IMG/VR virus record: IMGVR_UViG_3300049222_000308 | Coordinates: 1 to 33,193 of that record | DNA length: 33,193 bases | Reading direction: 5' to 3' (one strand) | Source of the DNA: a virus | Shown: positions 1-33,193 of the stretch, one piece after another | Position numbering within the stretch: the stretch's first letter is position 1 | How the letters are laid out: the number at the start of each line of letters is the position of its first letter | The notes under the pieces: generated by a model | The model's database searches: none | Seen by the model: the letters and a program-made list of their open reading frames with translations, nothing else | Told to the model about the DNA's origin: nothing | Program-made: the position numbers and the translations under genes

Positions 1-127
1 CACAAAAGCGCAGTCGCCTGTCCGATCAGGACAGGTCGATCTGCACTGCGATGTCACCAGCGTGCAGGTGCATGTGGCGATCAGGGGGCTTGAAGCCAGC
101 GCGGTCTAGTATGTCTTTACTCGCTTC
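1..127. repeat. Terminal overlap, copy 1 (circular assembly)
   Basis: These bases are identical to 33067-33193. The overlap length of 127 is a common assembler k-mer size, and the repeat falls inside the terS coding sequence, so it indicates a circular or circularly permuted genome rather than physical terminal repeats. Confidence 0.93.
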
Positions 128-400
128 TAACTGCACGTACTCACTCTTAGCCCCCCTCGCCAACTGCAATAACTTCGATGCCGCAACAGTAGCATTCAGA
201 CCGAGTGCTTCACCAACCCTCACCAGCATATACTGTTGCACATGAGGCAACCGCAAAGTCTTATGTGCCGTGACTCTCCCGCTCTCGCCTTTCGCATACC
301 CTGCGGCCTCGGCGGCCTCGCTTATGCTACAGCCGTTTGCTACTAACGTATCCACCAAAGCGGTCTGTTTCGCTGTCAAAGTCTTAGCTACATCACTCAT
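26..400 (-). CDS. terS: Terminase small subunit (TerS)
   Basis: This 124-residue protein probably recognises phage DNA and hands it to the large terminase. Residues about 8-50 form the helix-turn-helix typical of small terminases: a KQ-ALVD helix, then an ISEAAEAAGYAKGESGR segment of the kind used for DNA recognition. A second helical part (VGEALGLNATVAASKLLQLA) would form the oligomerisation region. The C-terminus ends in a short basic/histidine stretch (PPDRHMHLHAGD). It is the first gene of the leftward arm, and terL lies about 2.2 kb downstream across the circle junction. The stop codon sits in the loop of a perfect 7-bp hairpin (17-35). The circular genome was cut inside this gene, so its 3' part is repeated at the window end. 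The TerS assignment rests on motif pattern, size and context and is fairly secure. Confidence 0.8.
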   Translation of the reverse strand: MSDVAKTLTAKQTALVDTLVANGCSISEAAEAAGYAKGESGRVTAHKTLRLPHVQQYMLVRVGEALGLNATVAASKLLQLARGAKSEYVQLEASKDILDRAGFKPPDRHMHLHAGDIAVQIDLS

Positions 401-414
401 ATCTTAATCCCTGT

Positions 415-422
415 TGCATTAA
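415..422. promoter_or_regulatory. Operator half-site before terS
   Basis: TGCATTAA is one arm plus centre of the 12-bp palindrome TGCATTAATGCA found at several promoters in this genome. It lies 15 nt upstream of the terS start, but the second arm (CCCC) does not match, so repressor binding here is doubtful. Confidence 0.3.
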
Positions 423-470
423 CCCCCCCTTGTGTTCCCCCCCTATTTCGATCAAATAGCACGGTACTGT

Positions 471-480
471 CAACGCACAA
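471..480 (-). promoter_or_regulatory. Late-gene motif TTGTGCGTTG, terS copy
   Basis: On the minus strand the bases TTGTGCGTTG run directly into a consensus -35 hexamer (TTGACA, overlapping the last bases), 70 nt upstream of terS. The same ten bases precede other leftward genes at 32357, 29387 and 26161, and a one-mismatch copy is at 16515. A good -10 is not evident at the expected spacing (CGAAAT or GAAATA), so this may be an activator-dependent late promoter. Inference from position and repetition only. Confidence 0.45.
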
Positions 481-498
481 AACTCACATCCAAACCCC

Positions 499-527
499 TT
501 GACATGATTCACCCAGATCGCTCAGAT
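499..527 (+). promoter_or_regulatory. Candidate rightward promoter
   Basis: TTGACA at 499-504 is a perfect sigma70-type -35 hexamer. The element 17 bp downstream (TCAGAT, 522-527) is a poor -10. If used, it would transcribe the structured leader and the gene at 800. The weak -10 keeps confidence low. Confidence 0.35.
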
Positions 528-539
528 CTTACGGCATCA

Positions 540-786
540 GCCTTTGTCGCTTCTCCTGCTATGTTGTGGCCGATCCCCTGCTGACGATTCCTTATGCCTC
601 ACTGCATTTCGATGCCGTGCGCGACATGACGCCCAGCCTTTGGCCGGGCGGCTTGTTCTCTTTGCGCACTGCAACTCCCTGCCCGATCCATTCCTCGCTT
701 CGCTCGTCCCGTGTTGGGGTTGCGCATCGAAAGGACAGCAAGGCATTCCCTCGTCTTGTCGCAGGGGAATAGTCCCCTGCCATATT
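540..786 (+). other. Long GC-rich structured leader of the gene at 800
   Basis: About 250 bases between the divergent promoters and the gene at 800 carry no convincing coding sequence. The stretch is visibly more GC-rich than its neighbours and rich in complementary segments: GCAAC-T-CCC near 671 can pair with GGG-GTTGC near 716-722 with one bulged base, GGGC near 645 can pair with GCCC near 680, and a perfect hairpin lies at 761-780. It is most likely the 5' leader of the downstream gene, or a separate structured RNA. I do not recognise a known riboswitch or RNA family in it. Confidence 0.45.
761..780 (+). other. Perfect 8-bp hairpin before the start of the gene at 800
   Basis: GCAGGGGA (761-768) and TCCCCTGC (773-780) pair perfectly around the loop ATAG. 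The Shine-Dalgarno GGAG (787-790) begins six bases after the stem, so the hairpin could affect ribosome loading. It lacks a T-run and is unlikely to be a terminator. Confidence 0.6.
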
Positions 787-799
787 GGAGAATAGAAAA

Positions 800-1270
800 A
801 TGACTGATACTTTTGTAAAATCTTTCGCTCAAGCTCTGGATAAATCATATCCGCAAGCACAAAATCACAAAACTACATACGCACGTAACTACATGCTCCG
901 TTGCATTGTCGATCAGGCACACTGGCCTATGAATACCAAGCGCAATGACGAAGCCGCAAAAACTGCCGCAGTCGGTGAGATGCTTGATGAGTCCACAGCT
1001 ACAGAAAGCACAACATCAGGCAAGATCACACAGAAAGCTGGTTCTAAAACTATCGGCTCCCAGCATTGGGACGAGACAAAGGTAAACCAGCTGATCGATT
1101 ATGCAGAACGTGACGCATACGAAGCTGACTGTCATGAGAACTTCCTCAAAGAACTGATCCAAGTATTTGAGCAAGTTACAGGTGACAAATACACACCCAA
1201 GGCACAGCGCACACCCTCTAACAAGCGCGATCCTAAAGCTTGGTTAGCTAACCGCAACAAAGCTTCATAA
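800..1270 (+). CDS. Unknown 156-aa protein with its own transcription unit
   Basis: I do not recognise this protein. It is hydrophilic, with a helix-rich N-terminus (FVKSFAQALDKSYPQ), a low-complexity Ser/Thr/Ala middle around residues 70-85 (DESTATESTTSGK), and a charged C-terminus with a long helix (NFLKELIQVFEQVTGDKY) ending in a basic tail. There is no signal peptide or membrane segment. The start at 800 is preferred because GGAG lies nine bases upstream; the reading frame also extends to a TTG at 785. The gene stands alone: it faces terS, has a roughly 250-base structured leader, and is followed by two hairpin terminators. That isolation would suit a regulator or an abundant early or lysogenic product, but the function is unknown. 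Confidence 0.72.
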   Translation: MTDTFVKSFAQALDKSYPQAQNHKTTYARNYMLRCIVDQAHWPMNTKRNDEAAKTAAVGEMLDESTATESTTSGKITQKAGSKTIGSQHWDETKVNQLIDYAERDAYEADCHENFLKELIQVFEQVTGDKYTPKAQRTPSNKRDPKAWLANRNKAS

Positions 1271-1281
1271 CTCCCAGCATT

Positions 1282-1309
1282 AGGCGCACCCGAAAGGGCT
1301 GCGCCTTTC
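1282..1309 (+). terminator. GAAA-tetraloop hairpin terminator
   Basis: AGGCGCA-CCC and GGG-C-TGCGCCT form a ten-pair stem with one bulged C, closed by a GAAA loop (1292-1295) and followed by TTC. It lies 12 bases after the stop of the gene at 800. The T-run is short, so it may work together with the next hairpin. Confidence 0.6.
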
Positions 1310-1321
1310 ATCTCTCCCTAT

Positions 1322-1367
1322 GGCGGTTCAGTGTCGGCAAAGGCTCCGACGCTAGCCGCCTTTTTTT
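1322..1367 (+). terminator. Strong rho-independent terminator
   Basis: An outer stem GGCGGTT/AGCCGCC and an inner stem GTCGG/CCGAC form one long hairpin followed by seven T residues (1361-1367). It should end rightward transcription from the gene at 800 and insulate the next operon. Confidence 0.88.
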
Positions 1368-1384
1368 ATTGCTTATGAATAGGA

Positions 1385-1420
1385 TCGGGCGCGGCTCCCA
1401 TATAGAGCTAGCGCGACCGA
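1385..1420. other. Imperfect hairpin in the intergenic region
   Basis: TCGG-CGCG-GCTC can pair with GAGC-CGCG-CCGA, with one G-A mismatch and a three-base bulge, around a seven-base loop. It lies beyond the terminator and before the next promoter; no coding sequence is seen in 1271-1566. Its role is unknown. Confidence 0.35.
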
Positions 1421-1511
1421 GCCTGTTTATAACGCAATGCCGTTAGGCGAAACCAACCCAAATCAAATCAAAACATACTGCATTTTATCCTGCATTTTCC
1501 CACAATTCCCA

Positions 1512-1540
1512 TTGTTACTGTTGCATTAATGCAGTACAAT
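1512..1540 (+). promoter_or_regulatory. Early promoter with operator in its spacer
   Basis: TTGTTA (1512-1517) and TACAAT (1535-1540) are separated by exactly 17 bp, and the perfect palindrome TGCATTAATGCA (1522-1533) fills the spacer. It drives the operon starting at 1567, whose Shine-Dalgarno AAGGAG lies at 1553-1558. A repressor bound here would block RNA polymerase. Two half-sites (TGCATTTT near 1479 and 1493) lie just upstream. Confidence 0.75.
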
Positions 1541-1566
1541 AAAGATATTGAAAAGGAGCAAACGAA

Positions 1567-1803
1567 ATGAAAACGAACGTAGTTAATTTTGAAAATATTC
1601 TTGTCGATCAAGTAGCACCTGCACTCGATTGGCCTTCAAGTATTACAGATATTGTGGCGCATGTTGCCGTAGCTAATCCAGAAATAGATGCAGAAAAACT
1701 AATGCATCGCATGGTGACAGCATGGGAACTGAAACATCTTTCATCATATGAGATGGCACAAGCTGATTACGAAAGCATGGTATCAGGAAAGGAAGGTGCA
1801 TGA
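1567..1803 (+). CDS. Unknown small early protein (78 aa)
   Basis: This is the first gene of the repressor-controlled early operon, with AAGGAG nine bases upstream of its ATG. I do not recognise the family. The sequence is predicted largely helical and mildly acidic, with a pattern such as EIDAEKLMHRMVTAWELKHLSS and a C-terminal helix (YEMAQADYESMV). There are no cysteine clusters, membrane segments or catalytic signatures. It overlaps the next gene (ATG at 1800) by four bases, so the two are probably translated together. Small leading genes of this kind in phage operons often act against host functions, but nothing here shows that directly. Confidence 0.7.
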   Translation: MKTNVVNFENILVDQVAPALDWPSSITDIVAHVAVANPEIDAEKLMHRMVTAWELKHLSSYEMAQADYESMVSGKEGA

Positions 1804-2027
1804 TGCTTATCACACGCACCCAATTGTCATCATTACCTGACCATGGTTCACCTGCTGATCGAGGCAGTGCAGATGCATATTATGGCAGGGAATACTCACC
1901 CCATCATTACCCATTTAGATCAGGTCATATCATGGGCGCACGCGTAAGCGTACGCGGCATGACTGACGCTGAAGTAACACAATATACAGATGCATTTGAA
2001 AACGAAATAGACAGGAAGGTTTGGTAG
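1800..2027 (+). CDS. Conserved small phage protein with DRGSADAYYGR motif
   Basis: The 75-residue protein contains DHGSPADRGSADAYYGR (residues about 14-30) followed by a histidine/tyrosine-rich HHYPF and a C-terminal helix with MTDAEVTQYTDAF. I associate the HGSP-DRGSAD-YYGR signature with a family of short uncharacterised proteins in phages and prophages; its function is not known to me. The start overlaps the preceding gene by four bases, and it ends two bases before the ArdC start region, so it belongs to the same operon. Translation from the second Met is equally possible. Confidence 0.72.
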   Translation: MMLITRTQLSSLPDHGSPADRGSADAYYGREYSPHHYPFRSGHIMGARVSVRGMTDAEVTQYTDAFENEIDRKVW

Positions 2028-2029
2028 TC

Positions 2030-2860
2030 ATGTCAAAGTTTGATGAAGTAACAAAGAAAATCATTGAGCAGGTCGAGGCAGGTTCACCGCCATGGATCAA
2101 ACCATTTGGCGGCGGCGCATCACCTATGCCCAAGCGCATCACTGGCGAATGCTATCAAGGCATTAACATTTTGCTATTGTGGATGGAGCAACAGCCACAA
2201 GCAACATGGATGACCTACCGCCAAGCTAATGAGCTTGGTGGGCAGGTTCGCAAAGGTGAGAAAAGCACAAAGGTTTGTTATGCCGCACCAGTCACCAATA
2301 AAGATGATGAAACCTATCAGGTTTATAAATGGTATTCTGTATTCAATGCGCATCAGATCGATGGGTTGCCTGACCAGTATTATGCAAAGCATGACGAGTT
2401 CAAAAACCCTGACGCACCTGACGCAAACGCCGACACGTTCATAGAAAATAGCGGCGCATCAATTCGCTTTGGTAACACAAGCGCATTTTATATGCCAAGC
2501 CAAGACCGTATTGAAATGCCATCGTTTAATAATTTCAGATCAGGTCTGGATTATTACTCAACCATGTTGCATGAGCTAACACACTGGACAGGTCATGCTT
2601 CAAGGTGTGACAGAAACTTTAGTCCAAAGCGCAAAGAGTATGCCATTGAAGAACTGGTTGCTGAAATGGGTGCGGCGTTTCTCATGTCGCACCTTGGCCT
2701 GACACCATCGATCAGACCAGATCATGCTAGCTATATATCTAATTGGCTACAGGCATTGAGCAATGACACCAAATTTATCTTTTCTGCCGCATCTGCCGCA
2801 TCCAAAGCGGCGCAGTTTGTCATTGATAAACAAACCAGCAAGCTTAAGGAGGCGGCATGA
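2030..2860 (+). CDS. ardC: ArdC-type antirestriction protein
   Basis: This 276-residue protein has the ArdC arrangement: an N-terminal ssDNA-binding domain (about residues 1-115, with PPWIKPF, GINILLLW, WMTYRQANELGGQVRKGEK and YKWYSVFNAHQIDGLP) and a C-terminal zincin-like metallopeptidase domain. The zinc motif HELTH is at residues 181-185, and EELVAEMGAAFL (about 207-218) supplies the third ligand. ArdC proteins protect incoming DNA from type I or II restriction, and the N-terminal domain is shared with plasmid TraC primases. Start 2030 is chosen because AGGAAGG lies just upstream; an in-frame GTG/ATG at 2021 is less likely. Its place near the front of an early operon suits a protein that acts soon after DNA entry. 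The active-site residues look intact. Confidence 0.88.
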   Translation: MSKFDEVTKKIIEQVEAGSPPWIKPFGGGASPMPKRITGECYQGINILLLWMEQQPQATWMTYRQANELGGQVRKGEKSTKVCYAAPVTNKDDETYQVYKWYSVFNAHQIDGLPDQYYAKHDEFKNPDAPDANADTFIENSGASIRFGNTSAFYMPSQDRIEMPSFNNFRSGLDYYSTMLHELTHWTGHASRCDRNFSPKRKEYAIEELVAEMGAAFLMSHLGLTPSIRPDHASYISNWLQALSNDTKFIFSAASAASKAAQFVIDKQTSKLKEAA

Positions 2861-3120
2861 TTACCGAAAAGCAAACGCTTCATGAGTTTAATTATCGGGG
2901 AAGTGTAGTGACAATCAGTCACTGCATTTTCGTGAACAACCCATACCCCATGTCTCACTACGAAATCCAAGCTGTACCAGCTGTACCGCTACCCATGACA
3001 GAGACAGGCTATAAGTCTCTTTTCATGCCGTACTATGACCAAGATTTAGACGGTCTGAAAAAATCATCAGCGTCATGGAAAGAAGAATGTACCCACGAAA
3101 TCCAACCGTCTTTATTTTAG
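2857..3120 (+). CDS. Unknown early protein (87 aa)
   Basis: The start codon overlaps the ardC stop as ATGA, so it is translationally coupled to the antirestriction gene. The protein is not recognised. It looks like a small mixed alpha/beta domain: alternating hydrophobic strands (GSVVTISHCIFVNN, SHYEIQAVPAVPLP) and a C-terminal charged helix (DLDGLKKSSASWKEE). No catalytic motif or membrane segment is evident. It lies in the same operon as ardC and may be a partner of it, but that is only a guess from position. Confidence 0.65.
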   Translation: MITEKQTLHEFNYRGSVVTISHCIFVNNPYPMSHYEIQAVPAVPLPMTETGYKSLFMPYYDQDLDGLKKSSASWKEECTHEIQPSLF

Positions 3121-3134
3121 GAAATGGAGTCAAA

Positions 3135-3419
3135 ATGATGTCTTGGTTAAAAACAAACCGCTTCACATGGGTCAATAACACGATCCCAGATCTTGTTATA
3201 CAGCATTGCGGTCATCCAACAGCAATCGAACCTTATTATGCCAGCAAAGATGGCATCTATCTAACAGCATGGGATTATTACCCTGTCTATGAGCCTTGGC
3301 ATTATGTCGAGCGCAGTGAATGTCAAAACACAACTATCTGTGCATGGCGAAACCTCAAGCCTTTGCAAAGAATGCTTGAAACCTTGTATGGGAAAGATGA
3401 AATAAATGAAACAACGTGA
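3135..3419 (+). CDS. Unknown early protein (94 aa)
   Basis: I place the start at 3135 (MMSWLKTNRF) because GGAG at 3126-3129 is well spaced; the frame is open further upstream to 3075. The protein is rich in aromatic residues (FTWVNNT, YYASKDGIYLTAWDYYPVYEPWHYVE) and ends with a helix (NLKPLQRMLETLYGK). Two cysteines (ECQNTTIC) are spaced like a half zinc-site but have no visible partner. I do not recognise the family. It overlaps the next gene by 14 bases and is part of the ardC operon. Confidence 0.62.
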   Translation: MMSWLKTNRFTWVNNTIPDLVIQHCGHPTAIEPYYASKDGIYLTAWDYYPVYEPWHYVERSECQNTTICAWRNLKPLQRMLETLYGKDEINETT

Positions 3420-3588
3420 TCCAAATTACAAACTGCCGCGTAACCGTGTCATACCTGACAAGCGCGAGATTGCTTACAACAAAGCATATGCCGAAGCAGT
3501 AGCCGAAGGCATCAACTCAATGTCAGATCTTGATATAGCCATCACTGAGAAAATGAACGAAGCAGGTTTTGTTAGAGGAGATATTTAG
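3406..3588 (+). CDS. Unknown small helical protein (60 aa)
   Basis: This short, highly charged protein is predicted almost wholly helical (KREIAYNKAYAEAVAEGINSMSDLDIAITEKMNEAGF). It overlaps the preceding gene by 14 bases and abuts the next, so it fits the tightly packed early operon. No domain is recognised. Coding status is supported by operon packing and by the Shine-Dalgarno-like AAGATG just before the start. Confidence 0.6.
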   Translation: MKQRDPNYKLPRNRVIPDKREIAYNKAYAEAVAEGINSMSDLDIAITEKMNEAGFVRGDI

Positions 3589-3831
3589 ATGCCAGCAGGT
3601 AAACCAGTAGATGTAATTGAATACCGTTGCACCAAACCAATACCACAATACAGATCGCAAGCGGCACAAATAGCTATGCGTTTGGAAGTAGGTGAACGTG
3701 TTGTTGTTGCTGATAGAAAAAGCGCAGAGCGTGTAAGAGATGCAATGCGCTATAGAAATATAGGTTACACGATCAGAAAAAATAATGATCCTGAGGATCA
3801 TGCTGGCTATTCAGTTTGGCGTTTATCGTAA
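3589..3831 (+). CDS. Unknown small basic protein (80 aa)
   Basis: The last gene of the ardC operon starts directly after the previous stop, with GAGGAG about nine bases upstream of the ATG. It has a basic, mixed alpha/beta pattern: a helix SQAAQIAMRLEVGE, a strand RVVVADRKSAERVRDAMR and a strand IGYTIRKNN, suggesting a compact nucleic-acid-binding or DNA-mimic-partner fold, though I do not recognise it. Its 3' end overlaps the convergent repressor gene by 25 bases, so the two transcripts would be complementary at their ends. Confidence 0.62.
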   Translation: MPAGKPVDVIEYRCTKPIPQYRSQAAQIAMRLEVGERVVVADRKSAERVRDAMRYRNIGYTIRKNNDPEDHAGYSVWRLS

Positions 3832-4388
3832 TGCTTAATTACCTGCACGATCTGTCCTAAAACTTTAACATCTTTTATCTTCAACATTTCTGGTGGCTGG
3901 CTGTTAATTATCATGCTGTTGTTATCCAGTTTTGTTGAAGCCATCATTCTATTATTGCGCACAAACAAAATGTAATCGCCCGGACTCATCTTAGAATCTT
4001 TACGAATTACTATTGTATCGCCAACTGAAATGACAGCAGTGGAACATTCAAAGTCTGATATATATGCGGCAATATCACCATCAAGATTGTACACACTCAT
4101 AGCACCTGCACTTATAATTCCATCCACAGATGTTCTATAAACAGGAACAACTCTAGACTTAGACTCATTAATTTCCATAGCGCGGCTCAACTGTGGTGAT
4201 GAACCAGCTACATACACAAGTTTAGCTAGAGTTTTTGATGATGGTGTAAACTTAGCACCATTCAGAAAGCGTGTTATATTTGTGGGGCTTGTCCCAGCTA
4301 ACGTTGCCCAACGATTTGCAGACCAACTCCTACTATCCATTACTTGGCGCATCCATACACGGATGGCCTTGGTTTCGTAATCTTCCAT
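3807..4388 (-). CDS. CI-like phage repressor (HTH + degenerate S24 domain)
   Basis: This is the probable lysogeny repressor. The start at 4388 (MEDYETK) gives 193 residues and has GGAG nine bases upstream; longer starts would read through the operator region. Residues about 18-60 form an XRE-type helix-turn-helix (WSANRWATLAGTSPTNITRFLNG). Residues about 88-185 resemble the LexA/CI S24 fold, with an Ala-Gly at 94-95 where such repressors are cut and a GDTIVIRKDSKMSPGDYILF core. The usual Ser-Met-x-Pro nucleophile motif is not seen, and the expected catalytic Lys is not aligned, so RecA-driven self-cleavage may be lost. It faces the Cro-like gene across 4389-4525, where its likely operators lie. 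Confidence 0.82.
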   Translation of the reverse strand: MEDYETKAIRVWMRQVMDSRSWSANRWATLAGTSPTNITRFLNGAKFTPSSKTLAKLVYVAGSSPQLSRAMEINESKSRVVPVYRTSVDGIISAGAMSVYNLDGDIAAYISDFECSTAVISVGDTIVIRKDSKMSPGDYILFVRNNRMMASTKLDNNSMIINSQPPEMLKIKDVKVLGQIVQVIKHYDKRQTE

Positions 4389-4465
4389 CTTTGGTTTCTC
4401 CGTTACAAAGAGGCAACAAGTGATGCATAATAACATCACGGAAGATCAACCGCATCAGAATGGAA

Positions 4466-4477
4466 TGCATTAAATCA
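4466..4477. promoter_or_regulatory. Imperfect operator in the immunity region
   Basis: TGCATTAAATCA matches one full arm and part of the second arm of the palindrome TGCATTAATGCA. It lies 35 bp from the perfect copy at 4501 and closer to the repressor gene, so it could serve repressor autoregulation. Confidence 0.4.
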
Positions 4478-4489
4478 CAATAAAAACTA

Positions 4490-4519
4490 TTGCACAATCA
4501 TGCATTAATGCACTATCTT
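4490..4519 (+). promoter_or_regulatory. Cro-side promoter (PR-like)
   Basis: TTGCAC (4490-4495) and TATCTT (4514-4519) are 18 bp apart with the perfect operator TGCATTAATGCA (4501-4512) in the spacer, the same geometry as the promoter at 1512. Transcription would begin near 4526, which is the first base of the cro-like ATG. Confidence 0.7.
4501..4512. promoter_or_regulatory. Perfect operator TGCATTAATGCA
   Basis: A perfect 12-bp palindrome between the divergent repressor and cro-like genes, inside the cro-side promoter spacer. It is the reference copy for the operator family seen elsewhere in the genome. Confidence 0.72.
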
Positions 4520-4525
4520 TTGCTT

Positions 4526-4729
4526 ATGAAAAGCTATCTCGATCAATTAAGTGATGCCGCAAACGATGCAGGTATCGAACTATTACAAGCGTTTAAGGAT
4601 GCTGGTATTCCGACAAGCACATTTTATCGTGCAAAAACTCGGACTGATTTGCACCTTGCTACGGCTGAAAAGGTTTATAATGCCATCAGAGTTTACGCAT
4701 TACAAAGAACCGCAACAAATATCCAATAG
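4526..4729 (+). CDS. Cro-like HTH regulator, probably leaderless
   Basis: The 67-residue protein starting at 4526 (MKSYLDQL) carries a helix-turn-helix-like pattern (ELLQAFKDAGIPTSTFYRAKTRTDLHLATAEKVYNAI, read as three short helices). Its size, position and orientation opposite the repressor match Cro-type regulators that compete for the same operators. There is no Shine-Dalgarno sequence, and the predicted transcription start falls on the A of the ATG, so the mRNA is probably leaderless. It overlaps the next gene by 50 bases in another frame. Family assignment is from fold pattern and context. Confidence 0.72.
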   Translation: MKSYLDQLSDAANDAGIELLQAFKDAGIPTSTFYRAKTRTDLHLATAEKVYNAIRVYALQRTATNIQ

Positions 4730-4958
4730 CTGGCAGACTGTAGTTAATAGTTTGATACAGATCCGTCATGAGATTGGCATATCTCAAGAAGCATTAGCTG
4801 ACAGGATCGGATGCGCCTCATCTTTAGTACACAAGTGGGAACAATATAAAAGAGTCCCATCTAATTTTCTTTTAATATGTTGGATGGACGCACTTGGCGC
4901 GGAAATTAAAATCACAACGAGACAAGATAGGCAAAGCACAAACTTGCCAAGCTTGTAG
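4680..4958 (+). CDS. XRE-family HTH protein (CII-like position)
   Basis: The start at 4680 is supported by AAAAGG eight bases upstream and gives 92 residues. The core is a clear XRE helix-turn-helix: IRHEIGISQEALADRIG, then CASSLVHKWEQYKRVPSNF, followed by LLICWMDALGAEIKI. It binds DNA and, from its place right after the Cro-like gene, could be a second early regulator such as a CII-type activator or a cytosine-rich-operator binder. It overlaps both its neighbours, upstream by 50 bases and downstream by 65 if the zinc-ribbon frame starts at 4894. The exact role is not determined by the sequence. Confidence 0.78.
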   Translation: MPSEFTHYKEPQQISNSWQTVVNSLIQIRHEIGISQEALADRIGCASSLVHKWEQYKRVPSNFLLICWMDALGAEIKITTRQDRQSTNLPSL

Positions 4959-5190
4959 TGATGTAACGCCATGGTTTGTAATCTATACACACGGCGTAAT
5001 TGTTTGCATCACCTGCCATGAGGAACAAAGATGGCAACATCTCAGCGCAATAAAGGAAACTACCACGAAAAATGGTGGGTCGAATGGATCATTTCGTGCG
5101 GCGCGAAAGCGAAAAGGCAACCGCTCTCAGGACAACTGGGTGGCGAATTTAGCGGAGACATCCGCATCCAAACCAAAACAAAAGCCTTAA
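4894..5190 (+). CDS. Possible zinc-ribbon protein overlapping the Hjc-like gene
   Basis: This frame starts at a TTG (4894) and has two cysteine pairs, CQAC (residues 18-21) and CITC (38-41), separated by WFVIYTHGVIV, a spacing typical of a small zinc ribbon. The cysteine-bearing part occupies 4945-5016, in the gap before the nuclease gene, where it is the only sensible coding sequence. The second half (basic, low complexity, residues 50-98) overlaps the nuclease gene by 160 bases in another frame and looks like by-product sequence. The gene may be real, with an uncertain start and a tail of little importance. No function beyond nucleic-acid or protein binding can be proposed. Confidence 0.45.
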   Translation: MARKLKSQRDKIGKAQTCQACSDVTPWFVIYTHGVIVCITCHEEQRWQHLSAIKETTTKNGGSNGSFRAARKRKGNRSQDNWVANLAETSASKPKQKP

Positions 5191-5366
5191 TAGCAGAGTC
5201 TAAATATCAAGCTACTGGCAGAGGTTTTAGTTTCCTAACCAAGACACATAAAGAACAACCAGCTGACATCTATCTTTTGAAGCAGAAGTCGGGACCAAAC
5301 TTTGTGTGCATCGAAGCCAGCAATCCCATAGCCAAAGCCATAATTGGATGGCTAGCCAAGCAGTAG
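5031..5366 (+). CDS. Hjc-like Holliday junction resolvase / PD-(D/E)XK nuclease
   Basis: The 111-residue protein follows the Hjc pattern: an N-terminal RNKGNYHEKWWVEWI helix with the conserved Glu, then PLSGQLGG-FSGDI with the catalytic Asp (about residue 43), and an AESKYQ motif (E-x-K, about residues 55-57). These give the D-ExK active site of the PD-(D/E)XK fold. Such enzymes cut four-way DNA junctions and help resolve recombination intermediates or debranch DNA before packaging. GAGGAA ends about six bases before the ATG. It lies between the regulators and the replication genes. A different small PD-(D/E)XK nuclease role cannot be excluded. Confidence 0.78.
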   Translation: MATSQRNKGNYHEKWWVEWIISCGAKAKRQPLSGQLGGEFSGDIRIQTKTKALIAESKYQATGRGFSFLTKTHKEQPADIYLLKQKSGPNFVCIEASNPIAKAIIGWLAKQ

Positions 5367-5404
5367 CTAGCCACCAATTATAGGTCAATCGTGTCACCAG
5401 TATC

Positions 5405-5416
5405 ATGCATTTATGC
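5405..5416. promoter_or_regulatory. Operator-like site 1 before the gene at 5481
   Basis: TGCATTTATGCT matches the palindrome TGCATTAATGCA at ten of twelve positions. It lies 44 bp upstream of a second copy in the same gap. Confidence 0.5.
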
Positions 5417-5442
5417 TTGGTAATCTGTCAAGTATTGTGCAA

Positions 5443-5471
5443 TACTGTAGCACTAATGCAGTACATTAAAG
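5443..5471 (+). promoter_or_regulatory. Operator-like site 2 in a conserved promoter block
   Basis: From TACTGT at 5443 the next 29 bases match the promoter-operator at 1516-1544 closely (TACTGT-x-GCA-x-TAATGCAGTACA-x-TAAAG). The operator copy is AGCACTAATGCA (5449-5460, two mismatches). The exact promoter hexamers are uncertain: TACATT at 5462 would place the start inside the Shine-Dalgarno sequence, so an upstream pair (TTGGTA 5417, AATACT 5441) may be used instead. Confidence 0.55.
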
Positions 5472-5480
5472 GAGTAGAAC

Positions 5481-5765
5481 ATGAACGATTTATACAGACC
5501 AAACGCACCAATCACTAGCATCGATGCGGCTGAAAGCATTGATGTAAGTAGATTAGAGATGATTGTTTTAGAAGCCATTAAAAAATTAGATGGCTGCATT
5601 TCGGATGAAGTTCGTATGTATTGCAGTAAACACCATGGCATTGATACCTATTCATCTGTGACTGCTAGATTTGCATCACTCAGAAATAAAGGACTCATCA
5701 CTTATTCTGGCGACATAAGAAAAGGTCATAGCGGCAGAGGTCAACGCGTAATGGTGGCGACATGA
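5481..5765 (+). CDS. Winged-helix DNA-binding protein
   Basis: AAAGGAG just upstream supports the start. The 94-residue protein begins with a flexible stretch containing ITSIDAAESI, then has a winged-helix pattern: LEMIVLEAIKKLDGCISDEVRMY, a recognition helix region SSVTARFASLRNKGLI and a wing TYSGDIRKGHSGRGQRVMVA. This layout (TS-AA preface, then winged helix ending with G-R-xSGR-xxVW/MVA) is one I know from small phage proteins near replication genes. It probably binds DNA. It is the first gene of a repressor-controlled unit and is coupled to the next gene by an ATGA overlap. Confidence 0.75.
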   Translation: MNDLYRPNAPITSIDAAESIDVSRLEMIVLEAIKKLDGCISDEVRMYCSKHHGIDTYSSVTARFASLRNKGLITYSGDIRKGHSGRGQRVMVAT

Positions 5766-6043
5766 GTAACGTTATCAATCTATTTTCATCAGATGATGAG
5801 CCGCCCAATGACAGGCATAAATTTCTTAATGATGAAATGGTTATAGTTTTAGCCAGCAGAAAACTGCATGAAATGATTGTTGAGAGAAATTCTGGCGTTG
5901 ATGATTGGGATGCTGATGATTTGAATTGCTTCAAGCAAGCAATCATTGAGCATATTGTTGATTGCGAAAGTGACACAGATACATGGGCTAACGTTACTAA
6001 GAAGATGCTTCGTAACATGATGCAGGAAGAAATAAATGTTTAG
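5762..6043 (+). CDS. Unknown acidic protein (93 aa)
   Basis: The start overlaps the previous stop as ATGA. The protein is strongly acidic (SSDDEPPNDRHKF, DDWDADDLN, DCESDTDTW) and helix-rich, without cysteine pairs or catalytic motifs. It lies between a winged-helix protein and the replication initiator and overlaps the initiator by eight bases, so it is probably co-expressed with the replication genes. I do not recognise the family. Confidence 0.65.
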   Translation: MSNVINLFSSDDEPPNDRHKFLNDEMVIVLASRKLHEMIVERNSGVDDWDADDLNCFKQAIIEHIVDCESDTDTWANVTKKMLRNMMQEEINV

Positions 6044-6683
6044 TCACATGGCAGAAGCTATGAAAATATCCAGCCTCGATGCGCTCACCAAATGGTTGTT
6101 GGTAAACATATGCGACCATGCCAATGAGGATGGTATATGCTGGCCTAGTCTTAACACCCTTGCTCGCAAAACCTGCATGTCAAAAGCTAGTGTTGCTAGA
6201 AAATTAAACTTACTTGAGCAAGCAGGATACATATCTCGCAAGCAAACGCCATATGCTAGCACGACCTATCACATTGTCTCACTCAGAGACAACCCTGTCT
6301 CACAGGGAGACAGCCCCCCTGTCTCACAGGGAGACTGTAAGCTACCATCTTTAACCAACCATGAAGCACCTAAAGGTAGGGCAACGCTTGTACCTTTAGA
6401 TTGGTTGCCAAGTGACAAGCTTAAAAACGAAATCAATCTTAGCCAAGATCTAAACGCAGAAGGGATAGTAAACCATGACTTTGAAACAGCTAAGTACATC
6501 GACCATTCCCACGCCAAAGGTAGAAAGCTCATCAACTTCGATGCAGGTTATAGAAACTGGTGTCGAAACGCTGTCAAGTTCGCAACAGCAAGCAGGACTG
6601 GCAAGGCTAATGGAAATAAACAATCCAATCCAAGCAACAACCAATCTGTACGCTTCCGTAAGTACCTTAATCAAGTCTCTTGA
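6036..6683 (+). CDS. Replication initiator, lambda-O-like
   Basis: This 215-residue protein probably binds the phage origin and starts theta replication. Residues about 15-72 form the HTH_36-type winged helix of phage replication proteins (LTKWLLVNICDHANEDG, CWPSLNTLARKTCMSKASVARKLNLLEQAGYI). A linker follows with the repeated peptide PVSQGD, encoded by the iterons at 6274-6337. The C-terminal part ends with a FDAGYRNWCRNAVKF motif like the F-x-x-WxRNA segment of O-type initiators, and a Ser/Asn-rich basic tail. AGGAAG precedes the ATG. Iterons within the gene and a loader-like gene just downstream match the lambda O-P arrangement. No primase or helicase is encoded nearby, so host replication proteins are probably recruited. 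Confidence 0.8.
   Translation: MFSHMAEAMKISSLDALTKWLLVNICDHANEDGICWPSLNTLARKTCMSKASVARKLNLLEQAGYISRKQTPYASTTYHIVSLRDNPVSQGDSPPVSQGDCKLPSLTNHEAPKGRATLVPLDWLPSDKLKNEINLSQDLNAEGIVNHDFETAKYIDHSHAKGRKLINFDAGYRNWCRNAVKFATASRTGKANGNKQSNPSNNQSVRFRKYLNQVS
6274..6337. other. Candidate origin: three 19-bp palindromic iterons
   Basis: Three repeats of (T/C)TGTCTC-N5-GAGAC(A/T)(A/G) lie at 6274-6292, 6295-6313 and 6319-6337. Each is an inverted repeat of 7-bp arms around five bases, perfect in the first two copies and with one arm mismatch in the third. They are spaced 21 and 24 bp apart, roughly two helical turns, and sit inside the initiator gene, as the 19-bp iterons of lambda sit inside O. This makes them the best candidate for the phage replication origin. 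Confidence 0.72.
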
Positions 6684-7092
6684 GGCGCGCCATACACAGG
6701 ACTTTACTTTATTAGGTTACAAGATAGGTAATGAGGAGTTAAGCGACCTGTACAAGGCTCTAAGCTACGTTAATAAAGCATTGGTGTCGCTTCCTCATAA
6801 GGAGATACAACAGCGCATAGCGGTTATGTGCAATGTCATTACATTAGCTAATAACTTTGATCCAGATATGCTTGCTTTGAGAGGCAAGGCGCTAGCAGAT
6901 GAGCTGGTCAAATACCCTGCTGATATTGTAGTGCATGCGTTTGAAGAAATAAAAAAGACATGCAAGTTTTACCCAAGCTTTGCAGAGTTTTATCAGCATA
7001 TAGAATTTAGATATAGACCGCGTAGATTATTGCGTGATGAACTGCATAAATGCATTGCAATTAAAGAGCGTGATGCTAGAATGCTTGAATAA
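6610..7092 (+). CDS. Probable helicase loader (lambda-P-like position)
   Basis: The start at 6610 (MEINNPIQATTN) has CAAGG four bases upstream and gives 160 residues; the frame is open further upstream but that part reads as shadow sequence. It overlaps the initiator gene by 74 bases. The protein is helical with a C-terminal region IVVHAFEEIKKTCKFYPSFAEFYQHIE-x-RYRPRRLL, resembling phage replisome organisers and loaders where a helix is followed by a 'FxPsxaEf' segment and an Arg pair. In lambda-type phages the gene after the initiator loads the host helicase, so this role is likely. No Walker motif is present, so it is not a DnaC-type ATPase. Confidence 0.62.
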   Translation: MEINNPIQATTNLYASVSTLIKSLEARHTQDFTLLGYKIGNEELSDLYKALSYVNKALVSLPHKEIQQRIAVMCNVITLANNFDPDMLALRGKALADELVKYPADIVVHAFEEIKKTCKFYPSFAEFYQHIEFRYRPRRLLRDELHKCIAIKERDARMLE

Positions 7093-7164
7093 TACAGGAT
7101 GCGTTTGCTCCAGTCCGCACCTGTATTGGGGGTGTGTTTCGTTCTGCCAATAACGCACACCCCC
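7091..7164 (+). other. Two tandem hairpins between replication and recombination genes
   Basis: AATACAGG (7091-7098) pairs with CCTGTATT (7120-7127), and GGGGGTGTG (7128-7136) pairs with CACACCCCC (7156-7164). The stems are perfect (8 and 9 bp) and follow each other without a gap; the first overlaps the preceding stop codon. No T-run follows, so an attenuator, RNA-processing site or mRNA-stabilising element is more likely than a simple terminator. AAGGAG of the next gene follows at 7173. Confidence 0.6.
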
Positions 7165-7184
7165 TACTTACCAAGGAGATTGTT

Positions 7185-7964
7185 ATGAATAGAAAAGGTT
7201 TTATCGGTGGGTCTGATTTGTACACGCTACAGCGTGGCGACTGGCACGACCTATGGGAAATAAAAACAGGCCGCAAAGAGTCAGATGATCTATCTGATTT
7301 ATTCCAAGTACAGCTTGGTACACAAACAGAAATGTTTAACCTGCAATGGTTTGAAAAGAAGTCAGGTCATATCATCGAACAGCTACAGGCTGAGTATGAA
7401 ATGAACTGGCAAGGCATTCCATGTAAAGGTCAGCTTGACGGTATCTTAGACAATGGTGATGGCATCGAGTGTAAGCATACAAATAGCCGCAAAGAAATGC
7501 GTGACATTCTTGATGCCTATATGGGGCAGGTACAGTTTTATATGTGGGTGTCTAATCGTAGTCGTATGCATATGTCTGTGATATTTGGCAACCAATGGGA
7601 TACTTGCCTGGTCAAGCGTGACGATATTCTAATGACTAAGTACAAAGCAATGATTGCAGAGTTTTGGGAGTACGTCCGTACAGATACACCGCCGCCCAAA
7701 GATAAGACTGCTACAAAAGTTGATTGGAACCATGTCGAAATAGATGGCCTGATTGCTAGAGACGCAAGCAAAGAAAATTACTTTGTCGATACAGCACAAG
7801 AATACATCCAGACATTAGAGACAGCTAAGAAAAATGAGTCTCTCAAAAAAGAACTGCGCTCAATGATTAACGATAACGAGCGTGAAGTTTTCTGTGACGA
7901 GTTGTCAATTCGTCGTGACAAGCGTGGTGCTTGTCGCATCAACATTAACAAAGGAGCCGCATAA
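7185..7964 (+). CDS. YqaJ-type viral exonuclease
   Basis: This 260-residue protein (start 7185, AAGGAG upstream) matches the YqaJ viral recombinase family, related to lambda exonuclease, which chews double-stranded ends to leave single strands for annealing. Visible motifs are GFIGGSD near the N-terminus, LGTQTE (Glu about residue 49), GQLDGIL (Asp 85), GIECKH (Glu 95 and Lys 97) and GQVQFYM (about 114-120), giving the expected D-ExK active site and the helical QxxxY segment. The C-terminal third is a charged coiled region. It is followed two bases later by the annealing-protein gene, forming a typical phage exonuclease-annealase pair. Confidence 0.85.
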   Translation: MNRKGFIGGSDLYTLQRGDWHDLWEIKTGRKESDDLSDLFQVQLGTQTEMFNLQWFEKKSGHIIEQLQAEYEMNWQGIPCKGQLDGILDNGDGIECKHTNSRKEMRDILDAYMGQVQFYMWVSNRSRMHMSVIFGNQWDTCLVKRDDILMTKYKAMIAEFWEYVRTDTPPPKDKTATKVDWNHVEIDGLIARDASKENYFVDTAQEYIQTLETAKKNESLKKELRSMINDNEREVFCDELSIRRDKRGACRININKGAA

Positions 7965-7965
7965 A

Positions 7966-8418
7966 ATGGCAGAGGTTACAAAACTAAAAGAAGGTCAGGC
8001 AGTCAGTGTGTTTGAACGCCTGTCTAAGATAGATACATCTAATCTAAAAAAAGAAAAGATGGGCAAGCATACCTATCTAGCATGGGCTGACGCATGGGCT
8101 ACTGTAAAGAAAGCCTGTCCAGATACGTCATTCCAAAAGCATACCTTTGAATACAATCATCCAGAGAACGGCATTAGACAACTGCCTTATATGATGGATC
8201 AGTTTGGTTATGCCTATGTGCAATGCACTGTGACCATAGAAGGTATAGACGTAACAGAAACCTATATGGTTTTAGCGCAAGGTAACAAGGCAGTTACAGC
8301 CCCAACAAGTTTTCAAGTAAATACAGCACTACAACGGTGCTTAACTAAGTGCCTAGCCTATCATGGGTTTGGCATTCACATCTACCGTGGCGAAGAATTC
8401 GTCCAAGAGGAAGGATAA
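7966..8418 (+). CDS. Single-strand annealing protein (DUF1071, Sak-type)
   Basis: Start 7966 has AAAGGAG upstream and gives 150 residues. The sequence shows the DUF1071 pattern: YLAWADAWATVKKACPD near residues 26-42, a middle beta region with YAYVQCTVTIEGIDVTETY, and the closing signature NTALQRCLTKCLAYHGFGIHIYRGEE. These proteins belong to the Rad52-like group of phage annealases, which coat single-stranded DNA and pair it with its complement. Its partner exonuclease is directly upstream and an SSB-like protein directly downstream, so the three form one recombination unit. Confidence 0.83.
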   Translation: MAEVTKLKEGQAVSVFERLSKIDTSNLKKEKMGKHTYLAWADAWATVKKACPDTSFQKHTFEYNHPENGIRQLPYMMDQFGYAYVQCTVTIEGIDVTETYMVLAQGNKAVTAPTSFQVNTALQRCLTKCLAYHGFGIHIYRGEEFVQEEG

Positions 8419-8423
8419 ATACT

Positions 8424-8843
8424 ATGTCAGATTATGATGACACAAATAAAGGTGCCGTTTACACACCCTTTGCAGACCAGAAGCTATTAATGTCAGGCAA
8501 GCTTGATGTTGATGGCGATAAGAAAGGCGTGTTCTTAATCAATGGTACTGATCGAGAAGGCAATGACATCTTCATAGTAGCGCAACGCATTGGCTCTATG
8601 TACTTCAACGAGAATGCAACAGACGATAACAACCAGCCAAACTATTCGGGTCCGATGGATGGCAACATGCGTCTTGCAGGTTGGACAAAAACATTTGAGA
8701 AGAATGGCGAGACAGTAAAATATCTTGCTCTTAATCGCAGTGCAAAGCAGTCATCTAAAGGTCAGCCACAACAGGCCAGCAACAACAATACACCTGCACC
8801 AATAGATCAGAAAGCAATGACAGATGACCGCATACCATTTTGA
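8424..8843 (+). CDS. Putative single-stranded DNA-binding protein with SSB-type tail
   Basis: The 139-residue protein (start 8424, GAGGAAGG upstream) has a beta-rich N-terminal part that fits an OB-like fold (LLMSGKLDVDGDKKGVFLING, NDIFIVAQRIGSMYF, MRLAGWTKTFEKNGETVKYLALN), a Gln/Asn/Ser-rich linker and an acidic tip DDRIPF. That tip closely resembles the DDxIPF end through which bacterial SSBs bind partner proteins. Together with the exonuclease and annealase upstream, this supports an ssDNA-binding role. The body does not look like classical SSB, so the fold is inferred. Its 3' end overlaps the next gene by 20 bases. Confidence 0.7.
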   Translation: MSDYDDTNKGAVYTPFADQKLLMSGKLDVDGDKKGVFLINGTDREGNDIFIVAQRIGSMYFNENATDDNNQPNYSGPMDGNMRLAGWTKTFEKNGETVKYLALNRSAKQSSKGQPQQASNNNTPAPIDQKAMTDDRIPF

Positions 8844-9135
8844 TACATTAGCCAGAACATACGGCATCGATGTTGAAACATTGAAACGACATATACGTAA
8901 GCACAAACTTGAGTTCTTGCGTATAGGTCATTCCCATACTATGAATGATGCACAAGTGCAGTTATTAGTGGAATCAATGACAACATGCTTTCTCTCTACA
9001 AAAGAGGCAACATTTGGCACGTTAGAGGAACAGTCTCTTACGCAGGTGAAGTCAAAAAAATCCGCAGGTCAACCGAAAGGAAGGCCAAGAGGGAGGCCGA
9101 AGAAGTCTGCCGCGCTCTTGAACAGCGCACACTAA
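8824..9135 (+). CDS. xis: Excisionase-like protein with AT-hook tail
   Basis: The first 50 residues (YHFDTLARTYGIDVETLKRHIRKHKLEFLR, then IGHSHTMNDAQVQLLVE) look like a small winged-helix/MerR-type domain as in phage excisionases: a first helix-turn-helix and a strand introducing the recognition part. The C-terminus is very basic and contains GQPKGRPRGRPKK, with two AT-hook-like GRP cores that would grip the minor groove. The gene lies just before the integrase and overlaps its start by 151 bases in another frame, so the AT-hook tail and the integrase N-terminus share DNA. Excision control is the likely role, by position and fold. Confidence 0.65.
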   Translation: MTAYHFDTLARTYGIDVETLKRHIRKHKLEFLRIGHSHTMNDAQVQLLVESMTTCFLSTKEATFGTLEEQSLTQVKSKKSAGQPKGRPRGRPKKSAALLNSAH

Positions 9136-9962
9136 ATGAAATGAGGGGTGGGATAAATCTCACCCCCTTTAACGAAGCGGCTGATAGCTGGTTAAAAAAA
9201 ATAAATGGAAAGACTGATAAAAGAAATGCAGAACTTCTCAAAACATATTTCAAAACATTGCCAGTGTCGGCAATCAATGCAGAAGCTTGGGATAAATTTG
9301 TAAGGTTAAGGCTAAAAGGTTGTATTGGAAGCAGTATCAATCGTGTCAGAACTAGCCTTGTATCTATAGCAACCCATGCTTCTGCGCCATATGTAGCTGA
9401 TGCAATAGACAAAGAATTAGAAGAAGATGATCGCATGAGATTCCTTACGATCAAAGAGCAACACAAATTATTAAACGCCTATGCACCATTCATTAGACCA
9501 TATTTTATTACACTCGCTTACCAAGGTTTCAGACGACAAGAAACTTTGAACATTAAGAAAAGCCATATTAATTATGACACGGAAACAGTTACGATCTGGC
9601 GTAAAAGCAAAAGACACCCGAATGGGAAACGGCAGGTTGTACAACTGCACAACAAAACCATTTCGTCCTTAATGGCTATGCCAAAAACAGAAAGCGAATA
9701 TCAATTCACAAACAGGTTCGGCAAGCCGTATGCGAATGGCGATAGCCTCAAAGGGATACATACAAGAGCCTGCAAAAAAGCAGGAATACATGACTTTACT
9801 ATCCATGACTGGCGACATCATTGGGCTAGTCACATGATGATGAATGGCTCTAATATAAAAACTCTAATGAAACTAGGTGGTTGGGCTACTGAACGCATGG
9901 TTATGAAATACGCAGATGTAGCTGATGAACACATGAAGGACACACTAAATAAACTAAAATGA
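8985..9962 (+). CDS. int: Tyrosine-family integrase
   Basis: The 325-residue integrase recombines attP with the host attachment site. The N-terminus (MLSLYKRGNIWHVRGTV) is the small arm-binding beta domain, followed by a helical core-binding domain (about 55-145) and the catalytic domain. Active-site residues visible are Arg183 in GFRRQE, Lys209 in KSK, His274 and Arg277 in HDWRHHW, Trp300 in LGGW (in the second-His position) and the nucleophile Tyr309 in MKYADV. Its start overlaps the excisionase-like gene by 151 bases. The candidate attP core begins 42 bases after the stop, the usual arrangement for tRNA-targeting integrases. Confidence 0.93.
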   Translation: MLSLYKRGNIWHVRGTVSYAGEVKKIRRSTERKAKREAEEVCRALEQRTLNEMRGGINLTPFNEAADSWLKKINGKTDKRNAELLKTYFKTLPVSAINAEAWDKFVRLRLKGCIGSSINRVRTSLVSIATHASAPYVADAIDKELEEDDRMRFLTIKEQHKLLNAYAPFIRPYFITLAYQGFRRQETLNIKKSHINYDTETVTIWRKSKRHPNGKRQVVQLHNKTISSLMAMPKTESEYQFTNRFGKPYANGDSLKGIHTRACKKAGIHDFTIHDWRHHWASHMMMNGSNIKTLMKLGGWATERMVMKYADVADEHMKDTLNKLK

Positions 9963-10004
9963 TAAAACGCAAACGTAAACAGATACTTATCGACAACGTA
10001 CTTT

Positions 10005-10052
10005 CCCTTGGTAAGGGTGAGGTCGTGAGTTCGAATCTCACTGGTAGCACCA
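10005..10052 (+). other. attP: attP core: 3' part of tRNA-Thr(GGT)
   Basis: The bases read as the 3' half of a tRNA: anticodon loop TTGGTAA (anticodon GGT, threonine) flanked by CCC/GGG, variable bases AGGTC, a perfect T-arm GTGAG-TTCGAAT-CTCAC, the 3' acceptor strand TGGTAGC, discriminator A and CCA. Upstream bases do not complete a tRNA: the anticodon stem pairs for only three bases. On integration this segment would restore the host tRNA-Thr gene. The host gene should have an acceptor 5' strand close to GCTACCA. Confidence 0.88.
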
Positions 10053-10105
10053 TCTTTCACACTATTATCAAAGAGTTAGCACTGGTTTCTATTTTAGTAG
10101 CAACC

Positions 10106-10117
10106 TGCATTTATGCA
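10106..10117. promoter_or_regulatory. Operator-like site before the gene at 10196 (distal)
   Basis: TGCATTTATGCA matches the TGCATTAATGCA palindrome at eleven of twelve positions. It lies in the AT-rich gap between attP and the gene at 10196. Confidence 0.55.
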
Positions 10118-10149
10118 TTTTCTTAACTTTTTTTAATATTTTTTAATCC

Positions 10150-10161
10150 TGCATTAACGCA
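10150..10161. promoter_or_regulatory. Operator-like site before the gene at 10196 (proximal)
   Basis: TGCATTAACGCA matches the operator palindrome at eleven of twelve positions and is identical to the site before the tail fibre gene (16498-16509, other strand). The surrounding gap is very AT-rich (runs of T and TTTAAT), but I could not fix promoter hexamers. Confidence 0.55.
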
Positions 10162-10195
10162 TTTGGACACATAGCGAACACACAGAGGACACAAA

Positions 10196-10423
10196 ATGGG
10201 AAGAAGCTATACAAGAGTAGTCGCAGATTACAAGCCAATAAGAGGCGGTGCTAGTACGTCAGCAAACCAAGCAGAAAAGAATAGAAAGGCTTGGGAGAAA
10301 GCTAACGAAGGTATGGCTAATGATGCATTTGCAGACAATGTTATCGTAGATGAAAGTCATGGTGTCTATTACCCAAAGTCCCTTCATATAGAGATCGATA
10401 CAGATGACACCCAAGCTATATAG
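10196..10423 (+). CDS. Unknown small protein (75 aa)
   Basis: The start is preceded by AGAGGA about nine bases upstream. The N-terminal part is basic (MGRSYTRVVADYKPIRGGAS), the middle is a helix (NQAEKNRKAWEKANEG) and the C-terminus is acidic with a strand (KSLHIEIDTDD). I do not recognise it. It is the first gene after attP and lies behind two operator-like sites; its end overlaps the DUF6378 gene by 20 bases. Confidence 0.62.
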   Translation: MGRSYTRVVADYKPIRGGASTSANQAEKNRKAWEKANEGMANDAFADNVIVDESHGVYYPKSLHIEIDTDDTQAI

Positions 10424-10691
10424 AAACATCTTATTAGAAGAAGCGGCTACTGCTGTGCGCGAGAGAGAAAACTCTTATGGCTCACCAGAAGAATCTTTCG
10501 AAAAAACTGCTCGACTTTGGACAGCGTATCTTGGGCATCAATTTACTGAGCAAGATGTAGGCATAATGATGATGCTGTTAAAGATTGCTCGTATGCAAAA
10601 GTACGAAATGCATAAAGATAACTACAAAGATATAGCTGGATATGCGGCTATTACCTATGAGATAGAGCAAAAAGCTGAAGACATTGGTTAG
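10404..10691 (+). CDS. DUF6378-like phage protein
   Basis: The 95-residue protein shows the pattern I know as DUF6378: ILLEEAATAVRERENSYGSPEESF, TARLWTAYLGHQFTEQDVGIMMMLLKIARMQ and HKDNYKDIAGYAAI. This is an all-helical family common in phage genomes. Its arrangement of acidic and His residues recalls MazG/all-alpha NTP pyrophosphohydrolases, but the biochemical function is not established as far as I know. It overlaps the previous gene by 20 bases and is followed by a hairpin terminator, so the pair forms a short unit. Confidence 0.78.
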   Translation: MTPKLYRNILLEEAATAVRERENSYGSPEESFEKTARLWTAYLGHQFTEQDVGIMMMLLKIARMQKYEMHKDNYKDIAGYAAITYEIEQKAEDIG

Positions 10692-10742
10692 CAAACACAT
10701 TGATTTCATTGGATAATAATTGGCTCTCACGTTGAGGTGAGC

Positions 10743-10773
10743 AAAGGCGCACGTATGATAGTGCCTTTATTTT
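10743..10773 (+). terminator. Probable terminator after the DUF6378 gene
   Basis: AAAGGC (10743-10748) pairs with GCCTTT (10763-10768), with an inner AC/GT extension, followed by ATTTT. A smaller hairpin (CTCAC/GTGAG, 10726-10741) lies directly upstream. The T-tail is interrupted by one A. Confidence 0.6.
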
Positions 10774-10789
10774 GATCTGAGGTGTAAAT

Positions 10790-11596
10790 ATGAAATGGAT
10801 TTTAGCCGCCAACATAGAAGGGCATGAAGATATTGTAGACGCCTTTAAGAAATCATCTGACATTAAAGATTTGCCAGAACAGTATGTAATTGTGAGTGAC
10901 GAGTATTATGTTGATTATAATACAAGTCACATGGAGGAATCCAAAATAAGTAAAACAATGCCTTATGTACCAAGACGAGGCACTCTTACAGAAGCAACTA
11001 AAATAGGCAGAGACGAGCCTGATATATTTTATAAGCTGTTAGCAAAGAAAGATTACGGCGGTAGCTATGGAAGTGTTTATACAACACCATGCGATTTGTT
11101 GTTCGTAAGAACCAAGCACAAACAAATTTACAAAACGATACATAAAGTAAAGATGTATGTAGATGATGATTACCATAAACAGATAACAAAAATATGCGAG
11201 GCTAGAGGCGAAACAATAGCCCAAGCTGGTGCAAGAATGATAAGAATGCAAAACTCCTTATCTATGAACACTCAATTTTATTTTGAAGGTACGCGCTTAA
11301 AGCCAATAAGAATTAACGCCGCTGAGTATGACGCAAGAAAACGCCGTGAGCGTAGAATTAAACAAGCTACACCTTCATGGGCAAATAAAAAAGAAATCGA
11401 CTCATTGCACGTTATGATTTGGCGCATGAATAAAGAAGCTGGGTTTATAAAATACCACTTAGACCATGAGATACCGCTTTATGCAGTCAATAAAAATGGT
11501 GAGCATATTGCTTGTGGCTTAAACATACATCAAAACCTTAAGCCTATGCTTGCATATGACAATGTAAAAAAATCAAACATCATGCGTGCGGCATAA
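10790..11596 (+). CDS. HNH-type endonuclease-like protein
   Basis: The last rightward gene encodes 268 residues (start with GAGGTG upstream). The C-terminus carries an HNH signature: YHLDHEIPL (Asp225-His226), GLNIHQNLKPM (Asn249) and YDNVKKSN (Asn258, Lys261, Asn263). These match the metal-binding beta-beta-alpha motif of phage HNH proteins of the 'vDHiiPL...GLhv..NLq' type. The N-terminal 160 residues are unlike free-standing homing nucleases I know and may be a separate DNA- or protein-binding region; YVDDDYHKQITKICEARGETIAQAGARMI (about 123-151) looks like a ribbon-helix-helix-like segment. It could be a homing nuclease or a DNA-packaging helper. Its stop is ten bases from the convergent lysozyme stop. 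Confidence 0.75.
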   Translation: MKWILAANIEGHEDIVDAFKKSSDIKDLPEQYVIVSDEYYVDYNTSHMEESKISKTMPYVPRRGTLTEATKIGRDEPDIFYKLLAKKDYGGSYGSVYTTPCDLLFVRTKHKQIYKTIHKVKMYVDDDYHKQITKICEARGETIAQAGARMIRMQNSLSMNTQFYFEGTRLKPIRINAAEYDARKRRERRIKQATPSWANKKEIDSLHVMIWRMNKEAGFIKYHLDHEIPLYAVNKNGEHIACGLNIHQNLKPMLAYDNVKKSNIMRAA

Positions 11597-11606
11597 CTTA
11601 ACAGAC

Positions 11607-12059
11607 CTAGAATGGTACAGCTAACAACTCAAGACGCTCGATCAAACGATCTGCCCTATTAGTTACCTGCCTATAGTACCTGCTATCTTTTAACTCAGCC
11701 CCAGCAGTCTCATAATTTTCGGCTGCGATTGCTGCGATAAATTTCTTAAACTTAGACATGCGTGGTCTACCCATATTAAACATGAGATTGCATAAAATGT
11801 GATGTAGTTCATCACTCATGCTATCCCATGTCGGGTAGAGTATTTTGCAATCTTCTATGGTTACAGCAATGTCCAGCGCAAATAACTGACGCACACGTTC
11901 CTCAGATACATCCGTACCTACAGGCTGACCATGCTCAGGCTCACCTTCAAGAATTAAATGACCCACACCACACGTTTCCAGACCTAAGTGATCTAAATAC
12001 ACAGAGTATACACAGCCTTCATCATCAGCAATTTCTTGCCGCAACGTATCTATGTTCAT
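11607..12059 (-). CDS. Endolysin, T4-type lysozyme (GH24)
   Basis: The 150-residue enzyme cleaves the glycan strands of peptidoglycan at lysis. It shows the T4 lysozyme signature with the catalytic triad at T4 spacing: Glu14 (DDEG), Asp23 (YLDHLG) and Thr29 (ETCGVGHL). Later helical segments (LFALDIAVTIEDCKILYP, LHHILCNLMFNMGR, YYRQVTNRADRLIERL) match the C-terminal lobe. No signal peptide is present, so it needs the holin for export. Its start overlaps the stop of the upstream 41-aa gene as ATGA. It is the last gene of the late operon. Confidence 0.92.
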   Translation of the reverse strand: MNIDTLRQEIADDEGCVYSVYLDHLGLETCGVGHLILEGEPEHGQPVGTDVSEERVRQLFALDIAVTIEDCKILYPTWDSMSDELHHILCNLMFNMGRPRMSKFKKFIAAIAAENYETAGAELKDSRYYRQVTNRADRLIERLELLAVPF

Positions 12060-12181
12060 TTCTTTTTCTTGGGGAACCCAGCCTTCATATTCTTATAAGC
12101 TTTAGGTGTTATCGTTGACTTAGATTTAGGCCGAGATGTACCAGCTTTTTTTCTAGCATTAATATTTTTATATAGACTCAT
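12056..12181 (-). CDS. Very small basic protein (41 aa)
   Basis: A GGAG Shine-Dalgarno sits six bases before the ATG at 12181, and the stop overlaps the lysozyme start as ATGA. The peptide is MSLYKNINARKKAGTSRP..., continuing with STITPKAYKNMKAGFPKKKK: about one third Lys/Arg, with no hydrophobic segment. I recall very similar short proteins (starting MSLYxNIN-R-KAGTSR and ending KAGFPKK) in marine podophages, of unknown function. Its high charge suits nucleic-acid or membrane-surface binding; its place between holin and lysozyme suggests expression at lysis or late assembly. Confidence 0.75.
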   Translation of the reverse strand: MSLYKNINARKKAGTSRPKSKSTITPKAYKNMKAGFPKKKK

Positions 12182-12191
12182 GACTTTCTCC

Positions 12192-12548
12192 TTACTTCTT
12201 TTTCACGCTCTCAGCCAAACCACCACCAAAATAAAAACCAACAATTAACAGCATTATCTCACCTATCCAGAAGTCCCCCAGGATTGCCTTCACACCCTCA
12301 ATGTCGCCTTTGCCAGCAAGCGTCATGCCTAACGTGATGGCAAAGCAAAGCAAAAATGTGAACGCAAACATCAACGCAAGATAACGTTGTGCCAGTTTGA
12401 ATGGCGCATATGCAGACAACAAATCAGTCTTGGCTTTACTAACTGCCGCAACTTCTTCCTCAGTGCTTGTGTGCATTGAGTCGATAAGCTTCATGCCTTT
12501 CTCAACAACATCACCACTACCAAGCAGTTTCATAATTACAGGTATCAT
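12192..12548 (-). CDS. Holin with three membrane segments
   Basis: This 118-residue protein resembles the 'holin of 3TMs' family (PF11351 type). After a charged N-terminal part (VVEKGMKLIDSMHTSTEEEVAAVSKAKTD) come membrane segments YLALMFAFTFLLCFAITLGM and GEIMLLIVGFYFGGGLA, possibly with a third short one, then a KKK tail. Holins collect in the inner membrane and open it at a set time to let the endolysin out. The start overlaps the preceding stop as ATGA. The lysozyme is two genes downstream. Confidence 0.83.
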   Translation of the reverse strand: MIPVIMKLLGSGDVVEKGMKLIDSMHTSTEEEVAAVSKAKTDLLSAYAPFKLAQRYLALMFAFTFLLCFAITLGMTLAGKGDIEGVKAILGDFWIGEIMLLIVGFYFGGGLAESVKKK

Positions 12549-13237
12549 TTTAATGCATCCTTTATGCTATCTAACGTACCCTTTAGCGAGTAGCCGGAAG
12601 GTCTAGGGTTATATTCACACTGATACGATCTTGCACATCCAACATGAAGCTCAGTTGTATGCGACTCTTGTGTGTTGTTTGCGCCTTGATAAAAACAAAG
12701 GATTTCTTTTTTGCTGATTACTTCGGTATGTGCCAATCGACAGGTGGTCATCTTAGGAATTGATGCACTGGCTTTGAAAGCTACAAGCGCAATCAAACCC
12801 ACAACCAAAACGCCCATCACTAAATAGAACAACATGCTAAGACCATCGAAGATTTCTTTGCGTTGTGCCGCTTGTTCTAAAGCTTGTTGTTTGGCACGCT
12901 CTTTCTGTGCCTGTATGCGCCTAGCACGTTCTTCAACGATTGAACGCCATGTGCCTGACCCAAACCGCAAATCAACTAGCATCGATACTTCGTATAGCTT
13001 TTCAGATGCCAGCTTGGCATCAATCATCTCAGAAGCCACGCCGCCAATGCCATCCATAGCACCAACGCCAGACTTTTTATTACGCTCTTTGTTTACCTGT
13101 GCTTGGCCTTCAAAGAGGTTGTCGATATAACCAGCGATTTCTGAAATGTCATTACAGGTATTGATGCACGATTTGATAGCATCGGTAGCACCTTTGACTA
13201 AAGCAATGCCAGCAAGGGCTGTACTAATAGGTTCCAT
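12545..13237 (-). CDS. Membrane-anchored protein of the lysis region (230 aa)
   Basis: The start at 13237 (MEPISTALAGIALVKG) is preferred because this N-terminus resembles small conserved marine-phage proteins; the frame is open to a TTG at 13285. Order: an N-terminal hydrophobic helix (about 1-20), a helical region with NTCNDISEIAGYIDNLFEGQAQVNKE, a long charged coiled coil (about residues 95-125, RARRIQAQKERAKQQALEQ), a membrane segment (about 133-155, LFYLVMGVLVVGLIALVAF) and a Cys-containing C-terminal domain with five to six cysteines (TCRLAH, ILCFYQ, GCARSYQCEY) that may be periplasmic and disulphide-bonded. Topology and operon position would suit a spanin-like or lysis-control role, but this is inference. 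Confidence 0.7.
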   Translation of the reverse strand: MEPISTALAGIALVKGATDAIKSCINTCNDISEIAGYIDNLFEGQAQVNKERNKKSGVGAMDGIGGVASEMIDAKLASEKLYEVSMLVDLRFGSGTWRSIVEERARRIQAQKERAKQQALEQAAQRKEIFDGLSMLFYLVMGVLVVGLIALVAFKASASIPKMTTCRLAHTEVISKKEILCFYQGANNTQESHTTELHVGCARSYQCEYNPRPSGYSLKGTLDSIKDALK

Positions 13238-13406
13238 TAGCCAAGATGCCAGCAAGTAAAATGATTGTCGTACCAGCAGTGCCAATCATGATTGCTTCAA
13301 TGCGTTTTATACGCAGAATAGTTTCACGCCAGCGTTCAGCACATACTGCTTCATGTGTGTCTATCTGACCTTGAACTGATTGAACTGTTGGTTTGCTCAT
13401 CGCCAT
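13224..13406 (-). CDS. XhlA-like small membrane protein
   Basis: The 60-residue protein has a helical N-terminal half with an Arg-rich coiled pattern (ERWRETILRIKRIEAIM) and one C-terminal membrane segment (GTAGTTIILLAGILANG), the layout of XhlA-type haemolysin/lysis accessory proteins. AAGGA precedes the ATG at 13406; a second ATG at 13400 overlaps the oxygenase stop as ATGA and is also possible. It opens the lysis region, ahead of the holin. It may be a holin partner or a second holin. Confidence 0.7.
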   Translation of the reverse strand: MAMSKPTVQSVQGQIDTHEAVCAERWRETILRIKRIEAIMIGTAGTTIILLAGILANGTY

Positions 13407-13939
13407 CTTGGTCCTTCAAACCATGCAACTAAGCTGTGCCTAGTACCTTTAGTTATTTCTGTGACTTGATGCTCTAAATAACTTGGGAAACAAAGAACTG
13501 TTCCTTTTGCCCTTAGTTGATTGATGTAGGGATTAGGAACATTAGCAAAGCGAAAATCACACCCTTCATAAACATCTGGATCAGATAGTTGAACTACAAC
13601 ACTTATTTTTCTGTCGAAAGCGGCACCGCTTTGCCAATCCACGTCATGATGCCAGTTATATGTGCCTGTATCCTCTGCTCTATACTCTGTAAATTGAACA
13701 GCACTCATGTCTGTAACATCAAAACCAAAAGCGTTTCTGTTAGCTTCTTTGGCATAGTGCCATAAAACATTTTTGATTGAAGTGTCAGTAACCCACCTAA
13801 TCTTGCTTCTACGATAATCGGGATCATCCGAATTAAACATTTGAGCTTCGATTGGTTCTGTTTTTATCTGACTCTCTACTATTTGATCACAGGTGTCATT
13901 GCTAAGAATGCCAGACCAAAGTTGCCAGCAATGTCTCAT
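13397..13939 (-). CDS. 2OG-Fe(II) oxygenase, prolyl-hydroxylase-like
   Basis: The 180-residue protein has the motifs of 2-oxoglutarate/Fe(II) dioxygenases of the prolyl 4-hydroxylase / PiuC type: YNWHHDVDW with iron ligands His97 and Asp99, FPSYLEHQVTEI with the distal His157, and GTRHSLVAWFEG with Arg167 binding 2-oxoglutarate. The full facial triad is present, so it should be active. Such enzymes hydroxylate protein side chains or small molecules. It starts immediately after the stop of the 78-aa gene (TAAATG) and lies two genes after the tail fibre, whose collagen-like Gly-Pro-Thr tract is an obvious candidate substrate. That pairing is inference. Confidence 0.85.
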   Translation of the reverse strand: MRHCWQLWSGILSNDTCDQIVESQIKTEPIEAQMFNSDDPDYRRSKIRWVTDTSIKNVLWHYAKEANRNAFGFDVTDMSAVQFTEYRAEDTGTYNWHHDVDWQSGAAFDRKISVVVQLSDPDVYEGCDFRFANVPNPYINQLRAKGTVLCFPSYLEHQVTEITKGTRHSLVAWFEGPRWR

Positions 13940-14176
13940 TTAATCACCATCAGGATTTATAGGAACATGAGGTGTGTAATCAGCAACAGCACCGAAGTCC
14001 CCAGCAACAGCTCTATCAAAAAGTTCTTTAGAGTGTGGATACATATCATTTGGGTTTGCTGTAAATGAAACACTTTCTTCTGGTAAATGATCAAAGTTTA
14101 CATCCAAATCTATAAGAGTACGTTCTTCATTAACGTATCTAGGATTTGATACTGTAGTGTATGTGTAATTTACCAT
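13940..14176 (-). CDS. Unknown 78-aa protein after the tail fibre
   Basis: The start at 14176 overlaps the fibre stop as TAATG, so it is translated by coupling; a longer frame upstream is shadow sequence. The protein is acidic, with aromatic strands at the start (VNYTYTTVSNPRYVNEE, LIDLDVNFDHLP), then SVSFTANPNDMYPHSKELFDRAVAGDFG and a proline-rich end. The phrase YPHSKELFDRAVAGDFG resembles short phage proteins encoded near tail fibres, possibly fibre chaperones or tip proteins, but I cannot name a family. It sits between fibre and oxygenase in one operon. Confidence 0.68.
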   Translation of the reverse strand: MVNYTYTTVSNPRYVNEERTLIDLDVNFDHLPEESVSFTANPNDMYPHSKELFDRAVAGDFGAVADYTPHVPINPDGD

Positions 14177-16482
14177 TAAGAAATCCTTACAAAAAGTGTG
14201 GAAGTAGTATTTGCCGACCCATTGCCCATGCACCTCCAAGTGCCAGAAAATGTATAACCACTGGTTGCGTTAGATGAATTCCCCGGTCTTAAAAGATAGC
14301 CAGGGCCAGTTCCATTATGACCATATGCCCAGCCATAATAATCAGAGGCAAACGTATATGAACCTATAGCATTAGATGTTGTTGATGGTGTGCCAGCAGG
14401 ACCAGTCGGACCTGTCGGACCTGTAGAACCGCTTGACCCTGTAGGCCCTGTAGGTCCTGTAGGACCTGTTGGCCCTGTTGGCCCTGTTGCCCCATCTGCA
14501 CCATCTGCACCAGTCGGTCCAGTAGGCCCTTGAAGTGCGGCATTTGCTATTGTTTGTTTTTCCCAAGCACCAGCACTTACGTCATACACAGGAATTAAAT
14601 CGCTTGAGTCTGCATCAGTGCCAGTTGAAAATCCTGTTAGTGATGATCCTACATTTGCGCTATCTGTAACATCTGCACTTGCTTCAATAGCATTAAGTTT
14701 GGTGTGATCTGCATCTGTGAATACATTACTATCAGAAGCACTTTCAACTAAGGTTCTAATCTCGCTTGCAGTTTGATCAGCAGTAGCATTAGCTTCAATA
14801 CCATCTAGCTTAGTTCCATCAGCAGACAGATCACGCCCATCTACAGTTTCACTGCCAGACATCGTAATGTTGCCTGTTAGCTGACCGCCAGAAAGAGGCA
14901 TAAAGCCAGAGCCAGCAGTAACACCAGCTTCCCAAGCAGAGCCATTGTAAATCTTTAATGTGTCTGAGGTTGTGTTGTAGAACAGATCACCCTCATCATT
15001 GTTTGATGATGGGTCAGACGATCCAATGCGGTACTTATCAGCAAAATCATTAACTGAGTTAATGTTTGTAGCTACTGTATTGACGTTAGCAATACCAGAA
15101 CCAACAGTATTTACATTGCTGATTGCACCAGCAACAGTGCCTATTGTATCTGTGCCGCTAAGATCAGTGGCTATAGTTCCTATGTTAGCTGTGTCACCAG
15201 CTACAGTAGTCACATTGGAACTGATGCCAGCAACAGTATTGATATTTGATGAGTTACCAGCAACGCTAGTAACATTACTTGCAATACCAGCCACACTAGA
15301 AACGTCACTAGCTACCCCAGCTACCGTAGTAACATTTGCTTTGATGTTCTCAACAGCAGAAACATCACCGCTAATACCAGCCACGGCTGACACATCACTG
15401 CTTATGCCAGCAACCGTATTTACATTACTCACCGCACCAGCCACAGTACCAAGATTGGTAGTATTAGTGCTTGTAGCCATAGTGTTTAGATCAGAAACAA
15501 AATCAGAAGTAGCCAGTAGGTTAAGGTCAGTAACAATATCACTGGTAGCCAACGTGTTTATGTCAGAGACAATATCGCTTGTAGCAAGCGTATTTAGATC
15601 GCTAACAATATCGCTAGTAGCAAGAGTGTTTAGATCAGAAACAATGTCGCTTGTTGCTAGTGTGTTGATGTCATTGATTACATCAGTGACCGCAAGAGTA
15701 TTCAAGTCAGACACAAAATCAGACGTTAGCAAGCTAGCCTTAGCCGCTACACTTGTAATCTCAGATTCTTTACCAGCAACAGTATTGATGTTTGAAGCAT
15801 TACTTACCGCCGCATTTATATTGCTAGCATTACCAGCTACAGAGGTAACATTGCTAGCTATGCCAGCTACCGTTGTTACGTTAGATGATATACCAGCTAC
15901 AGTTTGAATAGCGTCAGTTGCGTCTGTACCATCCTCGATGTCAGCTAGTGTAGCTATGTCAGTTGTAACAGATGTGAGCGTAGCTACATCAGCAATAGTA
16001 GCACCTGCTTCTGGTACACCAGTAGTAGCATTAAATGCTAAGTATTTACCTTTACGATCATCCTTCAAAGGAAGCGTCATCGTTGCGGCTGAGTCAGTAT
16101 CCTGCAAAGTTATCGAGCGATCATTCTCATCTTTTTGATCTGCAAGCTGTGCTGTAAATCTGTCTAATTCTGTGTTCAATGTTGTTACATCGAACGGCCC
16201 CGATGTTGGAAAGTCTGTTGTCCGAGCTAACGGTATGTCTCTTGTAAGAACAACAGTGCTACCACCAGTTGCGCCAGTTACAGAAATCGCCACCGTTCCA
16301 GTGGAACCACTGCCGCCTGTTACTGTGTAATGTGTAGTGATGGTTTTCTTTGTACCATCAACATACACGTTAAGATCGGCATCATCAAAAAATTCAAATG
16401 GCACAGTAAAGCTAGTCTGTGTCGCGCCTTGCGCTACAGTATAAGAAATACGTGCTGAATTATTGCTCAAACTAATAGTCAT
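14176..16482 (-). CDS. Tail fibre with T7 gp17-like base, repeats and collagen-like tract
   Basis: This 768-residue protein should bind the host surface. The N-terminal part (about 1-140) resembles the T7 gp17 attachment domain ([26 protein letters not shown], then [15 protein letters not shown] and [14 protein letters not shown]), which docks to the tail tube. Residues about 190-470 are tandem repeats: ten-residue units of the type VAGxxSNVxT and twelve-residue units [12 protein letters not shown], probably a trimeric stalk. A region with [22 protein letters not shown] follows, a motif known in phage fibres. About fifteen Gly-X-Y triplets, mostly Gly-Pro-Thr, lie at about 652-700, before a C-terminal knob ([18 protein letters not shown]). 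AAGGAG precedes the ATG, and an operator-like site lies 16 bases upstream. Confidence 0.9.
14386..14530 (-). repeat. Collagen-like Gly-X-Y tract in the tail fibre
   Basis: About fifteen consecutive Gly-X-Y triplets, chiefly Gly-Pro-Thr with some Gly-Ala-Asp, Gly-Ser-Ser and Gly-Pro-Ala. The DNA is a run of related nine-base units (CCTGTAGGT, CCTGTTGGC, CCTGTCGGA). Such tracts form collagen-like triple helices in phage and spore filaments. Confidence 0.88.
15475..15732 (-). repeat. Tandem 36-bp units in the fibre stalk
   Basis: Seven or so repeats of a twelve-residue unit ([12 protein letters not shown] and variants) are encoded here. The peptide is much better conserved than the DNA: successive units use different codons for Leu, Ala, Thr and Ser. 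Related ten-residue VAG units flank it on both sides (about 15040-15470 and 15735-15905). Confidence 0.8.
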
Positions 16483-16497
16483 ATTAACTCCTTATCA

Positions 16498-16509
16498 TGC
16501 GTTAATGCA
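16498..16509. promoter_or_regulatory. Operator-like site before the tail fibre gene
   Basis: On the minus strand this reads TGCATTAACGCA, eleven of twelve matches to the operator palindrome and identical to the site at 10150. It lies between the internal virion gene and the fibre gene, far from the immunity region. Confidence 0.55.
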
Positions 16510-16514
16510 TGCTT

Positions 16515-16524
16515 CCACGCACAA
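16515..16524 (-). promoter_or_regulatory. Late-gene motif, fibre copy
   Basis: Minus-strand TTGTGCGTGG, one mismatch from the motif TTGTGCGTTG seen before other late genes. It directly abuts the stop codon of the preceding gene and lies 32 bases before the fibre start, next to the operator-like site. Confidence 0.4.
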
Positions 16525-19500
16525 TTAATTACGTCCACCGATCAATAAATCTCTTGCGTCATCACGGATATAAGGAAGCCCCAAGAACGGCGCGTTGTAG
16601 AACAGTTCCTTTGATCCTTCGTTATATCTTCCATGCAGAAAATCATTTGCAGCTCTACCCCAAGAAAGAGCAAGACCAACAGGCGCACCAAACGGTTCAG
16701 TCAAAGCATCAGTCATGCGCTCAGATTTATCAGGGCTAATATATCTAGGTTTGATCCCAGCTACACCATCTTCACTCAGCATGCCGCTATTCACTGCCAT
16801 TGAAAGACCTGTGTAACCAAGATCAGAATACATACCTAGAACGCCAGAATGATCTATGATTCTGGCAAGCACCTCTGGGCTGTCTCGTTTCTCAAACCAA
16901 TAATCAGACTTCTTCAATGACAATGACAGATAAGAAAGACCGACCAAAGCCATTACGCCTTGCAGTCTGTGACGCCTGTTAGGATCTCTGACAGCACCAA
17001 GAATTTTGTTATTAGCACCAAAGCCAAAGTTCATAAATGTAAACGGCAATGTCATTGCGCCGCTTTCAATACGAACCATTTGACGACTACCGCTAGATAC
17101 CTGCTTGTCTATCTTATAAAGCGTTGGAAATTTCTTACGCATCATCTGGAAGAATGCGTTATCAGGCATGTATATGATGCCATCAACCAATGATGGCTTA
17201 TCAAAAGTCTGCCCCATGATAACAGTATTGTTCGCATGCGCAGATGTAGCCGATTGATAAGTGCGTATTCTTGCTCTTTCCTCAGGTGTATTACGAGGCC
17301 AATCATCAGTGTTAGCAAAAAACATATCCATGCTATCATGCTTACTGACTGGCATTTTAGATATGTACTCAGCCATTTCTTCATCGATGCCGTAGCGTCT
17401 TAGATATTCAGCGTCATACTTTGATATTTTGCCTGATGCCATCTTACGAGATAGCTGTATAAACTTATTATTTACCGCCACCTGATCTAGCGTTTTGCCA
17501 GCAAATGTTATAGGCGCGAGTAAGTTTGCTGAAAAGAATGCTTGGTTACCGATGCTTGTAAATTTCTCTACCTTGTTGGGGTGCAAACGTTTTACACTGT
17601 CACTAATAGCTTCTCTCGCAATTACGTTGCGAGTTATATCCAACAACTCACCACCAACCTGTGCTTCTCTAACCACCTTGCCAGTAAAGCTTGGTGATAA
17701 AACTGTTGCCGCACCTGCCTTAAATGTATCTTTAAGGCCATGAGCCATAATGATAGATCCAGTGTCAACCATAGCCGAATAACCTGCTAACGGCAGGTAA
17801 GTCCACGATGTTACACTCTTAGCGACCTTTGATATTTGGTTGTCTAGCCTGTCGGGATTTCTTCTATATGTACCCATGACACGCTGATAATCAGCAGAAA
17901 AACGTGACAGTGTTTTTGCTATCTTTTTGTCATCAAACTTAGCGTCAACCAACATGCTCCGCATATCATCCAAGACTTCATCAATGTTTCTGCCTTGGAA
18001 CTTTTCTGCGAAAGAAATGGATTTGCCCATGCGTTGCATATAAGCGTACAAAGCATCAGGATCTAAGTGCAGATAATCTACAACATCATACTCAGGTATG
18101 TTTATCTTACGATGACGTAAGTGCTTAGTGCCACCAGCCGCACCAGCATTAGGAATATCTTTCTCCATTGATGGCATTAAGTCCTCAAAGCCATCTGCAT
18201 CTTCTTCTAGGATGCGGTTCATAGTTTTATCAGCATCACTTCTAGCTTCTACAAGACCGTCCTTAACATCCTTATAAGATGCTGTTCCGTTCTTGTATCG
18301 CTCGGCTAGATAGTGTTGCTCGAACTTAACTGTAAGTGCTTCCCTTGCCGCATCATCAGAAAGAAGAAGTTCCTTGTTATAATACATAGGGGCAAGAAAA
18401 TCACGGCGAGGCGGTGAGTCTAACGCTCCCTCTAATACAGTAATGCGCTTGTATATAGACGCTTGTTCGTTTTCCAATCGAGTCTTAAGCGCAAACTGTT
18501 TCTTTGAAAGTGTAGACTTCTTCTCAAGGTCTGCAATTATTTCAGCCTTTTGGTTTATCCGTTCCTCTAATGTTTTAATCTGCTTGCCAATACTTTCATT
18601 GGTTTTGAAAACGCCATGATGCGTTGCATCTTCACCAATCTCTTTGAATGTATCGCGCAGTAATGTAACACCTCTCATCTGCGCTTCTGTAATGCCATCC
18701 TTTGCCATACGCACTTGTGCTGGATCATTAGACTCCATCAAAATTTTACGGCGAAAAGTGTCTGCAAAGAAGTCGTCATACTCAGCAGTAAAAGGCGAAT
18801 AAACGCCAGCAATAGATTTAGCTTTATCATTCACACCGATATGCTGTGCATGCAAATCACGCATCTGCATATCAACACGCCTAAACGTACCTTCATATGT
18901 AACTGCACGTTGAGCAACAGACTGCCCAGCAAATGATCCTCTATTACCTTGCACAGGAACAGACGAATTATATGTAAGATCGAAGAACATCTTTTTTATA
19001 TCTTGAGGCATGTCAGCATCAGCAAGAACCTGCTGTGAACCACTACCAAGCCTGTTAGTTACAACAGCGTCATAATCGCCGCCAGCTTGCCCTACATAGC
19101 CATCATCAAGGTTGACACCATCATCTGCCCATACATGCTTGATCTTCTCGCCACGCGCCACCCTAGCCACCTTTGCGGCTGATGACTTAAAGAAAGGTTG
19201 CATATAACTTGCACCTTTGAATGCCCCGCCAAAGAAGCCGCTTAGTGCAGTTGATGCGGCGATGTTACTAGCTGACTCAAACTCAGCATCAGCTACAGCG
19301 AATGGTGCGCGTCTTAACTCTGATGCAACGCCATATCCAAAGCCAACGCCAGCAAGCTTTGCAGTGCTACTCAATACAGTCTTGCCAAGACCAACAGCAT
19401 TAAGACCTGGAATGAATGTTGTAACAAACAAAGGGTCTGTAATACCTGCGGCAAGTTGCGCGGTAAATGGTGCGCGAGATGCAACATCACGCCGCACTCT

Positions 19501-19782
19501 TGATCTATCTACTCGCTGTTTTAGAAAGTTCAGATGATCTTGGTTTTTGGCTCTGATTAAATCCTCATAAAATGGCAAGTAATTATCGTCTAATGCACCC
19601 ACCACATCGAAGGTCGGATCTCGCAATGTGTCACCAAATATCTTATGTTCTTCTATGCTCTCAAACATAGGCATGCTGTTGTAAGCCATGTTAGCTTTCC
19701 AACCCTCATACCATGTGGGATCAACTTCATCCTTGAAGCCAGCACTTGTAGCTATAAAGAAATCTCTGCGACCTACATCCAT
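16525..19782 (-). CDS. Large internal virion protein (T7 gp16-like position)
   Basis: At 1085 residues this is the largest product and by place and size corresponds to T7 gp16, the ejected core protein that helps form a channel through the host envelope. The sequence has several glycine/alanine-rich hydrophobic stretches in the N-terminal third (AQLAAGITDPLFVTTFIPGLNAVGLG, IAASTALSGFFGGAFKG), long coiled coils in the middle (LEERINQKAEIIADLEKKS) and helical C-terminal parts with hydrophobic helices. I do not see the lytic transglycosylase motif found at the N-terminus of T7 gp16. It overlaps the upstream gene by one base (TAATG) and is followed by the fibre gene after a short regulatory gap. 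Confidence 0.78.
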   Translation of the reverse strand: MDVGRRDFFIATSAGFKDEVDPTWYEGWKANMAYNSMPMFESIEEHKIFGDTLRDPTFDVVGALDDNYLPFYEDLIRAKNQDHLNFLKQRVDRSRVRRDVASRAPFTAQLAAGITDPLFVTTFIPGLNAVGLGKTVLSSTAKLAGVGFGYGVASELRRAPFAVADAEFESASNIAASTALSGFFGGAFKGASYMQPFFKSSAAKVARVARGEKIKHVWADDGVNLDDGYVGQAGGDYDAVVTNRLGSGSQQVLADADMPQDIKKMFFDLTYNSSVPVQGNRGSFAGQSVAQRAVTYEGTFRRVDMQMRDLHAQHIGVNDKAKSIAGVYSPFTAEYDDFFADTFRRKILMESNDPAQVRMAKDGITEAQMRGVTLLRDTFKEIGEDATHHGVFKTNESIGKQIKTLEERINQKAEIIADLEKKSTLSKKQFALKTRLENEQASIYKRITVLEGALDSPPRRDFLAPMYYNKELLLSDDAAREALTVKFEQHYLAERYKNGTASYKDVKDGLVEARSDADKTMNRILEEDADGFEDLMPSMEKDIPNAGAAGGTKHLRHRKINIPEYDVVDYLHLDPDALYAYMQRMGKSISFAEKFQGRNIDEVLDDMRSMLVDAKFDDKKIAKTLSRFSADYQRVMGTYRRNPDRLDNQISKVAKSVTSWTYLPLAGYSAMVDTGSIIMAHGLKDTFKAGAATVLSPSFTGKVVREAQVGGELLDITRNVIAREAISDSVKRLHPNKVEKFTSIGNQAFFSANLLAPITFAGKTLDQVAVNNKFIQLSRKMASGKISKYDAEYLRRYGIDEEMAEYISKMPVSKHDSMDMFFANTDDWPRNTPEERARIRTYQSATSAHANNTVIMGQTFDKPSLVDGIIYMPDNAFFQMMRKKFPTLYKIDKQVSSGSRQMVRIESGAMTLPFTFMNFGFGANNKILGAVRDPNRRHRLQGVMALVGLSYLSLSLKKSDYWFEKRDSPEVLARIIDHSGVLGMYSDLGYTGLSMAVNSGMLSEDGVAGIKPRYISPDKSERMTDALTEPFGAPVGLALSWGRAANDFLHGRYNEGSKELFYNAPFLGLPYIRDDARDLLIGGRN

Positions 19783-21923
19783 TAATTAAAATCACTTCCA
19801 TCTAATGTTATGTCGCCCATAGGTGTAGATGCAGAATTATCTACTGCGTTATCTACACCCTTCATTGTCTTTAAGTATCTTTCTCTTTCTGCCGTAGCTT
19901 CAGCACGTAACTGGTTGATAGTCTTGTTACGGTTTGCCTGCCTTGCCGCAAGAACGGAAGTAGCACCAACCTGCAACGGCTCACTACCAGCCATAAGCGG
20001 AATTTTGTTTTCATCAACAAGTGTGTAAACAGGGAATACAGATCCCTCTCTTGGATCAGCTACCAAGAAAACATTTTCCCCTAGCACCATGTCACCATTA
20101 CTTACGCGCAGTATTTGGTCATACACAGCATCTTGGAAAACCTGCATCTCAGCATCATCATATGCTATCTCAGGTGCATAACGAGACTTGTCATTGCCAT
20201 ATGTAAACTTTGATTTCTTGAATACACGATCACCAGAAGATTTGAGAATCTTGCCAGCTTTGTCTACGCCATGCATCATTATCAATTCATCTGCATAACT
20301 CATAAAGAAGTATTCTTGTTCTGCGTTTTCAAAACCTGTTTTGTCTAAAACAAACTCACGCAAACCACCTTCTTCATACCCAGCAGACTTTAGCTCAGAC
20401 TTTAATTTATTCTTCTTTATATCAGATGGCATGTTGTCAAACTCAGTTTTACGAGCAAAAAATTCATCAACGCTCATAGTCCTTACTGAGTTAGAATAAG
20501 CATCTATTGTGTCCCAAAACACAGCAACCTTTTCATCCATGCCTCTGTGAGATGTGGTAGCAAAGCCACCTCTGTTTACTGTGGTTGCTTGCTTATAAAA
20601 GTTTTGCAACACAGGAAGCATAGATGGGTCATTAGTAACAATATCTCTTATCGTGCCAACATCAGAAAGCAAATCAACTGCTGGCTTTGGCAATGCCCCA
20701 TTACCCATAAGAACGTCATATAATGGTTTGATGTTTACGTTATCAGGATTGCCCAAGATTGCGCTTAACTGATTAGCCAGCCCATAAGCATCATCAATAC
20801 CAACGGTCTTAAACATAAAGTCTGCATCATTTTGCCCAAGCAATCCACCAGCCTCAACAGTTCTGCTGATAAGACTCATTTGCCTTTCTGCTTGTTGAGC
20901 GTTGAATAGTTCTTGTTGGTTGCCTTGGAATACAGCAACCTTATTAGCCAATGTCCCACGGATAGACGACATATCGTCTTGCTGTAGAAACTCGTTATCG
21001 AACCCTATTACTGATAGGTTCGCCTTAACGCTATCTGGCAACTGATCTGTGCTACCAGCTTGCAATGCGCTAATCATGTGATTCAAGTTAGTGCTAACAA
21101 TGCTAGCTGACGCAAATGGATTTTGTTCATTAGCAAGTTTAGTTAAGTCGTTCATCATCTTGCTAGTCTTACCGCCATAGTAAGAAGATCTTGCCAGACG
21201 CTTTAACTCTGTTATCTGAGTGATGCCTAATCGATTGCCATGCTTATCCTGTAGCTGATCTATGATACCGTTAGGGCGTACAAGCTCGTTGAACCTGCCT
21301 TCAATAGCACTTGCGCTAGACATGCCAAGTTCGTCAGGATCTATAACAAGAGTTCCTAACTCGTCTATCTCTTGCCGTATGCTCTCAAATTGTAACTGAA
21401 AATCTCTCTTATCTTCTGCTTCAAGTTTTTCTGCATATAGTGCGGCTGTATGCTGGCTGGCATAAGTGGCACCAATTTGTTCAGCTTGCGCACCATATAT
21501 ACCAGCCTCTTTAATTGTAGTGGCAACATACTTGCTATAAGACTCGTCAAATCCATCAGGATCATCTTTGTTATCTGCTCTAATTCGAACAGCCGCATCA
21601 CGCATATCTATGTTAAGGGCATTGATGTAACGCTTATCAAGAACAGCTTGTGCATTGCGTTCTGCTACTGGTGATAAACCTTCTGGTAACCTAGCTACTT
21701 GCAGATTACCCTGTTCATCTCGCAACTGAAATTTTAATTGCTGCCCTGTTTTTTCGCCTAGAGCAGTTTGTTCCTTAACACCTTCTCTGTAGGCCATCTC
21801 AAACATTTGAGTGCCTAGACGCTCTAATGCTTGTGCAGACTCAACGCCAGCCCTAGAAGGTGTGACAACACCGATAGCTTGGTTAGTTACAGACCTTCCT
21901 TGATAGCGTTTAATCTCTGCCAT
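19782..21923 (-). CDS. Internal virion protein (T7 gp15-like position)
   Basis: This 713-residue protein is predicted almost wholly helical, soluble, and rich in Gln, Ala and charged residues. It lies between the gp14-like and gp16-like genes, with one-base TAATG overlaps on both sides, the order of internal core proteins in T7-like virions. The N-terminus (MAEIKRYQGRSVTNQAIGVVTPSRAG) resembles the start of other gp15-like proteins in marine podophages. It is expected to be ejected with the genome and form part of the trans-envelope tube. Assignment is mainly by order, size and composition. Confidence 0.76.
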   Translation of the reverse strand: MAEIKRYQGRSVTNQAIGVVTPSRAGVESAQALERLGTQMFEMAYREGVKEQTALGEKTGQQLKFQLRDEQGNLQVARLPEGLSPVAERNAQAVLDKRYINALNIDMRDAAVRIRADNKDDPDGFDESYSKYVATTIKEAGIYGAQAEQIGATYASQHTAALYAEKLEAEDKRDFQLQFESIRQEIDELGTLVIDPDELGMSSASAIEGRFNELVRPNGIIDQLQDKHGNRLGITQITELKRLARSSYYGGKTSKMMNDLTKLANEQNPFASASIVSTNLNHMISALQAGSTDQLPDSVKANLSVIGFDNEFLQQDDMSSIRGTLANKVAVFQGNQQELFNAQQAERQMSLISRTVEAGGLLGQNDADFMFKTVGIDDAYGLANQLSAILGNPDNVNIKPLYDVLMGNGALPKPAVDLLSDVGTIRDIVTNDPSMLPVLQNFYKQATTVNRGGFATTSHRGMDEKVAVFWDTIDAYSNSVRTMSVDEFFARKTEFDNMPSDIKKNKLKSELKSAGYEEGGLREFVLDKTGFENAEQEYFFMSYADELIMMHGVDKAGKILKSSGDRVFKKSKFTYGNDKSRYAPEIAYDDAEMQVFQDAVYDQILRVSNGDMVLGENVFLVADPREGSVFPVYTLVDENKIPLMAGSEPLQVGATSVLAARQANRNKTINQLRAEATAERERYLKTMKGVDNAVDNSASTPMGDITLDGSDFN

Positions 21924-22360
21924 TATTCAATTTCCTTATAGTAATGACCAGCCATAGCCGTACTACCTAAAGCTTTATACATTGCTGTTTGCTGTGCTTG
22001 TTGACCTGCAAACCTTGCGTCACTAGCCGCGAATCTCATACGGCTTTGCGTAAACAGGCTTTGCACACGCTCTCTACCAAGATTGGTATCTCGGTTACCT
22101 TCGCCAGCCTTTATAATAGCCTTGTAAGATCTATCATTAGATCCCCTGCTATTAATGGCGCGAACAGTATTAGCTGTGCTTGCATAAGCAGAAAACTCTG
22201 CCATGCGTTTGTTGTGATCTTGCATTGCTTTGAGTGCTTCAAACTTAGCATTTTCTTTATGCTGTGCGGCAATCCTAGCTTGTCTTTGCTTTTCAGCTTT
22301 GCCAGCTTGTATAGATCCAAATGCGCTAAAGGCCGCGCTAGCCACCATAAACCAACTCAT
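21923..22360 (-). CDS. Internal virion protein (T7 gp14-like)
   Basis: The 145-residue protein starts with a hydrophobic Ala-rich helix (MVASAAFSAFGSIQAG), followed by a charged coiled coil (KAEKQRQARIAAQHKENAKFEALKAM) and a Gln/Ala-rich end (ARFAGQQAQQTAMYKALGS). That is the layout of T7 gp14, which inserts in the outer membrane on ejection. One-base overlaps (TAATG) tie it to the tail tube gene before it and the gp15-like gene after it. Confidence 0.8.
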   Translation of the reverse strand: MSWFMVASAAFSAFGSIQAGKAEKQRQARIAAQHKENAKFEALKAMQDHNKRMAEFSAYASTANTVRAINSRGSNDRSYKAIIKAGEGNRDTNLGRERVQSLFTQSRMRFAASDARFAGQQAQQTAMYKALGSTAMAGHYYKEIE

Positions 22361-24588
22361 TAGAACGCAACCTCTGTAACCAAACCATTTATCTGAATAG
22401 GAAGCGGAGCAGACTGAGATATAGTTACTCTTGGGTCTTTACTGTAACCAAGAACACGAAACTCTTGCTTGCCTGTAACAGCCGCTAAAGCTTGTGACTG
22501 ATCTTGCTGAACAGTTCTGATAATCATGTCTGTACCATTTACAGAAACACTAAGTGTCTCTTGTAGATCTAATGTCACCATAGTTATCTTGCGAGGACTT
22601 CCAGTTAGGGGGCCGCCCTGCACAGTGGCATCGATTGGTAGTGTTTTAAGTATAGGCGTAAACTTATATCCAATCTGTGCGGCAGTAGACTCTTTAACAG
22701 TTGATACCGTTGCGTTGTTACTAGCTACAGTAAACGAACCAAGATACTCAGTGCTGTCCACTACATCTACATTAGCGTTGTTTGAGAAATGACCAGATGT
22801 AGAAAACACACCGCTACTACCACTAAAGTCACCACAGAAATCCATCTTCATAGATGTGTTAAACTGCTCTAAGAAAAGCTTGTCTGTGCCAGACCCATCA
22901 TCACGAACTGTTACTGTAAATAGATCTTCATCTACAGCGCATACAGAATGGAACTTGCCCCTAGTAGTCCAGTGCATCCAACCAGCACGTTTCTCTGTAC
23001 GATTGCTGTGATAGACAGAGATAGTGCCATCATTGCCAAGATAGAAGCCATACGCCCCTGGCCTTGATAGAGAGCCTTTAACGACCGCTAGCTGGACAGG
23101 AGCCTTAACTAGGTGCGATGACAGCAAAGACACCATAGAGGCCGTGTACGCGCCTTCTGCGTCCGTATAGACGTATTCTCTAACCGCAGTACCAGTAGCC
23201 TGTACAAATATAGTAGCACCGTCCAAAGATTGCGGTCTTACATAGCCAGATCCAAATGGTGTTTGGCTGGATACTTTTGCTTTGGCTGGTGTTACAGGCT
23301 GGTCTGTAAACGATGGTAAGTAAAACTCAGACTGTGATGCAAACACTTGCAAGTCACGATTAGACACAAGATGCCGTATCTGGTTGGTCACACCAACACT
23401 TGCATCAAGATCCAAGGCATCATCATCAGAGCCATCACCAACATCAAAGTTAAAATAGTTGCCTGTTTTAGAACCCCATAGTCCGTCAGGTTGGCTTGGT
23501 GTGCCGCCAAACCATAATCTGTCCTCATGGAAAGTTATGGCTTGAGGAAAGCCCCTTAGTGGACTGTATGATTGTTCGTACCATTCAGTTGTTGCAGAGC
23601 CACTTGTTATAGTAGGTGAACCGCCACCAACAGCACCGCTTGTCGCCGCCGCACCTGCTGTAACCTCGTATCTATTTTCATCTATGACCTTAGAAATAGT
23701 TCTACTACCATTTATGTTAGAAGCAGAAATACCACCCAAGCCACCAGCATCGGCAATCGTAATGCTGGCTCCGCTAGCTAATCCATGCAAAGCGTGAGTG
23801 ACTTCTACTTTAGTAGAGTCGTCTTTTGTTTCTAAGGCATCAGGATCAAGCTGAGTTGATATATCGCCATGCAGAGTTGCGGTGACAGTAGTGGCATTTG
23901 TAAAGCCAGTGATCGTTGCTTCTGTCTCGCCAATCAGAAGCCTTACACCTACATGCGAAGAATTAAAATAATTTGCACTTGATGTAAGGATTCGTCCAGT
24001 GCCACTGGAAGAACTATTGGAGGATATAGTTACCCCAGAGCCTTGGAAATTATAGTAAGGCTGATGCACATTGTTGCCATCAATAGATGTTGCAAACTCA
24101 AAAACACGCACTTCAAATGAAGTAAGGCCAGTTCTTACTAACTGCCTACACAGAAAATCTGTGTGAGCAATAAACATAAAGTCACCTTTCTGGGTGTAAG
24201 TAAACTGGGTAAGATTTGCGTTTGAGATTGGTAAAGCATTGCCATCTGTATCTTGCGTGACTGTTGCCGCCAAAGTTACTGCGCCATCAGTCGCTATTCT
24301 GAAGCACTCAATCTTAGCGTTAGAAAAAGCAATAATGTATTTTTCATCGTCAGAAAAAACAAAAGGCTCAATACGAACCTGCTGAGTTAAGTTCGCGTCA
24401 TATGTGTGGGTAAAATTATAGATGCGTTCCGTTCCAGGGCGGTTTACTACACCACCTTCTGCGCGAACAAAAAAGTTTTCTACAGTCTCAGCCGCAGAAA
24501 CATAAACAGGCGTATCAGTCCTGCTTGTTAATGAAGGGCTAATCTCACCATAGGCAAAGTTGTTGAGCGGTATTCTAAGCCTCGCCAT
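22360..24588 (-). CDS. Tail tubular protein B (nozzle, T7 gp12-like)
   Basis: The 742-residue, beta-rich protein begins RIPLNNFAYGEISPSLTSRTDTPVY and NFFVRAEGGVVNRPGTERI, a signature of podophage nozzle proteins: a G-E-SP start, then 'R-GG-v-RPGt'. Further nozzle-like stretches are IIAFSNAKIECFRI, FHEDRLWFGGT and the WGSKTGNYFNF-x-VGDGSDDDALDLD region. It forms the hexameric end of the short tail through which DNA exits. It directly follows the adaptor gene with a TAATG overlap. Confidence 0.88.
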   Translation of the reverse strand: MARLRIPLNNFAYGEISPSLTSRTDTPVYVSAAETVENFFVRAEGGVVNRPGTERIYNFTHTYDANLTQQVRIEPFVFSDDEKYIIAFSNAKIECFRIATDGAVTLAATVTQDTDGNALPISNANLTQFTYTQKGDFMFIAHTDFLCRQLVRTGLTSFEVRVFEFATSIDGNNVHQPYYNFQGSGVTISSNSSSSGTGRILTSSANYFNSSHVGVRLLIGETEATITGFTNATTVTATLHGDISTQLDPDALETKDDSTKVEVTHALHGLASGASITIADAGGLGGISASNINGSRTISKVIDENRYEVTAGAAATSGAVGGGSPTITSGSATTEWYEQSYSPLRGFPQAITFHEDRLWFGGTPSQPDGLWGSKTGNYFNFDVGDGSDDDALDLDASVGVTNQIRHLVSNRDLQVFASQSEFYLPSFTDQPVTPAKAKVSSQTPFGSGYVRPQSLDGATIFVQATGTAVREYVYTDAEGAYTASMVSLLSSHLVKAPVQLAVVKGSLSRPGAYGFYLGNDGTISVYHSNRTEKRAGWMHWTTRGKFHSVCAVDEDLFTVTVRDDGSGTDKLFLEQFNTSMKMDFCGDFSGSSGVFSTSGHFSNNANVDVVDSTEYLGSFTVASNNATVSTVKESTAAQIGYKFTPILKTLPIDATVQGGPLTGSPRKITMVTLDLQETLSVSVNGTDMIIRTVQQDQSQALAAVTGKQEFRVLGYSKDPRVTISQSAPLPIQINGLVTEVAF

Positions 24589-25172
24589 TAACTACGCCTT
24601 TCAGAAATAAACCTCGATGTCACAAGCTTGCGCGTAGTCTGTTGCTGGCTATCAAGAGTCTTAGCCTGTTGCATAGTTCTAGCGGCCTTGTTTTCAAATA
24701 GACTTGCAAGCTGATCGTCCCTTGCAATAGAGACAGCAAACATTGCGGCAAGCGCATGTTGCACAGCTACAGTAAAATAACTTGGGAAGTATTCTTCACC
24801 TACGCGGTAAGTATAATCAGCAACTACTGAGTCAGCAGACGATGTGTCTGTATAAACTTTACTGCCGTAAATGTTGTACTCAATAACATTGTCATTAACA
24901 GTTAGCGCATGAAGCATAACAAGATCAGATGGTAGCTGGTATGCCCTCTCAAAACGACCAGTAGGTGTTTCGGTAAGCATATTTAGTTCAGCTTGATTGG
25001 TTGCAAATCTCCACCTACTTGCACACAAAGCGGCTTGCACAACATCTTCATATATGTTGTTCGCTACTGTTGCTTCTGTTGACGTTGATGTGAACGAAGT
25101 AATTGGTTCCGCGCCTATCAAGATCAAAGCGCGAGACGCAATATCAATATCTGAGTTAGCTACTGATGGCAT
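24588..25172 (-). CDS. Tail tubular protein A (adaptor, T7 gp11-like)
   Basis: The 194-residue protein starts with DIDIASRALILIGAEPITSFT and continues TVANNIYEDVVQAALCASRWRFAT and LPSDLVMLHAL, the pattern of T7 gp11-type adaptors that form the dodecameric ring between portal and nozzle. The C-terminal helix carries AARTMQQAKTLDSQQQT. It follows the capsid gene after a 42-base gap with a strong hairpin and overlaps the nozzle gene as TAATG. Confidence 0.88.
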   Translation of the reverse strand: MPSVANSDIDIASRALILIGAEPITSFTSTSTEATVANNIYEDVVQAALCASRWRFATNQAELNMLTETPTGRFERAYQLPSDLVMLHALTVNDNVIEYNIYGSKVYTDTSSADSVVADYTYRVGEEYFPSYFTVAVQHALAAMFAVSIARDDQLASLFENKAARTMQQAKTLDSQQQTTRKLVTSRFISERRS

Positions 25173-25179
25173 GTTTGGG

Positions 25180-25209
25180 TAGGGGGGAGAATGGTACGAC
25201 TCCCCCCTA
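25180..25209. other. Perfect 10-bp hairpin between capsid and tail genes
   Basis: TAGGGGGGAG (25180-25189) and CTCCCCCCTA (25200-25209) pair perfectly around a ten-base loop, five bases after the capsid stop on the minus strand. No T-run follows. It may partly terminate transcription, or protect the capsid mRNA 3' end, so that capsid is made in excess over tail proteins. It overlaps the translation-start region of the adaptor gene. Confidence 0.7.
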
Positions 25210-25214
25210 TTCCT

Positions 25215-26027
25215 TTAGTTGTTGTCTAAGATTTCATAGACACCAGCATCGTTAATAACGACTGCGCCCATTGACATCATAGAGGTTGCAAGGTGTGCGG
25301 CTTTCTCAGGAACATAGTTTAGTTCTGTAGAGACATCAGCGTTGACACCAAGACCAACAGCAGATGTGTGGTAAGACAAGTTCTTGCCAGCAGTAACAGC
25401 AGATGTTGAGAAGATCTTAAAGCCAAGAAACTCCTTCATTGTCATGCCACCAGCAAAAGGTAGGTTTTGCTCACCAACATAGTCGCTTGAAGCAAACTCA
25501 TTGATTGAGAACAAATCTGCATAACCCTTTGGATGCATGGCAATGTAACGGTTTCCGTCCTCTGGAATATCCGCAGTACCAAATGTCTCAAAGAGAGTTA
25601 GAAGATCTGCTTTAGCAACAGCATTGCTAGTGTCGTTGATCTGTGTGCTGTTTGCACCAGAGTCCATTGCCGCATACAGAATTTCGTCTGTCTTGCGGCC
25701 CAAAGCGGCGGCGGCAGATTGTGCTACAGCTTGACGCTCATCGATATTGGTCTTGAGTTCATCAAGCTTGTCGATGTACTCAGCCGCATAGAAGTCAGCC
25801 ATTGTGGCTTCTACGGTTGTGTGTGCTAGTTCCATTGCTGTTACGTTGCCGTTACGAGCTTTGGTTGAAGCAGTGCCAGTACCGATTTTTTGGAAACGAA
25901 CTACGCTTCCAGCTACATTGCCAACAGTACGCACTGTGTTGCGGAGTTTAGACCCCATGCGCTGATAAGCCATGTGAACTTCGGACTCGAACTGCTTAAT
26001 GAAGGCTGTGTCGATTGTATTCGCCAT
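25215..26027 (-). CDS. Major capsid protein
   Basis: The 270-residue protein has the sequence features of a podophage major capsid of the HK97 fold group: an N-terminal helix FIKQFESEVHMAYQRMGSKLRNTVRT, VVRFQKIGTGTASTKARNG, FYAAEYIDKLDELKTNIDERQ and a C-terminal domain with YIAMHPKGYADLF. It is shorter than T7 gp10 but similar in length to capsid proteins of marine podophages. AAGGA precedes its ATG. It follows the scaffold and gp13-like genes and precedes the adaptor gene, the normal order. Confidence 0.88.
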   Translation of the reverse strand: MANTIDTAFIKQFESEVHMAYQRMGSKLRNTVRTVGNVAGSVVRFQKIGTGTASTKARNGNVTAMELAHTTVEATMADFYAAEYIDKLDELKTNIDERQAVAQSAAAALGRKTDEILYAAMDSGANSTQINDTSNAVAKADLLTLFETFGTADIPEDGNRYIAMHPKGYADLFSINEFASSDYVGEQNLPFAGGMTMKEFLGFKIFSTSAVTAGKNLSYHTSAVGLGVNADVSTELNYVPEKAAHLATSMMSMGAVVINDAGVYEILDNN

Positions 26028-26129
26028 TACATTAATCCTTAAAATAGAAGTTACATTGAACGCGGTTGTCCGTTTCTCTCATCAACCAGTTATCCCTAGT
26101 GGGGCTGTCAGTTTGAAACAGGCCGTATC

Positions 26130-26663
26130 TTATTGGAATGTCACTTCTACATGGGGAGCGCAACGCACAAAACGGACACAATCATGTCCATTGATGTGAA
26201 CAATGTTTGAATCCATGAACACAAAGCCAAGCCAAGCTAACCATTGGATCGTTTTGGTGTGTTTGATGGGGACTACGTTATCAAGAACGTCATAGCTATT
26301 GTTCAAATATTCTACGACTTGTTTAGATAGCCTTAGAAACTTTCTATACTCTTGGCTTAGAACATCAGTGCCTAGCATCCATATAGTCCCAGAATACAAA
26401 TCACTTTGATGTTCTGTAGGCACAACGCCAAACATAGCGGCAGGAACACCCTTGTAGATGCCTGTCCATGTCTCTGCGTCTTTTTGATAAAGAGAATGGT
26501 GCAACGCTTTCCAAGGCGTTACACCATGCAATTCACATTCAGTTAAATCGTCATCACGCAAATGGTGTTGCAAGTAAGCGGCATGCTCAGATGTCGAGGT
26601 AACAATCTGAACATCACCGTCACTATGGAAAACATTATCCGTAAAGTTTGGAAAAACCTTCAT
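26130..26663 (-). CDS. GNAT-fold internal protein (T7 gp13-like)
   Basis: The start at 26663 (MKVFPNFTDNVF) overlaps the scaffold gene by 29 bases; the open frame extends to 26741 but that part is in the scaffold gene. The 177-residue product resembles T7 gp13 / DUF2833, which have an acetyltransferase-like fold: a strand region WTGIYKGVPAAMFGVVP, then GTIWMLGTDVLSQEYRKFLRLSKQVVEYL and a final WLAWLGFVFMDS segment. In T7 gp13 is needed for virion assembly. Here it lies between scaffold and capsid rather than after the nozzle, which differs from T7. Acetyltransferase activity is not implied. Confidence 0.68.
   Translation of the reverse strand: MKVFPNFTDNVFHSDGDVQIVTSTSEHAAYLQHHLRDDDLTECELHGVTPWKALHHSLYQKDAETWTGIYKGVPAAMFGVVPTEHQSDLYSGTIWMLGTDVLSQEYRKFLRLSKQVVEYLNNSYDVLDNVVPIKHTKTIQWLAWLGFVFMDSNIVHINGHDCVRFVRCAPHVEVTFQ
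26161..26170 (-). promoter_or_regulatory. Late-gene motif, capsid copy
   Basis: Minus-strand TTGTGCGTTG, identical to the copies at 471, 29387 and 32357. It lies within the last codons of the gp13-like gene, 133 bases before the capsid start; the 102-base gap that follows (26028-26129) has no coding sequence. Confidence 0.42.
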
Positions 26664-27339
26664 CAACTTCTTTGACAAATGCCGCATCCCTTTTTGCTGG
26701 GTTCCAATAACGAGGATCTTTTTGTTTCGTTTGCAATTCACTAAGAGTTATAGACTCTGCTGGTTGTGAACTAGCACCCATATTAGGTTGCGATACCTTA
26801 GACATAATATGCTCTAATGCCCTAATGCCTACGGCTGTTTGACCCATTGTTATAAACGCATCATGCAATTCTTCTGGGAAAAATTGGTTTGCCCATAAGT
26901 TTGTAGCTTCGATCCTAGCGTCAGCGTTTTCACCCAATGCTCTATGTTCGGCTTCAAGATCTGGCACATTGCTTTGCAACGCTTCCGCATACTTAGCAAT
27001 ACCACTCTCAAATTGTTCTTGGCTATATCCATTCTCAAACGAATGGTCAGCCCACCACTTAAACAGATCGTTATCACTTACCTCAGATGCATCAATACTA
27101 TCTGGTATTTGGTAGTCGCCAACAGTTGCAGGTCTATTCTCTAAAGCTGACACTTCTAATTCACGCTGGATAGTGGCTCTTAATTCCTCCTCACCCTTAC
27201 CCAACTTGCTTTCAAGGTTGCCATAAGAACTTACCAGATCTTCTGGTGTGTTAAACTTTTCTGGCAACCATTCTGGTCTTTCAGTTACAGGTGCTTCTGT
27301 AGCTTCAACAGCTACCTCCACATTATCTGCTTCATTCAT
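26635..27339 (-). CDS. Capsid scaffolding protein
   Basis: The 234-residue acidic, helical protein has the typical scaffold layout: a variable acidic N-terminus (EVAVEATEAPVTE), a conserved WLPEKFNTPEDLVSSYGNLESKLGKGEEEL motif (about 23-52, common in podophage scaffold proteins), and a helical C-terminus ending with a DPRYWNPAKRDAAFVKEVDEGF capsid-binding-like helix-turn-helix. It guides assembly of the procapsid and leaves before maturation. It overlaps the Bbp19-like gene upstream by four bases and precedes the gp13-like and capsid genes. Confidence 0.87.
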   Translation of the reverse strand: MNEADNVEVAVEATEAPVTERPEWLPEKFNTPEDLVSSYGNLESKLGKGEEELRATIQRELEVSALENRPATVGDYQIPDSIDASEVSDNDLFKWWADHSFENGYSQEQFESGIAKYAEALQSNVPDLEAEHRALGENADARIEATNLWANQFFPEELHDAFITMGQTAVGIRALEHIMSKVSQPNMGASSQPAESITLSELQTKQKDPRYWNPAKRDAAFVKEVDEGFSKLYG

Positions 27340-27590
27340 TTTGTATCTACCTTTTCTGCATGTTTGATACGTCGCTCTATAAGACCGACAAGATAACGCT
27401 GGCCTTCAAGATGTCTCAACTCAGCGTCAGAAGCATTCGCACCTTGAACACTCTCAATGGTGATCGAACGCAAATATTTAAGCACCTCCTTGCCAGAAGG
27501 TGACGAGAACAAAGATTTTACATTTAATGAGATTTTATTATCTTCTTCTTCTGCGCGTGGATAGTTATCCACTCCCAAACGGATTGGCAT
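27336..27590 (-). CDS. Bbp19-like small virion-assembly protein
   Basis: The 84-residue protein lies between portal and scaffold and has the pattern SLFSSPSGKEVLKYLRSITIESVQ, then DAELRHLEGQRYLVGLIERRI, like the Bbp19-type proteins of podophages (a 'f-tp-G..vL.yL' helix and an 'EGqr.lv..i' helix). Their role is not well known; the conserved place between portal and scaffold suggests head assembly. It overlaps the portal gene by 26 bases, so the start may be this ATG or a GTG at 27572. Confidence 0.72.
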   Translation of the reverse strand: MPIRLGVDNYPRAEEEDNKISLNVKSLFSSPSGKEVLKYLRSITIESVQGANASDAELRHLEGQRYLVGLIERRIKHAEKVDTK

Positions 27591-29115
27591 TTACATTCAT
27601 TCCTTGTTGCTGTGCCTCTTGCGCATACTGCTGTGCCATTGCTAACAACTGCTCACGCTCTGCGGCATCTCTTATCAATGTATCTGGAACGCCAAACTTC
27701 TTAGCTAAGTACAAAGCGACATCCTCAGAACTTATAAGAAGGTTTAATGTTTCGGGGCCGAATGTTCCACCCACCATCTCAAGGTATCTTGCAACTGATG
27801 ATATGTCTTGGTTCGCTTGTGCTTGCGCCAACGGCGATACAGAACGGACTTTAACTTCTCTGCCATTAACTGTTGGTAATTCTATTCGCCCCTGTTTGCG
27901 CAGAATGTAAACTACACGCTGTAATACAGGTGTAACCATTTCTGCTTGGAGCCTGCCAAAGGCAGAGCCGATGCGTCTGGAGAGGTCAGACATACGTTCA
28001 GCGACTTCCGTTGCGCTTGCAGGGGTGCGGTTCGGATCTCCAAGCATATCGTTGTATAATGCTCGTTTAATATTATTACGCATGTCATTGAGAACTAGAT
28101 TAGCTACATCAAAGTTACCTGCGTTCTTGATTGGCTGTAGTCCAGCCGATCCCATAGCTTTAGGGATAATAGTTCCAGGGACTAGATTTATTGTGTCTGT
28201 GTTGATGATGCCATCATCATCCATCTGGTAAACACCAGAGATAGCCATCTGTGCATTCTCAAGAACTAACTCAATAGTCAGGTTGGTTGTCTTGATTGCA
28301 CTAAGCGCATTAACAAGGGGGCCTCGACCATAAATTTCCCCAGATGCTTTTGACCAGCGAAAGCATACAAATGGGTTTGATCCTAGACCTTCAAACTGCT
28401 CATAATAGATAACTTCTTTGTCAGCTATATTCACAACGTAGTAGTCAAATCGTTCTTCGTTTCTGTTCTCATAATTCTTACAAATGATTTCTACGATTTT
28501 GCATTTTTCGTCTGGCTGTGACTCTATCGCCCTCTGGGTCTTTTCACCAAAAACCGCCTTTGGGTATGCAACAGGGATCTCAATATTTTTGAGAGTCCTC
28601 TCTCTGTAAACGTGGTCAATCCTATCATCTGCGCCAGTATCCAAATAAACGCTTGGCAAAGGTATTGCATTAAAACGCACAGGATTAACAGCATCCCCTT
28701 CTTCCACAAGAAGGACGCCTGTTCCAACAGCCAGATCCATAAAGCTTTCATGTATCTCTTGTCCAAAATTTGAGTTCTGAATAACTTCAAAGACGTAATC
28801 AGTGACTTCATCTAACTGATTGTTTACTTCGTCTTGATCTTCTTTCTGCACCTCAGAGCCAGATATAAAATCAGCCCATCGCGCAAAGTTGGGGACAAGC
28901 CCCGATTGTAATCTTGACGCAAATTCTTGCACACCAACGACAGCAGTTTCATCAAAGATCTTGTCATCTCTGCGCTGTCCTGTTGACTCAGTGTAAAAGC
29001 TTTGCCGCATAGGGAGTGCGTATTCATAACATTCCTCAAACAATGGCTCAAAGTTGACGCGACCATTCTTTGCGCGTTCATACTTTTGCAACATACGCTG
29101 TGCAATATTATCCAT
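27565..29115 (-). CDS. Portal protein (head-tail connector)
   Basis: The 516-residue protein matches the podophage head-to-tail connecting family (PF12236 type). It starts with IAQRMLQKYERAKNGRVNFEPLFEECYEYALP and has RLQSGLVPNFARWADFISG, FMDLAVGTGVLLVEEGD, PLPSVYLDTG, NPFVCFRWSKASGEIYGRGPLV, MLGDPNRTPASATEVAERMSDLS and LQAEMVTPVLQRVVYIL. Twelve copies form the ring through which DNA is packed and ejected. It overlaps the preceding gene by one base and the Bbp19-like gene by 26. Confidence 0.92.
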   Translation of the reverse strand: MDNIAQRMLQKYERAKNGRVNFEPLFEECYEYALPMRQSFYTESTGQRRDDKIFDETAVVGVQEFASRLQSGLVPNFARWADFISGSEVQKEDQDEVNNQLDEVTDYVFEVIQNSNFGQEIHESFMDLAVGTGVLLVEEGDAVNPVRFNAIPLPSVYLDTGADDRIDHVYRERTLKNIEIPVAYPKAVFGEKTQRAIESQPDEKCKIVEIICKNYENRNEERFDYYVVNIADKEVIYYEQFEGLGSNPFVCFRWSKASGEIYGRGPLVNALSAIKTTNLTIELVLENAQMAISGVYQMDDDGIINTDTINLVPGTIIPKAMGSAGLQPIKNAGNFDVANLVLNDMRNNIKRALYNDMLGDPNRTPASATEVAERMSDLSRRIGSAFGRLQAEMVTPVLQRVVYILRKQGRIELPTVNGREVKVRSVSPLAQAQANQDISSVARYLEMVGGTFGPETLNLLISSEDVALYLAKKFGVPDTLIRDAAEREQLLAMAQQYAQEAQQQGMNVNANPFGSG

Positions 29116-29330
29116 TAAAGAGTCTCGTTATAATAACCAATGCCGCCGCTTGTGCTTGTAAGCAGAGATGATGAACCAGCACCGCCACGTTTCTTTGTGA
29201 CTGTATCTTCCAACTGCTTCTTCTTTGCTTCTGCTTTCTTCTTGGTTTCAGCCGCCTCTTGGTTTTCACGCTCTATTACCACGTTAGGATCTACAGCAGG
29301 AGTAGAGGGAGATGGTCTTGATACACACAT
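29115..29330 (-). CDS. Small virion/assembly protein (T7 gp7.3-like position)
   Basis: The 71-residue protein starts MCVSRPSPSTPAV, has a central charged coiled coil (about 20-46, ENQEAAETKKKAEAKKKQLED) and ends with a Gly/Ser-rich stretch (GGAGSSSLLTSTSGGIGYYNETL). Similar short proteins beginning MC-x-SxPSTP and ending with a RG-G-SLLTS motif lie just before the portal gene in other podophages, and correspond in place to T7 gp6.7/gp7.3-type tail assembly proteins. It overlaps the portal start by one base. Confidence 0.72.
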   Translation of the reverse strand: MCVSRPSPSTPAVDPNVVIERENQEAAETKKKAEAKKKQLEDTVTKKRGGAGSSSLLTSTSGGIGYYNETL

Positions 29331-29386
29331 GATAAGTCTCTCTTGTTGCTTATACTATTGATGTACTCTCATGTTTTCTTAATACA

Positions 29387-29396
29387 CAACGCACAA
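29387..29396 (-). promoter_or_regulatory. Late-gene motif, portal-unit copy
   Basis: Minus-strand TTGTGCGTTG directly abuts the terL stop codon and lies 56 bases before the small gene that opens the portal unit. The gap 29331-29396 has no coding sequence. Confidence 0.42.
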
Positions 29397-30917
29397 TTAC
29401 ATCCGTGACCAAAGACCCTGCCGCCTTGGTTTAGGTTTCCTTGAGAATACATCGAAGTCTCTAGTTGCTTGGAAGGGCTGAGAAGGTGTGTTTACGTTGT
29501 GTAATATCTGCCGACCTTCACCAGCACCCAGCATTAAATATTGAACAGCATCATGTATGTGAGAGAAATGGTTCTTGTCTGGTTTGTCAGCGTAACGCTC
29601 ACCAGATACTTGCATGCGCTTGTATTGATAGCCGCCCTCAAAGCCCTTAATAATAGTGCGGCATCTGGGGTCAACAAGAAGCCCAGAAAGACCGTCAACC
29701 ATCCTGCCTAATGGCGCAGAAACAGACTCAAGGCGTAACGCCACATCGTTGCTTGGAGCAGGACGAGCATTAAGTCCAGCACCACGCATTATCTGAAATG
29801 GTGTTGTTTCATCAGTTTGCGCTCTGAAGTCACCAGCAGGGTCGCCAATCATTATAGTCTCACAGCCACTATACCTTGTTGCAATCTCCTGCCGTAAGAC
29901 TTCTGCAAAGCGAACAATGCCCATGTCAAAGGCAACGATTTCCTGCAAGATCATCCACCTACCGCGCACCTTTTGTCCTATGGCGGCGGCTGGCGTCAGT
30001 CCAAAGTCAATACCAATGTAAATAGGAATGCCAACAGCAACAGGTATTTCCTCACGCGCAACATGGATGTCTGGCGCGAACATAGGATAAACAGGTTTGC
30101 CATCTTTGATGCTCCCCAATCGGTTCATTACATATACGTCAATCCAACTTCTCGTCTTGCCCTGCACGATATTCGGATAATAGTCTTTCCGCATATTCTC
30201 TCTGTTCTCTGCGTTCTCGTTTGGAACGTATTCTGAGATGTCTCCTTCTTCTGTTTTCTGCTCTAGCATTCCTGCTGGCTGTGTGAAGAATAACCAGTTG
30301 TCTGGCTTGACCAGCATCTTTGCTTCTTCTTTGGGTATGTGATCTGGTATTGGAACCTCGCCTGACATGATAGGCCACCAATGATCCTCCTCTGGGGCGT
30401 TAGTGTCAGCTATTACCCCTGTCCATGTACAACCACCATCTTTCATAGAAGGAAAGCGACCAACACGCATTGTGCATGCGTCAATGATAGACTTCGGTAT
30501 CTCCCTTGCCTCGTTCACCCATATGCCTGTCAGTTCAAGGGAGAGCAACTTTTTGACATCTTCTGGGCGATCAAGAGCAAGGAAGATAACTTCAAGGTCT
30601 ATGTCATTCTTTTTGATGTGATGTGTGTAAGGCACAGACCAAGTAAACTTGCCCCATGATTCCTCTGGGAACCAATCAAGCCAAGTCTTAATAGTTGTGG
30701 TTTTTAGCTGTGGGTTTGTATTTCTAATAACAGCCCAGCGTGACTTGCGTACACCATCAGGACTTTTCTTCTGTTGCAATGCGCGTCTAAATAACTCAAC
30801 ACAGCAACCAACAGATTTACCAGAGCCGACAGGCCCCCTTAGTCCACGGAAAAATACATCTGACTTCATGAAGGACTTTAATACTTCACCGTCAGGCTTG
30901 TAATTAAAGTTGGTCAA
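29397..30917 (-). CDS. terL: Terminase large subunit (TerL)
   Basis: The 506-residue packaging motor has an N-terminal ATPase with Walker A GPVGSGKS (residues 28-35) and a Walker-B-like GIWVNEARE (131-139, catalytic Glu136), then a C-terminal RNase-H-fold nuclease with YIGIDFGLTP (first Asp), EVLRQEIATRYSGCETIMIGDPAGDFRAQ (second acidic site) and a final DKNHFSHIHDAVQYL. It belongs with the podophage TerL group having the GPxGSGKS loop. The start appears to be TTG at 30917, eight bases after AAGGA; the next in-frame ATG (residue 17) would stand only 11 residues before Walker A. It overlaps the upstream gene by 14 bases. Confidence 0.95.
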   Translation of the reverse strand: MTNFNYKPDGEVLKSFMKSDVFFRGLRGPVGSGKSVGCCVELFRRALQQKKSPDGVRKSRWAVIRNTNPQLKTTTIKTWLDWFPEESWGKFTWSVPYTHHIKKNDIDLEVIFLALDRPEDVKKLLSLELTGIWVNEAREIPKSIIDACTMRVGRFPSMKDGGCTWTGVIADTNAPEEDHWWPIMSGEVPIPDHIPKEEAKMLVKPDNWLFFTQPAGMLEQKTEEGDISEYVPNENAENRENMRKDYYPNIVQGKTRSWIDVYVMNRLGSIKDGKPVYPMFAPDIHVAREEIPVAVGIPIYIGIDFGLTPAAAIGQKVRGRWMILQEIVAFDMGIVRFAEVLRQEIATRYSGCETIMIGDPAGDFRAQTDETTPFQIMRGAGLNARPAPSNDVALRLESVSAPLGRMVDGLSGLLVDPRCRTIIKGFEGGYQYKRMQVSGERYADKPDKNHFSHIHDAVQYLMLGAGEGRQILHNVNTPSQPFQATRDFDVFSRKPKPRRQGLWSRM

Positions 30918-31098
30918 TCCTAATGTCCTTGCCCTTCTTGATTAAAGCTTCAACACAGTCAGGGGCAATAGATGCAATAATCTTGTCAGCTTCATAATCA
31001 GTCTGGAAGCTAGAAGGAAAATATTGCATGTGGATGTTCCGCACTACGCGCCGCAATACAGCGCGATCACTTTCTTTGATTGTGTGCATAAAAGTCAT
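30904..31098 (-). CDS. Small conserved protein upstream of terL (64 aa)
   Basis: Start 31098 overlaps the preceding stop as TAATG. The protein is helical and charged, with ESDRAVLRRVVRNIHMQYFPSSFQTDYEADKIIASIAPDCVEALIKKGKD read as three helices. I recall similar short proteins directly before terL in marine podophages; no function is established as far as I know. Translation could instead begin at the fourth residue (MHTIKESD). Its stop overlaps the terL TTG start region by 14 bases. Confidence 0.7.
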   Translation of the reverse strand: MTFMHTIKESDRAVLRRVVRNIHMQYFPSSFQTDYEADKIIASIAPDCVEALIKKGKDIRIDQL

Positions 31099-31280
31099 TA
31101 TGACTTTGCCTTTTTCTTTTTGGCTGGCTTGGAAACAGGAGCAGGAGCAATCTCTGACTCCTCAATAGGAAATACTCTAACGCTGTTACGAGTTAGTGTT
31201 TTGCCAGTTCTAATCCTGCCATCAATAGAAACAGTAACATCACCTTCGTATATATTGCCGTTACGATCTTGATACTTCAT
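31098..31280 (-). CDS. Unknown small basic protein (60 aa)
   Basis: The start overlaps the upstream gene by four bases and the stop overlaps the next start (TAATG). The N-terminal half is a beta-like segment (KYQDRNGNIYEGDVTVSIDGRIRTGKTLTRNSVRVF), perhaps a small SH3-like barrel, and the C-terminus is a proline/lysine tail (PVSKPAKKKKAKS). It lies in the packaging unit. Family and function are not recognised. Confidence 0.65.
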   Translation of the reverse strand: MKYQDRNGNIYEGDVTVSIDGRIRTGKTLTRNSVRVFPIEESEIAPAPVSKPAKKKKAKS

Positions 31281-31567
31281 GCCTTGTTCCTCTTGCTGAT
31301 GGCTTTTGCTTTTGATCTAGCGTCAGCCTTTGATGATGCGCCCCATGCTCTTAGAGATAAAAGCAAACGTGTAGGCTTTCCTTTAGAGTCTCTTTCAGGA
31401 CCCTTGTTTCCTGCCATCCGAGACAGGAAGCTTGCTCTGCGTGGGTTGTCCCCTGACTTTACTGGTGCCTTGAGGGTTCCTCCTTTGTAGGAGGCGCGAC
31501 CTTTGGCGTTGAGTCCACCTCTGGGGTTCTTGCCTTCTTTGCGTTGCCATGCTGGTGTCTTTGCCAT
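31277..31567 (-). CDS. DUF6321-like basic protein
   Basis: The 96-residue, strongly basic protein begins AKTPAWQRKEGKNPRGGLNAKGRASY and contains KSGDNPRRASFLSRMAGNKGPERDSKGKPTRL, a pattern I know as DUF6321 in marine phages ('PAWqRkeGknp.GGLN..GR...R..SF..RM'). It is rich in Lys, Arg and Gly and should bind nucleic acid. It precedes terL by two genes, so a packaging or DNA-condensing role is plausible but unproven. Four-base overlap with the next gene. Confidence 0.75.
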   Translation of the reverse strand: MAKTPAWQRKEGKNPRGGLNAKGRASYKGGTLKAPVKSGDNPRRASFLSRMAGNKGPERDSKGKPTRLLLSLRAWGASSKADARSKAKAISKRNKA

Positions 31568-32323
31568 TTACATACTCGGTTTTGATTTTGGTAAAGGAAT
31601 AGATGTAGGCTCGTCAGCCTTTGCCTCTGAAACAAACATGCTGGTAAAGCTGTCCCATAGCTCTTTGCGCTTGTTAGTCATGTCACCACGGAACACAAAG
31701 TTACCAGCCTCGGCTGGGGGATCGTCATCAAAGTCTATGTCAATAACCTGCGCCTCTGTTGGCAACTCAATATTTACAGGCAGTATGTCATCACGACCCT
31801 GGGTCATAAAACGTTCACCTAAAAACCTCGCAGCAAAATATTTTCTTTTGTTGGGTTCTTTGGCAGAAGCGCGAATGTAATCACCAGCACTCTCAAGTTC
31901 ATTGTACATCTTCCATTCACCTTTAGGTGGAAAGTCGTACTTGTCTGTAATTGTTAGCTTCCCATCCCTACGCTCAACAGTGAAATTACCCAATGCCATC
32001 TTTATCTGTTCTGGAAAACCTGTCAGATCAAACTCAGATGTATTAAAAGCGTTTTGTAAATCGAACCTTTCATTGATGTCATCGTAACCAAAAGAAGCAA
32101 CAAAACCCTCTGGCAGATCGCTAGCAATGTCCTCAACAACAGTGCGCAACATCTCAAGAGCCTCACCATTCAAAGAACTAGCGGTTATCTCTTTATCGTA
32201 TGGATTCATAAATGCTGGGAGGAAAGCATTAACAATACCGCGCACGTAAAAGTTCTGGTGCATCGGTAAATCTTTTGCCATCTCATTTAGAGTAGGCGTT
32301 ATCATTCTTAGTGTACTTGCCAT
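31568..32323 (-). CDS. Unknown 251-aa late protein
   Basis: I do not recognise this protein. It starts with a helical part (MITPTLNEMAKDLPMHQNFYVRGIVNAFLPAFMNP), continues with mixed structure (TVVEDIASDLPEGFVASFGYDD, NFTVERRDGKLTITDKYDFPPKGEW) and ends with an acidic/proline-rich tail (DIDFDDDPPAEAGNF, LPKSKPSM). The MALGNFTVERRDGKLTITDKYDF part with two beta strands looks like a surface hairpin. No membrane segment or catalytic motif is visible. It directly follows the extensin-like gene, behind a copy of the late motif, and directly precedes the DUF6321 gene. It may be a virion protein. Confidence 0.7.
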   Translation of the reverse strand: MASTLRMITPTLNEMAKDLPMHQNFYVRGIVNAFLPAFMNPYDKEITASSLNGEALEMLRTVVEDIASDLPEGFVASFGYDDINERFDLQNAFNTSEFDLTGFPEQIKMALGNFTVERRDGKLTITDKYDFPPKGEWKMYNELESAGDYIRASAKEPNKRKYFAARFLGERFMTQGRDDILPVNIELPTEAQVIDIDFDDDPPAEAGNFVFRGDMTNKRKELWDSFTSMFVSEAKADEPTSIPLPKSKPSM

Positions 32324-32355
32324 AAAGACAATATGTGCGAAAGACTACAAAACCC

Positions 32356-32856
32356 TCAACGCACAAAATCTACTATGCAACCAAAACCCCACCCAGCATC
32401 TATATGCAAATGATCGTGGTGCGCCGCATCATGGTCAGGCGTCCTTACTGTGTTAAAAATTTTACAGGCTTCCTTGTAAGCAGTGCGCCATTGTTTGCTT
32501 ATAGCAACGCCATCTATATGAGTCACATCTATTGCATTCCCATAGCTGTGCTGGCTGTAAAACATAGAACCAGCAATCTTACGGCAGTTGTAGCCGCCAG
32601 CATGTGTTATATGCTTTGCACCTATGTTCTTAGTCCATTCGCCAACCTTACGAGCAAACTCGCATGATAGAGTTATTGGACTGGAAAATTTTGTGGAAGG
32701 TGTCGCACTCAAAAGCACAGGGTCGTGAATGCCACAAGAACCATCAGCAAAGGGTGCAAGCCGTTTGACAGAGTAACCCTGCAAAGAAGAAACGCAGTCA
32801 GCGTGGACTGTGGAGGAGAATATTATAAGGATAAAGATCAATCTAAGCATGCACAT
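32356..32856 (-). CDS. Secreted extensin-like/M15-type peptidase
   Basis: The 166-residue protein has a signal peptide (MCMLRLIFILIIFSSTVHA, cut before Asp20) and a domain of the extensin-like C-terminal family, related to M15 D,D-peptidases. Zinc-site residues visible are His103 and Asp110 in SQHSYGNAIDVTH and the HHDHLHID cluster (146-153). Six or so cysteines suggest disulphides in the periplasm. Family members are common in Alphaproteobacteria. It should act on peptide cross-links of the cell wall. Unlike the lysozyme it is encoded next to terS, 20 kb from the lysis genes on the circle's other side. It could aid lysis, or modify the wall during infection. Confidence 0.8.
   Translation of the reverse strand: MCMLRLIFILIIFSSTVHADCVSSLQGYSVKRLAPFADGSCGIHDPVLLSATPSTKFSSPITLSCEFARKVGEWTKNIGAKHITHAGGYNCRKIAGSMFYSQHSYGNAIDVTHIDGVAISKQWRTAYKEACKIFNTVRTPDHDAAHHDHLHIDAGWGFGCIVDFVR
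32357..32366 (-). promoter_or_regulatory. Late-gene motif, copy at the extensin-like stop
   Basis: Minus-strand TTGTGCGTTG overlaps the stop codon of the extensin-like gene and lies 33 bases before the start of the 251-aa gene. Identical to the copies at 471, 26161 and 29387. Confidence 0.42.
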
Positions 32857-32914
32857 ATGCTACCGAACCTTTATGGCAATAATGTGATTGTTGGGCGGGG
32901 TCGAGGGGTAGAGC

Positions 32915-32935
32915 GTGGGGTTTTTAACCCCCCAC
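32915..32935. terminator. GC hairpin upstream of the extensin-like gene
   Basis: GTGGGG (32915-32920) can pair with CCCCAC (32930-32935), or GGGGTT with AACCCC around a TTT loop. It lies in the 235-base gap between terS and the extensin-like gene. There is no clear T-run on the minus strand, so terminator activity is uncertain. Confidence 0.4.
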
Positions 32936-32969
32936 CCTATTGAACCAGTTCGCTAGGATATTGATGCCA

Positions 32970-33101
32970 GCAGACCGAGGCGAATAGCCTCGGACTTCAT
33001 AATAGTCACAGCGCGGCATAGCCGAGCTGTTCCTTTTCGGCAGACCAAGGTTACACCTTGGGCTTACACAAAAGCGCAGTCGCCTGTCCGATCAGGACAG
33101 G
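32970..33101. other. Array of four hairpins after terS
   Basis: Four stem-loops follow within 130 bases: CCGAGGC/GCCTCGG (32975-32993, loop GAATA); an eight-position stem with one mismatch, AGCGCGGC/GCCGAGCT (33010-33028, loop ATA); CCAAGGT/ACCTTGG (33045-33061, loop TAC); and CCTGTCC/GGACAGG (33083-33101, loop GATCA, holding the terS stop). GCAGACC precedes the first and third stems exactly 70 bp apart. GCCGA (33021-33025) can also pair with TCGGC (33037-33041), an alternative fold. No coding sequence is seen in 32857-33091. It may be a structured RNA, an attenuator, or part of the packaging site. Confidence 0.6.
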
Positions 33102-33193
33102 TCGATCTGCACTGCGATGTCACCAGCGTGCAGGTGCATGTGGCGATCAGGGGGCTTGAAGCCAGCGCGGTCTAGTATGTCTTTACTCGCTTC
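33067..33193. repeat. Terminal overlap, copy 2 (circular assembly)
   Basis: Exact copy of bases 1-127. It contains the 3' end of terS from the second pass round the circle; the unique genome is 1-33066. Confidence 0.93.

Follow-up and report, generated by a model that had tools for sequence, protein, structure and literature searches.

How can one stretch of DNA encode a replication initiator and at the same time carry the sites from which replication starts? In-gene iterons are textbook knowledge for bacteriophage lambda, and in the searchable literature they are hardly described outside lambdoid phages. The question is raised by a virus record from IMG/VR, 33,193 bp long, the whole of which is called the window here. 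An earlier note on this DNA had claimed that three 19-bp iterons, 21 and 24 bp apart, lie at 6274-6337 inside a lambda-O-like initiator gene of a virus with T7-like virion genes. The virion genes indeed match podovirus-type head-tail adaptor and tail families, and the record also encodes a tyrosine integrase. Alongside these genes, an ArdC-type antirestriction protein (ArdcN and MPTase-PolyVal) is found at 2021-2860. What this phage presents, with its integrase and its virion genes of podovirus type, is the layout of lambda with a different site.

The initiator gene and its three inverted repeats

P0001, the product of the gene that holds the repeats (Table 1), matches Pfam family HTH_36 (PF13730, E=2.3e-14, 53.3 bits against a curated cut-off of 25) and thus belongs to it, and it also matches PHROGs 1032, 270, 8540 and 391 ('replication initiation'). 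The lambda-O family is absent from its Pfam matches and the iteron arms differ from those of lambda, so that the protein is not placed in the lambda O family proper; by analogy, the system is O-like in function and is filed apart from that family. In the AlphaFold2 model, which was built with nine sequences, a winged helix (aa 2-80) is followed by a linker (84-112) and a C-terminal helical part. As judged from this model, P0001 has the N-terminal DNA-binding winged helix/HTH that is characteristic of lambda O/ori-type in-gene iteron origins. The best fold matches in PDB are generic winged helices of the MarR/CodY type, not initiators, and a PDB sequence search gave weak winged-helix matches only. 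The residues S49-K50-A51-S52 constitute the tetrad that tracks the GTCTC iteron, as discussed below. The bulk of the array falls in the stretch coding for the linker, and the iterons encode residues 80-101, at the margin of the winged helix and in the linker.

Table 1. Features of the initiator locus, with positions in the window
Feature	Position	Strand	Basis or remark
HTH_36 winged-helix replication initiator P0001, 215 aa, holding the iterons	6036..6683	+	Pfam, PHROGs, AlphaFold2
Predicted recognition helix codons, aa 50-63	6183..6224	+	DSSP of model (H50-63), helix/arm comparison
Putative iteron 1, TTGTCTCACTCAGAGACAA	6274..6292	+	inverted repeat, core 6276-6290
Low-confidence (predicted disordered) linker codons, aa 84-112	6285..6371	+	pLDDT <50
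Putative iteron 2, CTGTCTCACAGGGAGACAG	6295..6313	+	inverted repeat, core 6297-6311
Putative iteron 3, CTGTCTCACAGGGAGACTG	6319..6337	+	inverted repeat, core 6321-6335
P0002, possible helicase loader, overlapping the initiator gene	6475..7092	+	synteny, fold model, weak structural match
YqaJ/RecE-like exonuclease, next in replication/recombination operon	7134..7964	+	PF09588, phrog_434 E=5e-25

Positions and spacing of the three repeats were confirmed on the sequence: none of the copies deviates from the core GTCTC-N5-GAGAC, and the steps are 21 and 24 bp. The consensus (T/C)TGTCTC-N5-GAGACA proposed in the earlier note holds for copies 1 and 2, and copy 3 is one base off, since it ends with GAGACT and its outer T...A frame is broken there. 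Similarly, the repeated peptide PVSQGD comes from copies 2 and 3 only, copy 1 being read as IVSLRD. If TGTCTCN5GAGAC is searched for in the whole window with up to one mismatch, six strand-hits are obtained, all within these three sites, against 0.29 expected by chance and a maximum of two in 100 dinucleotide shuffles. There are thus several repeats of 17-22 bp inside an initiator gene after the HTH, just as in origins of the lambda O/ori type. Copies 2 and 3 (6293-6335) also contain a second, nested inverted repeat, CCCTG-N5-CAGGG, which when folded as RNA gives a hairpin whose loop is 3 nt long, in a region with z=-4.1; in copy 3 of the relative L006, this nested repeat is not strictly preserved.

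Conservation of the repeats as DNA

Are the repeats only a by-product of a repeated peptide? They are not: when synonymous codons were permuted within the gene and the protein was kept fixed, none of 4000 shuffles matched the observed score of the array. A homologue search with the HTH domain peptide only, blind to the array, gave 29 viral loci, and sites were present downstream of the HTH in all 29 (two or three at up to one mismatch) in frames 0 and 2. The same repeats, for which the earlier note had advised to look in initiator genes of related phages, are there in every one of these 29 homologues. In L056 and L057, whose HTH is 66% identical to that of the window, the peptide is SQSETAVSQADTPPVSQCDT and GTCTC-N5-GAGAC is preserved, with two of the three copies read in another frame. 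As a case against its own reading, the earlier note had named relatives that keep PVSQGD by other codons and have no DNA repeat. What was seen is the opposite, DNA being kept when peptide and frame are changed, so that this comparison favours the note.

Codon choice tells the same story. Within 21 distinct genes of this set, 43 of the 44 Val codons of the VSxxD motif are GTC, as compared with 65 of 192 Val codons in the rest of these genes (p=3e-16), and 41 of the 44 Asp codons are GAC, as compared with 120 of 254 (p=2e-9). Among 66 sites in 17 non-redundant genes, frame 0 is used by 34, frame 2 by 26 and frame 1 by six, and frames are mixed within the gene in 11 of the 17. Steps between copies are 21-24 bp in 41 of 49 cases in these 17 genes. 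It is to be noted that the asymmetric A after GTCTC is present at 64 of the 66 sites, and the copies therefore share one orientation. In the group whose helix is S[KRN]A[ST], the letters of the arms hardly vary (62-66 of the 66 sites agree at each position), and arms are constant and spacers vary among the relatives, including copy 3 of L006. The repeats are kept as DNA sites, as those of lambda O/ori-type origins are.

Distribution of the GTCTC site

The tandem GTCTC-N5-GAGAC site was found in 44 viral contigs, as compared with none for a control palindrome whose composition and spacing were the same. By inspection of translations, the array lies in an ORF that has an initiator-type HTH ahead of it in 33 of the 44, and in the other 11 it lies outside recognisable initiators; arrays of the latter kind are at L042 491-886, L045 5229-5321, L023 12156-12200 and L040 415-459. 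In bacterial and archaeal genomes, the three-copy pattern was found at nine loci. HTH-bearing ORFs with the array occur in Thiobaca trueperi, Polyangiaceae, Phycisphaerales, Coleofasciculus and a Bacteroidales assembly, and that of Thiobaca trueperi has nine copies, mostly alternating between two frames. Most of the nine loci come from metagenome assemblies, so that their host labels are provisional. Assemblies of Desulfobulbaceae/Electronema have four to seven copies of GTCTC-N5-GAGAC with an exact 23-bp period outside a recognisable initiator (L080 1436-1565, L081 1130-1282 and L086 5133-5216). A peptide scan of the genome contigs gave no confirmed loci, and an alignment of ten diverse HTHs (A1) was too diverse for locus search. 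In the searchable literature, whose coverage leaves out most subscription journals and preprints, no report of a GTCTC-N5-GAGAC iteron was found.

Iteron arms and the recognition helix

Do other initiators of the HTH_36 family have such arrays? A de novo search revealed in-gene inverted repeats right after the HTH with different arms, among them GTGAC (Vibrio and Psychrobacter phages), GTGCA (Escherichia phage PhiR49_2 and prophages), CGGCA (a Pseudomonas aeruginosa plasmid) and GGTCA (Pseudanabaena phage Pam5). Tested against shuffles that preserve the peptide, an array was significant (p<0.05) in 41 of 60 non-redundant genes, a set that includes members picked via the DNA pattern, and in 14 of 32 genes from fresh genomes picked by protein only. 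These figures are lower bounds because the detector is conservative: it requires one perfect palindrome and misses the degenerate iterons of lambda itself. The remaining HTH_36 relatives gave no array with it. Related arrays thus recur through a large and mostly unstudied family of initiators.

Several members show peculiarities of their own. In six Vibrio phages (L282-L287), the gene of the HTH protein, which has no name in most records, contains four GTGAC-N5-GTCAC sites, the first three sharing a frame and the fourth in a different one, and it adjoins a DnaB-type helicase in several records. A very common prophage initiator family (L141-L220, at least 593 viral-contig matches), of which Escherichia phage PhiR49_2 is a named relative, has in-gene GTG[CA]A-N5-T[TG]CAC iterons, none of which is annotated in the PhiR49_2 record viewed. 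Microcystis-phage-like initiators (L092, L221-L242) have CCGAA-N5 or GCTTC-N6 arms (peptide PEAASPPK), and the register of their repeats fits the N5 rule poorly.

What then determines the arm? In sets chosen without regard to DNA, an S[KRN]A[STQ] helix goes with GTCTC in six of six cases, as against none of 41 for other helices. All six cases with Arg at helix position 3 have G at base 3 of the half-site, a rule noticed after the fact, and in fresh genomes this half of it was retested with seven of seven agreeing. The converse, non-Arg at position 3 with non-G at base 3, was kept in 15 of 15 cases of the discovery set and failed in three of seven in fresh genomes, the exceptions being the helices SRST, SRSS and SNSS, whose arms are GTGTC or GTGTA; it was therefore rejected. 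In a tree of 57 HTH domains, the GTCTC type needs four changes, one of which is forced by well-supported branches. The tree is too poorly resolved to tell a single origin of GTCTC from multiple ones, and the association of helix and arm may hence come partly from common descent. From these sequences, the arm appears to follow the recognition helix, with shared descent perhaps contributing a part of the association.

A wider proposal is that HTH_36 initiators of phages, prophages and plasmids carry their origin in the stretch that codes for the linker, in any free frame and in the form of arm5-N5-arm5' iterons, that the arm is predictable from the helix, GTCTC from S[KRN]A[ST] and G at base 3 from Arg at 3, and that GTCTC-N5-GAGAC is common to initiators of phages or genomes in at least five bacterial phyla. 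We would give this proposal an even chance of being right. A correspondence of site and helix throughout the family would be what interests specialists. Protein and site are in one gene, and each genome thus offers a natural protein-DNA pair, by which a specificity code of winged helices becomes testable and origins of uncultured phages predictable. If in-gene origins can really be predicted from the helix, both origin and specificity of thousands of uncultured phages could be read from one gene.

Replication genes and origin signs around the array

P0002 overlaps the initiator gene by about 209 bp, and its place and overlap are the same in all the relatives inspected (L056, L036, L007, L008, L025 and L041). 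No convincing match was found for it in Pfam or PHROG. Its fold model (pLDDT 83) has one plausible and weak structural match, the SPP1 G39P helicase loader 1no1 (prob 0.87, TMt 0.65, E 0.62). According to this model, P0002 looks weakly like a helicase loader. Genes next to the initiator homologues bear annotations such as DnaB-type helicase, DnaC or replication protein P.

Compositional signs of an origin were also looked for. The 150 bp downstream of the array is 56-62% AT against 57% for the window, and an AT-rich tract beside the array is thus missing; the nearest stretches with 72% AT are at 6703 and 6975. The earlier note had recommended checking for a GC-skew turn at the repeats, and this sign did not appear: cumulative skew over the window turns near 4.7 kb and 11.5 kb, at the latter of which genes change strand, and not at the array. 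Neither AT content nor skew thus speaks for an origin at the array.

A proposal for initiation and its rivals

Any explanation must start from what is observed, namely conservation of the site at the level of DNA, its place and geometry, and the way in which it goes with the recognition helix. A site kept letter for letter across frames in distant phages is a likely target of the initiator encoded there. We consider it highly probable, on these sequence grounds, that the three repeats are iterons bound by the winged helix of their own protein, and that phage replication starts inside the initiator gene, at an origin like that of lambda O which uses another iteron. That P0001 binds the sites, that they act as an origin, that strands open there and that the neighbour is a loader is what we infer, and the course of events may be as follows. 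The iteron would be an inverted-repeat site with the consensus T-GTCTCA-N4-GAGAC-A, present in direct copies, and the winged helix that recognises it would be the one encoded directly before it in this gene. Initiator molecules would occupy the three sites, which are spaced by about two helical turns and so face the same side of the DNA, and assemble an O-some-like complex that opens nearby DNA. Then, helicase might be loaded via the neighbouring loader-like P0002, and replication would begin within the initiator gene. The sites occupy codons of a predicted unstructured linker, where nearly any peptide would be tolerated.

The main rival is an operator: the winged-helix protein may bind the repeats to repress or time its own operon without any origin role. 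It is the main one because the same DNA-level evidence would also fit a binding site for expression control. MarR/CodY-type winged helices, too, are the best fold matches of P0001. However, the sites are about 240 bp into the reading frame and not at a promoter, they follow the HTH of replication-initiator-family genes that adjoin helicase or loader genes, and the equivalent sites in lambda are annotated as origin iterons. We hence regard a pure operator as improbable, and the two roles could coexist.

Could selection have acted on RNA hairpins in the initiator mRNA, for control of translation or RNA processing? The region does fold better than its shuffles (z=-4.1), yet selection of this kind would allow compensatory changes in the two arms, and the arms of the S[KRN]A[ST] group are near-invariant as described above, while in the remaining groups the two arms vary in step with the recognition helix of the protein; such hairpins have very little likelihood. 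Hardly better or worse is the chance that the repeats are a recombination or mobile-element site, or the target of another DNA-binding protein of phage or host. A minority of contigs have GTCTC arrays outside initiators, the 23-bp-period arrays of Desulfobulbaceae/Electronema being an example, but most occurrences follow an initiator HTH and the arm changes with the HTH. Least credible of all is a tandem repeat at the protein level, in which a short coding segment was duplicated and likeness of DNA reflects the recent shared history of PVSQGD: copies 2 and 3 hardly differ in their 19 bp, and one duplication may therefore well have occurred, but the synonymous shuffles contradict it as an explanation, arms are fixed while spacers vary, and the peptides and frames of relatives differ.

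Comparison with lambda and other systems

How does the proposed in-gene origin compare with systems already known? SPP1 G38P is a replisome organiser, and the pairing of initiator and loader in G38P/G39P resembles that proposed for the window, where the likeness rests on the weak fold match of P0002 to G39P. 'DNA replication protein O' of Escherichia phage PhiR49_2 and its prophage relatives is HTH_36-type, and its gene contains, behind the HTH, five inverted repeats with N5 spacers; their arms are GTG[CA]A/T[TG]CAC with an SKRS helix, as compared with GTCTC and SKAS in the window. In the literature searched, no published iterons were found for PhiR49_2. Stx phages P27 and 933W share in-gene inverted-repeat iterons with the window, theirs being six of lambda sequence, each bound singly by O, and additional iteron copies in Stx phage origins add residues to O (PMC7466680).

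In lambda (J02459), the ori within gene O has four annotated iterons of the ATCCCTCAAAACGAGGGA type, the first copy being CCCTC-AAAAC-GAGGG. The two arrays differ in their arms (CCCTC/GAGGG in lambda, GTCTC/GAGAC in the window), in copy number (four and three), in AT content of the tract adjoining the iterons (74% and 56-62%), and in the initiator, that of the window being HTH_36. They are alike as inverted repeats of the arm5-N5-arm5 form with steps of about 20-24 bp, in the A after the left arm and the CTCA/GAG core, in the place of the site after the DNA-binding domain inside the initiator gene, and in a second replication gene that follows the initiator. Thus, the likeness to lambda that the earlier note had pointed out, iterons inside an O-like initiator, is borne out by the HTH_36 and PHROG initiation matches, by conservation at the DNA level, by the 5-5-5 geometry and by the same place in the gene.
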